Below are positions 1 to 64,000 of a stretch of 64,000 nucleotides of DNA, piece after piece. Location of the stretch: the NCBI GenBank assembly GCA_947494145.1, contig CANLTZ010000009.1:62001-126000 (forward strand). The letters are read 5' to 3'. Numbering within the stretch: the first letter of the stretch is position 1; every line of letters begins with the position of its first letter. Made by a program: the position numbers and the translations under genes. Under the pieces are notes generated by a model. The model was not told where the DNA came from, ran no database searches, and saw only the letters and a program-made list of their open reading frames with translations. The stretch comes from an uncultured Jannaschia sp. GTDB taxonomy: Bacteria; Pseudomonadota; Alphaproteobacteria; Rhodobacterales; Rhodobacteraceae.

Positions 1-514
1 CCACCTCCCCGGCGAGCCACAGTGCCTTGTCCAGCGTTGGGCCGAAGGCGATCTGCCCGTGATTGGACAGCAGGCAGGCGCTGCGTCCTTCCAGCGCGGC
101 CAGCATGGCGTCCGACAAGTCCTGCGTGCCGAAGGTCGCGTAATCGGCGCAGCGAATATCCGACCCGCCCGCCACCGCCACCATGTAGTGGAATGCTGGG
201 ACGCCACGTCGGTGGCAGGACAGGGCCGTGGCGTAGGGCGAATGGACATGGACAACCGCCTGCGCCTCAGGCCGCGCGCGGTAGATATCCATATGCATCC
301 GCCATTCCGACGATGGCTTTAGCGGTCCCTCTGCCACGCCATCCATATCGACAGGTGCGATCATATCCGGCGTGGTATCGTCATAGGGCACGCCCGACGG
401 GGTAATCAGCATGCCATCGCCATCGCGGACGGATACATTGCCGGATGTCCCTTGGTTCAACCCGCTGGCATTCATGGCGCGGCAGGTGGACAGGATGGCG
501 TTGCGCGCGCTCAC
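1..514 (-). CDS. Class II aldolase/adducin family protein (probable 5-(methylthio)ribulose-1-P aldolase or MtnB dehydratase), 3' end outside window
   Basis: This is a zinc-dependent class II aldolase-fold enzyme. The frame opens with GTG at 514 and overlaps the mtnA stop by two bases, so it is translationally coupled as third gene of the operon. Visible motifs in order: a GNVS phosphate loop near residue 26, TPSG, SSEWRMH, the HVHS metal motif near residue 91 and SNHG near residue 151. The C-terminal metal ligand lies beyond the window. Next to mtnK and mtnA the substrate should be 5-methylthioribulose-1-phosphate (or 5-deoxyribulose-1-phosphate). An aldolase would give DHAP and an aldehyde; the homologous MtnB would dehydrate the same compound for the full methionine cycle. 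The visible part does not separate the two; mtnC or mtnD next door would favour MtnB. Confidence 0.85.
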
Positions 515-1605
515 TCCGCCGCGACCCGTTCGGGGAAGAGCGCGGCAATGGCATCCCTATCGGCCGCTACAACACCCTTTTCCGTGATCAACCCGGTCAC
601 CAGCCGCGCAGGCGTCACGTCGAAGGCGTGGTTCGCCGCGGGCGTCCCCTCGGGCGAGATCAGCACTTTCGACACCTCGCCGTCGGACGTCTTGCCGTTG
701 AGCCAGGTCACCTCCTCCGGGTCGCGTTCCTCGATGGGGATGTCCATGCCGTCCATCAGGCGGAAATCGATGGTGGGCGATGGCAGTGCCACATAGAACG
801 GCACGTCGTTGTCGCGCGCGGCCAGCGCCTTCAGGTAGGTGCCGATCTTGTTGCACACATCGCCCGCCGCCGTGGTCCGGTCCGTGCCCACGATGACCAT
901 GTCCACCATCCCGCGCATCATCAGAAGCCCGCCGGAATTGTCGGTGATCAGATGGTGCGGCACCCCGTGATTGAGCAATTCCCACGACGTCAGCGCGGCG
1001 CCCTGATTGCGTGGTCGGGTTTCATCCACCCAGACATGCACCTCCATCCCCGCATCATGGGCATGGTAGATCGGCGAGGTGGCGGTGCCCCAATCCACGG
1101 TGGCAAGCCAGCCCGCATTGCAATGGGTCAGGATGTTGACCGGGCCGTCCTTGCGTGCCGCGATCTCGCGGATCAACTCCAACCCATGGACACCGATCAT
1201 GCGGCAGATTTCCACGTCGTCATCGGCGATTTCGGCGGCGCGGCGCCAGGCGGCATCTTCCCTGTCCGCTTCAGGCAGAGGCTTGAGCACTGCCATCATC
1301 TCATCCAAGGCCCAACGCAGGTTGATCGCCGTGGGCCGAGTGGCGTGCAGCACGTCATAGGCCCGGCTAAGCCGCGCATCGGAGGCATCTTTGGCAATGG
1401 CAAGTGCCATACCATAGGCGGCCGTGGCCCCGATCAGCGGCGCGCCGCGCACCAGCATGTCGGCGATGGCGCGGGCGGCGTCTTCCAGGGTTGTCAGCTC
1501 CACCGTCTCATAGAGGTGGGGCAAGCGCGTCTGGTCGATGATGCCCACGGCGCCGCGGTCGCGCAGGGGCCAGATGGTGCGGGTGGGGGTGCCGTCGACC
1601 TTCAT
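511..1605 (-). CDS. mtnA: S-methyl-5-thioribose-1-phosphate isomerase
   Basis: Cytoplasmic aldose-ketose isomerase converting 5-methylthioribose-1-phosphate to the ribulose-1-phosphate. It has 364 residues, normal for the eIF2B-like MtnA family. Hallmarks are [13 protein letters not shown] near residues 53-65, the catalytic cysteine in [15 protein letters not shown] (C162) and the catalytic aspartate in [17 protein letters not shown] (D242). The ATG overlaps the mtnK stop by four bases and the TGA overlaps the aldolase GTG, so the three genes form one transcript. The neighbours fix the substrate as the MtnK product rather than eIF2B function. Confidence 0.95.
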
Positions 1606-2909
1606 TGCGTCTCTCCTAACATGTCGCGCGCCATATCCGTTGCGGCCGCCACGCTGGCGATGGACCGCGCCTCCTTCACCAGATGCCCTGCCATGCGCAG
1701 GGCCCTCGCTTCGCAGGCGGCGCGGGTGGCGGGCGGCTCTAGCCGGGCCAGATCGGCCACGCCTGCCAGTCCCACAATGCGCCGTGTCATCTTTGCCCCC
1801 GCGAAGCCCAACGCATCCACTTGGATGCGTGCGAGCATGGCCGCGCAGGCCTCAGGGCCCGCTTGGCCCAACACGCGGTCCACCATGGCCTCGCCTCTGC
1901 GCGCCGTGCGCCAAAGCTCCGAAAAGCGGCCGGTGAAAGCGTCCCACATCTGCGTGGTCTGCGCCAGAACCCAGTCCTGCTGCGCCCGCCAATCGCCGCC
2001 CCATCCCGGCTGCGACGCCGCGTTCAGCCACAGGTTGGCCAGCACTGCCCCCACATCGAAACCCATGGGTCCGTAGAAGGCGAATTCCGGGTCGATGATG
2101 CGCACCCGTTCGTCAGAACCCGCCGGTGTGACCATGGCGGAGCCGGAATGGAGATCCCCGTGCAACAGAGCTTCGGCCCGCGTCATGAAGGCCCATTTCC
2201 AGTCTTGGATCGCCATGCGCCACGCCGCGTCGGCGCGCATCTCATCCACGATGGGGGCCAGTTCGGGCGTGAAATCGTTGCCGGGATGGTCATGGTAAGG
2301 GTCGGTGAAGATAAGGTCTTCGCTGATCTGGCAGAGTGCGTCATTGGCCGCAAAGCCCGCCATCTCGCGCTTGCGGGTGGTCGGGTCCAGCGCAAGGTCG
2401 GAGGATTTGAACAGCGTGTCCGCGCAAAATCGCCCCAAGACAGGCGCCGCCGTCTCGTGGCGTTGCCGGTCGATCAAAGCTTGGCGCCAGATCACGTGGC
2501 CCGCCAGGTTTTCCATCACGATCAGGGCCTGACCGGCCTCGAAATGGAGGACGTCCGGCACCAGACCCGGCCCTGCATCTTGGGCTTGCCGCACCAGGGC
2601 CGCATGTTCGAAGACTGCCCGGCTCAGCGGGAGGGGCCAGCTTTCGCCCACCAGCCGCAGATAAGGCAGGGCCTGCTTGGCGCAGACCGACCCATCGGGC
2701 CCGTTCACAATATAGACGAAGTTCAGATTGCCATCGCCCACTTCCGAGATCGACCATGCGCTCGGGTCGCCCCCAAGCCGCGCCGCGATGCCGGGCAGGG
2801 CGGCAAGACGCGCGGGCGCCTCCGCGACCGACAACGGCGCGTAATCGGCGAAGCTGGGCACGCGCGGCGGGGTGGTGCGCACATCTGTTAAGGGACTGAC
2901 CTGATCCAT
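1602..2909 (-). CDS. mtnK: S-methyl-5-thioribose kinase
   Basis: ATP-dependent kinase phosphorylating 5-methylthioribose on C1; it makes the substrate of MtnA. The 435-residue protein is slightly longer than typical MtnK (about 400) because of an N-terminal tail of about 25 residues. Visible are [10 protein letters not shown] near residue 57 (nucleotide loop), the aminoglycoside-phosphotransferase-like catalytic motif [10 protein letters not shown] and the metal motif [15 protein letters not shown]. It is first gene of the mtnK-mtnA-aldolase operon and diverges from the gene at 2974. No MTA nucleosidase or phosphorylase is visible here, so methylthioribose must be supplied from another locus or outside. 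Confidence 0.93.
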
Positions 2910-2973
2910 CTGAGCCTTTCGCCACCGTCCTTATCATGATTTGCTGGCACAGCCTCGCCAACCAAGCAAGCGG

Positions 2974-4650
2974 ATGCCCGAAGCCCCGATGCGCAGCGTG
3001 AAGTTCTATCTGGACCGGCCCACCTCGCTGGATGACCCTGCGGTCACCCCGCCCGAACGCCGCGCCGGTTTTCTGGCGCTGATCGACGCGCTGATCCGGG
3101 GGGAACACCCGTTCAGTCTGATGCGCAAACATGCCTTCGCCCATGCCGATTGGCCCGATTTGCTGGCCGACGGCATTTACTATGCCTATCACGCCGAACA
3201 GGCACCGGGCGCCCGCAGCTATTGCATCAAGCAAGGCGCGCTGCCCCACCATTGGTTCATGGATGCAGGTGGCTACGGCGGTTGGTGCACGCTTGCCAAT
3301 GATGCCGATTTGCAAGACCGCTCTGCCCAGTTCGACCTGGACCGAGCCCGCGCCGTCATCGAAGCCCTGGCCCGCGAGATGCGCGAGCAGAACCTGTCGA
3401 ACTATGCCCAACCCGATGGCCCGGCAGCGCTGCCTTGCGACGATGGCTTCGTGTTCTTCCCGCTCCAAACCGCCGATGACGAGGTGCATGAACTCAGCAG
3501 CCTGGGCCAGCCTGCCATGCTGCGCCGCGCCAGCGAGCTTGCGGCTGCGACAGGCGTGTCGCTTGTGGTCAAACGCCACCCGCGCTGCGCCTCCCCGATG
3601 ATGGAGGCTGCCATCGCTGACGCCGCCGCCAAGCCCGGTGTGCATGTCACCGACGGCTCGGTGAACGACCTGGTGTCGCGCGCCCGCTCTGTCATCGTGA
3701 CCAATTCTGGTGTCGGGCTTCAGGCTTTGGTGCTGGGGTGCCCCGTCTTTGCCGCCGGTCGCAGCGAATACAGCCATATCTGCACCCGCATCGACACGCT
3801 TGATGCCTTGGCGCCTGCCTTCGAACCGCCACCCGCCACCCTGCCCGAGCGGTCCGTCCGCCAATTGGGCTATCTTCTGGACGAATATCTGGTGGACATG
3901 CGCGACCCTGATCGCATTGCCCGCCGGATCGAGCAGCACATCACCGAAAACCCCGTGACCGAGCGTGGGTTGGAAAGCGAAAAGGCGGTGCGCCATGGTC
4001 AGGCCGTGGTCGCAGCGGCCCGGCGGGTGCAGATCACCATGCGCGAACAGGTGATCTTCCTGCTCGATATCTATCATGACCTGCCCGCGCCGCAGAAAGC
4101 GCAAACTGCCCGGGCCCTTCTGGTCGCCGCCCGCAGCGGCAGCCATCTGGAGCGTATCCTGCGCGGCACCGACAGCGACGTTCTCGACCAAGTGATGGCT
4201 TACCATATCGGTCACGGAAACTGGGATGCCGCCGCCCGCGTCGCCACCCTTGCCCATCACCACAAGCTAGACGGCGCTGAAGCGGTCCTTGTCCGGTTGG
4301 CTGGGGCCTTCTATCAGGCGGATCGCGGGGACCCGCGCTGGCGCCACTTCGCACGGGTCGCCGCCGATCTGCCGGAAGCGGGGGTTTCGACGCTGACATT
4401 CGCGGCACGCCGTTTGATGGCTGTGGGCGACCTTGGGACAGAGCCCCGTGCGCTCATTGCCCGCGCGCAAGAGATGGAGCCAGATGATCCGCTCACCCTC
4501 TGGCTCGCCGCGCGTTTGGCGCGGGAAGATGGGAAGCTGGCCGAGGCCTTGGACTTGGCACGCCAGGCTGCGGCACAGGCGCCCAATAATGACACCTATT
4601 CACGCCTGGTGGCGGCACTGGATGCCGCCATTGCAAAGGATACGGCATGA
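2974..4650 (+). CDS. Capsule polysaccharide biosynthesis (KpsS/KpsC-like) protein with C-terminal helical repeats
   Basis: Likely cytoplasmic glycosyltransferase of the capsule-synthesis superfamily. The middle of the protein carries the diagnostic run VVKRHPR, then VNDLVSRARSVIVTNSGVG, then LVLGCPVFAAGRSEYSH, as in beta-Kdo transferases of the KpsS/KpsC type. The last 180 residues are alanine-rich helical pairs resembling TPR repeats. The frame is open from a TTG at 2941, but ATG 2974 is preferred because the sequence before it overlaps the mtnK promoter region. About 558 residues from that start. It diverges from mtnK and is followed by a convergent lytic transglycosylase, so it stands alone. 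The sugar substrate cannot be told. Confidence 0.7.
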   Translation: MPEAPMRSVKFYLDRPTSLDDPAVTPPERRAGFLALIDALIRGEHPFSLMRKHAFAHADWPDLLADGIYYAYHAEQAPGARSYCIKQGALPHHWFMDAGGYGGWCTLANDADLQDRSAQFDLDRARAVIEALAREMREQNLSNYAQPDGPAALPCDDGFVFFPLQTADDEVHELSSLGQPAMLRRASELAAATGVSLVVKRHPRCASPMMEAAIADAAAKPGVHVTDGSVNDLVSRARSVIVTNSGVGLQALVLGCPVFAAGRSEYSHICTRIDTLDALAPAFEPPPATLPERSVRQLGYLLDEYLVDMRDPDRIARRIEQHITENPVTERGLESEKAVRHGQAVVAAARRVQITMREQVIFLLDIYHDLPAPQKAQTARALLVAARSGSHLERILRGTDSDVLDQVMAYHIGHGNWDAAARVATLAHHHKLDGAEAVLVRLAGAFYQADRGDPRWRHFARVAADLPEAGVSTLTFAARRLMAVGDLGTEPRALIARAQEMEPDDPLTLWLAARLAREDGKLAEALDLARQAAAQAPNNDTYSRLVAALDAAIAKDTA

Positions 4651-4713
4651 AGCCCGGGCCGTTGCAGCACCTTCATCGGATCGGCTTGGGCCCAAGGTGG
4701 GAACGCTAACCCC

Positions 4714-5313
4714 TCAGGCGCAGCTCCCCTCGATCACCCGCCCGAACAGCCCGCGCTCGGGCTCGCACGGCGGCTCCGGCGGCAGCAAACGGCCAAGCGC
4801 GTCGATGGGGGGCATGGCCGCTTCGCCCCGGTCATAGCGCTGCCAAAGCTCTCCGCGCAGGCCGGTTTCCTGCAACAGCCCCCGATCCCGCGCCTCGAAA
4901 TAGAAGCCCCGCGCGTACCACATCATGGCTTCGTACTCATCTCCATCTGCCACCATCCAGGCGCCCCGCAGGTAGCGAACCGAATACTTCAGCGCCGTAT
5001 CCGCATCCAGCAACTGCTGCGGTGATCCTTCCATCCCCATATTCCGGGCGGTCGCGGGCAGGATCTGCATCATCCCCCAATAGGGCCCATTGCGCGCGCC
5101 TGCGCGGTAGTCGCTTTCGCGTTGAATGACGCGGTGCAGCAGGGTGCGGGGAATGTCGTAGTAATCGGCCCACTTGTTCACCAATGCACGCACCTCGGGC
5201 GTTTCCCCTGGGTTCAGCGGCATGGCGAAGGCGGGGGTGGCGACCTCTTCGGGTTCAGGCGCGGCGACGCAAGCGGCCAGAAACAGGACAAGCGGCAGAA
5301 GAAGACGAAACAT
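4714..5313 (-). CDS. Lytic transglycosylase (SLT domain) lipoprotein
   Basis: Peptidoglycan-cleaving lytic transglycosylase, probably anchored to a membrane by lipid. The N-terminus is a lipoprotein signal with lipobox LAAC, lipidated cysteine C15. The SLT domain spans about residues 45-150 with catalytic glutamate E66 in VIQRESDYR, the GMMQILPATA motif and the later YLRGAW and MMWYARG helices. At 199 residues it is a short, single-domain member. It is transcribed convergently with the capsule gene upstream and divergently from the acyltransferase at 5414. Confidence 0.88.
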   Translation of the reverse strand: MFRLLLPLVLFLAACVAAPEPEEVATPAFAMPLNPGETPEVRALVNKWADYYDIPRTLLHRVIQRESDYRAGARNGPYWGMMQILPATARNMGMEGSPQQLLDADTALKYSVRYLRGAWMVADGDEYEAMMWYARGFYFEARDRGLLQETGLRGELWQRYDRGEAAMPPIDALGRLLPPEPPCEPERGLFGRVIEGSCA

Positions 5314-5413
5314 CGGACCCCCAAGGCGTGATTTGCCCCGGGCTACCGCAACCGTGCCGGGGAATCCAAGCCCCGGACTTGCGCCTTCGCGCGCCCTGCG
5401 TCACGCCAAGGCC

Positions 5414-6289
5414 ATGCGACGCGCGATCCATTGGCTTCAGGCGGCGACCTTGCGGCTGCTGCTGACCCTGCTTCGGCCCCTCCCGCTGAGGGGGCGGCGC
5501 GCCGTGATTGGGCGCATTGCTGAATGGCTCGTGCGCCTGACCCCCCTGCGCCGACGGATCGAGCGAAATCTGGACCTGGTCTGGCCCGATCTTCCCCGAG
5601 CCGACCGCAACAGGCTAACAGCACGGGCCGCGCGCCATGCCGGCCGTACCCTCACCAGCATATGGTACCCCGCCGATCACGGCCGAGAGGTCGCAAACCT
5701 GCCCATCGAGGGCCCCGGCCTCGACGCGTTGCGCGCCGCCCATGCCGATGCGCGCGGTGCGGTCCTGATCTCCGGCCATTTCGGCCAGTGGGAGGCCGTG
5801 CGCCACACCTTGCGCCGCGAAGGGATGGAGGTCGGGGCCATCTACCGCCCCAACAACAACCCCTGGTATGACCCGCTCTTCAAGGGGGGGCTGGAAGGTG
5901 CGGGCAAGCCGATCTTCCCCAAGGGGATGGAGCATTATCGCGGCCTCGTCCGCTTCCTGCGCGACGGCGGTATGCTCGCCATCTTGCCGGATCAATTCGT
6001 GGCCGATGGCGCGGCCCTGCCTTTCTTGGGTCATCCCGCCCATACATCCCTCGCGCCCGCCGATTTGGCCCTGCGCCACGGCATCCCCCTGGTGCCCTGT
6101 TTCGCCCCAGTGGAAGACGGCCGCATCCGCGTGGTGCTGGAAGCGCCCATACCCCACACCACGCCTGAGGCGATGATGTCGGCCTTCAATGATCGGCTGT
6201 CGCATTGGGTCACGCGCCATCCCGCACAATGGTATTGGCTACACCGGCGGTGGAAGCGGCCCGCCCCGCCTTCCCATGACAGCGCATGA
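5414..6289 (+). CDS. LpxL/HtrB-type lysophospholipid or lipid A acyltransferase
   Basis: Inner-membrane acyltransferase of the lipid A late acyltransferase family. The 291-residue protein starts with a hydrophobic helix (residues 12-25) and has the HX4E catalytic motif HFGQWE (H122, E127), followed by AIYRPNNNPWYD, the FLRDGGMLAILPDQ block and a C-terminal HPAQWYWLHRRW, all standard for the family. ATG 5414 is chosen because the upstream 240 bases of open frame are low-complexity and overlap the divergent lipoprotein gene. Seven bases separate its stop from sdaA, so the two may be co-transcribed. The acyl acceptor (lipid A or another lipid such as ornithine lipid) cannot be fixed by sequence. 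Confidence 0.85.
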   Translation: MRRAIHWLQAATLRLLLTLLRPLPLRGRRAVIGRIAEWLVRLTPLRRRIERNLDLVWPDLPRADRNRLTARAARHAGRTLTSIWYPADHGREVANLPIEGPGLDALRAAHADARGAVLISGHFGQWEAVRHTLRREGMEVGAIYRPNNNPWYDPLFKGGLEGAGKPIFPKGMEHYRGLVRFLRDGGMLAILPDQFVADGAALPFLGHPAHTSLAPADLALRHGIPLVPCFAPVEDGRIRVVLEAPIPHTTPEAMMSAFNDRLSHWVTRHPAQWYWLHRRWKRPAPPSHDSA

Positions 6290-6296
6290 GGGCCCC

Positions 6297-7691
6297 ATGT
6301 TTCTGAGCATCTTCGATATCTTCAAACCCGGCATCGGCCCCTCATCATCCCACACGATGGGCCCCATGGTGGCCGCCGCGCGCTTTCTTGCGGCCCTGCG
6401 CACTGCGGAACGGGAGCCGGGGTCTGGCCCGCCTGCCACCATTCGCGCCACTTTGCATGGCAGTCTTGCCTGGACGGGGAAGGGGCATGCGACAGACCGG
6501 GCCGTGGCGCTGGGCCTTCTGGGCTTCGACCCGGCCTCGATGGACCTGGACGTGGCCGAGGCGGCCCTGGCCAAGCTGGGCCAAGACCATCGCCTGGACC
6601 TCGACGGGCTGCCACCCATGGTCTTCGACCCCGCCCAAGATATCGTGTTCGACTGGGGCCCGCCCCTGCCGGGCCATGCCAATGGACTCATCTTGCAGGC
6701 GAAGGACGCGAATGGCGCGCTGGCGTTGGAAGAAACCTACTACTCCACCGGCGGTGGCTTCGTGGCCACGGCGCGTGAACTTTATGACCCGCCCGACCTC
6801 CATGCCGCGAAAGAGGCGATGGGCTTTCCCTATCCCTTTGGCAACGCAGTTGAGATGCTGTCCATGGGCGAGGCCAGCGGCCTGACCATCGCGCAGATGA
6901 AGCACGCCAATGAAACGGTGCTGTCGCCCCACGGGCTCGATGCGAAGGTCGACGCCATCTGGTCCGCCATGGATGATTGCATTGACCGCGGCCTGGCCCG
7001 CGACGGCATCCTGCCCGGCGGGCTGTCGGTCAAGCGGCGGGCGCGCGCGATCCATCAACAACTCAAGGCCGAAGCGGGCAAGAACCTGGCCCAACCCCAT
7101 GTCGTGAATGATTGGTTGTCGGTCTACGCCATGGCAGTGAATGAGGAAAACGCCGCCGGTGGCAAAGTCGTCACTTCACCCACCAATGGGGCGGCGGGCG
7201 TGGTGCCCGCGACCCTTCGCTACTACCGCGACCATTGCGTCGGCGCGACGGCGCAGGGCATCCGCACCTTCCTTTTGACCGCTGCCGCCATTGGCGGGCT
7301 GATCAAGCACAATGCGTCGATCTCGGGTGCCGAGGTGGGTTGCCAGGGCGAAGTCGGCAGCGCATCGGCGATGGCGGCAGCCGGGCTTTGCGCGGCCTTG
7401 GGTGGGACCAATGCCCAGGTGGAAAACGCCGCCGAGATCGCGTTGGAGCATCATCTGGGTATGACCTGCGATCCGGCGGCGGGGCTTGTTCAAGTGCCTT
7501 GCATTGAACGCAATGGGCTGGGTGCCATCAAAGCCGTGTCGGCGGCCTCTCTGTCTCTGCGCGGGGATGGAACGCATTTCATGCCGCTCGACAATTGCAT
7601 CGAAGCGATGCGGCAGACCGGGATCGATATGTCCGAGAAGTACAAGGAAACGAGCCAGGGCGGTTTGGCGGTCAATCTGCCAGAATGCTGA
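6297..7691 (+). CDS. sdaA: L-serine dehydratase (L-serine ammonia-lyase), single-chain iron-sulfur type
   Basis: Deaminates L-serine to pyruvate and ammonia using an oxygen-sensitive [4Fe-4S] cluster. The 464-residue chain begins [19 protein letters not shown], the signature of the beta-domain, and the catalytic domain contains [14 protein letters not shown]. The three cluster cysteines are in [18 protein letters not shown] and VPCIERNG. Alpha and beta domains are fused, as in proteobacterial SdaA/SdaB. ATG 6297 gives the family N-terminus; an ATG at 6276 would add seven residues and overlap the acyltransferase stop. Confidence 0.95.
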
Positions 7692-7734
7692 AATGGTGAT
7701 TAATGGACTTCGTGTCGAGGATGCGTAATTTTTT

Positions 7735-8161
7735 CATTTTCTATTGCTCCGTTTTTTGACAAGCCATTCCTTTACTTCTGGACCATCCACACCACTCCAT
7801 TCTCCTTTGACTATTGCTATCGCGATCGAAGGCGCAAAGCGTAGATCAATTTCACGTCCCTTTACTTCTGGTCGTACGTGCTTCACATAGTATTCCTGCG
7901 CCCTACCAATGACCCTACCAGCTTCAGGCAGCCATTCCTTTTTCCAATACCTTCATGCAAGGCTGCCCTCGTGTCCTCATTATCAATAAGATAGCGAAGG
8001 AAGTGAAAAAACTGCTCGTCGGTGAGTTGAAATCTTGGATTTATTATTCGTCCCTTTGTCGTCCCTTCTTTCGTTCTTCCAGTAGAGCGCTTAGTCGCAC
8101 GATAAGCAGGCGGCTTTCGTTTCTGCCATTTTACCTGGACCTTACTTCGCCATCGTCTCAA
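7735..8161 (-). pseudogene. Frameshifted hypothetical gene, AT-richer than its neighbours
   Basis: No family recognised. A frame opening near the TTG at 8161 reads a basic N-terminus (about residues 1-40, rich in K and R), then FQLTDEQFFHFLRYLIDNED. It then runs into a short wrong-frame tail after a run of five A (about 7945-7952). Adding one A restores a frame that continues through KEWLPEAGRVIGRAQEYYV and EWSGVDGPEVKEWLVKKR to a TGA at 7735, about 142 residues in all. Both halves have a similar charged composition and codon use, so this is probably one gene with a one-base deletion or a homopolymer sequencing error. The lower GC and lack of known relatives suggest recent transfer. The true start is uncertain because the frame is open further upstream. 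Confidence 0.5.
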
Positions 8162-8233
8162 AAGACGACTCCAGCCCGGTCGCCCGACCGTCCGCCGCGT
8201 GGGCCTGCCAAAATCGACGCATTTTCGATATTA

Positions 8234-8344
8234 CCGCGGGTCTCGAAAAACCTGAGACATCAGCTTTTCGAGAAACGGTGCAACATCAATACTATGGCAG
8301 GACGTTTTTCGGAAATACTGATCCAAGTTTTCCGAAAACCGCCT
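8234..8344 (-). mobile_element. 111-bp MITE-like element, copy A, TA-flanked
   Basis: A 111-bp non-coding element almost identical in layout and length to 51893-52003, in inverted orientation in the window. Its ends are imperfect inverted repeats (core GCGGTTyTCGAAAAACC), and it is flanked by TA at 8232-8233 and 8345-8346. That is the target duplication expected of IS630/Tc1-mariner-type transposition. Read on the minus strand, it begins inside the stop codon of the methyltransferase gene (TA from the target, A from the element). No transposase is present, so it would have to be moved in trans. Confidence 0.75.
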
Positions 8345-8895
8345 TAGCCACTCAGCCGGATGATGTATTGCTGGCCCATCACTTCCAGGGACGCTGCATC
8401 GCCCAATTTCTCGACGACCTTGGCGACGGCCGCCTTGACGGGCGTCCCCTCACCGTCATTCCAGTGGTAATCGTCGCCCGCGATCACCCCGCCCGGTCGC
8501 ACCTTCTTGAGGCTGAGCGCTAGGTCCAAGCTGACAAACGGCTCGTTGTGGTTGCCGTCGACATAGATCCAATCCAGCGACGCATCTTCCATTTCCAGCA
8601 AAGCATCCTGCGACGTGGAGCGATGCAGAACCACGCGGTCGTCACCCGAAAATTTCGCGGAGACGAGATCAAACATCTGCGGCATACGCTCCGCGTTTTT
8701 CTTGCGACCGAAGCTCGTATTGTTGAACCGTGGATCGTATTCCCACGGGTCGATCAAATGCAGCGTCTTTGGGGTGCAGACTTCGAGAATGACCTCGCTG
8801 AACTTTCCCTCCCAGACGCCGATTTCGGCGCCGATTCCGTTCTTGGGCAGCGCTTCCAACATGCGTCGCCGCGTTTCATCTCGTTTTCCTGCCAT
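8344..8895 (-). CDS. Class I SAM-dependent methyltransferase (Methyltransf_24 type)
   Basis: A 183-residue small-molecule or sugar methyltransferase. SAM-fold motifs: GAEIGVWEGKFSE (motif I, residues 22-34), LHLIDPWEYDP (acidic loop of motif II), LDWIYVDGNHNE (motif IV) and VRPGGVIAGDDYHW (motif V/VI). Closest relative in the window is the N-terminal half of the adjacent gene (8905-10452), which has the same motif series, so the two probably arose by duplication. It is last of a three-gene minus-strand operon with a 9-bp gap to the fusion gene and an AAGGGG ribosome site. Its stop codon is shared with the MITE-like element. Confidence 0.8.
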   Translation of the reverse strand: MAGKRDETRRRMLEALPKNGIGAEIGVWEGKFSEVILEVCTPKTLHLIDPWEYDPRFNNTSFGRKKNAERMPQMFDLVSAKFSGDDRVVLHRSTSQDALLEMEDASLDWIYVDGNHNEPFVSLDLALSLKKVRPGGVIAGDDYHWNDGEGTPVKAAVAKVVEKLGDAASLEVMGQQYIIRLSG

Positions 8896-8904
8896 TTTGA
8901 CCCC

Positions 8905-10452
8905 TTAAGCGGCGTTTCCCGCTTTTTCTTTCTTTTTGAGTTCGTCCCAGAGCGCGCGGTATCGCGGCTCCTCCATCAGTTGGGCGAATTGCGCGCGGTG
9001 CCAGTCCACCCCGCCCTTGTGCAATTGTCGAACCTGACGGTCACTGCGCATTGCCGCAAGCGTGTCGGCAAAGCCCGGCACACCTTCGACCAGGCTGCTG
9101 TCACGGCCGCCGCGCATGTTCCATTTGTCCCAATATTCCAGCCCCAGATCCTCGCCGATGTGATTGGCGCGGCCACGGTTCTTCTTCAGGATATAAGCCT
9201 CAAGCGACCGCAGCGGGTAATGGTGCATGTAGCCCGCATCCTGGCAGCCATCCCACGGCATCATCCAGGCTTGGCCTTTGTTCATACGAGCGCTCATATC
9301 CTTGCCGGTGGGCGCCTTCCAGACGATGCGGTCGCGCCATTCGGGGGCGATGCGGGGGCGGTGCAGACCGAAATGGTACATCGCCTCGGGCCTGCGGAAC
9401 ATCGTCTTGATGTCTCGCATTCGCCGCCCGCCGCGTTTGGGCACGGGTTCGCAGATGGTGAATTGCTCGGTAATCGGCTTGTCGCGGAACGCCTCGACCC
9501 CGCCATTGCCGAAGCATTTCCAAGGGAAGGGAATGACATCGGTTTCGGGGCCCAGATGCTGCACGAGGCCTTGAATGGTTCCGTCGCGGGGCAGATTGAT
9601 GAACTCATCCACGTCGGCGATCAGCATCCAAGTGGCCTTGTGGCGCAGCACATGGTCACGCGCCCATTTCAGCGCCGATTTGTGCGGCCCGCGCTTGAGG
9701 ACAGTATTCACCTGGTGGATGAGCGTGGCGCCATCCACGCCGGTTTCAGCCAGCCGATCCAGCAGTGGGTCAGTCGTGTCGTCGCAATCGTTGGTAAAGA
9801 TCAGGAAGTCGGTGAAGCCAAGCGCGCGGTGATGGGCAAGCCATTCCAGAATGTAAGGCGCTTCGTTCTTCATGGTCGAAATGATCAGATAGCGCACATC
9901 CATCAGGCGCCCGCGCAACAGCACCGTGTCGGGTAGGGTTATGGCCCAAAACTGGCCCTTGCGGGTCAGTTGCGCGGCGTCGATGCGGGCGGTGATGTCC
10001 ATGACCGCCTCCCGCACGGGGCGGCCCATCTCTGTGCCGAAATGCCAACCACCGCCAGCGATCACGCCGCCGGGTCGTACTGCCCGGGCAGCATGTTCCA
10101 GGTCGGCAAGCATCACATCGTATTGCTTGTTGCCATCAAGGAAGAGCCAATCAAGCGCCCCGTCATCCAGGCCCGCCAGCGCCTCGGTCGAGGCTTGGCG
10201 CAAGATCGTCGCATCAGGATAGGCCGTGCAGACGGCGTCATGCTGGGCGTCGCGCACATCTTGTGGGGCGATATAGGCATGGGGGCGTTCGTCTTGCGCC
10301 GGGTCTTCGGCCCAAGGGTCGATCAATGTCAGGGCCATTGGCGTCGCCACCGCCTTCAGGCCTTCTGTCCAACGCCCTTCATGGGTGCCCACCTCGGCCC
10401 CCCGGCCCGCTTTGGGCAGCAGATCGAATATGGCCTTGGCATTTTCGCGCAT
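8905..10452 (-). CDS. Methyltransferase-glycosyltransferase fusion protein
   Basis: A 515-residue two-domain protein. Residues 1-180 form a SAM methyltransferase domain (GAEVGTHEGRWTE, LTLIDPWAEDP, LDWLFLDGNKQ, RPGGVIAGGGWH) paralogous to the downstream gene. Residues about 187-500 are a GT2/GT92-like glycosyltransferase: the motif series STMKNEAPYILEWLAHHRALG, FTNDCDD and WMLIADVDEFINL (DXD-type aspartates), then HHYPLRS, typical of the Glyco_tranf_2_4 group. It lies four bases after the GSCFA gene and nine before the methyltransferase. Together they probably assemble or decorate a cell-surface glycan. The acceptor is unknown. Confidence 0.8.
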   Translation of the reverse strand: MRENAKAIFDLLPKAGRGAEVGTHEGRWTEGLKAVATPMALTLIDPWAEDPAQDERPHAYIAPQDVRDAQHDAVCTAYPDATILRQASTEALAGLDDGALDWLFLDGNKQYDVMLADLEHAARAVRPGGVIAGGGWHFGTEMGRPVREAVMDITARIDAAQLTRKGQFWAITLPDTVLLRGRLMDVRYLIISTMKNEAPYILEWLAHHRALGFTDFLIFTNDCDDTTDPLLDRLAETGVDGATLIHQVNTVLKRGPHKSALKWARDHVLRHKATWMLIADVDEFINLPRDGTIQGLVQHLGPETDVIPFPWKCFGNGGVEAFRDKPITEQFTICEPVPKRGGRRMRDIKTMFRRPEAMYHFGLHRPRIAPEWRDRIVWKAPTGKDMSARMNKGQAWMMPWDGCQDAGYMHHYPLRSLEAYILKKNRGRANHIGEDLGLEYWDKWNMRGGRDSSLVEGVPGFADTLAAMRSDRQVRQLHKGGVDWHRAQFAQLMEEPRYRALWDELKKKEKAGNAA

Positions 10453-10456
10453 GTGT

Positions 10457-11590
10457 CTACTGCGCCATCAGCGCTTCCAGCCGCTTGAGCTGGTCGCGTA
10501 TGGCGGCCTCCGTCTCGGGGTGGCGGGTGACTTTCCGCTTGGCCATGACGCGTTTCAGAAGAGCCAGATCATCTTCGCGCACGGCCGTTTCAACCCGGTC
10601 GGAAATCAGGCCCGCCGCCGCACAGGCAGCCAGCCAGTGGCGCAGCATCTCTTCATCGGTGGGCTGCTTTTCGCACCAGACCTGTTCGAACAGCATCATG
10701 ATGAAATCCAGCACCGCGCGCGGCAGATGGCGTCTGTCTTGCTTGAAGGGCAGATGAAAGACGTCGGAAACGATTTCGTAACTGGGCCAGTAATGCAGAT
10801 AGCCGTCATCGCCCAATTCGCGCATCAACTCATCCAAGGCGACGCGCAGCACAGCCTTGGATACCGAATTGGCACTTATGCAGGACACCGGGCGGAAGGT
10901 GGCGATCAGCGGGACGGGTGAAAGGGTCGTGATGATTTTGGCGTCCGGGCGATGCTTGCGGATCAGGTCATAGATGGCGCGGATATTGTCCTTGTTTTCT
11001 TCCACGCTCGTGACGCGGAACTTGTGGCGCGACGGGTCATAGGCGTCCTGCGGGATGGAGCGCCAGAAGACACCGCCGGTGACTTCGTCGTACCAAACCT
11101 CACTCAACCCGAAGGTCAGGATGAACAGGTCGGTCTTCGAAAAGATGTCGAGCGTCTGCTGCCGGATGGTTTCGTCATATCCGTAGCTTTCGGCGGAGTA
11201 GCCGTGCCAGAGTTCTTCTTCGAACTTTTTGCCTTCGAAGGCCCATTCGAATTGCTGGCGGATGACGAAGCTGTTCACCATCCCTTCGCCGCACTTCACC
11301 ACATAGGCGTTAGAGCCTTCGTCCTTCGTCAGAATGTTGTAGTTCCGCGCTGCCAACCAGTTGGAGATATTGGCAGCGAAGCATGAGCCAAACGCGGTGA
11401 TCTGCGTGGCTGGCGTGACGATGCGCTGTGCGGGTTCCCAACCCTTGACCACCCAATCGAGCGCGGCGTGGGCGTCGGCCATCTGCTCAAAATTGGGATT
11501 GAAATTGGTATGTTCGCCGCGAAACCAGGTGCGGAAAACGCCTTCCTTGCCGGTATGCTGGAAGTTGAAGGTATTGGGCTTCTTGTTCAT
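10457..11590 (-). CDS. GSCFA-domain protein (SGNH/GDSL-hydrolase-like)
   Basis: A 377-residue protein with the name-giving motif TAFGSCFAANISNWL near residue 67, where the serine is the presumed nucleophile. It then shows ILTFGLSEVWYDE, TTLSPVPLIATF and HYWPSYEIVSD, matching the block order of the GSCFA family, a branch of the SGNH hydrolase fold. No signal peptide. It is the first gene of the operon with the methyltransferase-glycosyltransferase fusion, which suggests an esterase or transferase acting on a glycan substituent. That role is inference, since family members are poorly characterised. Confidence 0.82.
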   Translation of the reverse strand: MNKKPNTFNFQHTGKEGVFRTWFRGEHTNFNPNFEQMADAHAALDWVVKGWEPAQRIVTPATQITAFGSCFAANISNWLAARNYNILTKDEGSNAYVVKCGEGMVNSFVIRQQFEWAFEGKKFEEELWHGYSAESYGYDETIRQQTLDIFSKTDLFILTFGLSEVWYDEVTGGVFWRSIPQDAYDPSRHKFRVTSVEENKDNIRAIYDLIRKHRPDAKIITTLSPVPLIATFRPVSCISANSVSKAVLRVALDELMRELGDDGYLHYWPSYEIVSDVFHLPFKQDRRHLPRAVLDFIMMLFEQVWCEKQPTDEEMLRHWLAACAAAGLISDRVETAVREDDLALLKRVMAKRKVTRHPETEAAIRDQLKRLEALMAQ

Positions 11591-11715
11591 CGGGTCACGT
11601 TTCTTACAGCGGGGCGGCTATCGCATTCAATCATGTCGAAATCTGGGCCAAGGGCCCTTCGCGTGCGGCCCGGGGGATACAGCATACAGGTTAACGGGTC
11701 GACCTTGCCGCACTT

Positions 11716-11734
11716 GCAAATCATTCGCATTTGC
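11716..11734 (+). promoter_or_regulatory. Candidate Mur/Fur-type operator upstream of sitABCD
   Basis: Perfect inverted repeat GCAAAT-N7-ATTTGC, 35 bases before the sitA start. A 19-bp AT-rich palindrome with TGCAAAT-like arms matches the general form of Mur (manganese-sensing Fur) sites in alphaproteobacteria, where sitABCD is the classic target. Manganese-replete repression is inferred from this. Confidence 0.6.
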
Positions 11735-11768
11735 CATAACTGCCAACAGTCAAATCAGGAGGTTCAGA

Positions 11769-12659
11769 ATGTCGCCCGTCTTTCGGTCCTTGTTCCTGCT
11801 CTCGCTGCTCGTGCCAGGATCTGCCTTGGCAGACGAAAAACTGAAAGTTGTCACCACGTTCACCGTCATCGCCGACATGGCTCAGAACGTGGCAGGCGAC
11901 GCGGCCGAGGTTGTGTCAGTGACCCGGCCCGGTGCCGAAATCCACGGTTATTCGCCCACGCCGCGCGATCTGGTGAATGCCAGCGATGCGGACCTGATCC
12001 TTTGGAATGGCCTCAACCTGGAGCTTTGGTTTGAGCAGTTCCTGGGCAACCTGGGTGATATCCCTTCGGCGACGGTTTCGGAGGGGATCGAGCCCATCGA
12101 AATCTCCTCGGGCGCCTACCAGGGGCTGACCAACCCCCACGCCTGGATGGGGGCCGACGCGGCCATGGTCTATGTGGACAACATCCGCGACGCGCTGTCG
12201 GAAGCAGACCCCGACAATGCCGCCACCTATGCCGCCAATGCGGAGGTTTATAAGCGCGAAATCCGCGCAGTATTGGATCCGCTGAAGTCGGTGATCGACG
12301 CGCTGCCCGCCGATGACCGCTGGCTTGTAACCTGCGAAGGCGCTTTCAGCTATTTGGCCCGCGATCTGGGCCTGAATGAGCTGTATCTCTGGCCCATGAA
12401 CACCGATGCCGTGGGCACGCCCCAGCAGGTCCGGCGCGTGATCGACGCAGTGCGTGAAAACGGTATCCCTGCGGTCTTCTGCGAATCCACGGTTAATACC
12501 GACCCCGCCGAACAGGTGGCCCGAGAAACGGGCGCGCGGTATGGCGGTGTGCTCTACGTGGACAGCCTATCGGAAGAAGGCGGGCCAGTTCCCACCTACC
12601 TAGATCTGCTGCGCGTCACCACGCAGACTGTGGCCGACGGCTTGGCTGGGAATTCCTGA
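11769..12659 (+). CDS. sitA: Manganese (metal) ABC transporter substrate-binding protein
   Basis: Periplasmic cluster A-I metal receptor. A signal peptide (residues 1-19, ending ALA) precedes [21 protein letters not shown]. Candidate metal ligands are the histidine in EIHGYSP, the histidine in TNPHAWM, the glutamate in VFCEST and the aspartate in LYVDSLS. This His-His-Glu-Asp set is typical of Mn/Fe (SitA/MntC) rather than Zn receptors, and the His-rich loop of ZnuA is absent. An AGGAGG ribosome site lies 6 bases before ATG 11769. The stop overlaps the sitB start by one base. Confidence 0.9.
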
Positions 12660-13507
12660 TGCGCGACACGGCGACGGAAGGCGGAGGCATCGACGCCACG
12701 GACGTCACCGTCACCTATCGCAACGGGCACACCGCCCTGCGCGACGCCACCTTCCACATCCCTCCCGGTACGGTCACGGCGCTGGTGGGGGTAAACGGGG
12801 CAGGAAAATCCACGCTGTTCAAGGCGATCATGGGGTTCGTGCCCACATCGTCGGGCACGATCCGATTGCTGGGGCACAGCGTGGCGCAGGCGTTGCGGGC
12901 CAACATCGTCGCTTATGTCCCCCAGTCGGAGGAAGTCGACTGGGCTTTCCCTGTGCTGGTGGAAGACGTGGTGATGATGGGGCGCTACGGCCATATGGGC
13001 CTGTTGCGCCGCCCCCGCGCGGCCGACCGCGCCGCCGTGGACACGGCGCTGGCGCGCGTGGGCATGTCCGACTACCGCCACCGCCAGATCGGAGAACTGT
13101 CGGGTGGCCAGCGCAAGCGCGTCTTTCTGGCTCGGGCCCTGGCGCAGGACGGGCAGATCATCCTGTTGGATGAGCCCTTCACCGGCGTCGACGTGAAAAC
13201 CGAAGAACAGATCGTCACCCTTCTGCGCGAAATGCGCGAAGAGGGCCGCGTCATGCTAGTCTCCACCCACAATCTGGGTAGCGTGCCGGAATTCTGTGAC
13301 CGCACCGTGCTGGTGAAGGGCACCGTGCTGGCCTACGGCCCGACAGAGGACATCTTCACCCGCGAAAACCTGGAAGCGGCCTTCGGTGGCGTGCTGCGCC
13401 ACTTCACCTTGGGCGGTGCTGACCTGCATGACGATGACGACGAACGCGAAGTGCGCATCATCACCGATGATGAACGGCCCTTCGTTCTTTACGGCGAGAA
13501 GAAGTGA
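12659..13507 (+). CDS. sitB: Manganese ABC transporter ATP-binding protein
   Basis: Cytoplasmic ATPase of the importer, 282 residues. Walker [14 protein letters not shown], signature [15 protein letters not shown], Walker [13 protein letters not shown] and the H-loop histidine in VSTHNLGS are all intact. The last 35 residues carry an acidic-histidine stretch (HDDDDE), common in metal ABC ATPases. It overlaps sitA by one base and sitC by four, so all four subunits are translated from one message. Confidence 0.92.
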
Positions 13508-14346
13508 CCGCCCTGCTCGACCCGTTCAGCTATGGATACATGGTCAACGCCATGTGGGTGTCGGCCCTGGTGGGCGGGGTCTGCGCGTTTCTGTCTGCCT
13601 ATCTGATGCTCAAGGGCTGGTCTCTGATCGGCGATGCCCTGGCCCATTCCGTGGTGCCGGGCGTGGCGGGGGCCTATTTGCTGGGCTTGCCCTTCGCCTT
13701 CGGTGCCTTCCTGTCGGGCGGTTTGGCGGCAGGGGCTATGCTGTTTCTGAGCGAACGGTCGGGGCTAAAGACCGATGTGATCATCGGGATCATCTTCACA
13801 TCGTTCTTTGGGCTGGGCCTTTTCATGGTGTCGCTGAACCCCGTCTCGGTCAGCGTGCAGACCATCACCATGGGCAACATCCTGGCCATCACGCCGAAAG
13901 ATACGCTTCAATTGGTGATCATCGCGGGTGTGTCCCTCGCCATTCTGCTGCTGAAGTGGAAAGACCTGCTCGTGGCGTTCTTCGATGAAAACCACGCGCG
14001 CTCCATCGGGCTGAACCCGCGGCGGCTGCAGGTGCTGTTCTTCACGCTTCTGTCGGCCAGCGTCGTGGCGGCCATGCAGACAGTGGGCGCCTTTCTGGTC
14101 ATCGCCATGGTGGTCACGCCGGGTGCCACGGCCTACCTTCTGTCGGACCGCTTCCCGCGCCTTCTGGCGCTGTCGATCGCCATCGGTGCAGGCACCAGCT
14201 TTGCAGGTGCCTATCTGAGCTTCTTCCTGGACGGCGCGACGGGCGGCATCATCGTGACCTTGCAGACGCTGATCTTCCTCGCGGCCTTCCTTCTGGCCCC
14301 CAAGCACGGCCTTCTGGCCACGCGTAGGCGGGCGCGGGCACCATGA
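13504..14346 (+). CDS. sitC: Manganese ABC transporter permease (first)
   Basis: Inner-membrane ABC-3 family permease, 280 residues with about eight hydrophobic segments. Family landmarks: [20 protein letters not shown] near residue 35 (ATPase-contact loop) and the later [18 protein letters not shown]. It pairs with the homologous permease that overlaps it by four bases; having two permeases is the SitCD arrangement and differs from the single permease of ZnuB systems. Confidence 0.92.
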
Positions 14347-15176
14347 TCGAGACGCTGCTGACTCCCTTCCAATTCCCATTCATGCAGAACGCTTTCTGGA
14401 TTTCGCTGATCGTGGCCCCGCCCACGGCGCTTCTATCGTGTTTTCTGGTGCTCAAGGGCTGGGCACTGATGGGCGACGCGGTCAGCCATGCCATCCTGCC
14501 TGGCGTGGTGCTGGCCTACATCCTGGGCCTGCCGCTCATTGCCGGGGCTTTCGTGGCAGGCATGGCCTGCGCGCTGCTGACCGGCTGGCTTGCCGAAAAC
14601 AGTCGGGTCAAACGCGACACTGTTATGGGCGTGGTGTTTTCGGGTTTCTTTGCCGTGGGGATCATCCTTTTCGTGGCTTTCCCCTCGGATGCCCATCTGG
14701 ACCACATCCTGTTCGGCAACATGCTGGGCGTGGGGCAGGAAGACCTGGACACGGCGCTGACCATATCGGTCCCCGTCTGCATCGTGCTGGGGCTGAAATG
14801 GCGCGACTTCCTTCTGCATGCCTTCGACCCGGCCCAGGCCCAGGCGTCGGGCCTGCCGGTGCGGATGCTGCATTACGGCCTGCTCACCATTCTGTCGCTG
14901 ATTGTGGTGGCGGTGCTGAACGCCGTTGGCCTGATCCTGGCGGTGGCACTTCTGGTCACGCCGGGGGCGGTGGCTTTTCTGACGGTGCGCAGCTTCGGCT
15001 GGATGCTGGCTGTGTCGGTGGCGGTGTGTTTGGTGTCGATGCTGTCTGGCGTCTATCTGAGCTTCTTTCTCGACAGTGCGCCCGCGCCGACGATCGTGCT
15101 GGTGCTGACGGCTTTGTTCATCGCCGCCTATCTGCGGCGGCGGCGTCAGATCGTGCAGGCCAGCCGGGCGGTCTGA
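14343..15176 (+). CDS. sitD: Manganese ABC transporter permease (second)
   Basis: Second ABC-3 permease, 277 residues, paralogous to the gene before it (same CFLVLKGWALMGDAVSHAI and LILAVALLVTPGAVAFL blocks). It should form the heterodimeric channel with SitC. Last gene of the operon; a 40-bp hairpin repeat follows 20 bases after the stop and a convergent LacI-family gene faces it. Confidence 0.92.
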   Translation: MIETLLTPFQFPFMQNAFWISLIVAPPTALLSCFLVLKGWALMGDAVSHAILPGVVLAYILGLPLIAGAFVAGMACALLTGWLAENSRVKRDTVMGVVFSGFFAVGIILFVAFPSDAHLDHILFGNMLGVGQEDLDTALTISVPVCIVLGLKWRDFLLHAFDPAQAQASGLPVRMLHYGLLTILSLIVVAVLNAVGLILAVALLVTPGAVAFLTVRSFGWMLAVSVAVCLVSMLSGVYLSFFLDSAPAPTIVLVLTALFIAAYLRRRRQIVQASRAV

Positions 15177-15195
15177 TGGCGGATTGCCCGCGGTG

Positions 15196-15235
15196 CATTG
15201 GACTGGAATCAAGCCCGCAAGGCGCCGGTCCATCG
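15196..15235 (+). repeat. 40-bp dispersed hairpin repeat, copy A
   Basis: Matches the reverse complement of 31708-31747 at 37 of 40 positions. Arms TGGACTGG (15199-15206) and CCGGTCCA (15225-15232) can fold into a hairpin with one G-T pair. It sits between convergent sitD and the LacI-type gene, so it may serve as a bidirectional terminator or be a REP-like element. Confidence 0.65.
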
Positions 15236-15375
15236 CCCGGGCATATAAGACGGGTGTGCTAGAGATAAAGTGCTACAGAAAGCCCGTTGGATCGCCCAAC
15301 CGTGACCCATCGATGGACGGGCTTGCGCGGATAGACGGCGTCCAGCGTTGCCCCGCTGACGGCCCGCCAACGCCA

Positions 15376-16401
15376 TTAAACCGGACGCATCGTATCCCCG
15401 GGCAGGAAGGTGGGCGTCAACTCCACCCGCCGGTCATCGCCCTCAAAGACATGCGTGCCCGCAATGATCTTGGCGGCCACCTGGCCCGCTTCCCGCCTCC
15501 GGCTGTCCACAGTGGCCAGCTTCAACGGCAAACCATCCAGCAGCGTAAAAGCATTGAACCCGGCCATGCCCAAAGTGCCCCCGACATCGAGCCCCTTCGC
15601 CCAGGCGTAAAGCAGCCCGCCCGCGCCCGTCAGATCGTTGGTGTAGAAGATAAAGTCCAGATCGGGTGTGCGATCCAACATGGCGGCGGTCATCTCGCGG
15701 CCCTTGGCGAAGCCGGACCAGCCCGAATAGGCGACCTGGTCCACGATCTCGATACCTGCCTCGGCCAAGGCGCGTTCCAATCCTTCGATCCGTTTGCGGG
15801 CGCGGTGGTCGCCGTCCATTTTGGTCCCGAGTACGCCCACACGCTTGTAGCCACGGGCCGCAATCTCCGTCCCGACTTGGTAGCCCGCGCGCCAGTGGCT
15901 GATGCCGACGGCGGCGTCCACCGGGTCGCCATCCACATCCATCACTTCCACGACGGGGATGCCTGCATTGGCGAGCATGGCGCGGCTGGCCTCCGTATGT
16001 TCCAACCCGGCGATCACCACGCCGGATGGGCGCCAGGACAGCATCTCGAAGAGGACGCGTTCTTCCTTTTCGGGGTCGTAGCCCGTGGTGCCGACCACGG
16101 GCTGCAAATCGGTATCGGCAAGCGCCTCATCCACCCCAGCCAGCATTTCGGGAAAGACGAGGTTCGATAGGCTGGGCACCACGACGGCCACCAGGTTCAC
16201 CCGGTTCGACGCCAAGGCCCCTGCGATCTTGTTGGGCACGTAGCCCAACCGCTTGGCCGCCTCGATCACCTTGGCGCGGGTCTTGTCGCTGACATCGCCG
16301 CGATTGCGCAGCACGCGGCTCACGGTCATTTCGCTGACGCCCGACGCTTCAGAGACGTCGCGCAGGGTCAGGTGCTGCTGGCGGGAATTACGGCGCGTCA
16401 A
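15376..16401 (-). CDS. LacI-family transcriptional regulator
   Basis: A 341-residue repressor. N-terminal HTH LTLRDVSEASGVSEMTVSRVLR (residues 11-32) and hinge helix GYVPNKIAGALA are followed by a periplasmic-binding-like sensor domain (LVAVVVPSLSNLVFPEML, DFIFYTNDLTGAGGL). The domain resembles the GntR (gluconate) subgroup, but the effector is not certain. No sugar operon lies next to it: sitD converges from one side and a tRNA gene lies upstream on the opposite strand. Its targets must therefore be elsewhere. Confidence 0.88.
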   Translation of the reverse strand: MTRRNSRQQHLTLRDVSEASGVSEMTVSRVLRNRGDVSDKTRAKVIEAAKRLGYVPNKIAGALASNRVNLVAVVVPSLSNLVFPEMLAGVDEALADTDLQPVVGTTGYDPEKEERVLFEMLSWRPSGVVIAGLEHTEASRAMLANAGIPVVEVMDVDGDPVDAAVGISHWRAGYQVGTEIAARGYKRVGVLGTKMDGDHRARKRIEGLERALAEAGIEIVDQVAYSGWSGFAKGREMTAAMLDRTPDLDFIFYTNDLTGAGGLLYAWAKGLDVGGTLGMAGFNAFTLLDGLPLKLATVDSRRREAGQVAAKIIAGTHVFEGDDRRVELTPTFLPGDTMRPV

Positions 16402-16489
16402 TTACGGCCCCTTCGACTTGTCCCCTGCAGCGTAGCCCGCGCGCGGGGCAGTGGACAAGCACGGCCTGCTAACGCTATCGGAAGGGCGG

Positions 16490-16566
16490 GGTCCCGTGGC
16501 TCAACTGGATAGAGCAATCCCCTCCTAAGGGATAGGTTGCAGGTTCGAGTCCTGCCGGGATCGCCA
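16490..16566 (+). tRNA. tRNA-Arg (anticodon CCT)
   Basis: A 77-nt cloverleaf with encoded CCA. The acceptor pairs GGTCCCG with CGGGATC (one G-U), the D-arm is GCTC/GAGC, the anticodon stem ATCCC/GGGAT carries loop CTCCTAA (anticodon CCT), and the T-arm is GCAGG-TTCGAGT-CCTGC. It reads the rare AGG codon. tRNA genes of this type often serve as integration sites, but no second copy of its 3' end was found in the window. Confidence 0.93.
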
Positions 16567-17059
16567 TTGCCTCGTCTTCGACGCACGCGCGGTCATAGCA
16601 GCCGATCACATGCCCAGCAGTGATCTGCCGTCACATCTGGTTTGTCCGTTCTCGTTCCCGTCGTCCCATCCCAACCCACTGAGCAAACGACTGAGCTGGG
16701 GGCGGCTGACCAACTGAGCGCCGTCAGTCCCTTGGCCATCCCTGGCAGACCTCTTTCCCTACAACGGGACAGGATTGTTCCTGTGATGGCGCGCGCTTCT
16801 ACGACAGGCCGCGATCCACCGATCAGGATGCACTCGTTTCCGACACCCATGACTGAGTTGCGAATAGAAAGTGGTGTCGCCGAGTGCTGAGATTGCCCCA
16901 TATCCGTAAGCAGCGAACGTTCCGTGGAAACCGATCATTCTAGTGAGCAAGAAGAGCTTAATCCGCAACGCTGCGCCAGCATACAGGCACGGCGCGAGCC
17001 ACCCGCCCAACTCCCACAGCCGACACGGAAATCGGAGACCTCGCGCGAACACGCCCGGC
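16567..17059. other. Intergenic stretch after tRNA-Arg, no gene recognised
   Basis: About 490 bases with only short frames on both strands and no recognisable domain, ribosome site or convincing terminator. Base composition is less GC-biased than the flanks. It may hold debris of an old insertion beside the tRNA; that is inference. Confidence 0.4.
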
Positions 17060-17686
17060 TCACTGCATCTCCCAGTTGCTATCGTCTTCCGGGCCACCCG
17101 AAGCGTCCAGGGCCACCATCTGATCCAGCGTCATGACATAGGCGCTCTCGGCCAGGATGGTGTCGAGGCGTTGGACATGCAGGGTGCCGACCGCGGTAAA
17201 GGGTTGCCACATGTCGAGGACCGGGACCGGGTCTTCGGATTGGACCAACACAATCTGGTTGGGCGGAGGCGCCGGGACATGGATGCACGCGCCGACATAT
17301 GGCACAAGCAGGAAGGCCTTGGTCTCACGTGCGTAGAAGTCCAACGGCGTCATGTAGCCAAGAAGGGCAACTGTCTGCCCATCGAGATCGGCGCGTGGCT
17401 GAGCGGCAGGTCGCGACTGGGGCATCGGTTGCCATGGTGCGTCACTGCCCCCGCCATCGAATTCTTGAGCAAGCAGGTCGAACTCGGTCACCAAACCCTG
17501 TAGCTGGGCCTGTTCCTGGGCTGCCCGTTCTGCTTCGGGCATGAGGTCCATCCAAGTCAGGATGCGCACGTCTTCGGGATAGGGCGATCGGCGCAAGACA
17601 TTCATGGCAACGCCCCCGCCGATGCCCGCACCTGCCAGGCAGAGGCCTCCAACGAGCAAGCTGCGTCTTGTACGATGAACCGTCAT
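17060..17686 (-). CDS. DUF3299-family periplasmic protein of a metal ABC cluster
   Basis: A 208-residue exported protein of unknown biochemistry. The N-terminus has a twin-arginine-like RTRRSLLVGG and a glycine-rich hydrophobic segment (residues 6-30). The DUF3299 core is visible as VALLGYMTPLDF, FLLVPYVGACIHVPAPPPNQIV and VGTLHV. The PYVGACIHVPPPPPNQ block is highly conserved in this family. It is last of four genes (ZrgA-like protein, ATPase, permease, this); the same family occurs in the zinc-regulated Zrg transporter loci of Vibrio, which suggests a part in metal uptake. Confidence 0.8.
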   Translation of the reverse strand: MTVHRTRRSLLVGGLCLAGAGIGGGVAMNVLRRSPYPEDVRILTWMDLMPEAERAAQEQAQLQGLVTEFDLLAQEFDGGGSDAPWQPMPQSRPAAQPRADLDGQTVALLGYMTPLDFYARETKAFLLVPYVGACIHVPAPPPNQIVLVQSEDPVPVLDMWQPFTAVGTLHVQRLDTILAESAYVMTLDQMVALDASGGPEDDSNWEMQ

Positions 17687-17717
17687 GGTTGTCCCTTTTT
17701 CATCCGTTTCGACAATG

Positions 17718-18995
17718 TCAGCCGCCGCCGCCCAACCCGTCGCTTAGGCCGATCCGATAGGCCCGCCAGGCTGGCAGGAGCCCGGCCAAGACCGCCGAGA
17801 CGACGATGCCGCTTAGCACAAGTGCCTCGCGAAGTGACAGGCCGACCGGCAGGTCCAGACCGTAGGTCGCACGAAGCCATGCGCCCGCGACAGGGGTTGC
17901 GGCAAGGACCGTCAGAAGGCCGACAAGCACGCCGACCAATGCGACCAGCCCGGATTCGACAACCAGCAATCCTGCGACGATGCCCGGCCGCGCGCCCAGC
18001 GCACGCAGAACGGCGATTTCTCTGCGGCGTTGTTCCAACGTGGCAAGAAGGGTCGCGACCAACCCGACAACCGCCGTGAGCACGACCATGGCCGAAACCG
18101 CCGCCAGCGCTCGCTCTGCCGTGCCCACGACGGACCAAAGCTCCTGCAGGGCGACGCCGGGAAGCACGGCGAGCAAAGGCTCCTCCGGGTACTCGTTGAT
18201 GGCGCGGGCTGTGCGGAAGACGGCGATGCGGCTGGTTGTGCCGACCAGAAGTGCCGTCACCGAATTGGGGGCCAGATCGCCCTCGGCCGCGCGGGCGCGC
18301 AGCACCTCTGCGGGCGTCGTGTGCGCGGCCCGGGCACCGGACGCCCAATCCACATGGATCGCCGTCATCGCCTCCAACGAGATATGGAGCGAATGGTCAG
18401 CCGGCGTCCCGGTCCGCGCAAGGATGCCCGAGACGGTGAAGGGAAGGTCATCGTGGCGCACCAGACCGGCGGCGCCCAGCCCATGGGCGATGACGATGCG
18501 GTCGCCGATCTCATAGTCAAGCGCCCGGGCAACTTCGGCGCCCAACACGACGTCGAACAGATCGTCGAAGCGCGCGCCTTGTTCGATTTCCAGCGAAAGG
18601 CCGCGACCATAGCGATACCGCTCGAAATAGGCGTCGGCTGTGGCAACAACGCGGTAGCCACGATGGCTGTCCCCCAGTGACAGGGGCACGATCCAGTCCA
18701 CATCGTCCAGGGCGACGATGTCCTCGACACTTTCCCAGGAAATATCGTTGGTGGCATTGCCGATGCGGAAGACCGAATAGAGCATCAGTTGCACCCCGCC
18801 CGAACGCCCGCCAACGATCAGGTCGGTGCCCGATATGGTGGAGGCGAAGCTTTCCCAAGCGCCCGTGCGCAATCTTTCGACCGACAGGAACAGTATGGTC
18901 GAGACGGCAACGGCGAGGGCCACCAGCGATATGGCCAGTCGTCGCGACCAAAGCGACGCACCCACCAGCCGCGCAAGCAGACGCAGCCGTGTCAC
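17718..18995 (-). CDS. ABC transporter permease, FtsX/MacB-like
   Basis: A 425-residue inner-membrane permease of the LolC/FtsX type. One transmembrane segment near residues 17-40 is followed by a periplasmic domain of about 220 residues and three more segments after residue 285 (AVSAMVVLTAVVGLVATLL, VVESGLVALVGVLVGLLTVL, ALVLSGIVVSAVLAGLL). The conserved cytoplasmic loop RRREIAVLRALGARPG is present. The start overlaps the ATPase stop by four bases. Such permeases usually transmit force rather than conduct solute; with a ZrgA-like partner it may energise metal acquisition across the envelope. Confidence 0.85.
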   Translation of the reverse strand: MTRLRLLARLVGASLWSRRLAISLVALAVAVSTILFLSVERLRTGAWESFASTISGTDLIVGGRSGGVQLMLYSVFRIGNATNDISWESVEDIVALDDVDWIVPLSLGDSHRGYRVVATADAYFERYRYGRGLSLEIEQGARFDDLFDVVLGAEVARALDYEIGDRIVIAHGLGAAGLVRHDDLPFTVSGILARTGTPADHSLHISLEAMTAIHVDWASGARAAHTTPAEVLRARAAEGDLAPNSVTALLVGTTSRIAVFRTARAINEYPEEPLLAVLPGVALQELWSVVGTAERALAAVSAMVVLTAVVGLVATLLATLEQRRREIAVLRALGARPGIVAGLLVVESGLVALVGVLVGLLTVLAATPVAGAWLRATYGLDLPVGLSLREALVLSGIVVSAVLAGLLPAWRAYRIGLSDGLGGGG

Positions 18996-19693
18996 GCGGT
19001 CTGCCCTGGCGCTTGGATGCGGGCGATATCGCGCAGGTCATCGGCCCGCGCGAAGCGACGACCGATTGCCGGATCGTGGCTGACCATCAGGAGAGCGGCG
19101 CCCGCCGCCCTTGCGCTTTCAAAGAGCAGGTCCAAAAAAGCATCGCGCGCTTCGGTGTCGAGTGCGCTTGTCGGCTCATCGGCGACGATCAGGCGCGGCG
19201 TCCCGATCAAGGCGCGGGCGATGGCCACCCGCTGCTGCTGGCCCACCGACAGCGCCCGGGCCGGGGCGCCATGCAAGGCCGACTGCACACCTAGCCGTTC
19301 CAGCAGATCCACCGCGCGGGCAGGGTCTGCGGCGCCGCGACCGAAGGCGGCGGGAAGCAGCACGTTGGACAAAGTGTCGAGATAGGGGAGCAGGTTGAAT
19401 TGCTGGTGAATCACCCCGATTGCATCCGCCCGCAGCCGATCACGTCCCGCAGCGCGACTGGGCATGTCGCGCCCCGCCACCCGGATTTCGCCTGTATCGG
19501 CGGCCAGAAGACCCGTCGCCAAGCCAAGCAGCGTGGTCTTGCCAGAGCCGGAGGGCCCGCGCAGGAAGGCGGCTTCACCGGTATCCAGCGTGTAATGCGG
19601 CACGCTCAGCGCGAAACCCGTTCCAGGGTATCGGAACGCCACATCGTACATCGACAAGGCGCCGCCCGTCACGGCATCGGGTGCTTCTGCCAC
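18992..19693 (-). CDS. ABC transporter ATP-binding protein (LolD/MacB type)
   Basis: A 233-residue ATPase with Walker A RGPSGSGKTTLLGL, Q-loop IGVIHQQFNLLPYL, Walker B LIVADEPTSALD and H-loop VSHDPAIG. The signature reads LSVGQQQRVAIARAL, with V in place of the usual second-position G (LSVGQ versus LSGGQ); this variant is tolerated in the LolD-type group. It forms the export-type ABC unit with the overlapping FtsX-like permease, six bases downstream of the ZrgA-like gene. Confidence 0.88.
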   Translation of the reverse strand: MAEAPDAVTGGALSMYDVAFRYPGTGFALSVPHYTLDTGEAAFLRGPSGSGKTTLLGLATGLLAADTGEIRVAGRDMPSRAAGRDRLRADAIGVIHQQFNLLPYLDTLSNVLLPAAFGRGAADPARAVDLLERLGVQSALHGAPARALSVGQQQRVAIARALIGTPRLIVADEPTSALDTEARDAFLDLLFESARAAGAALLMVSHDPAIGRRFARADDLRDIARIQAPGQTA

Positions 19694-19699
19694 AGCCGT

Positions 19700-20212
19700 T
19701 CAGCTGGTCGGCAGGGGCAGCGCCTCACCCGGCTCCAGCTCTCCGGCGCCCTGTCCTGCGGGGGTGGCATATTCGACCTCGATTTCCTCAACGGAGGGGT
19801 AAAGCTCGAAGAAGCGCGTCTCGATCTCGGTCAGGGCCGCCGGGTCGGTACAGGTCAGGCTATACTCGACCTCAAAGGCGTTGTGGTCACCCTCTTGATG
19901 CAGTTCCACCTCTGCGGCTTCGCCAGTGCAACCCGCAGCTTCTGGCAGGATGAAAAGCGCCATGGGATCGGCCAGATCCGCCATTGCTTCCTGAACTGCC
20001 GCCTTTTGCTCGTCGGTTTCGGCTGAATGCTCGAAGCCCACGATGTCCGCGCCGGGTGCCTCTAGAATCATCTCGACGCTCTCGCCATCGACCGCCACCT
20101 GCAACGTTACGTGACCATGTTCATGCGCATGCAGGTCCCGAGTTTGGGCAACAACCGGCTGCCCCACCGCAAAGGCGGATAGGGCGGCGAGGCAAAGGCG
20201 GTGTATCTGCAT
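19700..20212 (-). CDS. ZrgA-like (DUF2796) periplasmic metal-binding protein
   Basis: A 170-residue exported protein: signal peptide of about 22 residues ending VVAQ, then the histidine cluster DLHAHEHGHVTLQVAVDG, the usual opening of DUF2796/ZrgA proteins. It continues with EMILEAPGADIVGFEH and C-terminal FFELYPSVEEIEVEY. Three acidic stretches complete a metal-chelating character. It is first gene of the cluster of ABC ATPase, permease and DUF3299 protein, the composition of zinc-regulated Zrg operons. Zinc uptake is the likely role, inferred from family and context. Confidence 0.8.
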   Translation of the reverse strand: MQIHRLCLAALSAFAVGQPVVAQTRDLHAHEHGHVTLQVAVDGESVEMILEAPGADIVGFEHSAETDEQKAAVQEAMADLADPMALFILPEAAGCTGEAAEVELHQEGDHNAFEVEYSLTCTDPAALTEIETRFFELYPSVEEIEVEYATPAGQGAGELEPGEALPLPTS

Positions 20213-20251
20213 GGTTGGCGTCCTCTCTGTTGATTGATTTTGAGGCTATGA

Positions 20252-20270
20252 TGTAACTTCGATGATTACA
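20252..20270. promoter_or_regulatory. Candidate operator between zrgA-like and Rrf2 genes
   Basis: Inverted repeat TGTAA-N9-TTACA located 40 bases upstream of the zrgA-like start, in the divergent gap with the Rrf2 gene. Either the Rrf2 product or a Zur-type zinc repressor could bind here. The 5-bp arms are short, so the call is tentative. Confidence 0.35.
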
Positions 20271-20351
20271 AGAATGTCCCTTGGACGAATTGCGGGTGGT
20301 TCAAGCGCTCCTTATGCAGCTGTGGGAAATCCTGGAAGCACGCAACAAGGC

Positions 20352-20792
20352 ATGTTACGAGGTGCAGACCGTATCAGGACCGCTGATTTGAAACGTAACA
20401 GCCGCCTCTCCCTCGCGCTCCACACGCTTGGCCACATGGCGGGCGACCCGGATCGCCGGCGCACCTCCGCGGATATTGCCGCACATGCAGGGACAAACCC
20501 GGTCGTCGTGCGACGGGTTCTCGGGCATTTGCGTGATGCGGGGATCCTGATATCCGAAAAGGGTCATGCTGGCGGCTGGTGCCTCGCCCGCGCGCCCGAA
20601 ACGATCAGCCTCGCGGATGTTTACGTGGCCTTAGACGAAAGCTTGGTGGCATCGGACAGCGACGCGCAAGTGCCTGCTTGTTCCGTCGAGCACGCGCTGC
20701 ACCGACGCGTGGCCAGTGTCCTGGAAGAGGTCGAGCAGACCTTGATCCAGCGGCTCGGTGAGACGTCCATCCTAAGCATCCGAGGCAATTGA
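20352..20792 (+). CDS. Rrf2-family transcriptional regulator
   Basis: About 146 residues. The Rrf2 winged helix starts at RNSRLSLALHTLGHMAG; the recognition region TSADIAAHAGTNPVVVRRVL and wing GILISEKGHAGGWCLA follow. The C-terminal half ends in a helix around EHALHRRVASVLEEVEQTLI. It lacks the three-cysteine Fe-S set of IscR/NsrR; the lone cysteine in the effector loop (PACSVEH) resembles YwnA/SaiR-type members. The start is uncertain: ATG 20352 is given, but TTG 20388 would place the N-terminus exactly at the family start, and the frame is open back to 20262. Divergent from the zrg-like operon and a candidate for its regulation. Confidence 0.75.
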   Translation: MLRGADRIRTADLKRNSRLSLALHTLGHMAGDPDRRRTSADIAAHAGTNPVVVRRVLGHLRDAGILISEKGHAGGWCLARAPETISLADVYVALDESLVASDSDAQVPACSVEHALHRRVASVLEEVEQTLIQRLGETSILSIRGN

Positions 20793-21106
20793 GGTCGCGT
20801 TACACGGCGATCGTCTGACAGCACTCGCAACCTGACACCGCGCCGCATGATGTGCCCCATAGTCTGGTCAGAGACCTGCTGATTGACCACGTCCATATCC
20901 ATAGGATGGAGAGAGCGGGCGCCTGCGACGATAAAATGATTTGGGCGTTACGGGGTCAGACATGATCGAAAACCCTGCCAGAAACTCAGGCCAGAGGGCT
21001 AGGGCGCTTGCAAGCGGCATGGCCAGTTCCAGACGGTGGTTTCCCCGCGCCTCGCAGGGCGCAGCTTGGCGGTTGACTTGCATCGCGCGGCTGATAGCGC
21101 TGCGGC
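20793..21106. other. Intergenic, nothing recognised
   Basis: Stretch of 314 bases between the Rrf2 and TetR genes, both on the plus strand. Short frames only, no domain similarity and no clear terminator. It presumably holds the tetR promoter. Confidence 0.4.
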
Positions 21107-21766
21107 ATGAAACAGGTGTCTGGCAGACAACATGCCGTCCGGTCCCGCGACCCTGAGCGCACCAAGGGCGAAATCCTGAATGCCGCTTTGAAGGAATTCG
21201 CCGCCAATGGCTTTGACGGCGCGAAGGTGCAGATGATCGCAGAAGTCGCGCGCTGCAATCCGAGGTTGATCTACCACTATTATGGCAGCAAGGAAAAACT
21301 GTACCTCGCAGTGTTGCGCCACATCTATGGGGAAATCCGCGCCCGCGAAGATGAGCTACATCTCGAAGCGATGCCCCCGGAAGAAGCGCTTGATCGGTTG
21401 GTGGCACTCACGTTTGACTTCTTCGAAAGCAACACGGCCTTCCTGTCGATCACACGAAGCGAGAACCTTCTGGGTGGGCGCTTCGTTTCGCAACTGCCCG
21501 AAATCCAGAAAATGTCAGCGCCGTTTCTCGACAAGATTGCTGATATTCTTGCGCGCGGGGCGAAGGCCGGGGTTTTTCGCGGAGGGATCGACCCGCTACA
21601 GCTATATGTCAGCATCGTCGCGCTCAGCGCCCATCACATCAATGCCAGCCATACGCTATCGGCCACGTTCGGGACCGATATCATGGGCAAAGCGTGGCGT
21701 CAGGCGCGGCGCGACCATGTCGGGGCTTTGATCAACAATGCGGTAATCTCGGGCGAATCGTTCTGA
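21107..21766 (+). CDS. TetR-family transcriptional regulator
   Basis: A 219-residue TetR protein. HTH in residues 18-64: KGEILNAALKEFAANGFDG, then VQMIAEVARCNPRLIYHYYGSKEKLY, the canonical YYHF/GSKE-type motif. The C-terminal domain (about 85-215) resembles the TetR_C_29/RutR-like group. It lies 150 bases upstream of, and codirectional with, an ABC importer and amidohydrolase operon, which it most likely controls in response to the imported compound. Confidence 0.88.
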   Translation: MKQVSGRQHAVRSRDPERTKGEILNAALKEFAANGFDGAKVQMIAEVARCNPRLIYHYYGSKEKLYLAVLRHIYGEIRAREDELHLEAMPPEEALDRLVALTFDFFESNTAFLSITRSENLLGGRFVSQLPEIQKMSAPFLDKIADILARGAKAGVFRGGIDPLQLYVSIVALSAHHINASHTLSATFGTDIMGKAWRQARRDHVGALINNAVISGESF

Positions 21767-21837
21767 GTTTGAGCGCTCCTCGGATCGATTGTATGCCTTC
21801 GTATATGTAGTTTTCTTGCACAACCAAGACGAGAACT

Positions 21838-21852
21838 GCCTGGAAAACAGGC
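21838..21852. promoter_or_regulatory. Short palindrome upstream of the ABC operon
   Basis: Inverted repeat GCCTG-N5-CAGGC followed by an AT-rich stretch (about 21857-21890) that could hold a promoter. It sits between tetR and the ATPase gene, where a TetR operator would be expected. Five-base arms only; it could be chance. Confidence 0.3.
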
Positions 21853-21914
21853 TACCGTTCAGTAATTAAGTTTTCGTTTACTTATCCGCTTTCATCCCGT
21901 GCAGGCGGCACTGC

Positions 21915-22781
21915 ATGTCCGGCGGCATGAACATGTCAGCGAGCATCCCCGCAACACCCGCAAAGCCTGCAATGCCCGGTCCCGTGCACATTAGGCCCGC
22001 GTTAGAACTTCAGGACGCATCGGTTGTCTTCGGGGCCGGGGACAAAGCCGTCACGGCCCTGTCGCCCACCTCGCTGAAGATGAAAAGCGGCGATTTCCTC
22101 GCGCTTGTCGGGCCGTCGGGTTGCGGCAAGTCCACCATCCTCAAATTGGTGAGCAACCTGCTGCACCCCTCCTCCGGCCTGGTCCTGGTGGGTGGGAAAG
22201 AGGCCAAGGCCAAGGAATTGCGCATCGGCATGGCGTTCCAGAACCCAACCATGCTGCCCTGGCTGACCATCGAGCAGAACATCATGGTGCCGCTCAAGAT
22301 CGTGGAACCGTTCAAAAAGACCTTTCGGCAGGACAAGAAGGGCGCCTTCCGCGACCGGGTCCACGCGCTGTTGCGCCAAGTTGGTCTGCAAGACTTCGCC
22401 ACTCATTATCCATGGCAGTTGTCGGGTGGGATGCTTCAGCGGTCGAACCTGTGCCGCGCGCTCATCCACGAACCGGACCTCTTGCTGCTGGATGAACCTT
22501 TCGGTGCGCTGGATCAGTTCACCCGCGAAGAGCTTTGGCAGATCATGCAGAACCTCTATCTGGACCGGAAGCCAACGGTGCTTCTGGTCACCCATGATTT
22601 GCGCGAAGCGGGCTATCTGGCCAACCGCATCTGCGTGATGAGCGCGCGGCCTGGCCGCATCATCTCGGACGAGCCGGTCAACATCCCGCAGCCCCGCGAT
22701 ATCGGCATGATCTACAGCCCGGAATTCGTCGAAATGACCCAGGGCCTGCGCGAGCTTATCGCTCAGGTCCGCAGTACGTAA
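21915..22781 (+). CDS. ABC transporter ATP-binding protein, NitT/TauT family
   Basis: A 288-residue importer ATPase of the SsuB/TauB/NrtD type. After a proline- and alanine-rich N-terminal tail of about 28 residues come Walker A GPSGCGKSTILKL, Q-loop AFQNPTMLPWLTIEQNI, signature LSGGMLQRSNLCRAL (M in place of Q, frequent in this family), Walker B LLLLDEPFGALD and VTHDLREA. In-frame ATGs at 21927 and 21933 are alternative starts. First structural gene of the operon behind tetR, 11 bases ahead of the permease. Confidence 0.88.
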   Translation: MSGGMNMSASIPATPAKPAMPGPVHIRPALELQDASVVFGAGDKAVTALSPTSLKMKSGDFLALVGPSGCGKSTILKLVSNLLHPSSGLVLVGGKEAKAKELRIGMAFQNPTMLPWLTIEQNIMVPLKIVEPFKKTFRQDKKGAFRDRVHALLRQVGLQDFATHYPWQLSGGMLQRSNLCRALIHEPDLLLLDEPFGALDQFTREELWQIMQNLYLDRKPTVLLVTHDLREAGYLANRICVMSARPGRIISDEPVNIPQPRDIGMIYSPEFVEMTQGLRELIAQVRST

Positions 22782-22792
22782 GGCGCGGTTCC

Positions 22793-23566
22793 ATGTCAGA
22801 TTCCCAACGCATCCGCCTGCTTTCAAGCTCTCTCATCGTGGGTTTCTTCCTGATGTGGGAGGTGCTTTGCATCCTGCTCAACGTATCGGACCTGGTGCTG
22901 CCGCGCCCGTCCGAAATCATCGTCACGATGTGGACGCGCTTCCCCGTGCTGTGGCCGCATATCCTGCAAACGCTCTATTCAACGCTGACCGGCTTCACCT
23001 TGGGGGTCATCATCGGTGTGGTGCTGGGCGTGATGGTGGGCACCTCCAAGATCGCCTATGCCGTGGCCTACCCGCTGCTGGTGGGCTTTTCTTCGATCCC
23101 GAAAGTCGCGGTCGTTCCGATCTTCGTCTTGTGGTTCGGGTCGGGCACGACGCCGGCGATCCTGACGGCCATGGTGATCTGCGTCTTCCCCATCGTGGTG
23201 AACATCGCGACCGGTCTGGCCACCACCGAGCCCGAACTGGAAGACGTGTTCAAAACCTTGGGTGCGTCGAAATCCGAAATCCTGTGGAATGTCGGACTGC
23301 CCCGCGCCATGCCCTACTTCTTCGCGTCGTTGAAAGTCGCCATCACCCTGTCCTTCGTTGGTGCGGTTCTGTCGGAAACCGTCGCGTCCAATATGGGGAT
23401 CGGCAACGTGATGATGACGGCGTCGTCCAACTTCCAGGTATCGCTGGTCTTTGCCGGGCTCATTATCTTGGCCCTGATGGGCGTGTCCCTTTACGCCGCC
23501 TTTTCCTGGTTGGAACGCCGGGTCACCGGCTGGGCCACGCGCGGCAACGACATCGCCGTCACCTGA
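22793..23566 (+). CDS. ABC transporter permease, NitT/TauT family
   Basis: A 257-residue inner-membrane permease with six hydrophobic segments and the BPD-type EAA loop (ETL-type GASKSEILWNVGLPRAMPYF, about residues 155-175), which docks to the ATPase. Opening WEVLCILLNVSDLVLPRPSE is characteristic of SsuC/ThiX-like permeases. Spaced 11 bases from the ATPase gene and 45 from the binding-protein gene. Confidence 0.88.
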   Translation: MSDSQRIRLLSSSLIVGFFLMWEVLCILLNVSDLVLPRPSEIIVTMWTRFPVLWPHILQTLYSTLTGFTLGVIIGVVLGVMVGTSKIAYAVAYPLLVGFSSIPKVAVVPIFVLWFGSGTTPAILTAMVICVFPIVVNIATGLATTEPELEDVFKTLGASKSEILWNVGLPRAMPYFFASLKVAITLSFVGAVLSETVASNMGIGNVMMTASSNFQVSLVFAGLIILALMGVSLYAAFSWLERRVTGWATRGNDIAVT

Positions 23567-23611
23567 ACCCCAATCCGCACTGTCACATTCACAACGAAAA
23601 AGGTCGTCTTC

Positions 23612-24637
23612 ATGAAACATGCTTTGTTCGGTGCTGCCTTCTCTCTGCTGGCAGGTGTCGCCCCCGCCTTTGCGGAACTGACCGATATCCGCTTCACGCT
23701 GGGTTGGAAGACACAAGGGTCCGACGCGCCTTTCCTTCTAGCCCTGCACGCAGGGTATTTCGAGGAAGAAGGCCTGAACGTCACCATCGACCAGGGCGAA
23801 GGGTCGGCGGCGACGGTGACGCGCATCATGGGCGGGGCCTATGATGCGGGCTTTGGCGATATCAACGCCATCATCCAGAACGCCGCCGCCCGCCCGGGCG
23901 AGGCGCCGGTCATGGTCTACCAGCTTTGGAACCGCCCGCCCTTCGCCATCGTGACGCCCAAGACCGCCGGGATCGAGACGCCCGCCGATTTCGAAGGTAA
24001 GACGCTGGGCGGTGCTCAGGGCACGCCGACGACGCGCCTGTTCCCGGTCTTTGCCGAACTCAACGGCGTAGATTTGGACAAGGTCGGGCAGGAAAACATG
24101 GCGCCCAACCTGCAAGAACCGATGATGATCCGCGGTGATATCGACGGTGCCTTCGTCTTCACCTCCACCAGTTGGTTCAACCTGATCGCCAACCGCCAGG
24201 ATCCGGCCAATGACTTCAACTGGTTCAACTTCGAAGATTACGGAATGGATCTCTATTCCAACGGTCTGATGGTGTCGCGCGATCTGCTGGCTAACAACCC
24301 AGAAGCCGTGGCCGGACTGGTCCGCGCCGTGAACCGCGCCACGATGGAAGTGGCCGTCAATCAGGACAGCTCGGTCGAGGCGATCATGGCCTTCGACAAC
24401 TTGGTGGACCCGGATTTGGAGCGCGCCCGCCTGGAATTTGCCCTCACCAACCTGATGAACGCGCCCGAGGTGGAAGACATCGGCATGGGCGATCTGGTGG
24501 ATGAACGGCTGACCCGCTCCATCGAAATCGTGGCCAAGGGCTATGAGTTGGATCGTCTGCCCGAAGCATCCGAGATCTTCGACCGGTCTTTCTTGCCGCC
24601 GGTCGAGACGCGCAGCTTCGAAGTGACGCTGAATTGA
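23612..24637 (+). CDS. ABC transporter substrate-binding protein, NMT1/THI5-like
   Basis: A 341-residue periplasmic receptor with a signal peptide (residues 1-20, ending AFA) and the NMT1 opening LTDIRFTLGWKTQGSDAPFLLALHAGYFEEEGL. This family binds pyrimidine-like molecules (HMP precursors), riboflavin, nitrate or sulfonates. The aromatic-rich pocket here (W in TLGWK, W in YQLWNRPPF, W in TSTSWFN) fits a planar heterocycle, and the downstream amidohydrolase supports that. Exact ligand unknown. A strong stem-loop follows the gene. Confidence 0.85.
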   Translation: MKHALFGAAFSLLAGVAPAFAELTDIRFTLGWKTQGSDAPFLLALHAGYFEEEGLNVTIDQGEGSAATVTRIMGGAYDAGFGDINAIIQNAAARPGEAPVMVYQLWNRPPFAIVTPKTAGIETPADFEGKTLGGAQGTPTTRLFPVFAELNGVDLDKVGQENMAPNLQEPMMIRGDIDGAFVFTSTSWFNLIANRQDPANDFNWFNFEDYGMDLYSNGLMVSRDLLANNPEAVAGLVRAVNRATMEVAVNQDSSVEAIMAFDNLVDPDLERARLEFALTNLMNAPEVEDIGMGDLVDERLTRSIEIVAKGYELDRLPEASEIFDRSFLPPVETRSFEVTLN

Positions 24638-24646
24638 AGGAGACCT

Positions 24647-24668
24647 TGCGCCCGGGGGACCGGGCGCA
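24647..24668 (+). terminator. Stem-loop after the binding-protein gene
   Basis: Perfect 9-bp stem TGCGCCCGG / CCGGGCGCA with a GGGA loop, 10 bases after the receptor stop. There is no strong U-tract, so it is more likely a partial terminator or mRNA-stabilising hairpin that raises receptor over enzyme expression than a full stop. Confidence 0.6.
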
Positions 24669-24694
24669 GGGGTTTGGCTAAGGATCGCGGCGCG

Positions 24695-26158
24695 GTGACC
24701 AGAACCCTGATCCAAGGCGGGCGTGTCCTTGTTGGGAACGACGCATTCCACGATGTGTCGCTTCTGATCGACGGTGACCGGATCGAGGCGATTCTGCCTT
24801 CGGTCGAAACCGTCGAGAATGCCGAGACGCTTGATGCGTCTCATCGGTTGATCATCCCCGGGTTGGTCAACGGTCACACCCATTCCCATGGCGCCTTGGC
24901 GCGGGGCGGCATCCCGGATGACGCCATTCTCGAAACCTTTCTTGCAGGATCTGCCTGGCTGAACCTAGGCCGCGCACCTGATGACCTGACGCTTTGTGCG
25001 CAATTGTCGGCAGTTGAGCTGATCCGCAAAGGCTGCACGGCCTGTTTCGATCTTTTCATCGAATTGCCCGGCCCCACGGTCGATGGCACCCACGCCGTTG
25101 CCCAAGCCTATCACGATGTGGGTCTGCGCGCGGTCGTCGCCCCCATGGTGGCGGATCAGACGCTCTACCAAGCGCTGCCGGGTTTGCTTGATGCGTTCGA
25201 GCCGCCGTTGAAGGATGCCGTCGCCGCCATGTCCTTGCCGGATTGGTCCGCGACCATGGCGGTCTGCGACGCGGCCTTGCGCGACTGGCCCGTTCCCACA
25301 GGCCGCGTCCGACCCGGCATCGGCCCGACCATCCCGCTGCATTGCTCTGACGCCTTCCTGCAAGCTTGCGCCGCCATGTCTGCGGACATGGGCGTTCCGC
25401 TCCAGACGCATCTGGCCGAGACGCGCTTGCAGCAGATCATGGCCCAGCGAAAATTCGGCACCTCCCTGACGGAATATCTCGACGCTTTGGGCGTGCTGTC
25501 CCCGCGGTTCAGCGGCGCCCATGGCGTTTGGCTTTCGGACCGCGAAACAGCGTTGCTGGCCCAGAACGGCGCCGGGATTTCCCATAACCCCATGAGCAAC
25601 CTGCGCCTGGGCTCCGGCATCGCGCCGCTGCGCCATTTGGCCGATGCGGGCGTGGCGCTGGGCATCGGGACGGATGCCAGCAACACGTCCGATGGGCAAA
25701 ACATGTTCGAAGCCATGCGCTTGGCGGCCACGCTGAGCCGCGCGCAGGCCCCCGACAGCAAGGCTTGGGTGCGCACGCGTGAGGCCTTTGACATGGCGAC
25801 GCGGGGCAGCGCTGGCCTCATGGGGTTCGACAAGGTGGGCCAGATCGCCGAAGGCTGGCAGGCGGATCTGTTGTTCCTGGACCGGACCTATTGCCATTAC
25901 ACCCCGGCGCGCGAAACGCTCGACCAGGTGGTACTGGCCGAAAACGGTGCTGCGTTGCGCGAAGTGATGATCGCCGGGCAAGTGGTCTTTGCGGGCGACC
26001 GTATCCTGACGCTGGATGAAGCGGCCCTTCGTGCCCGCGCCATCGCCGCTGCCGACCGGATCACCCATGCCAATGCCGAGGCGCGCGCCTTGAACGCCGC
26101 TGCCTCCGAAGTCGTCAAAGGCTTCTGCCATGCCCATTGCCACGCCCATCTCCCTTGA
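24695..26158 (+). CDS. Amidohydrolase (aminohydrolase/8-oxoguanine- or SAH-deaminase-like)
   Basis: A metal-dependent hydrolase of about 487 residues, the TIM-barrel amidohydrolase group acting on nucleobases and related N-heterocycles. Metal motif GLVNGHTHSHGALARGG, HLAET (second ligand region), GAHGVW, and the catalytic aspartate in GIGTDASNTSD; final strand WQADLLFLDRT. The GTG at 24695 gives the usual opening TRTLIQGGRVLVG; a TTG at 24674 would add seven residues. It follows the ABC importer, so it probably deaminates or dechlorinates the imported ring compound. Substrate not resolved. Confidence 0.8.
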   Translation: MTRTLIQGGRVLVGNDAFHDVSLLIDGDRIEAILPSVETVENAETLDASHRLIIPGLVNGHTHSHGALARGGIPDDAILETFLAGSAWLNLGRAPDDLTLCAQLSAVELIRKGCTACFDLFIELPGPTVDGTHAVAQAYHDVGLRAVVAPMVADQTLYQALPGLLDAFEPPLKDAVAAMSLPDWSATMAVCDAALRDWPVPTGRVRPGIGPTIPLHCSDAFLQACAAMSADMGVPLQTHLAETRLQQIMAQRKFGTSLTEYLDALGVLSPRFSGAHGVWLSDRETALLAQNGAGISHNPMSNLRLGSGIAPLRHLADAGVALGIGTDASNTSDGQNMFEAMRLAATLSRAQAPDSKAWVRTREAFDMATRGSAGLMGFDKVGQIAEGWQADLLFLDRTYCHYTPARETLDQVVLAENGAALREVMIAGQVVFAGDRILTLDEAALRARAIAAADRITHANAEARALNAAASEVVKGFCHAHCHAHLP

Positions 26159-26172
26159 TCAAAGAGGACCCC

Positions 26173-26598
26173 ATGGACCAGAAAACCGACCCCACTGCCG
26201 CAGCCAAAGCCCTTGTCGAAGCCTATCTCGAACGGTCCATGGTGCCCGATCCAGAAGGTGCGCGGGCCTATGTGTCCGACGATTTCCGCATCACCTTCAC
26301 CGGCGGGCGGCAATTCACCGGCCCCGACCAGACGGCGGCTTTCAATGCCAAAAGGTACAAGTGGGTGAAGAAGAGGTTTCTGCTCACGGATGCCGCCTTC
26401 GACCCCGCCACGGGCGATGTGCACGTCTACAATACCGGGTACCTTTACGGCGAATGGCACGATGGCTCCGCCTTCGAAACCAACCGCTACATGGACAGTT
26501 TCGTTGTGCGTGACGGCCAGATCGTCAGCACCAATGTCTGGAATGACAGCGCCGAAATCCTCCTCCACAAGGCGGGGCTGGCTGAGGCGCCTTTATGA
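26173..26598 (+). CDS. NTF2-like (SnoaL-like) protein
   Basis: A 141-residue single-domain protein of the NTF2 fold: helix AAAKALVEAYLERSM, DDFRITFTGGRQFTG, then strands around VHVYNTGYLYGEWHDGSAF and QIVSTNVWNDSAEILL. Such proteins act as small isomerases, dehydratases or ligand carriers. ATG 26173 has a GAGG ribosome site. It lies 14 bases after the amidohydrolase and overlaps the deacetylase start by four bases, so it belongs to the same pathway. No catalytic assignment is possible. Confidence 0.7.
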   Translation: MDQKTDPTAAAKALVEAYLERSMVPDPEGARAYVSDDFRITFTGGRQFTGPDQTAAFNAKRYKWVKKRFLLTDAAFDPATGDVHVYNTGYLYGEWHDGSAFETNRYMDSFVVRDGQIVSTNVWNDSAEILLHKAGLAEAPL

Positions 26599-27479
26599 TC
26601 AAGCTGCCCTCCCACGAGCGGTATCCCTACAGCGCCATCACCGACCGGCCGGATTTTAGCTGGCCGGGGGGCAAGCGGCTTGCGGTCTATGTTGGTTTGA
26701 ACTTGGAACATTTTGCCTTTGGGGAAGGGCTGGGCGCGGAACTGGCGCCGGGCGGGCCGCAGCCCGATATCCTCAATTACGCTTGGCGCGACTACGGCAA
26801 CCGCGTGGGGGCGTGGCGCATGCGGGATATGTTCGACGCGCTGGATATGCCCGTCAGCGTGTTGGCCAATTCGGTGATGTATGACTTGGCCCCGGACCTG
26901 ATGGCAGCCTTTCGGGCCCGTGGAGATGAGGTCGTGGGCCATGGCCGCACCAATTCGGAACGACAAAGCGTTCTTGCCCCGGACGCAGAAGAGGCCCTGA
27001 TCGCCGAGGCGACTGCGGTGCTGACCGAGGCCGAGGGCGCGGCCCCCCGGGGTTGGCTATCCCCCTGGATTGCGGAAAGTCCGGTGACGCCCGATCTGCT
27101 GGCGAAGGCGGGTTACACCTACACGCTCAACTGGTGCATGGACGACCAGCCCATCTGGATGCGCACCGATCACGGCTCCCTCCTGTCGATCCCTTACCCG
27201 CAGGAGGCCAACGATATCCCCTCCATCGTGGCCCGCAAGGATGGTGCCGCGGCCTTCGCCGACATCCTAATCGACACTTTCGATGAGATGTTGGAGCAAT
27301 CCGCCCAACAGCCCCTGGTCATGGGCATTGCGCTGCATCCCTACCTTGTCGGCCAACCCTACCGACTGCGCCATCTGCGCCGCGCGCTGACGCATATCAG
27401 CGCCCATCGCGACGAGATCTGGATTACCCAGGCGGGCGCGATTTACGACGCCTTCACCGCCCTCCACCCTGCGCCCTGA
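26595..27479 (+). CDS. Polysaccharide deacetylase/PuuE-like hydrolase (NodB fold)
   Basis: A 294-residue NodB-fold hydrolase. The series GLNLEHFAFG, YAWRDYGNRVGAWRMRDMFDALD, VVGHGRTNSE, GWLSPWIAESPVTPDLLAKAGYTY and GIALHPYLVGQPYRLRHLRR matches the allantoinase PuuE-like subgroup, which opens cyclic amides, better than chitin deacetylases. No signal peptide, so cytoplasmic. The last gene of the operon from 21915; with the amidohydrolase it suggests stepwise hydrolysis of an imported N-heterocycle. Confidence 0.78.
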   Translation: MIKLPSHERYPYSAITDRPDFSWPGGKRLAVYVGLNLEHFAFGEGLGAELAPGGPQPDILNYAWRDYGNRVGAWRMRDMFDALDMPVSVLANSVMYDLAPDLMAAFRARGDEVVGHGRTNSERQSVLAPDAEEALIAEATAVLTEAEGAAPRGWLSPWIAESPVTPDLLAKAGYTYTLNWCMDDQPIWMRTDHGSLLSIPYPQEANDIPSIVARKDGAAAFADILIDTFDEMLEQSAQQPLVMGIALHPYLVGQPYRLRHLRRALTHISAHRDEIWITQAGAIYDAFTALHPAP

Positions 27480-27588
27480 CCAACCCCGCACCCTTCTTCA
27501 TCGTGGATCAGCGGCGCCATCGGCCCATCTGTGTAAGAATGCCCGGCCCAAAGGCGCCGGCATCGTGGCGCGAGAGGGAGGATATGTG

Positions 27589-28443
27589 ATGCTCGCAAGA
27601 CTATTGGTCCCGGTGCGGGGCGACGGGTTGGGGGAAACGGTGAAAGCCCATGCTGCCGCCCTGGCCCATCGCCACAAGGCGCATGTGGTTGTGGCCCATT
27701 GTAGGGCCAAGCCGGATGACATGATCCCCTACAGCACGCTTTTGCCGACTTTCGCGCGGGAGACGATCATGTCGCAAGCGGCTGAATTGGCGGACCAGGA
27801 AGAAGACACGCTTCGCCAGTCGCTTCATGTGATCGCCCGCAATCTGGATCTGGAGGAAACGGAAAGCCCGGATGGCACGCGCGCAACCGTGGCCTTCATC
27901 GAAGAATTCGGTCCCATGGCCCAGGTGATCAAGCATCACGGGCGCCTTGCCGATCTGATTGTCGCGGCCAAGCCCGACAGCAACCGGAACCTTGGCACCA
28001 ATTCCTTGAAGTCAGCGCTTTTTCAGACTGGCCGCCCGGTTCTGATGTGCCCCACAGCGGGGCAGGTCGATCCCAATTTCGGCGCGCATATTGCCGTGGG
28101 CTGGAACGGGTCGCTGGAAGCCGCGCGCACCGTTGCCCTGACGCTGGACCTGGCTGCGGCTGCCGAGCGGGTTTCCATCCTTGCGGCGGGAAGCGGAGAG
28201 CCCCACGGCGCCACAACGGAGGAACTGGTAGAGTATTACCGCTTGCGGGGGATCAAGGCAGACATTCACCGGTTTGAGGCGCGAAAGCCCGGCCTCGCGC
28301 TGCTGGAAAAGTCGCTTGAAGTGGGGGCTGGCTTGCTTGTCATGGGTGCCTACGGGCACAGCCACGAGCGTGAGATACTTTTCGGCGGCAACACGCAAAC
28401 GGTTATCGACAAGGCTGAAATTCCCGTGGTGATGGCCCATTGA
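27589..28443 (+). CDS. Universal stress protein, tandem UspA domains
   Basis: A 284-residue protein with two Usp domains (about 1-150 and 160-284). The second ends with the ATP-binding-type motif GAYGHSHEREILFGGNTQTVI; the first lacks the full motif. ATG 27589 is chosen because GGAGG lies eight bases before it; a GTG at 27565 extends the frame. It precedes the tctCBA operon by 125 bases, a pairing seen with TTT and TRAP transporters, where the stress protein may tune transport. That role is inference. Confidence 0.85.
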   Translation: MLARLLVPVRGDGLGETVKAHAAALAHRHKAHVVVAHCRAKPDDMIPYSTLLPTFARETIMSQAAELADQEEDTLRQSLHVIARNLDLEETESPDGTRATVAFIEEFGPMAQVIKHHGRLADLIVAAKPDSNRNLGTNSLKSALFQTGRPVLMCPTAGQVDPNFGAHIAVGWNGSLEAARTVALTLDLAAAAERVSILAAGSGEPHGATTEELVEYYRLRGIKADIHRFEARKPGLALLEKSLEVGAGLLVMGAYGHSHEREILFGGNTQTVIDKAEIPVVMAH

Positions 28444-28568
28444 GATGAAAATTGCCCACGAAAGAAAGTAATACTTGAAGCGCCAAGACTGAAATTTAGT
28501 TCCTTCAACGGGACGTCGTCGCGGCCTGCGATCGACTTTCCGACATTTTTGACAGGGGAGGACACGTC

Positions 28569-29540
28569 ATGTCGACCACGAAACGCAGCTTCCTGCAGGT
28601 GGCATGTGCCGCGCTTATCGCACTTGCGCCGATGCCAACTTTGGCCGACGGGTGGGAGCCGCGGCGCCCCATCGACTTCACCATCATGGCAGGTGCCGGA
28701 GGTGGCGCCGATCAGATCGCCCGCTTTCTGCAATCGGTGGCCCAAGAATACGACATGACCAATCGCCCGCTCGTGCCCAGCAATCGCGGCGGCGGGTCGG
28801 GTGCGGAAGCACTCATTCACGTTAGCAATGCATCTGACCCCGATCACACGATCCTCGTGACGCTAAATTCCTTCTTCACGACGCCATTGCGGCAGGAAAA
28901 TCTGGGCATCGATGTTCAGAACTTCACACCCGTCGCGATGATGGGCGTCGACCCCTTCGTGCTGTGGGTCCACACGGAGTCCGGCATCACCGATTTCGAT
29001 CAGTTCGTGGCGCAGGTGCAGTCCATGAACGGTGATTTCGTCATGGGCGGCACAGGTGCGGGACAGGAAGATTCCATCGTCATCGCCTTCATGTCGGATG
29101 CTTACGACCTCGACATCAACTACATCCCTTACGATGGTGGCGGGGCCGTGGCGCGCGACTTGGCGGGCCAGCAGATCATGGCGACGGTGAACAACCCCGC
29201 CGAGGCCAAGGGCTTCTATGAGGCGGGCGATTTCGTGCCCCTGGTGGCCTTCTCGGATGAACGGCTTCCGGCCTACCCGGATGTGCCCACCATGATGGAA
29301 ATGGGTCACGAGTTTTCGTACTACAACCAACGCGCTGTGGTGGGTGCCCCAGGCATGTCCGAGGAAGCGGCGGAGTATTACCGCAACCTCTTCACACAGA
29401 TCTATGAGACTGAGGAATGGCAGGCCTACCTCGAATCCGAGAGCCTTTCACCACTCTGGATGGATGCCGAAGAACAGGCCGCTTACTGGGCGACCCAAGT
29501 CGAAAGCCACCGTGAGCTTCTGGCAAGTCTGGGCGAATAA
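28569..29540 (+). CDS. tctC: Tripartite tricarboxylate transporter receptor (TctC/Bug family)
   Basis: A 323-residue periplasmic binding protein: signal peptide ending TLADG, then WEPRRPIDFTIMAGAGGGADQIAR, the TctC phosphate/carboxylate loop, then VPSNRGGGSGAEA, FVMGGTGAGQEDS and INYIPYDGGGAVARDLAG. It captures a carboxylate, possibly citrate or tricarballylate, for the TctAB permease downstream. A GGGAGG ribosome site precedes the ATG. First gene of tctCBA. Confidence 0.9.
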   Translation: MSTTKRSFLQVACAALIALAPMPTLADGWEPRRPIDFTIMAGAGGGADQIARFLQSVAQEYDMTNRPLVPSNRGGGSGAEALIHVSNASDPDHTILVTLNSFFTTPLRQENLGIDVQNFTPVAMMGVDPFVLWVHTESGITDFDQFVAQVQSMNGDFVMGGTGAGQEDSIVIAFMSDAYDLDINYIPYDGGGAVARDLAGQQIMATVNNPAEAKGFYEAGDFVPLVAFSDERLPAYPDVPTMMEMGHEFSYYNQRAVVGAPGMSEEAAEYYRNLFTQIYETEEWQAYLESESLSPLWMDAEEQAAYWATQVESHRELLASLGE

Positions 29541-29580
29541 CATCGCCCCGTGACTACGGCCTGATCGGCAAGGGGGGCAC

Positions 29581-30084
29581 ATGCGCAACGGCGAAATCGT
29601 GACAGCCGGGGTTTTGGCGCTCTTCTCCATATATTTGATGTGGAAGAGCACCGAACTGCCCGTCGGCTATATTCCCGACCGGGGTCCGGGCGGGGGCGCA
29701 TGGCCCTTTTGGCTATCGGCCATCATGCTGATCTGCTGCGGCATAACCGCGTTCAACTGGTGGCGCCGCACCACTCCGCCCTCCCAATCCGATGAGCCGT
29801 TTCTGGACGGCTATGGCTGGCGGATGGTGGGTCTGGTCGGCGGTGGCGTAATCGTCTTCGTCGCGTTGATCCAGATCATCTCGATGTACGGTGCCATCGC
29901 GGTTTTCCTGCTCTACTACCTGCGCGGGCTGGGCCGCCATTCCTGGAAGCTGAGCCTGACCACGGCGATCACGACGCCCTTGGCATTCTTCTTCTTCTTC
30001 GAAGGCGCCATGCGGATCACCATGCCCACGGGCCTGCCCTTCACCGATCCGGTCTTCGACGTGCTCTACGAAATCATCTACTAG
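29581..30084 (+). CDS. tctB: Tripartite tricarboxylate transporter small permease subunit
   Basis: A 167-residue membrane protein with four hydrophobic segments (about 8-25, 42-60, 85-105, 115-150), the size and layout of TctB. Opening VTAGVLALFSIYLMWKSTELP and GPGGGAWPFWLSAIML match the family. It sits between tctC and tctA (gaps 40 and 9 bases). Confidence 0.85.
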   Translation: MRNGEIVTAGVLALFSIYLMWKSTELPVGYIPDRGPGGGAWPFWLSAIMLICCGITAFNWWRRTTPPSQSDEPFLDGYGWRMVGLVGGGVIVFVALIQIISMYGAIAVFLLYYLRGLGRHSWKLSLTTAITTPLAFFFFFEGAMRITMPTGLPFTDPVFDVLYEIIY

Positions 30085-30093
30085 GCGGCGCCC

Positions 30094-31614
30094 ATGGAAG
30101 TTCTTTCCCTCCTGGCGAACGGCATGTGGCTGGCGCTTCAACCCCTCAACCTGATGTTGATCCTGATCGGCGTGTCCATCGGGCTGTTCATCGGGGCCAT
30201 GCCGGGGCTGGGGTCGGTCAATGGCGTGGCAATCCTGCTGCCGATCACCTTTCTGGTGCCGCCCAGCGGGGCGATCATCTTCCTGGCCGCGATCTATTAC
30301 GGCGCCATGTATGGCGGTGCGATTTCGTCGGTGACATTGGGGATACCGGGGGCATCCACGGCGGTCGCCACGACCTTCGACGGACGCCCACTGGCCCGAC
30401 AGGGGCGGGCGAGCCTGGCCCTGGTGACGGCAGCCCTGGCGTCTTTCGTGGGCGGCACCGTCGCGAACGTCTTCTTCACCGCCTTCGCGCCTTTGCTAGC
30501 GGACGTGGCCCTATCCTTCGGTCCGCCCGAGATCTTCGCCCTGATGCTGCTGGCCTTTGCGACCTTCGTGGGCCTGGGCGGCGATGACATCCCGAAGACC
30601 ATCTTCTCCATCTGCTTTGGCCTCGTGCTGGGGGCCATTGGCTTCGATCAGATCTCGGGCGCGCCGCGCCTTGTCCTGTTCGACATCATGGGCTTTCTGC
30701 AAGGTATCGGGTTCCTAGTGCTCGCCATCGGCGTCTACGGCATCGGTGAGATGCTTTGGACCATCGAGCAATCGCGCGGCGAGGTCGAAAGCACCACGCC
30801 CAAGATGACCGCGCGCGGAATGGCAAAGGACACTGCCGAGGCAACGCGGCGCGGCTGGAAGGGTACCACCATCGGGTCTGTTCTGGGCTTCTTCGTGGGC
30901 ATCCTGCCCGCTGCGGGCGCCACGCCCGCCTCGCTCATGTCCTACGGCGTGGCCAAGATGGTGTCGCGCGTGCCGGGCGAATTCGGCAAGGGCAACCCGG
31001 ACGGCGTTGCCGCGCCCGAGGCCGCGAACAACTCCGCCTCCACCGGGTCCATGTTGCCCATGCTGACCCTGGGCATCCCCGGTTCGCCCACCACGGCCAT
31101 CCTGTTGGGCGGCATGGTGATCTGGGGCCTGGTGCCGGGGCCGCTGCTGTTCGTGCAAGAACCGGACTTCGTCTGGGGCCTGATCGGGTCGTTCTATATC
31201 TCGAACCTAGCAGCTGTGCTGATTAACCTGGCCTTCATCCCGGTTTTCATCTGGATGCTGCGGATGCCGTTCACCATTCTTGCGCCGATGATCTTCGTGC
31301 TGTCCATCGCAGGTGGCTATGCGGCGACCCGGGACATGTTCGACATCTGGCTTATCGTGATCTTCGGGTTGGGGGCCTTCGTGCTGCGCCGCTTCGACTA
31401 CCCCTTGGCCCCCGCTGTGCTTGCCATCGTCTTGGGACCCATCGCGGAGCCGACGCTGCGCCAATCGCTGCTTTTGTCGTCGGGCGATCCGTCGATCTTC
31501 TTCACCCGGCCTGTGGCCGGGCCGATCACGGTGGTCGCGCTGATCCTGCTGGCGCTGCCCGCGGTGAAGCTTTTGCGCCGGGGGCGCGGGAAAGTGGCGA
31601 CGGAGAAGTCGTAG
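30094..31614 (+). CDS. tctA: Tripartite tricarboxylate transporter large permease subunit
   Basis: A 506-residue membrane protein with about 12 hydrophobic segments. TctA signatures: IGLFIGAMPGLGSVNGVAIL near residue 32, YYGAMYGGAISSVTLGIPG, and GLVLGAIGFD. The second-half repeat carries VGILPAAGATPASLMSYG and MLTLGIPGSPTTAILLGGM. It carries out cation-coupled carboxylate import with TctB. A hairpin repeat (31708-31747) lies before the convergent reductase gene. Confidence 0.93.
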   Translation: MEVLSLLANGMWLALQPLNLMLILIGVSIGLFIGAMPGLGSVNGVAILLPITFLVPPSGAIIFLAAIYYGAMYGGAISSVTLGIPGASTAVATTFDGRPLARQGRASLALVTAALASFVGGTVANVFFTAFAPLLADVALSFGPPEIFALMLLAFATFVGLGGDDIPKTIFSICFGLVLGAIGFDQISGAPRLVLFDIMGFLQGIGFLVLAIGVYGIGEMLWTIEQSRGEVESTTPKMTARGMAKDTAEATRRGWKGTTIGSVLGFFVGILPAAGATPASLMSYGVAKMVSRVPGEFGKGNPDGVAAPEAANNSASTGSMLPMLTLGIPGSPTTAILLGGMVIWGLVPGPLLFVQEPDFVWGLIGSFYISNLAAVLINLAFIPVFIWMLRMPFTILAPMIFVLSIAGGYAATRDMFDIWLIVIFGLGAFVLRRFDYPLAPAVLAIVLGPIAEPTLRQSLLLSSGDPSIFFTRPVAGPITVVALILLALPAVKLLRRGRGKVATEKS

Positions 31615-31707
31615 CCAAAAGTTGGTTCACCGCTTGGACGAAGAGATCGTTGATCGGAGATTGACAATACGGGGTGCCAGCCGGTCCGTCGACGGGCCGG
31701 GAGGGGG

Positions 31708-31747
31708 CGATGGACCGGCGCCCTACGGGCTTGATTCCGGTCCAATG
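31708..31747 (-). repeat. 40-bp dispersed hairpin repeat, copy B
   Basis: Reverse-complement counterpart of 15196-15235 (37/40 identical). Nested perfect stems TGGACCGG/CCGGTCCA (31711-31718, 31737-31744) and GCCC/GGGC (31720-31723, 31727-31730). Like copy A, it lies between two convergent genes (tctA and the reductase). Confidence 0.65.
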
Positions 31748-31832
31748 GCGAAGCAGGAACGGTAGCAATGGGCGAGTGATGAGACCATGCCTTTGCCCAT
31801 GCGCCATCAGGGTCGGGTGCTGCCAGCGGTGC

Positions 31833-32810
31833 TTACCCGTAAAGCCCCGCCACACGTCCCCGCAGACGGATCAGCGCCAAAACGGCGTCAATGGTGGGTG
31901 TTGGCGTCTGCGTCACGCGCCCCAATTCCTGGACCGACCCTACCAACGCGTCGATCTCCATGGGCCGTCCGGCATCCAAGTCCTGCAACATCGAAGTCCG
32001 GTGGGCGCCCACCGCGGCGCCACCGTCGATGCGACGTTCGACGTCGATGGGGAACTTCACGCCTAGCTTTTCAGCAATTTCCTGGGCTTCGACCATCATC
32101 GCCCGCGCCACGCCCCGCGTGCCCGGATCGGTGCAAAGAACGTCCAGCGTCGCATGGGTCAGGGCCGAGATCGGGTTGAAGGACAGGTTGCCCCACAGCT
32201 TCACCCAAATCTCATCCCGCAGCCGGGGCCGCACTGGCGCCTTGAGCCCGGCGGCCATGAGCGCTTTCGACAGCGCCATGGCGCGCTCGGATTTCGCGCC
32301 ATCGGGTTCGCCCAGTGAAAACCGATTTCCCTCGATATGGCGGATCACCCCGGGCTCCGACACCTCGGCGGCCGGGTAGACGACGCAGCCCAGCACGCGG
32401 TCCGGGCCGAACCCGTCCCATTGGGCATTGCCCGGGTCCACGCTTTCCAGGCGGGTGCCTTCAAACGCACCGCCGATCTTGTGGAAATACCACCAGGGCA
32501 CGCCGTTGACGCCCGACACGATGGTCGTGTCCGGTCCGATCAAGGGCTGCATCCGGGGCACGACGGGCGGCACGGAATGGGCCTTGAGCGTGACGATAAC
32601 ATAATCCTGTGGCCCCAACTCTGCCGGGTCTTCCGAGGCGGTGACCGGCACGGTCACGGTGCCGCTTTCTTCGATCAGCGTCAGGCCGTTTTCGCGCATG
32701 GCCGCCAAGTGAGGGCCGCGCGCCACGAGGCTCACATCCGCCCCGGCCTGCGCCAGTTTCACGCCCATATAGCCGCCGATAGCCCCGGCGCCGAAGATGC
32801 AGATTTTCAT
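31833..32810 (-). CDS. 2-dehydropantoate 2-reductase family protein
   Basis: A 325-residue NADPH-dependent reductase of the ApbA/PanE family. Rossmann motif CIFGAGAIGGYMGVKLAQAG at the very N-terminus, then VTLKAHS, GVNGVPWWYF, RDEIWVKLWGNLSFNPISALT with the catalytic lysine (WVKLWGN), and a C-terminal MLQDLDAGRPMEIDALVG. The ATG at 32810 begins the Rossmann strand directly. It is followed upstream by a CoA ligase on the same strand (gap 43). It could supply pantoate for CoA or reduce another 2-keto acid; several paralogues of this family exist in such genomes, so no symbol is given. Confidence 0.85.
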   Translation of the reverse strand: MKICIFGAGAIGGYMGVKLAQAGADVSLVARGPHLAAMRENGLTLIEESGTVTVPVTASEDPAELGPQDYVIVTLKAHSVPPVVPRMQPLIGPDTTIVSGVNGVPWWYFHKIGGAFEGTRLESVDPGNAQWDGFGPDRVLGCVVYPAAEVSEPGVIRHIEGNRFSLGEPDGAKSERAMALSKALMAAGLKAPVRPRLRDEIWVKLWGNLSFNPISALTHATLDVLCTDPGTRGVARAMMVEAQEIAEKLGVKFPIDVERRIDGGAAVGAHRTSMLQDLDAGRPMEIDALVGSVQELGRVTQTPTPTIDAVLALIRLRGRVAGLYG

Positions 32811-32853
32811 GGCAATTCCTCCCACCGCTGGGCCGTAGACGGCCCCGCGTGCC

Positions 32854-34377
32854 TCACGCCTTGGCCACCAGGCCCAACTTTTCCGCCAGCCCGATACGTT
32901 GCAACTTGCCCGTTGCACCCTTCGGGATTTCATCCAGGATGATGACCTTCCGCGGCACCTTGAAGGCCGCCAGCCGCTCGGCCGCGAAGGCCCGGATGGA
33001 GGCTTCGTCCGCCTCGGCGCCTTCGGCCAGCACGGCGGCGGCGGCGACTTCTTCACCCAGCTTGTCGTGGGGCAGGGCGAAGGTGACGACCTGCGCGATG
33101 GCGGGATGGGCTGCCAACACGCCGTCGACTTCCAGTGGTGAGACCTTTTCGCCGCCCCGGTTGATGATTTCCTTCAGCCGTCCCGTCAGCGACAGATAGC
33201 CTTCATCGTCGAAGGCCCCCTGGTCGCCGGTGCGAAACCAGCGCTTCCCGTCGGCCTGGAAGAAGCTTTTGGCGTTGGCCTCGGGGTTGCCCTCATAGCC
33301 CGGGGTGACGTTCGGGCCAGAAATTACGATTTCGCCTACGCCCTCCACCAACCGGTCTTCCACCTCATGGGCAACGCGCACCGAGGGGCCGGCCTCGACC
33401 CCGACTGATCCAGGTTTTTGCGCCCGTGGCGGCAAGGGGTTGGAGGCCATCTGGTGCGTGGCTTCCGTCATGCCATAGCCCTCGATCACCGGGGCGTTGA
33501 ATGTCTTGGCCAGCGCTTCCATCACCGGCCCGGGCAGGGAGGCGGAAGACGACCGCAGGAAGCGCAGCGGCACCTCGGCGATGGTTTCGGCGTTGCGGCC
33601 CGCGCGCGACAGGATGGCTTGGTGCATGGTGGGCACGGCGGTGTACCAGCTGGGCTTGGCGTCGCGCATCCAGCCAAAGAACTTCAGAGCGTCAAAGCCC
33701 GGCGCGCACCAGATGGAACCGCCCGCCGCCAGCGACGCCGATACCGCCGCGATGAGCCCGTGAATATGGAAGAGCGGCATCACATTCAGGCACCGATCTA
33801 CGGGGCTCAGCGCCAGGGACGCTCCGATGTTCTGGGCAGACGCCGCAAGGTTTGATTGCAGAAGCGGCACGATCTTCGGTCGCGAAGTGGTCCCCGATGT
33901 GTGCAAGATCAGCGCCACATCGTCCGGGCCGGGTGCGGACTTGTCCGCTTCGCCCAATTCCCGTTCTGCCTTGAGGGTGAATTGGCCCGCAGCGCTGCCG
34001 GGCACCAGACGGATCACAGCAAGGTCCAATGACCGGGCTGCGGCCAAGGCCGGGCCATCCTCATCTTCCATGACGATCAGGGCCTTGGCTTTCAGGTCTT
34101 CCAGATAGAAGGCGAACTCGTCTTCCTTGTAGGCGGGATTCAACGGGCAAGTCGTCGCGACTTGCGCGACGGTCACGAAAGCCGCAGCCATTTCAGGTCC
34201 GTTCGGTAGCACGATTGCCACCCGGTCGCCGCGCCCGATACCGGCACCGTGCAGCGCCTGCGTCACATCCGTCGACAGGACGCGCAGGCCGCCATAATCC
34301 AGCCAATCCCGACCCGGCGCACCCAGCGCCTTTGCCCCATCGTCATGTCCCGCGATCAATGCGGCAAGCGTCTGCAT
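32854..34377 (-). CDS. Acyl-CoA synthetase, AAE3/Pcs60 (oxalyl-CoA synthetase-like) family
   Basis: A 507-residue AMP-forming CoA ligase. P-loop LHTSGTTSRPKIVPL (about 155), MPLFHIHGLIAAVSASLAAGGS, the adenylate motif GYGMTEATHQ (about 297), RTGDQGAFDDEGYLSLTGRLKE, hinge INRGGEKVSP and the catalytic lysine in PKGATGKLQR near the C-terminus. The FHIHGL block and overall length fit the plant AAE3/yeast Pcs60 branch, which activates oxalate, but no oxalyl-CoA decarboxylase is near. It diverges from nothing intact: the next genes upstream are pseudogenes. Confidence 0.8.
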   Translation of the reverse strand: MQTLAALIAGHDDGAKALGAPGRDWLDYGGLRVLSTDVTQALHGAGIGRGDRVAIVLPNGPEMAAAFVTVAQVATTCPLNPAYKEDEFAFYLEDLKAKALIVMEDEDGPALAAARSLDLAVIRLVPGSAAGQFTLKAERELGEADKSAPGPDDVALILHTSGTTSRPKIVPLLQSNLAASAQNIGASLALSPVDRCLNVMPLFHIHGLIAAVSASLAAGGSIWCAPGFDALKFFGWMRDAKPSWYTAVPTMHQAILSRAGRNAETIAEVPLRFLRSSSASLPGPVMEALAKTFNAPVIEGYGMTEATHQMASNPLPPRAQKPGSVGVEAGPSVRVAHEVEDRLVEGVGEIVISGPNVTPGYEGNPEANAKSFFQADGKRWFRTGDQGAFDDEGYLSLTGRLKEIINRGGEKVSPLEVDGVLAAHPAIAQVVTFALPHDKLGEEVAAAAVLAEGAEADEASIRAFAAERLAAFKVPRKVIILDEIPKGATGKLQRIGLAEKLGLVAKA

Positions 34378-34494
34378 GGTCAGGTCCCCTCGTTCTCTGT
34401 CTCGACCGCCAAGGTAGCGCGGATGCGGCCAATCTCAATTGCGCAGACCGTCAGTCACGGTCTTCGGCGCTTGTTCCATGGCCCTGCGCCGAGG

Positions 34495-35346
34495 CTATGT
34501 GCCGGTTCGACCAATAGAACCAGCGGACGAGGCGATTTTTCGTATCGCGCCCCTATCTGCCGGCGCCCTGGCGAAATGCACGGGGGTAGTGCCCCTTATT
34601 CCGTTATGAACGCCCGCGTCATTGACGCTGCGTTCCGATAGCCGCAGCGCATCGAGATCTCGGTTATCGAATGTTTCGAATGCTGAGCATAGCGGCGGGC
34701 TGAGGCGAGCCTTAGGCATCGACAGATTGCCTGCGGCGGCGCACTTCGGTCTGAAACCCACCCCTAAGACTGCGTTGCGTGGTATCTACCCGCTGGGCGA
34801 ACTCTGTGATGGCCAGCTGAGTTTCCAGGTTCGCGGACATCATGGCAATGGATCGTTCCACCAAAGGTGAGGCGCGGTGTCCCATGGGGCGTTCCGGCGG
34901 GGCGGGAGCTGCCTGGTGCAGTGGATCGTCGCGTTTGCCCCATCCAGAAGCCCGGCACAGGTCATGAACCAGGCGCCATTTTCCCTGCCCGCCAACGTTC
35001 CGAACCGGCGGGTGGCGGCTTTCGGGGCCTGCGCCGTAGGGTGGGTGGCGAAGGTCTGCACATCGTAGCCCGACATCATGAATAAGGCGTCGCCGCGGGA
35101 ATGGTCCCTTCAGATGCTGTTGGGTATGACTGGCAACCCGCCGGAGGATTCGGCTGCGGCGCCGTCCAACGTGACGAAGCGCCAGAGATAGAAACCCCGT
35201 ATCAGAGGCACATTGACAGCGGGCAGCGGCTCGAAGGTATTGGCCAAGCGGTGGTTCGAAAAGCGCTGAAACAGAAGGATTGCGACATCCTCTGCCTTGG
35301 CTGCGGGGCGTGTCCAATTTGGCATGACTTCTGTCCAATTCTGCAT
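34495..35346 (-). pseudogene. Decayed AraC-family regulator with DJ-1/GATase1 domain (CdhR-like)
   Basis: From ATG 35346 the frame shows VAILLFQRFSNHRLANTFEP and YLWRFVTLDG, a TGA at 35110, then in the same frame ALFMMSGYDV, RFGTLAGRENGAWFMTCAGL and LLDGANATIH. All are hallmarks of the amidotransferase-like sensor of carnitine regulators such as CdhR. A large part of the sensor is missing. The HTH follows in a second frame (ERSIAMMSANLETQLAITEF, VDTTQRSLR), and the last helix returns to the first frame (RGTTPVHFARAPA). One stop, at least two frameshifts and an estimated deletion of about 65 codons make it non-functional. It diverges from the dead catabolic genes it presumably controlled. Confidence 0.8.
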
Positions 35347-35400
35347 CTCGACCTCAATCAAGGCGGCTAAGACGAAGTCGTGCTGACGGCGGAAGGGGCC

Positions 35401-36418
35401 ATGCAGTTCGGATTGTCCGCTGAGTAGGAGTTGATCGTCTCAACGGTCCGAAGCGTCATCGAAAACGAACTCTAGCCCCGCGAGGCGGATGTGGAACGGG
35501 CGGAACATGCCCCGCCAGAACTGGGCAAAGGTATCAAAAGAACGCGCCTCGATTTTGGGGTTCTACGCCTGCAATTTCCCGGAAGATGTCGGCGGCGCGG
35601 GCCTCAGCCGTCTCGACTTCACCTTGTTGGAGGGGGGATTGGGTCGTCGGTCCATGGCGCTGACCCATTTCTTCGGGCGGCCCAGAACATATGGATGACC
35701 TGCAAGGACGAGCGGCGCGACTGCTGTCTTCTGCCCGCCGTCCGCGGGGGTGAGATAGCGCTCGCAATGACCGAACCCGATGCGGGCTCGGATGTGCGCG
35801 GCATGAAATGCACCGCGCGACGGGATGGGAGCGATGGGGTCGTCAATGGCCCCAAGCATTTCATTTTGGGCGCTGGACATGCCGATTTCTCAGTTGTCTT
35901 CATCGCCACCGGGATGGATGAAAGTCCGAAAGGTCCCAAAAAGCGGATCACGACTTTCCTGGTTGATCGCGGCACGCCCGGCTTTGACGTGTGCGAAGGC
36001 TACGCGTCGGTCAGCGATAGCGGCTACAAGAACAAAATCCTCGAATTCGACAATTGCCGCCTGCCGGATGCGCAGGTTTTGGGCGTGTCGGATGGCGGCT
36101 TCGACGCGATGAACGAATGGCTATATACTACCGTCTCACCGTGGCTGCCTTTCGCGTCGTGCGCGCGGCATTGCTTCGATTTTGCGGAGCATTACGCCGC
36201 CAACCGCTAAGTCGCGTCGGCCAAGCTTCTGCCTCTGAGATGTTGGCGCGCATCACCGACCCCACGTTGCAAATCTTCGGCGACATGGGTTCGATGGACT
36301 ACTTTTTCCCATCGAGCGATTTTCGCGCGATGCCCGGGTGGAACGTATTTGGGACGGCATGCCCGAAATTCAGCGACATATCATCAGCCGCGACTTGCCG
36401 CGCCTGCTGACGGCCTGA
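35401..36418 (+). pseudogene. Decayed acyl-CoA dehydrogenase (probable gamma-butyrobetainyl-CoA dehydrogenase)
   Basis: ATG 35401 opens QFGLSAE followed by TAG where glutamine is usual, then ELIVSTVRSVIENEL, a second TAG, and PREADVERAEH. After frame changes come FYACNFPEDVGGAGLSRLDF, SMALTHFFGRP, NIWMTCKDER, LAMTEPDAGSDVRGM (FAD-binding motif), FLVDRGTPGFDV, EFDNCRLPDAQVLG and AMNEWLY. The C-terminus is in two other frames: EMLARITDPTLQIFGDMGSM and RDARVERIWDGMPEIQRHII. Two in-frame stops, several frameshifts and missing helices show loss of function. Assignment to butyrobetaine is from its neighbours. Confidence 0.85.
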
Positions 36419-36585
36419 TGCGCGACACGGCCAGATCACGCTTGGACTGTTTGCCGCGCCCGCGCTCCATCGCCGTGATCGGCGGCGGAACCCAGTGCGC
36501 CAGCGTGATTGAGCAATGCCACAAGATCGACTTTTCCGGACCCATCTGCCGGTTCGTCCCACAGGTAACACCGTCGCCGACTTGA
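36418..36585 (+). pseudogene. Fragment of acyl-CoA synthetase (NDP-forming type), N-terminus
   Basis: ATG 36418 overlaps the dehydrogenase stop (TGATG). The 55 codons read LDCLPRPRSIAVIGGGTQCA and VIEQCHKIDFSGPI, the opening of the CoA-binding domain of NDP-forming acyl-CoA synthetases (normally about 700 residues), before running into an early TGA. Everything else of the gene has been deleted. Confidence 0.7.
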
Positions 36586-36589
36586 TGGC

Positions 36590-36813
36590 CGAGGCGCAAA
36601 CTGGCGGCGCTGATCGCGTCCGGCCCGCCGCTCGTCTATGTCGCCATCAGGGACATCGTGCGCGAGGCCAAGGACATGAGATTTCAGGATGCCATGAACC
36701 GCATCGCTCGCAGTCTATTCGCCACGGTCGAAACGCTCTATCGCATCGATGACCAGAAGGATGGCGCGCGCGCCTTTTCTGAGAAGCGTGATCCCGTTTG
36801 GAAAGGGAAGTAA
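36590..36813 (+). pseudogene. Fragment of enoyl-CoA hydratase/carnitinyl-CoA dehydratase, C-terminus
   Basis: Without a start, one frame reads RKLAALIASGPPLVYVAIRD, IVREAKDMRFQDAMNRIA, ATVETLYRIDDQKDGARAF and SEKRDPVWKGK, then TAA. This is the closing 70 residues of crotonase-family CoA hydratases (EGARAFAEKRxPVWKG ending). The first 180 residues are gone. Confidence 0.78.
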
Positions 36814-36829
36814 CCCATGCCCCCTGGCC

Positions 36830-36973
36830 ATGAACCGCAACGTGTTCATCACATGCGCCATCACCGGGTCCGGCGGCACGCAAGATCGCAGCCCCCATGC
36901 CCCCCGCAACCCCGAACAGATCGCGGCCTCTGCCATCGACGCGACCAAGGCGGGGGCGGCTAGGCGGGCATGA
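36830..36973 (+). pseudogene. Fragment of beta-keto acid cleavage enzyme (CdhC-like, 3-dehydrocarnitine cleavage), N-terminus
   Basis: ATG 36830 gives MNRNVFITCAITGSGGTQDR and SPHAPRNPEQIAASAIDATK, the near-invariant start of DUF849/BKACE enzymes that split 3-dehydrocarnitine with acetyl-CoA. The frame ends after 47 codons (AGAARRA, stop) where the family continues for about 300 residues. Confidence 0.78.
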
Positions 36974-37245
36974 AGCACTTCATGGCGCATCTCGGCCCCG
37001 CATTTGATTGGCCCTGGACGAAGTTCACCGACGTGCCGGAGTTCACGAACGACTTGGTCGATTTGATTACCAGTCAGGCTGACAGGCAATCCGGGCATCT
37101 TTCCATCCGTGAGTTGGAATGCCAGCGCGACGACAATCTGGTGGGCATCATGCGCGCGGTCAAAGTCACGGGCACCGGGGCTGAGCAATCATCGGGCAGC
37201 ACGAAGGTCGCCAGCCGGGCCCTGATGCCACAGAGCTTCCAGTGA
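36970..37245 (+). pseudogene. Fragment of L-carnitine dehydrogenase (CdhA-like), C-terminus
   Basis: A 91-codon frame reading MKHFMAHLGPAFDWPWTKF, TDVPEFTNDLVDLIT and LSIRELECQRDDNLVGIMRA. This is the end of the C-terminal helical domain of carnitine 3-dehydrogenases of the 3-hydroxyacyl-CoA dehydrogenase fold. The Rossmann domain (about 230 residues) is missing. It directly follows the CdhC fragment, so a single deletion probably fused the two remains. It still overlaps the thioesterase start by four bases. Confidence 0.75.
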
Positions 37246-37682
37246 CCGTCCATCGTGCGATCCCGCAAAGTTGGACGGATTACAACGGCCACATGAACGA
37301 AGCCCATTACGTCGAGGTCTCGGCCCAGGCCACGGATCGCATCATGGAGATGATCGGTTGCGATGCCGCCTATATCGCTGCAGGCGGCAGCTCCTTCACG
37401 GTGGAAAATCACTTCCGATACATGGCGGAACTCATGGCGGGTGAAACCGTCAGCGTGACGACACAGGTGCTCGGTGGGGCGTGCAAGAAGACGCACCTGT
37501 TCCACCGGATCGCACGCGGCGACGGGAGCCTGGCCGCGACGGTTGAGACCCTGCTTCCGCATGTGGACCTTGCCACACGCCGTACCGCGCCGCCTGCGCC
37601 CGACGTAGCGGGACGCCTTGGCGTCTATGTCCGGGGGTATGCCGATCTGCTCCACCCAGACGGTGCCAAACACACAATCTGA
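37242..37682 (+). CDS. Betainyl-CoA thioesterase-like hotdog protein (CdhB-like), apparently intact
   Basis: A 146-residue thioesterase-like protein. Hotdog landmarks: SWTDYNGHMNEAHYVEVSAQATDRIMEM with the usual Asp-Tyr-Asn-Gly-His-Met catalytic block near residue 12, FTVENHFRYMAELMAGETV, and KKTHLFHRIARGDG. In carnitine catabolism this enzyme releases glycine betaine from betainyl-CoA. It is the only gene of the former locus with an uninterrupted frame. Its coupled upstream partner is truncated, so expression and function are doubtful. Confidence 0.75.
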   Translation: MTVHRAIPQSWTDYNGHMNEAHYVEVSAQATDRIMEMIGCDAAYIAAGGSSFTVENHFRYMAELMAGETVSVTTQVLGGACKKTHLFHRIARGDGSLAATVETLLPHVDLATRRTAPPAPDVAGRLGVYVRGYADLLHPDGAKHTI

Positions 37683-38136
37683 CGGCTCTGGCACATGTCC
37701 ATGGGTCGCGCCTTGTGCGCTAGCGGCTCGCCGCTGCGGTCCAAGGCGCTATCGCTAAAGCCTGCGATCGCTGTACCGCTGCTCGGACGGAGTACGCGAC
37801 ACCACCGAACCGGCAAGCAGCCATAAGATCCGATTGCTGGCGGTGGCCAATCGGGCCTTTTTGCATCGCGGCTGTCCTTGATGGATGGTGGGGCCGGAAA
37901 AAGCTGCTGCGTCGGGCCGTATGCCGTGCTTCCGGGCGAGATACGTGCCTTTGCGGCTTGTTTCGTCCCGCTGGCCGTCCTGTCGCCGCAGACCAATGAC
38001 GCAAGTGCAGCCCCCCCGACAGGTTTCACCCGCCCTGGTAGGAGCGCACAAGTTTCTGCGGAATGGTCCGCATGCCCACCGCGATCAAAGATCTGGTCAC
38101 GGCCTGGGTCGCCCGGCAGAGAGCCGGGCGGTAGGT
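37683..38136. other. Intergenic, nothing recognised
   Basis: About 450 bases between the thioesterase and the convergent phosphatase-like gene. Only short frames in all six readings, no domain or stable hairpin with a U-tract noted. It may contain further remains of the decayed locus too diverged to name. Confidence 0.4.
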
Positions 38137-38958
38137 TTATTCAGCGGCAGCCTCAGCTTCTTGCTGAGCCTGTGAAAACGCAACGACCTCGGGTGAGTAG
38201 TGCACACTGTCAGGTGCGGCGCTGCCCAAGCGCAGATATCCCAAGACGCGGCCTTCGCGCGTGGGGTCTACAATCAGCATTTCACCCTCATAGACGTTGA
38301 AATTCGTCAGAGCCGCGATGTTGTCGAAATGCGTGATCACAAGCAGCGCGCCGTCGCCATCGCCGCCATCCCAATCCATGATCAGGTCGCGCAGGCCATC
38401 CACATCCGACGCGCCATTTTCCGCACCAAGTGGGCTGAGACGAGGCTTTATGCCCGACGTGACGCCGTCCAGTGCCTTCATGTCAGCATCGAGCATCCCT
38501 GTTTCCAGACCAAGATAAGTCTGTTGGGCGCGGCACCATTCCGACACCATGATTTGGCCCGGGCGCAGATCGTTCACGACCAGAAGGGCGCCAAGCTGGC
38601 GCATCTGATCCTGGCCATCGGCAGTCAGAAGTCGCTGGCCATCGCAATCTTGCGCGGCCACGCCGTCGGCATCGCGGCTGTCCCAATCTGATGGGCCGCT
38701 GCGCATCAGAAAAACCAGATCGTCGCGGAAAAGGTCGCCCAACATCTGCCAGGGCTCGAAGCGGATAACCTCCTCGACAGCCATGTCCTCGGGCACTTCA
38801 CTTTCCATGGTCATCGACATCTGACCGGTGAAGCCAGACACCGGGGCGATCACCCCGCTCCAGTCCGGTGTTTCTATATCGTCTGACGCGTCCTGCGCGA
38901 CCACGGGGCTCGCCAGCAGGGCCAGAACCGTGGCCCCGATCTTTATCTGCATATTCAT
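38137..38958 (-). CDS. Periplasmic histidine-phosphatase-like protein with RSG instead of RHG (copy 1)
   Basis: A 273-residue exported protein: signal peptide of 22 residues ending VVAQ, then a 60-residue leader and a phosphoglycerate-mutase/SixA-like domain. The motif that should read RHG is RSG (R86-S87-G88 in LVFLMRSGPSDW), so the phosphohistidine nucleophile is absent. The second histidine survives in VITHFDNIAALT, as does the arginine in VSEWCRAQQTY. It overlaps the RHG-bearing partner by four bases. Probably a catalytically dead or altered partner of that enzyme. A homologue with the same substitution is at 52230-53045. Confidence 0.8.
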   Translation of the reverse strand: MNMQIKIGATVLALLASPVVAQDASDDIETPDWSGVIAPVSGFTGQMSMTMESEVPEDMAVEEVIRFEPWQMLGDLFRDDLVFLMRSGPSDWDSRDADGVAAQDCDGQRLLTADGQDQMRQLGALLVVNDLRPGQIMVSEWCRAQQTYLGLETGMLDADMKALDGVTSGIKPRLSPLGAENGASDVDGLRDLIMDWDGGDGDGALLVITHFDNIAALTNFNVYEGEMLIVDPTREGRVLGYLRLGSAAPDSVHYSPEVVAFSQAQQEAEAAAE

Positions 38959-39701
38959 TCGAAATGCCCCACATCGGGCGCAGCCGAGCCGAGCTTTAGC
39001 TCACCGATCACGCGGTTGTCACTATCGGGATCGAGAAGCAGCATTTGCCCTTCGAACACCGTCCGTTCCGTCAATTCCTGGATGTTCGTGAAGTGGGAGA
39101 TGATCAGCAGCGGCCCTTCACCGTCGCCGCCGTCCCAGGCGCCAATGAATTCGCGCATGGCGGCAACGTCCGGCGCACCCTGCAGCGACAGGAGTAGGTT
39201 CAACTCACCCATGGTTTCAATAGGCACATCGTCAAGCGATGTCGGGTCCGCATCCAGCATACCGGCCTGCATGGCCTCAAGCGTCTGTTGATTGCGGCAC
39301 CATTCGCTGACCACGATCCGGCCAGGTTGCAAATCATTGGCAACCATCAGGGCGCCCAGTTCGTACATCTGGCGCTTGCCGATTTCTGTCATGATACGCT
39401 GGTTTTCACAGTCTGTCGGCGCGACGTTATTGGCATCGCGCTTGGACCAATCCGTTGGTCCATGACGCATCAGCAAGACCACGTCGTCGCGGGCAAGCTC
39501 GCCCAGCATATCCCACGGTTCAAACGTGAGTTGTTCCGTTACCACCTTGTCGGGGTCCGAGGCGGAGCCGGGCATCGTCATCGTCATGACGCCCCCGGCG
39601 CCATTTTGCACGATCTCACCGCTAAGGTCCTGTGCGCCCGCCGGGCCGGTGGTAAACAGGGCCAAAGCAGCCAGCCCAAAAATCTTCTGGCGAAGCATCA
39701 T
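38955..39701 (-). CDS. Periplasmic histidine phosphatase family protein (RHG intact, copy 1)
   Basis: A 248-residue exported protein with a signal peptide (residues 1-24, ending AGAQ). The catalytic RHG is intact (R79-H80-G81 in VVLLMRHGPTDW), with VVSEWCRNQQTLEAM and the second histidine in LLIISHFTNIQ. It resembles small histidine phosphatases found next to extracytoplasmic systems in Roseobacters; substrate unknown. First gene of the two-gene operon, overlapping the RSG protein by four bases. Confidence 0.82.
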   Translation of the reverse strand: MMLRQKIFGLAALALFTTGPAGAQDLSGEIVQNGAGGVMTMTMPGSASDPDKVVTEQLTFEPWDMLGELARDDVVLLMRHGPTDWSKRDANNVAPTDCENQRIMTEIGKRQMYELGALMVANDLQPGRIVVSEWCRNQQTLEAMQAGMLDADPTSLDDVPIETMGELNLLLSLQGAPDVAAMREFIGAWDGGDGEGPLLIISHFTNIQELTERTVFEGQMLLLDPDSDNRVIGELKLGSAAPDVGHFE

Positions 39702-39928
39702 TCGCTATCTCTTCCCTTCGGAGTGTCCTGTTCGATCTCGGGTGAAGTTAATCCTTCTAGCCGGAAGACCAACAGCCCCCATCGAAAATTCCTCCGCCGA
39801 GGCCGGGATATGCCGGAAGCAGGGCCTCTGGCGCTGCTTCTACCCAACCGATCCGCAGAGCAGGGCTTGCCTCGGGGCGCGCGGCCCGGCGCGATCGCCG
39901 CCAGCCGCGCCTTGCGATAATCAGGCAA

Positions 39929-39969
39929 ACCATTGCGACATTCGCGCAAGCGGCGGATGTCGCAATGGT
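39929..39969. promoter_or_regulatory. Perfect 13-bp inverted repeat upstream of iorAB
   Basis: ACCATTGCGACAT (39929-39941) and ATGTCGCAATGGT (39957-39969) are exact inverted repeats separated by 15 bases; the array ends 59 bases before the iorA start. Long perfect arms with a spacer of this size fit a dimer- or tetramer-binding operator overlapping the promoter better than a terminator (no U-tract). The regulator is not encoded nearby. Confidence 0.65.
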
Positions 39970-40028
39970 CGCGCGGTCAGCCCGTGCTATCCTCTGTTGC
40001 AGCTTTGACCATCACCGGGAGACAGCGC

Positions 40029-40493
40029 ATGGCGTTTTCACTGAAATTGAACGGCAAGGACCACACGGTCGAAGCCGAACCAGGCACACCGCTGCTGTGG
40101 GTCCTGCGCGATGAACTCAAGATGACCGGAACCAAATTCGGCTGCGGCGTCGCGGCCTGCGGCGCCTGCACCGTGCATCTGGATGGTCAGCCCGCGCGGT
40201 CCTGCCAGACCTATATCGACGATGTCGAAGGCGTCGAAATCACCACCATCGAGGCGATGGAACGTGACACAATCGGCGCAGCCGTGCAGCAAGCTTGGGT
40301 TGAGCTAGATGTCGTGCAATGTGGCTATTGCCAGTCGGGCCAGATCATGTCCGCCGTGGGTTTGCTGTCCGAAAATCCAAAACCCTCGGTCGAGGAAATC
40401 GACGATTACATGTACGGCAACGCCTGCCGCTGCGCCACCTATCAGCGGATTCGCGCCGGTATCCAGCGCGCCGCCGAAATTCTGGAGGCTTGA
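40029..40493 (+). CDS. iorA: Isoquinoline 1-oxidoreductase-type small subunit, (2Fe-2S)2 protein
   Basis: A 154-residue iron-sulfur subunit of a xanthine-dehydrogenase-family molybdenum hydroxylase. Plant-type [2Fe-2S] ligands lie in KFGCGVAACGACTVHLDG, and the second cluster in VQCGYCQSGQIM and NACRCATYQRIR. ATG 40029 starts the ferredoxin domain. Two bases separate it from the large subunit. Electrons probably pass to a membrane cytochrome, as for IorAB enzymes; no FAD subunit is present. Confidence 0.88.
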   Translation: MAFSLKLNGKDHTVEAEPGTPLLWVLRDELKMTGTKFGCGVAACGACTVHLDGQPARSCQTYIDDVEGVEITTIEAMERDTIGAAVQQAWVELDVVQCGYCQSGQIMSAVGLLSENPKPSVEEIDDYMYGNACRCATYQRIRAGIQRAAEILEA

Positions 40494-40495
40494 TC

Positions 40496-42673
40496 ATGAC
40501 CATTGAGACAACACGCCGGGGTTTCCTGACCTCAGCTGCCGCGGCCTCTGCCATTCTGGTCGTCGGCGTCCGCCCGAATGGTGCGCTTGCCGCCGGTGGC
40601 GACGCGATGCTGAACCCGTTCGTGAAGATCGGGGCCGACGGGTCGGTCACCGCTATTGTCAAGCATTTCGAGATGGGGCAGGGGCCTACCACTGGTCTTT
40701 CCACCCTCATCGCCGAAGAAATCGGGCTGCGCATGGACCAGATCGGGTTTGAATTCGCGCCATCCGATCCGCAGCGCTATGCGAACCTTGCCTTCGGCCA
40801 GATCCAAGGCACCGGCGGGTCCACCGCCATTGCCAATTCCTTCCAGCAGTATCGCACTGCGGGTGCCGCCGCGCGGGAGATGCTGCTTGAGACCGCGGCG
40901 CAGGCTTGGGGTGTGGATGCCTCCGAGTTGACCATCGAGGAAGGGATCGTCACCGGCGCAAACAACGCCGCGCCCTTGGCAGAGTTCGTGGAAGCGGCTT
41001 CGGCCCTCGAAGCGCCGACAGAGCCGCGCTTGAAGGACCCGTCCGAATTCCGCCTGATCGGCAACCCCGATGTGCGGCGGCTGGATAGTCCTGCCAAGGT
41101 CAATGGCACGGCGATGTTCGCCATCGACCTGCACCTGCCCAATGAGATGTTCACGATGATTGCCCGCCCCGAACAGCGCGGCGCGCTGGCCTTGGGCTTC
41201 GACGATAGCGCGGCGCGGCAGGTGGCGGGCTTCATCAACGCCGCAATCCTGCCCAACCAAGCAGGCGTGGCGGTTTATGCCGAAAACACTTGGGCTGCGA
41301 TGCAGGCGCGAGACGCCTTGCAGGTCGAGTGGGACTTGTCCGCCGCAGAAACCCGCAGCTCGGACGAAATCCAGGCGGAGATCATGGCCGCGTTGGAGGC
41401 GGAGCCGACCTACAACGTCAACAAGACGGACCAGACCGCGACGCAAGCCGCGCTGGACGGCGCGGCGCAGGTGGTGGAACAGACCTTCTATTTCCCGCTG
41501 CTGGCCCATGCCCCGATGGAGCCTTTGAACTGCGTGATCGAGGCCAACGACGATGGCGGCATCACCCTGCATGACGGTGCCCAGATGCCCACCGGGCCCC
41601 ATATGGCCATGGCCGAAATCTTCGGTCTGCCGATGGAAAAGATCCGTATCAACACGATGCTGGCCGGCGGCTCTTTTGGGCGGCGCGCTACGCCGGAGGC
41701 GGACTATCAGGTGGAGGCCGCGCTTGCCTTTGTGGTCACCGACCGCACCCGCCCGGTGAAGCTGGTCTGGTCGCGCGAAGACGATCTGCGCAGCGGCTAC
41801 TACCGTCCGGCCTTTGGCCACAAAGTGCGGGTTGGGCTGGACGATGCGGGCCAGATCGTGGGTTGGGATCACCGCATCGCGGGCCAGTCCATTATGAAGG
41901 GTACGGCCTTCGAATCCTTCGTCGTGCGCGATGGGGTCGACCACAGCTCGGTCGAGGGGGCGTCGGATACGCCCTACCAGATCCCCGGTGCGTTCTTTGG
42001 GCTGACGGATACAGAAAAAGCAACCAGCACTCTCTGGTGGCGCGCCGTGGGCCATACCCACACGGCCTACGTGATGGAGGTCATGATGGACATGGCCGCT
42101 CAAGCCGCTGGCCGCGACCCGGTGGAATACCGGCTCAGTTATCTTCAGGGCGACGGTGGCGACCAGGCGCGCTTGGCCGGTGTGCTGCGTTTGGCCGCCG
42201 AGAAAGCTGCTTGGGGTGAGGCCCCGGCGGGCCACGCGCAGGGCGTGGCGGTGCACAAATCGTTCGGGAGCTATGTTGCCGAAGTCGTAGAGATTTCGGG
42301 CAATGCCGAAGACGGCGTGAAGATCGAGAAAGTGACCTGTGCCGTTGATTGCGGACTTGCGATCAATCCCGACGTCATCAAAGCCCAGATGGAGGGCGGT
42401 ATCGGCTACGGCATCGGGCACAACATGCGCGACCAGATCACCCTGTCGGGCGGGGCCGTCGATCAATACAACTTCCCCGATTATGAGCCTTTGCGCATAG
42501 GCGATATCGCGGCCATCGACGTGCATATCGTGCCCTCGGCCGAGGCGCCTTCGGGTGCGGGTGAGCCAGGCACGCCGCCTGCGGCACCTGCGCTCGCCAA
42601 TGCGATTGCGGCGGCCAGCAACCTAAGGGTGGGCGTGCTGCCGATGGATGAAAACGGCGTCGCTTTTGTGTGA
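40496..42673 (+). CDS. iorB: Isoquinoline 1-oxidoreductase-type large subunit, molybdopterin-binding
   Basis: A 725-residue molybdenum-cofactor subunit with a TAT signal (TTRRGFLTSAAAASAILVVG), so it is folded in the cytoplasm and exported. Repeated Ald_Xan_dh_C2 blocks: FEMGQGPTTGLSTLIAEEIG, GTGGSTAIANS, LAHAPMEPLNC, MLAGGSFGRRATPEAD and, near the end, the active-site glutamate in GAGEPGTPPAAPALANAI. The periplasmic IorB architecture suits oxidation of aldehydes or N-heterocycles; the actual substrate is not fixed. No cofactor maturation gene (XdhC-like) is adjacent. Confidence 0.88.
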   Translation: MTIETTRRGFLTSAAAASAILVVGVRPNGALAAGGDAMLNPFVKIGADGSVTAIVKHFEMGQGPTTGLSTLIAEEIGLRMDQIGFEFAPSDPQRYANLAFGQIQGTGGSTAIANSFQQYRTAGAAAREMLLETAAQAWGVDASELTIEEGIVTGANNAAPLAEFVEAASALEAPTEPRLKDPSEFRLIGNPDVRRLDSPAKVNGTAMFAIDLHLPNEMFTMIARPEQRGALALGFDDSAARQVAGFINAAILPNQAGVAVYAENTWAAMQARDALQVEWDLSAAETRSSDEIQAEIMAALEAEPTYNVNKTDQTATQAALDGAAQVVEQTFYFPLLAHAPMEPLNCVIEANDDGGITLHDGAQMPTGPHMAMAEIFGLPMEKIRINTMLAGGSFGRRATPEADYQVEAALAFVVTDRTRPVKLVWSREDDLRSGYYRPAFGHKVRVGLDDAGQIVGWDHRIAGQSIMKGTAFESFVVRDGVDHSSVEGASDTPYQIPGAFFGLTDTEKATSTLWWRAVGHTHTAYVMEVMMDMAAQAAGRDPVEYRLSYLQGDGGDQARLAGVLRLAAEKAAWGEAPAGHAQGVAVHKSFGSYVAEVVEISGNAEDGVKIEKVTCAVDCGLAINPDVIKAQMEGGIGYGIGHNMRDQITLSGGAVDQYNFPDYEPLRIGDIAAIDVHIVPSAEAPSGAGEPGTPPAAPALANAIAAASNLRVGVLPMDENGVAFV

Positions 42674-42685
42674 CGCTCAGCCCCT

Positions 42686-42704
42686 GGGGCGATGCTTTCG
42701 CCCC
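42686..42704 (+). terminator. Stem-loop downstream of iorB
   Basis: GGGGCGA (42686-42692) pairs with TCGCCCC (42698-42704) over a 5-base loop, 12 bases after the iorB stop; a T-richer stretch (ctgtttcttt) follows about 12 bases later. Plausible terminator, weak U-tract. Confidence 0.5.
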
Positions 42705-43101
42705 GGGCCACGCCCTGTTTCTTTGTGTCGACGAACGTGGTCGCCTACGGACAATTTCTGGTCACAGGCGTGCCGGTGGATGTCGTCAGCCCTCGCCGTT
42801 AGCGGTGCTGTGGGATACCGCCGCCGCGATGGCGTTGTCGTTCTTCATAGCTGGAGCTTTCACCGCAGAGCGCCCGATATCCTGGGCTTCCAGGAAAGGT
42901 CGTTCGGACAAGCGCCCCGCGTGTCAGCTTGGCCTGCGAAGGTCGCTTTGTCATGGCGAGTCGTTTTGCGGTCCTTCCTTCGTTCGACGGCCCTGCCAGC
43001 ATCGAAGACGTTCGAGGCTGCCCAACCACTGGGTAAGCCGTTTCGAATACATGCATCGGGCAGCGCCCCCAACATCGCGTGCGATGCGGGGGCGCGGCAT
43101 T
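42705..43101. other. Intergenic, nothing recognised
   Basis: About 400 bases between iorB and the convergent TRAP receptor. No frame with recognisable domains on either strand. It could contain decayed coding sequence, but no family could be named. Confidence 0.35.
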
Positions 43102-44217
43102 TTAGATGAAGGTGAAGATGTCGCCCGCGTTCCGATGCGCCAGATATTCCGACTGCGTCACCGGACCGGCCAGCATGCACATTTGGCGATAGTCTTCGAA
43201 GCTTTCATAGATCCGCCGGGCGATCTCGTCGTCCTCGGCTACACCTGCAACAACCTGTTGCGATGTCTCCGCAAGTGCATCCCAAACGTCATCGGGCAAA
43301 CGGGTCGGCTTTACGCCGAATTCATTCACAAGCTGGGTTAGCGACAGGCCGTTATTGCCGGAATAGTCCGACGTCATCAGCGACATCTCGGCACCTGTGG
43401 CCATTTCGATCAAGGCCTTGTCCTGCGCAGATAAGCTATTCCACAGGTCGAGGTTCACGCCGACCGATGCCATGGTGCAAGGTTCGTGGAAGCCCGGATA
43501 CATGTATTTGGCCAGCAGTTTCTGGAAGCCGAACTGTAGGTCGTTGTAGGGGCCGACCCATTCGGTTGCGTCGATGCTCTTGTCGAAGAGCGCGTCCACG
43601 ATGCCACCGCCTGGCAGCACGACCGGGTTGGCGCCGACCTCGGCCAGCACTTGGCCGCCCAAGCCGGGCATCCGCATGGTCAGGCCTTCGAAATCCGCCA
43701 TTGAGGTGATTTCCTTGTCGAACCAGCCGCCCATCTGCACGCCGGTGCTGCCGGCCGCGAAGGCCTTCACGTTGTAGTCGGCGTTCAGCTCATCCCATAG
43801 TTCCTGGCCGCCGCCATAGCGGATCCAGCCGGCATGTTCGCTGGAGGTCAGGCCAAAGGGTACGGTGGTGAAGAAGTTGAAGCCGCGATGCTTGCCCTGC
43901 CAGTAATATTCGGCGCTGTGATACATCTCCGCCTCGCCAGCGCTAACCGCGTCGTGGACGCCCAGCGGGGGCACCAATGTCCCGGCGCTGTAAAGCTCGA
44001 CCGTCAAGCGGCCTTCGGTCGCTTGGGTGATCGAGTCGGCGACGCGCTGCGCACCCGAGGCTAGACCGCCCAAGCTGGGCGGCCAGGACGTAACCATGCG
44101 GAGCGTCTGCCCCGCGTTCTGCGCCACTGCAGGGGTGGCGAGCGCGCCGACGGCAGCCGCACCCGACCCAGTCAGCATTGCGCGGCGCGAGAGCGATTTT
44201 TGCGATGTGTGTTTCAT
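43102..44217 (-). CDS. TRAP transporter substrate-binding protein (DctP family, TakP-like)
   Basis: A 371-residue periplasmic receptor with a twin-arginine signal (LSRRAMLTGSGAAAVGALATPAVAQ). The DctP fold shows LRMVTSWPPSLGGLASGAQRVAD, SAEYYWQGKHRGFNFFTTVPFGLT, VQMGGWFDKEI, MRMPGLGGQVLAEVGANPVVLPGG and DATEWVGPYNDLQFG, close to keto-acid receptors such as TakP. ATG 44217 has AGGAG at ideal spacing; ATG 44223 is too near. No DctQ or DctM gene is adjacent, so it must share a permease from elsewhere or is an orphan receptor. Confidence 0.85.
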   Translation of the reverse strand: MKHTSQKSLSRRAMLTGSGAAAVGALATPAVAQNAGQTLRMVTSWPPSLGGLASGAQRVADSITQATEGRLTVELYSAGTLVPPLGVHDAVSAGEAEMYHSAEYYWQGKHRGFNFFTTVPFGLTSSEHAGWIRYGGGQELWDELNADYNVKAFAAGSTGVQMGGWFDKEITSMADFEGLTMRMPGLGGQVLAEVGANPVVLPGGGIVDALFDKSIDATEWVGPYNDLQFGFQKLLAKYMYPGFHEPCTMASVGVNLDLWNSLSAQDKALIEMATGAEMSLMTSDYSGNNGLSLTQLVNEFGVKPTRLPDDVWDALAETSQQVVAGVAEDDEIARRIYESFEDYRQMCMLAGPVTQSEYLAHRNAGDIFTFI

Positions 44218-44239
44218 GCTCATTTCTCCTTTGCCGCGA

Positions 44240-45280
44240 TCACAAGCTGACCAAGCGCTTGCGGCCCGTGTAGAACGCGGCTTCGCCGATCTCGCTCCAA
44301 CCCGCGATATCCGTCAGGAAGTAGACATAGGCGTCGACGATGGTGGCCTGCGTGGCCCCTTCGTCGAAAATGGTTTTCAGGATGGACTGCGCACCATCGC
44401 TCAGCGCCTGCCGAATGTCGTCGGGTATGGGCTGGGTCGTGATGGTGGACCCGGCTTCCGCGAAGGCGCGCGCATTTTCGTCGAAGGCGCTGGCCCGAGC
44501 ATCGGCCAAGGCGGCGCTGGCGGCGCGTTCGATGACAACGCGTTGGCCTTCGCTGAGGCCTTCCATCGCGCTGTTTGCGGTCACGAGGGACATCACGGCG
44601 CTGGGATGGTTGGGATTGGTCATGGTGACATGGGAAAAACGCCCATCCAGACCATTCCGCTGCATTTCCGTCACGCTCATGCCGTCGATCACATCCACCG
44701 AGGCCGGATCAACCGAGCCGCCCGACAGATCGACGACGTTTTGGACCCCGATTTGCCGCAGGTTCATCAGGCCGAGCCCGGATGAGCCGACGATGCGACC
44801 TTGCAGGTCGGCAAGGTTCGCCAGGGGTGTCGTGCTCCACATGGGTTTGGGGCCGCTATCGCCGGCAAAGCGCAGAGAAACCCCATAGTCTTCGCCCAAC
44901 ATGGCAAGCATGTCGCTTCCATCCGAGGCATGGACCCAGCCCTCAAGTTCGCCGGTACACATGCCAAAGGGCATGTTCGCAAACAGCCCGAAGGCCAGGT
45001 TCTGCGATAGGAAGCTGTCAAGCGCGGCGAGGCACATATCGGCCCCCCCATCGGCAACGCGTCCCAGCATCGTGGCGGCATCGAGGGGCGCTACAATGTC
45101 CGTCTCAATGGCCAGGTCTCCGCCGGTGGCGGCGGCGATCTTGTCGGTCAGCAACACAGCGGCATCTGCATCCGTGGACAATAGCCGCAGTGATGCGGTG
45201 GATTGTGCCACAGCCGGGGCGGCCAGGCTCAGCAATGCGCCGCCGCCGATGCTGTGTTTGAGAAAGGTTCTTCGGGTCAT
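44240..45280 (-). CDS. Second TRAP-type (DctP-like) substrate-binding protein
   Basis: A 346-residue exported protein with twin-arginine signal (MTRRTFLKHSIGGGALLSLAAPAVAQ). It has the DctP layout: FANMPFGMCTGELEGWVHA, DLQGRIVGSSGLGLMNLRQIG and PASVDVIDGMSVTEMQRNGL, but weaker conservation and a shortened N-terminal lobe compared with the neighbour. ATG 45280 begins the signal; a TTG at 45298 would add six residues. It lies 23 bases upstream of the TakP-like gene, so they form one operon of two receptors without a permease. Ligand unknown. Confidence 0.75.
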   Translation of the reverse strand: MTRRTFLKHSIGGGALLSLAAPAVAQSTASLRLLSTDADAAVLLTDKIAAATGGDLAIETDIVAPLDAATMLGRVADGGADMCLAALDSFLSQNLAFGLFANMPFGMCTGELEGWVHASDGSDMLAMLGEDYGVSLRFAGDSGPKPMWSTTPLANLADLQGRIVGSSGLGLMNLRQIGVQNVVDLSGGSVDPASVDVIDGMSVTEMQRNGLDGRFSHVTMTNPNHPSAVMSLVTANSAMEGLSEGQRVVIERAASAALADARASAFDENARAFAEAGSTITTQPIPDDIRQALSDGAQSILKTIFDEGATQATIVDAYVYFLTDIAGWSEIGEAAFYTGRKRLVSL

Positions 45281-45326
45281 CTGTCTATTCCGCTTCAATC
45301 AAGTGCATGTGGGGGATCGGTGCGCG

Positions 45327-46886
45327 TCAGCGCAGCCAGACCTCCACGCGGCGGTTGATGTTGCGTCCTTCGGCGGTGTCGTTGCACCCGACCGGGGCTA
45401 CGGACCCGTAGGAACTGATGCTGATCCGATCTTCGGAGATCTGCCCGGACGATGCTGCGACAATGGCCTCACTGATTTTGACGGCTTGCTGCAACGACAG
45501 CATGTTGTTGAGGTCGTCGCGTCCGACACTATCGGTGAAACCCACCAGCATGATGTCGCGATCGGCGTTTTCCGGCCGCATCAGATATTCGGCGATCCGA
45601 ACGGCGTCCCGGCGGGACTTGTTGTCGATGTCGGTGGACCCCGTTTCAAACCTAAAGGTGGTGGACAGGCGGTCCGCCATGGTCAGCCGTTCCATCAGAC
45701 TTTGCGTCAGCGCATAATCATCGGCGTTTTCGGTCTGCAAGATGGCCGATGCGAGACGTGAGCCTTGCAGCGACATCGGGACATTCTCAACGGTCTGGCC
45801 GAAGAAGCCGGCATCACTGAAGGTGGCCTGCGCTTCGGAGGAACCCGCATAGCTGAGCAATTCTTTGACGCTTTGCGACAATTCCTGCTCGGACGTGTAC
45901 ATGAAGACGCGGCGGGCCAGGGGGTATTCTTCGGCCTTGATTGCGAATTCCGTGGGCACCGATAGCGGCCCGCAGACCTGCCGGATGGGCAATTTCTTGA
46001 GGCCCTCGGCCAAGGCCGCGCTAGTCACAGTGATGGCCGACGGGTCGGAGGCGATGATCGCGGCGGCCTCAGCCTCATTTCCGACCCGCTCCAGCGAGCG
46101 GCTCAGGCGAAGGCGGTTGGGGCGCATCACACGCTCATCGAAGACGCGCGAAATTGAGGTATCGTCTTCCGGCAGAACCATTCGGATGGGCAGGTCGGGG
46201 CCACCGACCTCGTTCCAGTTGGTGATCCGACCGGCGGCAATTTGGGCCACAACCGGCAGCGACAGGTCGCGGACGATGTTTTGCGGATGGACCGAAGGCA
46301 CGATGGCATCCAGCGCGACAACGACTTCGCGGCCCGGGGACCGCAGATCGGGGTAGCCTGCCGCCAGAAATTCTTCGGCAAGGTCGTCTGCGATTGGGGC
46401 CGTAGAAATCAGAAACTGCGTTTCGCCGTCCAGGAGTGATCGGAAGGCTTCGCGCTTCTGTGCATCAACGATCTTCAGCTCACCGGTGCGATCTTCCCCG
46501 TCGGCGCCAATGGTAATGGAGGATGCGGACAGGCCTTCTGCGTTGGGTGTGACGCTGAGGTCTTCCGTGGTGGCGAAAGCGTTAACCAGTTTCGCCAGAA
46601 ACGCCTTCGATGGCTTGTCCAAGACCGCAACGCCAGCATTCAGAACGCTGCCATCGTCGATGACAGGACAGGCGTCACCGCGGCAGATCACGGCCCGGGC
46701 GGGAACCACCATGCGACCAACCGCAGAATCGAGGTCGTAGTTTTCGCCATCAAAGGAAACGATTGTTCCTTGGATAGACACGTTCCCGTCAACTGTTTCG
46801 ATGGTCACGGTCTGAGAAAATGCCTGTGTTCCGAGGACAGCCAAGACGGCGGCGACGGAGGCCAGGGATCTGTGTTTTCGAAGCAT
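45327..46886 (-). CDS. PstS-like substrate-binding domain fused to OmpA C-terminal domain
   Basis: A 519-residue exported protein (signal peptide residues 1-24, ending AFSQ). An N-terminal domain of about 100 residues (TIETVDGNVSIQGTIVSFDG) is followed by a PBP-like phosphate-receptor-type domain (about 120-370: SVHPQNIVRDLSLPVVAQIA, GRITNWNEVGGPD). An OmpA peptidoglycan-binding domain (about 395-519) follows with FRFETGSTDIDNKSRRDAVR, MLVGFTDSVGRDDLN and INRRVEVWLR. This tethers a solute-binding module to the cell wall. It runs in the same direction as, and 46 bases before, the TRAP receptor pair. Binding of phosphate itself is not established. Confidence 0.8.
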   Translation of the reverse strand: MLRKHRSLASVAAVLAVLGTQAFSQTVTIETVDGNVSIQGTIVSFDGENYDLDSAVGRMVVPARAVICRGDACPVIDDGSVLNAGVAVLDKPSKAFLAKLVNAFATTEDLSVTPNAEGLSASSITIGADGEDRTGELKIVDAQKREAFRSLLDGETQFLISTAPIADDLAEEFLAAGYPDLRSPGREVVVALDAIVPSVHPQNIVRDLSLPVVAQIAAGRITNWNEVGGPDLPIRMVLPEDDTSISRVFDERVMRPNRLRLSRSLERVGNEAEAAAIIASDPSAITVTSAALAEGLKKLPIRQVCGPLSVPTEFAIKAEEYPLARRVFMYTSEQELSQSVKELLSYAGSSEAQATFSDAGFFGQTVENVPMSLQGSRLASAILQTENADDYALTQSLMERLTMADRLSTTFRFETGSTDIDNKSRRDAVRIAEYLMRPENADRDIMLVGFTDSVGRDDLNNMLSLQQAVKISEAIVAASSGQISEDRISISSYGSVAPVGCNDTAEGRNINRRVEVWLR

Positions 46887-47554
46887 GATCGTCTCAGTCT
46901 TTGTGTTTCGATGAGTGCTGGGGGAAGGCTCCATTAGAATAATGGCGAAACAAAGCCGACAATTTGCTGAGAACTGTTCTTGTTTTTGAAATGTCGGGGT
47001 CTTGGCGCTAATTTACGTAAGGTAATTTCTGAGTTTTTCGTATTTGGGCGCTTCGGAATTAGGCTCGGCGGTGATGCGCGACCTGCCAAAGCGTCGGAAT
47101 CGTACCAGACAGATATCCATGTGCCGCCCTCGCGCTATCGGAGGCACTTCGCGCGCATGGTAGATCGCGCAGGCGTCCAATCTTGCCCTGACGGATTCAG
47201 GCCTGCTGTTGTCTTTCAATCCAACTCGCTTTTACGACTGGCACGCAGCCGGAAACCACCAATGGTGCTTGTATTTGTTAAGGGTCTTCGTCGAAGAAAA
47301 GCGTGACCACGCGCATTGGCTTGGATGGTCTCGTAAATTGGTTCCTGTGCAGCGGACCTGACCTTGTCTTTCATATATCGACTTCATTTTTGCATATGTT
47401 AATCAGATGCTTGAATGCGTGAGTTGGCCTGAATTCACGACTGCGTGAGGTCGGTCGCCTTTCCCATCGCGCCAGCGCCGTCAACGTGAAACGGTCTTTT
47501 CATGTCTCTCCAAATTGGGGTCGGTGCTCGTCTGCGAGCAGCCGAAGTCTATCA
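46887..47554. other. Intergenic between divergent genes, no coding gene recognised
   Basis: About 670 bases, noticeably AT-richer around 46950-47040 and 47370-47410. It should contain the divergent promoters for the PstS-OmpA gene and the RND operon. A direct repeat TGCGTGAG occurs at about 47417 and 47443. Short frames on both strands show no domain. Confidence 0.4.
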
Positions 47555-48700
47555 ATGCTCCGTATAACCCAACTTGCCTGTTCTGCCCTGCTGCTTGCGA
47601 TCTTGGCTGGCCCGCTGATTGCCCAAGATGCACCGCCTCCGCCTGAGGTGGTTGTAGCGACCCCGTTGGTCGATAGGGTTATCGATTGGGATGAATATAC
47701 CGGTCGGTTCGAGGCAGAAGAGGCTGTTACAATCCAGGCACGGGTGTCCGGCTACCTGCAAGAAATCCACTTCGAAGATGGCCAGCTCGTGGAAGCGGGT
47801 GACTTGCTGTTCACGATTGATCGTCGCCCCTTCGCGCTGGCCTTACAGCGCGCGGAAGCACAGTTGCAGGCCGCGCAAGCCGGGCTGAGACTGGCCGAGG
47901 TGGAGCGCGACCGGGCGCAGCAATTGGTCGACCGAAACGTGGGAACCCCGCAGGACTTGGACAGGGCGCGTGCGGAATATGCCCAGGGTCTTGCCGACGT
48001 TGCCCTGGCTGAAGCCGATCTGTCGATCGCTCAATTGGATCTGGACTTCACCGAGATCGAAGCCCCCATTTCGGGCCGGATTTCGAAAGGTGAAATCGAC
48101 ATTGGCGCGCTGGTCATCGGGGGACCGGCTGGCGCAACGGCATTGACCGAAATCGTGTCCGTCGATCCCATCGAGTTCGTGTTCACAGCGTCTGAAGCGG
48201 ATTTTCTGCGTTATGCCAGACTGAACCAAAGCGGTGCGCGTCCCTCGTCGCGAAACTCGCCGAACCGTATTCTCGTCCAGCTGATGGATGAAGAGAGTTG
48301 GGACCGGGAAGGCGTCATGGATTTCGTGGATAACCGGCTCGACCCCAATTCGGGCACCATCGAAGGGCGCGCTTTGTTCGACAATTCCGATGGCTTTCTG
48401 ACCCCCGGCGTGTTCGGGCGGGCCCGGCTGATCGCGTCGGACGAATATGAGGCACTTCTCATCCCTGATGAGGCAATCGTGGCCGACCAAGCGCGGTCCA
48501 TCGTCTATGTGGTGGGTGCGGACGATATCGTGGAAGAGAAGATCGTCCGGCGCGGCGCGCTTTGGCGTGGCCTCAGAATCGTGACCGATGGGTTGGAGCA
48601 GGATGACCGCGTGGTCGTCTCAGGTCTTCAACGGGTGCAGCCCGGCGCACCGGTGACGCCGCGCGAAGAGTCGTTGGCCTTCGCCGCGCTGGAGGAATAA
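47555..48700 (+). CDS. RND efflux periplasmic adaptor (AcrA/MexA family)
   Basis: A 381-residue membrane-fusion protein. Export signal in residues 1-22 (ACSALLLAILAGPLIAQ) without a clear lipobox cysteine. The lipoyl half-motifs are EAVTIQARVSGYLQEIHFEDGQLVEAGDLLF and IEAPISGRISKGEIDIGALV, flanking a coiled-coil hairpin (about 75-145), then beta-barrel LMDEESWDREGVMDFVDNRL and a membrane-proximal end. ATG 47555 starts the signal; GTG 47486 is open upstream. Four bases separate its stop from the pump gene. No TetR or outer-membrane channel gene accompanies it. Confidence 0.88.
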   Translation: MLRITQLACSALLLAILAGPLIAQDAPPPPEVVVATPLVDRVIDWDEYTGRFEAEEAVTIQARVSGYLQEIHFEDGQLVEAGDLLFTIDRRPFALALQRAEAQLQAAQAGLRLAEVERDRAQQLVDRNVGTPQDLDRARAEYAQGLADVALAEADLSIAQLDLDFTEIEAPISGRISKGEIDIGALVIGGPAGATALTEIVSVDPIEFVFTASEADFLRYARLNQSGARPSSRNSPNRILVQLMDEESWDREGVMDFVDNRLDPNSGTIEGRALFDNSDGFLTPGVFGRARLIASDEYEALLIPDEAIVADQARSIVYVVGADDIVEEKIVRRGALWRGLRIVTDGLEQDDRVVVSGLQRVQPGAPVTPREESLAFAALEE

Positions 48701-48704
48701 ACCG

Positions 48705-51700
48705 ATGTCGAGCTTCGCACGCTTCTTCGTTTCCCGCCCTGTTTTTGCCATCGTCCTTTCGGTCTTGATCTTGCTGATCGGGGCTGTGTCCTATTTGCGG
48801 CTGCCCGTGGCCGCCTACCCAGAAGTAGCGCCGCCAACAATCCAGGTGACTGCGTCCTATCCCGGCGCCTCGGCGGAGACAGTGGCCGACACTGTCGCCA
48901 CGCCGTTGGAGCAAGAAATCAATGGCGTCGAAGGCATGCTCTACATGCTATCGCAATCGACGGGCGACGGTCGCATGGCGCTCACGATCACGTTCGAATT
49001 AGGGACTGACGTCGATGAAGCGCAGGTCCTGGTGCAGAACCGCGTTGCCATCGCCGAACCCCGCCTGCCCGAGGCCGTGCGGCGTCTAGGCGTCCAAACG
49101 CAGCAGAATTCCCCCTCGCTCCTGATGGTTGTGCACATGCTGTCACCGGATGCGAGCCGCGATCAGCTTTACATCTCGAACTACGCGTCCACCCAGATTA
49201 TCGACCGCCTGCTGCGTATCGACGGTGTGGGGCAGGCCACGGTGTTCGGCGAACGGGCCTATTCCATGCGCATCTGGCTGGACCCTGACCAGATCGCGGC
49301 GCGCAACCTGACCGCTGGCGAGGTGGTCGCAGCGCTGCGCGCCAACAACGTTCAGGTGGCGTCGGGCGCCATCAACCAACTGCCGGTCGAAGACCAAGCC
49401 GCGTTTCAACTGAACGTCGAAACCCAGGGGCGGCTGGTCGATCCCGAACAGTTCGAAGACATCGTCATCACTGCGGGGCCGGAAGGCCGTAAGGTCCGCG
49501 TGCGTGATATCGGGCGGGTGGAACTGGGCGCGCAGGATTATTCCACCAATGGCTATCTGAACGAAGACACAGCGTTACCCATCGGGATCTTCCAGCGGCC
49601 TGGTTCGAACGCGCTTGCGACTGCCGAGGCTGTTCGGGCGCTCATGGATGAGGCATCGGCCGAGTTTCCGCCGGGCTTGGAATATACCATCGTCTACAAC
49701 CCAACCGAGTTCATCGAGGAATCCGTCGATGCCGTGATCGTCACCATCGAAGAAGCCGTCCTTCTGGTGGTTCTTGTCGTATTGGTCTTCCTGCAGTCGC
49801 TTCGGGCGTCGATCATCCCGATCCTCGCCATTCCCGTCTCTCTCATCGGCACCTTTGCGGTGATGAACGCGGTGGGCTTCTCGCTCAACAACCTGACGCT
49901 TTTCGGATTGGTCTTGGCCATCGGGATTGTGGTCGACGATGCCATCGTCGTGGTCGAAAACGTGGAGCGATACATCGAAGAGGGCATGTCGCCCTTCGAT
50001 GCCGCTTGCAAAACCATGGGCGAGGTGTCGGGCGCGCTCGTTTCCATCGGCCTCGTTCTTATCGCCGTCTTCATCCCGGCGGCTTTCATCGAAGGGATCA
50101 CCGGCCAATTCATGCGCCAATTCGCGATCACCATTGCGGCGGCGACCTCCATCTCCGTGTTCATGTCGCTTACACTGTCCCCGGCTTTGTCCGCGCTTCT
50201 GCTGAAGTCCAAGGCTGATAAGGAGCGGGCACCGCGCGGGTTTGGCAAGATCATCCACGCGCTGACTTTGCCACTGCGGAAGGCAGCGGACGGGTTCAAC
50301 TGGGCGTTCGACAAGCTTGCGAGCGGCTATGCGGCCCTGATCGGCTTTCTGATCCGCGTCGCGCCTCTTACCTTGTTGGTTTATGTCGGTTTGATGGGTT
50401 TGGCTGGCTTCCAGTTCAACCGCGCGCCGTCCGGCTTCATCCCCGACCAAGACCAAGGCTATCTGATTGCGGTTGTGCAATTGCCTGCGGGCGCGTCGCT
50501 TTCCAGAACCGATGCCGTGATCCGCGAGGCAAGCGATCTGTTCCTACAGATGGAAGGCGTATCCGACACCGTAGCCTTCGCGGGCCTTGATGGCGCGACC
50601 TTCACCAACGCGCCAAATGCAGGCGCGATCTTCGTGGTCACCGACCCGTTCGAAGACCGTGTGCCCGCAGGCCTGACCAATGAGGTTCTGATCGGCGAGG
50701 CGTTCGGCCATCTTGCCAGCATCACCGACGCCAATGCTTTCGTCATCGCGCCGCCCCCGATCCAAGGGATCGGCAATGCCGGCGGCTGGGAACTGTATGT
50801 CCAAGACCGCCGCGGCCGCGGCCTGGCAGCGTTGGAAGACAGCGTGGGCGAGGCCATCGGTCGCGCCAACGCCACGGACGGTCTTGCTGCCGTCTTCACC
50901 CTGTTCAACACGGCGACGCCCAAGCTCTTTGCTAATATCGACCGCGTCCGGGCCGAGGAACTCGGCGTGCCGCCGGATCGCGTTTTCGAGGCGTTACAAG
51001 TCTATCTGGGCTCGGCTTTCGTAAACGACTTCAACTTCCTGGGGCGTACCTTCCGGGTCACGGCCCAAGCCGATGGTGAGTTCCGGGACAGCCCCGAAGA
51101 TATCCTGGACTTGCGGACCCGCTCTGACAGTGGCGGCATGGTGCCCTTGGGGTCCATCGCGACGTTGGAGCAGGAAACGGGCGCCTTCCGCGTTGCGCGC
51201 TACAACCTCTATCCGTCCGCGTCTGTCCAAGGGGCAACCGCGCCGGGCACCTCCACGGGCGAAGCCATTGCGATGATGGAGGCGCTTTTGGGCGAAACCC
51301 TCCCCGACGGGTTCGGTTACGAATGGACGGGCCTTGCGTTGCAGGAAAAGCTTGCGGGCAACACCGCGATCTATGCCTTCGCGCTGGCCGTCGTCTTCGT
51401 ATTCCTTCTGCTGGCGGCGCAATATGAAAGCTGGTTTCTGCCCTTCGCTGTCATCCTGATCGTGCCCATGTGCCTTTTGGCGGGCATCACAGGCGTCCTG
51501 ATCCGCGGCTTCGACAACAACATCCTCACCCAGATTGGCTTTGTGGTCCTTGTGGGGTTGGCGTCGAAGAACGCCATCCTAATTGTCGAATTCGCGATCC
51601 AAGCAAAAGATCGCGGCATGTCCCGTGTCGAGGCCGCGGTCGAAGCCGCGCGGCTGCGCCTGCGCCCAATCCTGATGACCTCACTCGCTTTCATCTTGGG

Positions 51701-51893
51701 CGTCGTGCCTTTGGTGATCGCGGAAGGCGCGGGCTCAGAGATGCGGCAATCGCTGGGCACCGCCGTCTTTTCGGGGATGCTGGGCGTCACGGTCTTTGGC
51801 CTGCTCTTCACGCCGGTCTTCTTTGTCACATTCGATTGGCTAGCCGAAAAGGCCGGTGTGCGCGGCCCTACGACAGAGGCGGCGAAGACCTAA
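48705..51893 (+). CDS. RND multidrug efflux transporter, HAE1 (AcrB/MexB) family
   Basis: A 1062-residue inner-membrane proton-driven exporter. Opening FFVSRPVFAIVLSVLILLIGAVSYLRLPVAAYPEVAPPTI, SYPGASAETVADTVATPLE, TM4 acidic pair in GIVVDDAIVVVENVERYIEE and the LVGLASKNAILIVEFA motif are all intact, as is the twofold 6-TM layout with large periplasmic loops. HAE1 type, so drugs, bile-salt-like compounds or solvents rather than metals. The TAA stop is formed partly by the first base of the MITE-like element that follows. Confidence 0.93.
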   Translation: MSSFARFFVSRPVFAIVLSVLILLIGAVSYLRLPVAAYPEVAPPTIQVTASYPGASAETVADTVATPLEQEINGVEGMLYMLSQSTGDGRMALTITFELGTDVDEAQVLVQNRVAIAEPRLPEAVRRLGVQTQQNSPSLLMVVHMLSPDASRDQLYISNYASTQIIDRLLRIDGVGQATVFGERAYSMRIWLDPDQIAARNLTAGEVVAALRANNVQVASGAINQLPVEDQAAFQLNVETQGRLVDPEQFEDIVITAGPEGRKVRVRDIGRVELGAQDYSTNGYLNEDTALPIGIFQRPGSNALATAEAVRALMDEASAEFPPGLEYTIVYNPTEFIEESVDAVIVTIEEAVLLVVLVVLVFLQSLRASIIPILAIPVSLIGTFAVMNAVGFSLNNLTLFGLVLAIGIVVDDAIVVVENVERYIEEGMSPFDAACKTMGEVSGALVSIGLVLIAVFIPAAFIEGITGQFMRQFAITIAAATSISVFMSLTLSPALSALLLKSKADKERAPRGFGKIIHALTLPLRKAADGFNWAFDKLASGYAALIGFLIRVAPLTLLVYVGLMGLAGFQFNRAPSGFIPDQDQGYLIAVVQLPAGASLSRTDAVIREASDLFLQMEGVSDTVAFAGLDGATFTNAPNAGAIFVVTDPFEDRVPAGLTNEVLIGEAFGHLASITDANAFVIAPPPIQGIGNAGGWELYVQDRRGRGLAALEDSVGEAIGRANATDGLAAVFTLFNTATPKLFANIDRVRAEELGVPPDRVFEALQVYLGSAFVNDFNFLGRTFRVTAQADGEFRDSPEDILDLRTRSDSGGMVPLGSIATLEQETGAFRVARYNLYPSASVQGATAPGTSTGEAIAMMEALLGETLPDGFGYEWTGLALQEKLAGNTAIYAFALAVVFVFLLLAAQYESWFLPFAVILIVPMCLLAGITGVLIRGFDNNILTQIGFVVLVGLASKNAILIVEFAIQAKDRGMSRVEAAVEAARLRLRPILMTSLAFILGVVPLVIAEGAGSEMRQSLGTAVFSGMLGVTVFGLLFTPVFFVTFDWLAEKAGVRGPTTEAAKT

Positions 51894-52003
51894 AGCGGTT
51901 TTCGAAAAACCTGAATCAGTATTTTCGAAAAACGTCCCGACATCGCATTGACGTTGCACCGTTTCACGAAAAGCTGATGGCTCAGGTTTTTCGAGAACCG
52001 CTC
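51893..52003 (+). mobile_element. 111-bp MITE-like element, copy B, TA-flanked
   Basis: Same length and structure as 8234-8344. Terminal inverted repeats of about 22 bases (core GCGGTTyTCGAAAAACC) and flanking TA at 51891-51892 and 52004-52005. The first TA plus the first base of the element forms the TAA stop of the RND pump; sequence after the second TA reads G, so the pre-insertion stop was probably TAG. The long arms can also fold as a hairpin and may terminate pump transcription. Confidence 0.75.
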
Positions 52004-52229
52004 TAGGTCAGCCTATCTTGCGCAAAGGCACGCATGCCGCATCGTCAACGGACGGTGTGGCGGGTAAATCAGCGCGGTTCTGGAATTCGTCGGGGCCCAT
52101 TGCTTTTGCTTCAACCCGAGACGGTCCCGGTGCGGAGCAATCGCATGCAGTTTTCCGCTGCCAGGCCACTTTACCTGGGCTTGGCCGAAGAAGCGGATTA
52201 ACAGGCGAACCAACTCGACCACGAGGCCG

Positions 52230-53045
52230 TTATTGGCGCGTCTCAGCGAGCGCAGCCTGGGCTTGAGCGTAATCCACCGCCTCTTGCGAATACCGGATCG
52301 GGTCCGGGGTCGCGCTGCCCAGGCGGAGATAGCCAAGAACCCGCCCGTCGCGCGTCGGGTCGACGATCAGCACTTCACCCTCGTAGACATTGAATCTCGT
52401 CAGGGCAGCGATGTTGTCGAAATGCGTTATGATGAGCAGCGGGCCATCACCATCGCTGCCATCCCAGTCCAAGATCGTTTGCTGAAGGGCTGCGACATCG
52501 GATGCGCCATGGGGGGCGTTCAGAAGATTGAGCGTTGGATCAAGCTGTGTCGTCATGCCGTCAAGCGCCTTCATGTCGACACCCAGCATACCCGTTTCAA
52601 GCGCCAGGTAGGTCTGTTGGGCGCGGCACCATTCCGACATCAGAACGGCACCCGGTCGCAGCTCATGCACGACCATCTGGGCGCCGAACTGACGGATCCG
52701 GTCTTCCCCGGTCGAAGACAGCAACCGCTGGTTGCCGCAATCCTGCGCGCCGTTCATGGACTGGTCGCGCGCGGTCCAATCCGATGGCCCGCTGCGCATC
52801 AGAAACACGAGGTCGTCGCGGAACAAGTCGTTCAAGACTTGCCAAGGCTCGAAGCGCACGACCTCTTCGACGGCCATACCGTCGGGGATTTCGCCTTCCA
52901 TTGTCATCGACATCTGTCCGGTGAAGCCGGAAACGGGCGCGACGGTGCCCTTCCATTCCGACGTTTCGGCATCCTGTGCAGTGGCAGGACTGGCGGTCAT
53001 GGCGACCGCGAGGGCCATCGCTTGCGTTACGAGTGCTGTTCTCAT
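52230..53045 (-). CDS. Periplasmic histidine-phosphatase-like protein with RSG instead of RHG (copy 2)
   Basis: A 271-residue close paralogue of the protein at 38137-38958, with signal peptide ending ATAQD, the shared leader APVSGFTGQMSMTMEGEIPD and the same loss of the nucleophile (R84-S85-G86 in LVFLMRSGPSDW). ITHFDNIAALTRFNVYEGEV and SEWCRAQQTYLALE are conserved. Overlaps its partner by four bases exactly as in copy 1. The shared RSG shows the substitution predates the duplication. Confidence 0.8.
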   Translation of the reverse strand: MRTALVTQAMALAVAMTASPATAQDAETSEWKGTVAPVSGFTGQMSMTMEGEIPDGMAVEEVVRFEPWQVLNDLFRDDLVFLMRSGPSDWTARDQSMNGAQDCGNQRLLSSTGEDRIRQFGAQMVVHELRPGAVLMSEWCRAQQTYLALETGMLGVDMKALDGMTTQLDPTLNLLNAPHGASDVAALQQTILDWDGSDGDGPLLIITHFDNIAALTRFNVYEGEVLIVDPTRDGRVLGYLRLGSATPDPIRYSQEAVDYAQAQAALAETRQ

Positions 53046-53551
53046 TGGGAATACTCCACATCCGGCCTGGCTGATTGAGGCTTCAACTCACCCATCACTT
53101 TGTTTTCCTGGACGGGTTCCAATAAAAGACGTCGACCTTCGAACGCGCTTCGGTCGCTCACGGTTTGAACAGTGCTGAAGCGTGAGATGCTCAGCAATGG
53201 CCTGTTACGGTCGCCACCATCCCATGCCCCGACAAAGTCAGGCATGGCCATGACATTAGACACGCCCTGCGACGACAAGAGAAGATTGAGATCGCCCATC
53301 GCGGCAATCTCCGCCCCGTCCAGCGCCGCTTGATCGGCGTTCAACATACCCGCTGACATTGCATCGAGGGTCTGTTGATTGCGACACCACTCGCTGACAA
53401 CGATCTGACCAGGTGTCAGGCCATTGGCGATCAGCCAGGCATCAAGTCTGTGCATTTGACGTTTGCCGATATCGGTCGTGACTTGCTGGACCTCGCCGTC
53501 TGTTGGCCCGTGGCGCATGAGGACAGGCCAGCGACAGGGCAGTCGGTGCAC
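53042..53551 (-). pseudogene. Truncated histidine phosphatase family gene (degenerate copy 2 of the RHG partner)
   Basis: The frame from GTG 53551 begins just before WPVLMRHGPTDG and lacks the signal peptide and leader (about 70 residues) of the intact partner at 38955-39701. About 12 residues after RHG are also missing compared with that copy. The second catalytic histidine is replaced (LLSISRFSTVQ against LLIISHFTNIQ). SEWCRNQQTLDAMSAGMLNAD still aligns well. Without export signal and second histidine it is almost surely inactive; it may persist only as the leader for the overlapping RSG gene. Confidence 0.72.
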
Positions 53552-53967
53552 GTCTAGACCTGTATGTCTGGTTCATCGTTTCCACCTCTGCCGCACTCTG
53601 AACGCGCGACAATTGGGGTTCTACGAAACTCTGTCGAACTCGACGGAGTTGTATGCTCTCCGGGTCAGAGTAGCGCAAAATGGCTCTGAAGGATTCGATC
53701 TTTCAGCCAGTTATTTGCAGCTTTCGGTCGATTTCCGAACCGCTTTCTTCCTTGGGTCGGTTTGGCCAATGCGCCCCGGGCCGGGAAATGGGCGGCCGTG
53801 CGGCTGTTGGGCAGGCGACGCGACGTTGATCGCTGCGTATTTACGGCACTTCTCCTTGCGCAGGTGATCGGGTAGGGGGCTGGCGAGTTGGAGATGCCCC
53901 AGAGAACTGGTTTCTGGGTGTTGCACCAGCCCCACCAAGATCGTTCCGAACCCGAAGGTTTCCCGAC
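53552..53967. other. Intergenic between divergent genes, nothing recognised
   Basis: About 415 bases. No recognisable domain. The part next to the truncated phosphatase presumably held its missing 5' end, but no in-frame remnant of the signal peptide could be found. Confidence 0.4.
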
Positions 53968-56196
53968 ATGGCCGTAACTCCCCTTCTCCGGTTCTGCGGT
54001 GCTTTGGCCTGTATCGTCTTGCTGCTTACGGGCATGGCCCAAGCCCAACTTCCGACCGCATCCCCCCCGCCTGCGCCAGAGGCCGAGGCGTCGCTGCAAA
54101 GTCTTCTCGACGTGCTTAAGGATGACGCTGCCAGGACCGCTTTAATCGAAGAGCTAGAGGCCACGATAAGCTCAACTGCCGACACGACTGTTAATGAGGC
54201 GGAACCGGATGTCGCCCAGGCAGCCCTCGCCCGCCAGATCGCCAGCGTCACAGCCAGCTTTGCCGAAGACGCGTTTAGCACGCTGTCCACCGTCTGGCGC
54301 GATATCCGAGGGGTTCGGTCCCTTTTTTCGGAACTCTCCGACGAACGGGCGGCGCGCATTTCGCAGGCTTGGCTGCCGCTGGTCCTCACCATCATCTCTA
54401 CGGTGGGGGCGTTGTGGCTTCTCACGCGCTTTGCGGCGATCTGGCTCAGAAGACAATCGTCAAACGCGGCGGGTCGCGGCTTTCGCAGCACGTTCATCTC
54501 AGTCGTCCGCAATACTGTGACCGATGCCGTCGTGCTGGCCTTGGCCTACTTGACCGGTTCGCTGCTCGCATTCCTGTTCTTCGGCACGGACGGGGAAATC
54601 GCTATCGAGCAATCGCTCTATCTCAATGCCTTTCTGGTCGCTGGCGTCGTTCGGATCGTCATCCGTGCTTTCGTACTGCCTGACCGCCCAGAGCAGACGA
54701 TTTCAAACTTCGCGGCGCCGGTGCAACGAGTGATCTATCGCAGCTCAAAAACCGTGACGTTCCTGTTGGTTTACGGGATTACCGCCGCCGTCCCTATAGC
54801 GAATGCTTGGGTATCCTTCGCCGCAGGCCGGTCCATCCGCATTATAGCGGTCACATTGGCAGCGGTGATTGCACTTCTCGCAATTCGAAACGTGTCGCGA
54901 ATGATTACACCGATTCCTGCGTCGCAACGGGCCTTGGCGCCGACCGGTTCGGATGGCCCTGATGGGATGGATGCTGAAGGCGTCGTAGAGGCGATCAGCG
55001 ATGCGTCAATCGAGGCTGCGGCTTCCGCTTGGAACCGTGTTTGGCCCTGGCTCGCAGCTGCCTATGTCGTCAGCGTCTACGTGATCTCGGTCACAAGGCC
55101 GCGCATGATGGCCGAGGTGATTGGTCTTGCCACGCTTAAGTCTGTCGGGGTCATCGTGATTATCACAATCGCCGCAAGCTTGGTGCGGCATGCAAAGGCG
55201 GTTCGGGTGCCTTTGCCGCCGGCGCTGGCCGCGGCTTTGCCGGAACTTCAATCGCGCTTGAATGCGCTCGCCCCTCTGGTCACGCGGTTGGTCGGGGCCC
55301 TTATGTTTGCCGCAGCGGTCGGCCTGTTTTTGGATGCCTGGAATATCTTCGATGTCGGCGCTTGGATAACCAGCGCATCTGGGGCCGCATTCCTTTCTCG
55401 GGTGGTGAGTGCGCTGGTTATCCTTGCCTTGGTCGTGGCCCTCTGGGTGGTCGTCGCCTCTTGGATCGACCATCAGCTCAACTTGGAATTGGACGGGGTC
55501 AATGTGACCGCCCGTAGCCGCACCCTTCTTGCGCTGTTTCGAAACGCGTTCACCATCGCGATCTTCATCTTCGGAACGATGATTGCCCTGTCGGAACTGG
55601 GCATCGATATCGCCCCGCTTCTCGCCGGCGCCGGGGTGATCGGCCTGGCCATCGGCTTCGGGTCGCAGAAGCTTGTGCAAGACATCATCACAGGTGTCTT
55701 CATCCAGCTTGAGAACGCCATCAATGAAGGTGATGTGGTTACGGTGGGCGGTATCAGTGGGGCGGTTGAAAAGCTGACGATCCGTTCGGTTGGACTTCGC
55801 AGCCTAGATGGGATCTATCACATCGTGCCGTTTTCCTCGGTCGATACCGTCTCGAACTTCATGCGGAAATTTTCGTTCCATGTGGAAGTCGTCGGCATCG
55901 CCTATGGCGCAAGCATTCCCGCCGCCAAGGATGCGATGTTCGAAGCTTTCGCGCGCCTGAGGCAAATGGAGGAGCATCGCCCTTTCATTCTAGAGGATCT
56001 GGAGATGCACGGCGTCGTTGCCTTGGCCGACAGCGCCGTGAATCTTCGCGCCCGAATCAAGACGCTGCCGGGCAAGCAGTGGGGTGTCGGGCGGGCCTAT
56101 ACCGAACTGGTGAAGGAAGTCTTCGATGAGCGCGAGATCGAGATCCCGTTCCCCCATCGCCAAGTCGTGCTGACCCAACAGGCGCCGCAGACATAG
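53968..56196 (+). CDS. Large mechanosensitive channel of the MscS family
   Basis: A 742-residue membrane protein with signal peptide (residues 1-26, ending AQAQ), a periplasmic coiled-coil-prone region (about 35-125) and some ten hydrophobic segments. The C-terminal MscS core includes pore helix LLAGAGVIGLAIGFGSQKLVQDIITG and the beta-domain ENAINEGDVVTVGGISGAVEKLTIRSVGLRSLDG, followed by PFSSVDTVSNF. It resembles the YbiO/MscM-type long channels that open on osmotic down-shock. Monocistronic; plus-strand heme oxygenase gene starts 150 bases later. Confidence 0.9.
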   Translation: MAVTPLLRFCGALACIVLLLTGMAQAQLPTASPPPAPEAEASLQSLLDVLKDDAARTALIEELEATISSTADTTVNEAEPDVAQAALARQIASVTASFAEDAFSTLSTVWRDIRGVRSLFSELSDERAARISQAWLPLVLTIISTVGALWLLTRFAAIWLRRQSSNAAGRGFRSTFISVVRNTVTDAVVLALAYLTGSLLAFLFFGTDGEIAIEQSLYLNAFLVAGVVRIVIRAFVLPDRPEQTISNFAAPVQRVIYRSSKTVTFLLVYGITAAVPIANAWVSFAAGRSIRIIAVTLAAVIALLAIRNVSRMITPIPASQRALAPTGSDGPDGMDAEGVVEAISDASIEAAASAWNRVWPWLAAAYVVSVYVISVTRPRMMAEVIGLATLKSVGVIVIITIAASLVRHAKAVRVPLPPALAAALPELQSRLNALAPLVTRLVGALMFAAAVGLFLDAWNIFDVGAWITSASGAAFLSRVVSALVILALVVALWVVVASWIDHQLNLELDGVNVTARSRTLLALFRNAFTIAIFIFGTMIALSELGIDIAPLLAGAGVIGLAIGFGSQKLVQDIITGVFIQLENAINEGDVVTVGGISGAVEKLTIRSVGLRSLDGIYHIVPFSSVDTVSNFMRKFSFHVEVVGIAYGASIPAAKDAMFEAFARLRQMEEHRPFILEDLEMHGVVALADSAVNLRARIKTLPGKQWGVGRAYTELVKEVFDEREIEIPFPHRQVVLTQQAPQT

Positions 56197-56346
56197 GCAA
56201 TTGAGGCTGCCGCTGATCTATTCGGTCGTCGAGTGCGCCAAGGCGTCGACCCAGTGGCTGCTGGGCGGCGCTAGGCGCATTGCGCGGTATTTACTGATGC
56301 TTAAGCCATTCTGGTTAGAGGCATCCCATCACTTGAGAGATGTTGG

Positions 56347-56934
56347 ATGTCCCTTCGCACCAGACTACGCGCCGATACGCGGTCCCGCCACGACACCGTA
56401 GACGCAATGATGGAACCCTACGACGTCTCATTGATCCATGGATATACATCATTCCTTTTGACGCACCTCTTGGCGCTGGCACACCTGAAGGCGCGCGCCC
56501 TACGGGGCAATGCGGCCGATATGGAGGCCGACCTGGACCAAATGGTTGGCAACCTCGTCGTTGACCTGACCGAACTTGGCCAGCCGGCGGCGACAAGCTT
56601 CGGTACAGCACTGCCGCAGTGCACCGAACTGCATCCCGACGCGCTGCGATACGTCCTGCTCGGCTCGCAAATCGGGCTCTCACACCTCCAAAAGCGGTGG
56701 CAATCCGCACATGACCCCCGTGTTCGAAGCGCAGGCGCATTCATCTCGCATCCGCGAGATGGGGACAGATGGCGGACGCTTTGCGCCCGCCTTTCACAGA
56801 TGCCTTCCAACGGCCGCCTTCCAGATCGCATCGTCGAAGACGCACAGACTGTCTTCGACATCTACATCGCCGCGGCTCGAATGAACTCCAGTTGTTTGGA
56901 ATCAATAAATGACACCGAATTCGCAAGGCATTGA
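56347..56934 (+). CDS. bphO: Heme oxygenase (bacteriophytochrome-associated)
   Basis: A 195-residue heme oxygenase that opens heme to biliverdin, the chromophore of the phytochrome encoded next. The N-terminus LRTRLRADTRSRHDTVDAMM provides the likely proximal histidine (H15), and YVLLGSQIGLSHLQKRW carries the distal-helix glycine-rich segment. It overlaps bphP by 26 bases, so chromophore and apoprotein production are translationally coupled. Confidence 0.85.
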   Translation: MSLRTRLRADTRSRHDTVDAMMEPYDVSLIHGYTSFLLTHLLALAHLKARALRGNAADMEADLDQMVGNLVVDLTELGQPAATSFGTALPQCTELHPDALRYVLLGSQIGLSHLQKRWQSAHDPRVRSAGAFISHPRDGDRWRTLCARLSQMPSNGRLPDRIVEDAQTVFDIYIAAARMNSSCLESINDTEFARH

Positions 56935-59560
56935 CCTCACCTCCTGCGACAGGGAGCCCATTCACATTCTGGGTCAAGTTCAGTCATTTGGTTGCCTGAT
57001 CGCGGTCTCTGGCGACTGGCTCGTCCTGCACGCCTCCGAAAATGTTGAAGACATGCTCGGCCTCAACTTGGCTGATCTGATCGGTACGTCGTTTGAGGCC
57101 CACTTCCCAGAACCCGTTTCCCATCTGTTGCGAGGGCGGACGCAAGTCTTTCAGCCTGGCGTGGAAACCTGTCGCATATTCGGCGAGTCACTGTTTGAAG
57201 ATGGCCGCCTCTTCGACATCTCCATCCACCAGATGGATCGCGGCTTCATCTATGAGTTCGAGGAAAGGCAGCAGACGGGTTCCGTCGATTATTTCGATCT
57301 TGTCCAGACGTTGATCGGATGTGTTCGCCAACAATCAGAATTGGATGGCCTTATGGAAGCGGGTGCGCGCGCGATGCGCACGCTGACGGGGTTCGACCGC
57401 GTCAAAGTTTATTCCTTTGGCGATGATGGTTCGGGTGTTGTGCGTGCCGAATCCAAGGCCCCTGGGATCGACAGCTTCTTGGGCCTGCGCTTTCCTGCAA
57501 GCGACATCTCAAAGCAGGCCCGTGCGCTCTATACCAAGAACCACCTTCGGCTGATCGCTGACGTGGATTCCCCGACGTACCGGATCGTTCCGACGACCTG
57601 CCCGGAAGGCCGCGCCATCGACCTGTCATCTGCCGCGACCCGGGCCGTCTCTCCGACGCATATTCAATACCTTCGCAATATGGGCGTGGGTGCGTCCATG
57701 TCGGCCTCTATCATTCAGGATGAAAGGCTTTGGGGCCTTTTCGCCTGCCACCATCTGAGCCCACGATACATTGGCTACGAACAGCGCTCTGCGATCGAGC
57801 TTTTTACCCAGTTGTTCAACTATGAGCTTGCCAAAGGTCTGGCTGCGGAAAAGCAAGACGAGCTTGCGCAAACGAAGGCCATGCATGACCGCATGATGAC
57901 GCGCGTCTCTGGCGGGCATGACCTTTTCGGCGATTTCGAAGCGATCGCCCACGACATCCACGATCTGATTGAGTTCGACGGCATCGCCGTATTTTCCGAG
58001 GACAGGTATCTTTCCCTCGGCGCAGCCCCGACGGAGCCTGAATTCATTCGTCTTGTCCGCTTCTTGAATACCACGACCATGGGCGCGGTCTATGCCACCA
58101 ATCACCTAAAGGCGGCCTACGATCAGGCCGACGAACTTGCCGACCGTGTGGCCGGCCTTCTTGTCCTGCCCATTTCGCGTTCACCCCGTGACTACATCGT
58201 GCTCTTTCGATCTGCTGTCCGGCAGTCCGTGACCTGGGCGGGTAGTCCCCACAAACCGGTTGAAGTGACGGATGGGCCGGCGCGTCTTCATCCCCGTGAA
58301 AGCTTTGAAGCCTGGCAGGAAGAAGTCGTAGATCGTTGTGAGGCATGGGGTGAGGCGGACCTGAACATCGCGAATACCTTAAGATTTACCCTGCTCGAAG
58401 TCGTCTTGAAGATTACGGATGAAGCAAGTCGGGCATCCAGGCACCTGCGCCAGAAGCAAGAGTTGCTGGTCGCGGAACTGAACCATCGTGTACGCAACAT
58501 CCTCAACCTAATCTCGGGGATCGTCTCTCAATCGAACCGGAATGCGCCATCGGTCGAAAGCTATGTGTCGAACCTTGAAGGACGTATCCAGGCCCTTGCG
58601 CGGGCCCATGATCAACTGACCCAACAGCATTGGGATACCGGGGCGCTCAAACAGCTCATCGAGACAGAGGTCGCTGCCTACGCTGCGCCGGATACCCAAG
58701 CGCTTCAGATCGAAGGGCCGGACGTTCAATTGAAGCCACACGCCTATTCCACGCTCGCGCTGGTGCTGCATGAACTGGTCACGAATTCGGTCAAGCACGG
58801 CGCATTCTCGTCAAAGACGGGCCGCGTGCATGTGTCCCTTTCCATTGGACGAACCGGCGCGCTGGTCTTGCTTTGGTCCGAGATCGGGGGGGGCCCGGTC
58901 CAGCCCTCCAATCGTGAAGGCTTCGGTACAATTATCCTGGAACGGTCTGTTCCTTTCGACCTCCAGGGACAGGCGCAGTTGAACTATAATGTTACGGGGC
59001 TCAACGCCCGGCTGGAGGTGCCAGCCATTCACTTTGAACCTGTCAATGTGGGTGAAGACAAGCTGCCTGCACCCAAAGTCGCCATCGTCCGAAGCGACAC
59101 GGACTCTGACGCATCCCAAAACCGCAATCCTGAAGCAGGCGCCCTTCTATCTGGTGATGTGCTGCTGGTGGAGGATGACTTTATCGCCGCCCTCGCCACT
59201 CAGTCGAAGCTGATGACGCTGGGCGCGCATCAAGTACATGTTTCAAGTGATGTGGCCGGGGCGCTCCGATTTATCGGTTCCGTGGCCTTGGAATGCGCCG
59301 TCCTCGACGTGAATCTCGGGAAAGAAACCTCGCTGGAAGCCGCCTTGCGCCTTCAACAAGAGGGGATCCCATTTGTCATTGCCACCGGCTACGGAAAGGA
59401 CGTCAACGCTCTGGCGGGTTATCCGACCGTGCAGAACCTTACGAAGCCGTATGATCTGATCGCGTTGCGAAACGCGCTTGAACACGAGCTAGTCGCCGCT
59501 AATGCGTCGCGTGGCGATCACGTATCCGCCAACCATCGAAAGCGTAGTTCTGGGCCCTGA
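56909..59560 (+). CDS. bphP: Bacteriophytochrome, hybrid HWE-type histidine kinase with C-terminal receiver
   Basis: An 883-residue red/far-red photoreceptor. PAS domain with the biliverdin-attaching cysteine C13 (LTSCDREPIHI); GAF (about 135-300) with D199 in the motif PASDIS, where the usual proline is serine, and H251 in SPTHIQYLRNMG; PHY (about 320-500) with tongue motif SPRDYIVLFR and VTWAGSPHKPVE. The kinase is HWE type with phosphoacceptor H526 in VAELNHRVRNIL and a short ATPase. The C-terminal receiver has D756/D757, phospho-acceptor D800 and K846. Fusion of receiver to the HWE kinase suggests intramolecular phosphotransfer. Output genes are not adjacent. Confidence 0.92.
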   Translation: MTPNSQGIDLTSCDREPIHILGQVQSFGCLIAVSGDWLVLHASENVEDMLGLNLADLIGTSFEAHFPEPVSHLLRGRTQVFQPGVETCRIFGESLFEDGRLFDISIHQMDRGFIYEFEERQQTGSVDYFDLVQTLIGCVRQQSELDGLMEAGARAMRTLTGFDRVKVYSFGDDGSGVVRAESKAPGIDSFLGLRFPASDISKQARALYTKNHLRLIADVDSPTYRIVPTTCPEGRAIDLSSAATRAVSPTHIQYLRNMGVGASMSASIIQDERLWGLFACHHLSPRYIGYEQRSAIELFTQLFNYELAKGLAAEKQDELAQTKAMHDRMMTRVSGGHDLFGDFEAIAHDIHDLIEFDGIAVFSEDRYLSLGAAPTEPEFIRLVRFLNTTTMGAVYATNHLKAAYDQADELADRVAGLLVLPISRSPRDYIVLFRSAVRQSVTWAGSPHKPVEVTDGPARLHPRESFEAWQEEVVDRCEAWGEADLNIANTLRFTLLEVVLKITDEASRASRHLRQKQELLVAELNHRVRNILNLISGIVSQSNRNAPSVESYVSNLEGRIQALARAHDQLTQQHWDTGALKQLIETEVAAYAAPDTQALQIEGPDVQLKPHAYSTLALVLHELVTNSVKHGAFSSKTGRVHVSLSIGRTGALVLLWSEIGGGPVQPSNREGFGTIILERSVPFDLQGQAQLNYNVTGLNARLEVPAIHFEPVNVGEDKLPAPKVAIVRSDTDSDASQNRNPEAGALLSGDVLLVEDDFIAALATQSKLMTLGAHQVHVSSDVAGALRFIGSVALECAVLDVNLGKETSLEAALRLQQEGIPFVIATGYGKDVNALAGYPTVQNLTKPYDLIALRNALEHELVAANASRGDHVSANHRKRSSGP

Positions 59561-59583
59561 TCGGCCCCGTGCGTTGGGCACCT

Positions 59584-61893
59584 TCAATCCGCCCCGCGCA
59601 CCGGCACAGGTGCATCTGGGTCAGGATGGAAGACCCGCTGAATCAGGAATGCCACCCCGGCAATCCCAACGCCGATAAGGTCGGTAAGCAAGCCGCCAGC
59701 GATCAGGAACAGCGCCGCCGCGATCAGCATGCCACGGATGAACCACGCCGAACGGCCGCCCATGAACCAACCTTGCACGCCCGAAGACAACAGAAACACG
59801 CCGATGACGGCTGTCACCCCGGCCCGCAGCACCTCGACCCAGGCGCCATCCATCAGAAGTGCACCGTTGTAGAAGAACATGAAGGGCACGATGAAGGCGG
59901 CAATGCCGATCTTGAAGCTTGCGATGCTGGTCTCCATCGGGTTCGCGCCTGAAATCCCCGCAGCTGCATAGCTTGCCAGCGCCACCGGCGGTGTAATCGC
60001 GGACAGCACAGCGAAGTAGAACACAAAGAAATGCGCGGTCAGCAGCGGGATGCCAAGTTGCACAAGGCCGGGCGCTACCACAGATGCGGCAACCGCATAG
60101 GCCGCCGTCGTCGGCATCCCCATCCCAAGAAGGATCGCGATGCACATGGCGAAGAACAGGGCCAATAGCTGCGACGTTGCCGCCAGGTCCAGCAATACGG
60201 ACGAAAACCGCGCGCCCACGCCCGTCAGGCTGATGACACCCACGATAATGCCTGCGCACGCGCAGACGGCGATGATCTGGATCGACATGATCCCGGCCAT
60301 TTCAAAAGCTTTCAAGATTGAGCGGGGCCCCATGCGATGTGGCGTTAACCAGGACACCACAGCGGCGGCCACAGTCGCCAAAGTACCTGCTCGGATCACA
60401 GAATATCCCAGAAAAAGCGCATAGATCAGGATGATGATCGGGATGAACAGATAGACCTGCCGGACCATCTTGTTGAATTTGGGGAGTTCGTCATCCCGCA
60501 TTCCGCGCATGCCCAGCTTCGCGGCCTCGAAATCCACCATGAAGTAGACCGACACGAAATAAAGGATGGCAGGAATGATCGCGGCGATGGCGATCTCCTG
60601 ATAGGGGATGCCGGTGATTTCGGCCATGATGAAGGCGCCGGCCCCCATGATCGGCGGCATGATTTGGCCGCCGGTAGATGCCGCTGCCTCGACCGCGCCC
60701 GAGGTTCGTTTGTGATAGCCGACCTTTTTCATCAAAGGGATGGTGAGCGAGCCAGTTGCCACCACATTGCCCGCCGAGGTGCCGTTTATCATGCCCATCA
60801 GGCCAGATGCGAAGATCGCCACTTTCGCAGGCCCACCCCGTGCGCGCCCGGCCGCAGCGAAGGCGAAATTGACAAAGTAATCGCCGACCTTGGAGGCCTG
60901 CAGGAACGCCGCGAAGATGATGAACAGGATGATGTAGGTGGAAGACACCGCTGTCGTCGGTCCCAGGATGCCTGCATCCGAATAGACATGACCGAAGAAG
61001 CGGTGCCAGCTATAGGGCCGATCGATGGAAAGGATGCCGGGCAGGATATGGGCGGTAAACACATAGACGAGGAAGACCCCGGTGATGATCACCAGTGCCA
61101 AGCCCGCGACACGACGCGTCAATTCCATGATCAGAGCAGAGCCCGCGGTCGCCGCGAAGGCCACCCCGATGGGCACGAATGGCGTGCCGACGGCGTTGCG
61201 CGCGGCGGTGCCGTAGACCGGGATGAGGTACATCGCAACGATCACGGCGCAGACGGCCAGCACCAAGTCTGAGGCGGCGAATTGACCCCGTTCGCGTCTC
61301 TCGAACCAACCTGCGGCAATGGCGCCGAATGTGGCGATCAGCAGTGGGATGCCGAACCACCAGACATCCAGATTATATTGCGGCATCTCTGCCTGGGCTG
61401 ACATCCAGATCGTGAGGCCCCCGGCCCGTGGCAACTCACCACCATAGATCAGATTGGTCGCGTAAAGCGCCGCTGCCGCAGCGATCCCTGCCGGGATTAG
61501 CAAAGCCAGCGCTGCCATCGACACCATGGGCGTGCGCTTCAACGCCGTGTCGTCGGATTGGAAGCCATGGGACGCATAGATCAGAAAGCCCAAGGCCAAG
61601 CCGCCTGCGATATGGACCATGCGAAAATTCCAGGTCTCCAGCGGAAATTGCGGCAAGAAAGGCAGGTTGATGCCTGTCAGGTTCGACACCGAAAGGCCGT
61701 TCAACGCGGCCATGTGAAAAAAGGCGTATAGGAAGGCAAGACCGCCGATGAGCAGGAATTTCCAGCCCTCGAAAAGCCGACGATTGCTTTCCACCGGTTC
61801 TTCATCGATGCCCTCGGCCACGACGCGATCAGGGTGATCCAATTCCCGCTCGGACGGGTCGGTCGGTGGTGTGGTCGCAGTCGAGTCGGTCAT
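59584..61893 (-). CDS. TRAP transporter fused permease (DctQM-type, 4TM/12TM)
   Basis: A 769-residue membrane protein joining small and large TRAP subunits; about 16-18 hydrophobic segments. The DctM half shows FASGLMGMINGTSAGNVVATGSLTIPLMKKVGY, AVEAAASTGGQIMPPIMGAGAFIMAEITG and a mirrored AVLSAITPPVALASYAAAGISGANPM, typical of TAXI-type fused permeases. It imports a carboxylate or similar solute by a sodium gradient, served by the receptor upstream (gap 87 with a hairpin). Confidence 0.92.
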   Translation of the reverse strand: MTDSTATTPPTDPSERELDHPDRVVAEGIDEEPVESNRRLFEGWKFLLIGGLAFLYAFFHMAALNGLSVSNLTGINLPFLPQFPLETWNFRMVHIAGGLALGFLIYASHGFQSDDTALKRTPMVSMAALALLIPAGIAAAAALYATNLIYGGELPRAGGLTIWMSAQAEMPQYNLDVWWFGIPLLIATFGAIAAGWFERRERGQFAASDLVLAVCAVIVAMYLIPVYGTAARNAVGTPFVPIGVAFAATAGSALIMELTRRVAGLALVIITGVFLVYVFTAHILPGILSIDRPYSWHRFFGHVYSDAGILGPTTAVSSTYIILFIIFAAFLQASKVGDYFVNFAFAAAGRARGGPAKVAIFASGLMGMINGTSAGNVVATGSLTIPLMKKVGYHKRTSGAVEAAASTGGQIMPPIMGAGAFIMAEITGIPYQEIAIAAIIPAILYFVSVYFMVDFEAAKLGMRGMRDDELPKFNKMVRQVYLFIPIIILIYALFLGYSVIRAGTLATVAAAVVSWLTPHRMGPRSILKAFEMAGIMSIQIIAVCACAGIIVGVISLTGVGARFSSVLLDLAATSQLLALFFAMCIAILLGMGMPTTAAYAVAASVVAPGLVQLGIPLLTAHFFVFYFAVLSAITPPVALASYAAAGISGANPMETSIASFKIGIAAFIVPFMFFYNGALLMDGAWVEVLRAGVTAVIGVFLLSSGVQGWFMGGRSAWFIRGMLIAAALFLIAGGLLTDLIGVGIAGVAFLIQRVFHPDPDAPVPVRGAD

Positions 61894-61928
61894 TATGTGC
61901 GTCTCCGGGGCGTCGGCCCGTTATGGAC

Positions 61929-61955
61929 GCGCCCGAACCCACCGGGTCCGGGCGC
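61929..61955 (-). terminator. Stem-loop between TAXI receptor and TRAP permease genes
   Basis: GCGCCCG (61929-61935) pairs with CGGGCGC (61949-61955), with an inner ACCC/GGGT stem. On the minus strand it lies just after the receptor stop, where a partial terminator or mRNA-stabilising hairpin would favour receptor over permease. The placement parallels the hairpin at 24647-24668. Confidence 0.5.
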
Positions 61956-61980
61956 GCCGTTTGTCTTGGTCTGGTTCGGG

Positions 61981-62976
61981 TCAGCCGCCGTGGATCTGAT
62001 CGGCAGGGATGCTGGCGCCAGCGTTTTCCTCGAACCAGCGGGCCGCGCCCGGGTGCCAGGCGATGACGCCGTTATTCTTGTCCCAATGTTCCGGCAGGGT
62101 GGAGCGTGCGGCACGGTGAATGTTCACCATCCGCTCGTTGTCGGACATGATCACGTCGACCACGGCATGCACGAAGTCGTCCGGCAGGTCGCAATTCGCG
62201 ATGGCGAAGTTCCACATGGAAACCGAGCGTGCCGGGCCTTCCAGCGTGGTGTAGGTGTCGGCGCCGATCTCGAACGGCGCAACGGGGAAGGCCTCTAGGA
62301 TCTGAGCTTGTTCTTCTTCTGTGAACTCGACGATGTTTATGTCGGTCTGAACCTCAAGCTGGCTGACCGCAGGGACGGGCACGCCAGCCGCGAAAGCGAT
62401 CACGTCCAGAAGACCATCCTGCAACTGGCCGCCCAGGTCGGACCAGCCGCCGTTGCGGCGGTCGAACTCAACGCCAAGCTCTTCCATCATCAACGGGAAG
62501 TAGGTGTCGGAGGTGGAGCCCGCAGGGCCAAAGCCGATGCGCGCGCCCGCCGGGATGGTGTCGACCGAGGTGATGCCCGACGACGACAGCGCCGTGATCG
62601 AAAACGGCGTCTGATACATCGGGAACATTGCGCAGGCATTGGTCATCGGGATGCCTGGCGCGATGGGGCTAAGACCTGCGACGGAATCCGCGGCCGGGCC
62701 CATCGTGGTCATGCCGAACTCGACCTCACCGGCATGGACAAGCGACATGTTCTGACCCGGTCCACCGGATACTTGGCCAGCACCGGTCAAGCCCAGCTCC
62801 TCTGCCACCAGGTTCGCCCAGCCGGAGCCATAGGCGAAGTATGTGCCACCTTGGGATGCAGTGGCCACAGTGAAGCTTTCCGGCCAGCCCGCACGGTCCT
62901 CCGCCGTAGCGCTTCCGGCCATCGCGACGGACGCGGCTGCGATCGCGGTCATCCTTGTGAAAACAGTGAACGTCAT
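61981..62976 (-). CDS. TAXI-family TRAP transporter solute-binding protein
   Basis: A 331-residue periplasmic receptor with signal peptide (residues 1-25, ending ATAED). Motifs FTVATASQGGTYFAYGSGWANLVAEELG, VNTGPGQNMSLVHAGEVEFGMTT-like block (SGGPGQNMSLVHAGEVEF), IGFGPAGSTSDTYFPLMMEELG and DDFVHAVVDVIM mark it as TAXI. Ligand not determined; glutamate-like or other carboxylates are common for the family. First gene of a two-gene operon with the fused permease. Confidence 0.9.
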   Translation of the reverse strand: MTFTVFTRMTAIAAASVAMAGSATAEDRAGWPESFTVATASQGGTYFAYGSGWANLVAEELGLTGAGQVSGGPGQNMSLVHAGEVEFGMTTMGPAADSVAGLSPIAPGIPMTNACAMFPMYQTPFSITALSSSGITSVDTIPAGARIGFGPAGSTSDTYFPLMMEELGVEFDRRNGGWSDLGGQLQDGLLDVIAFAAGVPVPAVSQLEVQTDINIVEFTEEEQAQILEAFPVAPFEIGADTYTTLEGPARSVSMWNFAIANCDLPDDFVHAVVDVIMSDNERMVNIHRAARSTLPEHWDKNNGVIAWHPGAARWFEENAGASIPADQIHGG

Positions 62977-63597
62977 AAATTCCTCCAGTGATCTCTACCG
63001 TCTGCGCGATGTCGCCGCTCGGCGATGCCGCAAGACATGCACCATCTGTAGCGCGTTAACGAACTAGATAAAACGAGTGCGAGTGGGTCGCAGGTTGGCA
63101 AATAGGCGGTGAGGGTCATTCATCGGCTTTATAATTATATATATCAGATATTTAACCCCTTCAACACTTGGCCGTACCCAACCCGCGCGCCTAGTGCCGA
63201 AGCTCCGCCCGCAAGATACTGCGCTGCAATCACCGTCGTTGCCGTGGCAATGCAGTACGCAGTAGCACCGCGCCGACCGACGGATGCGGCGCTTGGGTGG
63301 AAGCAACACCAACTCAGAAATGGTTGAACGTCGCACCCAACAAGAGTGCGAAGCAAAGGGCCTAGATCGGTACGTGGCTGTGGTGTGGGCAAGCGCGAGT
63401 CTTAAAATAGGAGCGTCGTCATCACACATCCCCAACGACGCGCTTTTCGTCTCTGATTTTATCTCTAGGAAATTTCTTTATCTATTGGTCGATTCGTCTG
63501 TTCCCATTTGATTAGAAGTATCCGCCAAACGCCTGCGGAGATTTCCGGGGAGGGAAACCGTGAAGATATTGTAACCAATGCGGCTGCTATCTGCCTA
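62977..63597. other. Intergenic, AT-richer, nothing recognised
   Basis: About 620 bases between divergent transport genes, with AT-rich stretches near 63120-63150 and 63450-63480 that could be promoters. No frame shows a recognisable domain. Confidence 0.4.
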
Positions 63598-64000
63598 ATG
63601 GGCACAGCCGCCTTTGCGGATTACGGCGAAATCCTAGTGTCCGACTTCGACTGGCAATCGGCGACGGTGAACTCGCAGATCGCCAAGCTCTTGCTCGGAC
63701 AGGGTTACGGGTGTTCCGCGACGCTGGTGCCGACCTCGATCACTGCATCCATCGTATCGCTGGCCGAAAACAACACGCCCGACGTTGTCATCGAGATGTG
63801 GGAAAACGCCGCGGACGGCCTTCTTGAGATGCGGGACAACGGGTCCGTCAACTTCCTAGCCGAAGTGCTAAGCGATGGGGGCCAGCAAGTTTGGTGGAAC
63901 CCGCAATATCTGGTTGATGAACATCCTGAACTGGCCACGCTGGAAGGCATACTCGCCAACCCAGACTTGATGGGCGGACGTTTCTACTCCTGCCCCGATG
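63598..64000 (+). CDS. Glycine betaine/choline-type ABC substrate-binding protein (ProX/OpuAC family), 3' end outside window
   Basis: Frame read from ATG 63598: LMGTAAFADYGEILVSDFDW ending a signal peptide (AFA), then VNSQIAKLLLGQGYGC, LVPTSITASIVSLAENNTPD, VVIEMWENAADGLLEMRDNG and GGQQVWWNPQYLVDEHPELA, all typical of OpuAC receptors whose aromatic cage holds quaternary amines. The signal peptide is short from this ATG. The frame stays open upstream (NAAAIC) and a GTG at 63560 with GGGGAGGG before it opens one frame off, so the 5' end may hold a one-base frameshift or a sequencing error. Confidence 0.75.
   Translation, partial: MGTAAFADYGEILVSDFDWQSATVNSQIAKLLLGQGYGCSATLVPTSITASIVSLAENNTPDVVIEMWENAADGLLEMRDNGSVNFLAEVLSDGGQQVWWNPQYLVDEHPELATLEGILANPDLMGGRFYSCPD

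What the first reader, a model, noticed from the sequence alone, without database searches (positions are those of the whole stretch)
51893..52003. Two copies of a 111-bp MITE-like element with long terminal inverted repeats and TA flanks
The segments 8234-8344 and 51893-52003 are each 111 bases, align end to end in opposite window orientation without gaps, and share inverted ends of about 22 bases (core GCGGTTyTCGAAAAACC). Each is flanked by TA. No coding potential. Length, ends and TA duplication are what a non-autonomous IS630/Tc1-mariner element would show; I cannot name a described family with this sequence.
Basis: partly seen in the sequence, partly recalled or inferred. Interest (0 to 1): 0.75.

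Follow-up and report, generated by a model that had tools for sequence, protein, structure and literature searches.

The report
Hairpin mini-transposon of marine bacteria
The two short matching segments are copies of a small DNA parasite that cannot move by itself; it occurs dozens of times in this genome, has relatives in many related bacteria, is built of hairpins, and has ends like those of a known kind of jumping gene that could move it.

Summary
It is a mobile element: 57 near-full-length copies in the host loci fetched (7 identical), 46 with TA on both sides, CTAG preferred. TA duplication is seen for a copy in an IS630-type transposase gene, a nested copy, and a filled/empty site between strains of a relative; no empty site for the window copies was found. 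A sequence-only profile matches 45 of 394 genomes of the family, host included (38 at E<=0.001). IS630 elements of 1054-1064 bp in relatives have matching ends (up to 52 of 58 bases; only 40 for the window copies). So the IS630-MITE reading is supported. Across the family the conserved shape is two side-by-side hairpins (90.3% of cells paired in 47 chosen elements, 85.9% in 80 less selected ones), although host copies alone are predicted to fold as one long stem. Two arms, about 110 bp, TA ends and a GANTC in one loop are the published anatomy of CIR repeats, whose mobility was open. IS630 left ends carry a GANTC cluster (at base 23 in 19 of 20), a likely source. No intact cognate transposase was found in the host.

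The parts
51893..52003 (+). element copy 1, 111 bp (AAGCGG...CCGCTC)
8234..8344 (-). element copy 2, 111 bp, diverged (88.8% identity over 107 bp)
51891..51892 (+). left TA of the duplicated target, copy 1; also the first two bases of the stop codon TAA of the AcrB-type gene
52004..52005 (+). right TA of the duplicated target, copy 1 (followed by G: CTA...TAG)
8345..8346 (-). TA at the left end (element orientation) of copy 2; part of the stop codon of the gene 8344-8895 (-)
8232..8233 (-). TA at the right end (element orientation) of copy 2
51895..51934 (+). left arm region by homology: outer arm, loop with GAATC (51913-51917, a GANTC site), inner arm
   Evidence: family-level structure; the single-sequence fold of this copy is one long stem
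51960..52002 (+). right arm region by homology: inner arm, loop, outer arm
   Evidence: same reservation
48705..51893 (+). neighbour: AcrB/AcrD/AcrF-type transporter gene; its stop codon overlaps the insertion
8344..8895 (-). neighbour: Methyltransf_24 gene; its stop codon overlaps the insertion

Best explanation
Each segment is one copy of a non-autonomous IS630-type mobile element (a MITE) with fold-back ends. The outer ends resemble those of an IS630 clade with TAAAGCG-type ends: the left end carries CCTGAATC, and the right end corresponds to the last codons of the transposase gene plus the terminal repeat. An IS630 transposase acting in trans would cut at the ends and insert the element at TA, preferring CTAG, so that TA is duplicated. 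Each end has in addition an inner, inverted copy of itself, so that the family as a whole is two hairpins joined by a linker, the anatomy published for CIR repeats. Shown: copies, TA duplication, target preference, end resemblance to IS630 elements, two-hairpin covariation across the family. Inferred: that this transposase clade does the moving, how the inner arms arose, and why they are kept.
For: Junctions YTA|AAGCGG...CCGCTN|TAR: TA on both sides in 46 of 57 near-full-length host copies. Rebuilt target in the 42 of these 57 with long flanks and TA on both sides: YTAR 40 of 42, CTAG 24 of 42; background in the fetched host loci YTAR 492 and CTAG 142 of 4211 NTAN sites. Groups of 7, 2 and 2 identical copies. 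TA duplication: copy inside an IS630-type transposase gene, compared with uninterrupted relatives; copy nested in an older copy at TA (read by eye); A. crassostreae strains S204 and S056 filled, S128 and S202 shorter by exactly 113 bp = 111 + TA, S212 also empty, three more records 113 bp shorter by hit table. IS630 elements of 1054-1064 bp with the same left/right asymmetry; the L244 transposase is NF033545 IS630 family at 131.8 bits and DDE_3 at 108.3 bits. End match up to 52 of 58, proper orientation better than swapped in 25 of 34 elements. Spread: 45 of 394 genomes at E<=0.01, host included, 38 of them at E<=0.001. Covariation.
Against: The host has only two DDE_3 matches, one interrupted by a copy of this element and one decayed; the interrupted one has different ends. 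For the window copies the best IS end match is only 40 and 38 of 58. Of the 45 genomes 27 show no match to the L244 transposase, and 12 of 20 show no DDE_3 match, among them G381 with several near-identical copies. In 9 of 34 elements the swapped orientation matched as well or better. The five IS elements whose ends were folded show no inner arms, so plain internal deletion does not make the element. As single sequences 56 of 57 host copies and 18 of 76 relatives' copies fold as one long stem, not two hairpins. In 11 of 57 host copies TA is missing on a side, one of them for lack of flank.
Confidence: 0.9

Rival explanations
1. A domesticated structured RNA or transcription terminator: the hairpins at gene ends act in mRNA 3' processing or termination, and the conserved folding reflects that function.
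For: Strong two-hairpin covariation; 17 of 48 relatives' copies lie in a stop codon against 20 of 153 control YTAR sites; both window copies overlap stop codons.
Against: In the host 4 of 42 copies are called at stop codons against 19 of 162 control sites, so no enrichment (the gene caller is crude and misses window copy 2). Identical copies, a nested copy and strain polymorphism show transposition. No Rfam family reaches its gathering score on an element in the 7 sources searched. A side effect on RNA is not excluded.
Confidence: 0.12
2. A single-strand (HUH/Y1) element of the REPIN or IS200/IS605 kind: two inverted hairpins moved as single-stranded DNA.
For: Two inverted hairpins kept by compensatory change are the REPIN layout (recalled); single-hairpin versions of about 46-50 bp exist.
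Against: TA is duplicated, the preferred target is a palindrome (CTAG), the ends are inverted repeats and resemble those of DDE-type IS630 elements. No search for Y1 transposases was run.
Confidence: 0.04
3. As to the hairpins (compatible with the best explanation): the arms are alike only passively, because template switching between nearby inverted arms copies one onto the other, so the covariation says nothing about selection.
For: Arms within a hairpin match while the two outer ends differ from each other past about 12 bases; nearer arms should convert more often; solo-hairpin forms look like slippage products.
Against: Two-arm elements with other stems occur in other families, which a need for the arms, or repeated fold-back from IS ends, explains more easily. 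Not decided here.
Confidence: 0.45

Closest known systems
CIR repeats (CcrM-associated intergenic repeats) of Caulobacter, Brucella and other alphaproteobacteria
   Same: About 110 bp, two hairpin arms with a linker, GANTC in or at one loop, TA at the termini, alphaproteobacteria (as described in PMC2229807, passages and section 7).
   Different: Sequence relation to CIR1-CIR4 not testable here. CIRs are described there as not found intragenically and with stops in all six frames; this element has an open frame and one copy lies in a transposase gene. The host sub-family is predicted to fold as one long stem. TA duplication and IS630-like ends are shown here; the review calls the CIR mobility mechanism unascertained.
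RUP of Streptococcus pneumoniae (IS630-Spn1)
   Same: 107 bp, 108 copies, IS630-like ends, TA target, insertions into IS genes (passages of PMC2229807).
   Different: Other phylum; terminal repeat 9 bp; one stem by 5'-3' end pairing, as the review says of repeats other than CIR; no functional DNA motif reported there.
Correia/NEMIS elements of Neisseria
   Same: About 107 or 155 bp, TA ends, target duplication, RNA stem-loops (passages of PMC2229807 and PMC10969869).
   Different: 24-bp terminal repeat and one stem; other host. Sequences not compared; promoters and IHF sites not looked for here.
IS630 insertion sequences of the same bacterial family, and ISRm2011-2 of Sinorhizobium meliloti
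   Same: Ends TA[A/G]AGC in nearly all placed ends, left-end GANTC at base 23 in 19 of 20 and in ISRm2011-2.
   Different: They carry a transposase gene (about 1,056 bp); the five whose ends were folded lack the inner arms.
REPIN/BIME
   Same: Two inverted hairpins, high copy number (recalled; PMC3116915 seen in a listing only).
   Different: TA duplication and IS630-like ends here; REPINs are recalled to be moved by RAYT Y1 transposases without duplication.

Membership tests
IS630-derived MITE | duplication of a TA target | tested here: met
   filled/empty strain pair of a relative, nested copy, copy in a transposase gene
IS630-derived MITE | terminal inverted repeats matching those of an IS630 element | tested here: met
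   met for relatives (up to 52 of 58); for the window copies only 40 and 38 of 58, no cognate found
IS630-derived MITE | short, multi-copy, no transposase of its own | tested here: met
   111 bp; 57 near-full-length copies fetched
IS630-derived MITE | moved in trans by the IS630 transposase | not testable with these tools
   needs a transposition assay
CIR repeats | about 110 bp with two hairpin arms and a linker | tested here: met
   met at family level; single-sequence folds give two arms in 58 of 76 relatives' copies but in 1 of 57 host copies
CIR repeats | GANTC in or at the loop of one arm | tested here: met
   left loop: 43 of 57 host copies, 49 of 80 relatives' copies, 26 of 47 in A3; not more conserved than neighbouring loop bases
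CIR repeats | TA at both termini | tested here: met
   46 of 57 host copies; relatives shown
CIR repeats | sequence homology with CIR1-CIR4 | not testable with these tools
   the 2003 paper is not held
CIR repeats | not intragenic, stops in all six frames (as reported in PMC2229807) | tested here: not met
   copy in a transposase gene; one frame open through the element
RUP / Correia elements | sequence of those families | not tested
   sequences not fetched
REPIN (RAYT-moved) | no target duplication (recalled) | tested here: not met
   TA duplicated
described RNA family (Rfam 15) | match at or above the gathering score on the element | tested here: not met
   none overlaps an element in the window and 6 relatives' loci; at E up to 0.5 in 20 loci one sub-threshold cspA alignment runs into the element of L163 (57.8 bits, gathering 78)

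The most novel reading that the evidence does not exclude
Alphaproteobacterial IS630 elements, and through them CIR-type repeats, are tied to the cell cycle by CcrM: the conserved cluster of GANTC sites at the IS630 left end makes transposase expression or end activity depend on the methylation state left by the replication fork, as Dam/GATC is recalled to do for IS10. The GANTC noted in CIR repeats in 2003 would then be the first site of that cluster, carried over with the IS end.
Probability: 0.4. Interest if true: 0.8.

Novelty: new variant of a known kind. Interest (0 to 1): 0.6.

Why it matters
It connects two things described separately: two-arm, GANTC-bearing CIR repeats of alphaproteobacteria, whose mobility was left open in the review read here, and IS630 transposons, which could supply the ends, the TA target and the GANTC. 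It gives a family in some forty genomes of the 394 searched, a candidate mover, filled and empty strains, and a testable link between DNA methylation and transposition. The covariation is also a caution: the kind of signal used to call structured RNAs can come from a mobile DNA element.

Tried and rejected
Orthologous empty sites in same-genus species: two searches of 20 genomes with 1.3 kb around window copy 1 and 1.7 kb around another host copy gave only short, diverged matches. The host's interrupted IS630 (L031) as mover: its ends (TAGAGCGCGTCTGG) differ. A special affinity for stop codons: not supported in the host (4 of 42 against 19 of 162 control sites), modest in relatives (17 of 48 against 20 of 153); the gene caller is crude and classed window copy 2 as inside a gene. 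GANTC under selection within the short element: not shown; in A3 the N and the T position vary about equally (32 and 33 of 47 with the majority base). One long hairpin as the family structure: fits worse (74.2% against 90.3% of cells; 71.5% against 85.9% in the less selected set), although it is the predicted single-sequence fold of 56 of 57 host copies. Rfam. Plasmids with the window element: none; phages with one relative's element: none. Profile R1 class-wide: 2 of 385 genomes, the host and one of the same family (strict filters, so distant forms can be missed). Literature: 10 searches, seen as listings; three with miniature-inverted-repeat terms plus Rhodobacteraceae, Roseobacter or Rhodobacter returned 0 papers and no listed title concerned such an element in Rhodobacterales. 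IS630 with GANTC was not searched (cap reached), so nothing is claimed about print for it.

Full report
Observation. They align without gaps in opposite orientation and are flanked by TA. The end pattern occurs four times in the window, at the four ends, against a shuffle mean of 0.10.

Copies in the host. The window lies in a genome of 4.91 Mb in 53 contigs. A DNA search had 108 first-look candidates, of which 40 were scored and gave 77 matches, since most copies also match their own reverse strand. The end pattern with up to 2 mismatches occurs 78 + 74 times against 1 + 0 for the reversed control. In the loci fetched (a sample of the genome) a profile search gives 74 hits; I used the 57 that span at least 96 profile positions with 90 bits or more and dropped 17 others, partial or diverged. 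Among the 57 there are groups of 7, 2 and 2 identical copies, and 30 have a partner at 97% or more, so some amplification is recent; the partial, diverged hits look older.

Target and duplication. Junctions read YTA|AAGCGG...CCGCTN|TAR, with TA on both sides in 46 of 57, on the left in 49 and on the right in 54; one copy lies at a contig end. In the 42 copies with long flanks and TA on both sides the rebuilt target is CTAG 24, TTAG 10, CTAA 4, TTAA 2, CTAT 1, ATAG 1. In the fetched host loci, which partly overlap and include the copies, CTAG is 142 and YTAR 492 of 4211 NTAN sites. Three cases show the duplication. A copy at C9:148717 interrupts an IS630-type transposase gene; counting one TA once, the codons run on as in uninterrupted relatives (the automatic alignments are irregular there and the codon reading is mine). 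A copy at C15:28768 sits at a CTAG within an older copy (read by eye). In A. crassostreae, S204 and S056 have a 115-bp TA...TA element at the putA stop codon, S128 and S202 lack exactly 113 bp and keep one TA, and S212 is also empty. By hit table 2 of 8 records are filled, 5 are 113 and 1 is 114 bp shorter; I read 5 of the 8 sequences. No empty site was found for window copy 1; copy 2 was not tried.

Distribution. With the 111-bp sequence itself, 0 of 19 other same-genus genomes match and 5 other genomes of 394 in the family match weakly; an exact 26-base pattern of the left end is found in one Roseovarius MAG. These are diverged cousins. A sequence-only profile from 10 copies matches 45 of 394 genomes and 44 of 393 genera at E<=0.01, host included; 38 reach E<=0.001, and as E-values are per genome about 4 of the 45 could be chance. 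At most 9 candidates per genome were scored, so copy counts are floors. Class-wide it matches 2 of 385 genomes, the host and one other of the same family.

Two hairpins. I aligned 47 elements from 20 genomes with plain MAFFT: 43 of the 80 relatives' copies printed, 3 host copies and the MAG copy. I left out partial, single-hairpin and 105-bp forms, near-duplicates and some diverged copies, which leans towards tidy elements. RNAalifold picks two side-by-side hairpins, 24 pairs, 23 with double changes. The two-hairpin structure has 90.3% of cells paired and 208 compensatory cells (shuffles 62.7, sd 5.7; 0 of 500 reach it), and 36-50% paired when slid; one long hairpin of outer ends plus inner arms has 74.2% and 112. 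With all 76 relatives' copies of 100 nt or more (80 rows) the figures are 85.9% and 300 (shuffle mean 100.9, highest of 200 is 120) against 71.5% and 180 (mean 104.0). The shuffles ignore relatedness, so the slid controls matter more. Against this reading, as single RNA sequences 56 of 57 host copies fold as one long stem, whereas 58 of 76 relatives' copies fold as two hairpins and 18 as one. In the host sub-family the four arms are so alike that both folds seem open to it (inference).

The mover. In 20 element-bearing genomes 8 have a DDE_3 match and 12 none. Two IS630 elements there have ends like the element's: L244 (1054 bp, G084) and L242 (1057 bp, G362, 11 matches of equal score). The G084 transposase lies at the same coordinates as in Octadecabacter sp. 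SW4 plasmid NZ_CP042820.1. The L244 transposase matches 95 of 394 genomes, host included. Among the loci fetched, 12 IS with both ends placed have TAAAG left ends followed by TTGAATC/CCTGAATC or a variant, and right ends with CCTGAGACATA or a variant (L242, L244, L269-L273, L275, L276, L278, L279, L285); nine have TAGAG ends (L031, L105, L108, L286-L289, L292, L297; six of these, L286-L289, L292 and L297, were compared with L244, at 50-58% identity), and L281 has TATAG/TAGAG. In the other loci the ends were not placed with confidence. The right end includes the last codons of the transposase gene. Of the 47 elements the 34 with TA at both ends were compared with 20 IS: the best end match is 52 of 58 (L188 and L220 against L244), the window copies reach 40 and 38, and in 25 of 34 the proper orientation beats the swapped one. 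Of the 45 element-bearing genomes 18 have a transposase match and 27 do not. The five IS whose ends were folded show no inner arms, so the element is not a simple internal deletion; a fold-back origin is inferred.

The CIR link. A review (PMC2229807; passages and its section 7) describes CIR repeats: about 110 bp, two arms with a linker, GANTC in or at a loop, TA termini, alphaproteobacteria, mobility mechanism not ascertained. The 2003 paper is not held (its DOI was recalled). The element family has these features; the left loop keeps GANTC in 43 of 57 host copies and 49 of 80 relatives' copies. A pattern of TA[A/G]AGCG, GANTC at base 23 and an end CGCTYTA, 94-124 bases in all, occurs in 6 of 317 alphaproteobacterial genomes (the host and five of other families), with one control match, in G629. 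In three of the five (G032, G461, G674) the predicted fold is two arms, in two (G470, G596) a long outer stem.

GANTC in the IS. In 20 IS630 elements of this bacterial family whose ends could be placed, GANTC occurs 2.7 times in the left 80 bases, 0.04 times per 80 bases in the middle and 0.05 times in the right 80. It starts at base 23 in 19 of 20, with A, T or G as the middle base; eight other motifs of similar form have at most 0.6 in the left 80. Two of the 20 (L286, L105) agree in the first 75 bases, so they are not independent. Six further alphaproteobacterial IS630: ISRm2011-2 of S. meliloti has sites at 23, 36 and 59, Azospirillum at 23 and 54, Komagataeibacter at 35 and 58, Microvirga at 19 with weakly placed ends, and two with unplaced ends none on the left. 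Six from cyanobacteria, Deinococcus, Thauera and Psychrobacter have one left-end site in all (Deinococcus, ends unplaced) and 14 elsewhere; several of these have ambiguous ends. That CcrM methylates GANTC is from the review; that it regulates these elements is inference, whether the host has CcrM was not tested, and the analogy with Dam and IS10 is recalled.

Verdict. What it works like (an IS630-moved MITE) is well supported; membership in CIR by descent is not tested.

Noticed in passing
G000:C9:148717-148827 (L031 1837-1947): A copy interrupts an IS630-type transposase gene whose own ends (TAGAGCGCGTCTGG) differ from the element's.
   Followed up: yes
G000:C10:90652-91461 (L009): Three copies in alternating orientation within 810 bp.
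   Followed up: no
L169, L170, L173, L176, L177, L178, L179, L237-L239: A 101-107-bp sub-class with similar outer ends but a different core (about CTAACGCTGCCTGAAATCAAAGATTTCAACGCGTTAGG); the two folded (L044, L049) form one nested stem.
   Followed up: partly
L047, L193, G000:C2:239408-239457 (L080): Single-hairpin forms of about 46-50 bp with element-like sequence at both ends, as deletion between the direct repeats of the left inner and right outer arm would give.
   Followed up: partly
G219 (L275): 117 first-look candidates (8 scored) for the IS630 transposase in one 4-Mb genome: possibly a large IS expansion.
   Followed up: no
G000:C2:240483-240598 (L311): A different 116-bp long-stem palindrome with IS630-like TAGAGCG ends in the host genome.
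   Followed up: no
G470 (L307, L313, L315-L317, L319, L321): Seven copies of a 104-107-bp repeat with TAGAGCG ends and GAATC at base 23 in another alphaproteobacterial family.
   Followed up: partly
window 51470-52006: One frame is open through the element and continues an ORF overlapping the AcrB-type gene.
   Followed up: no
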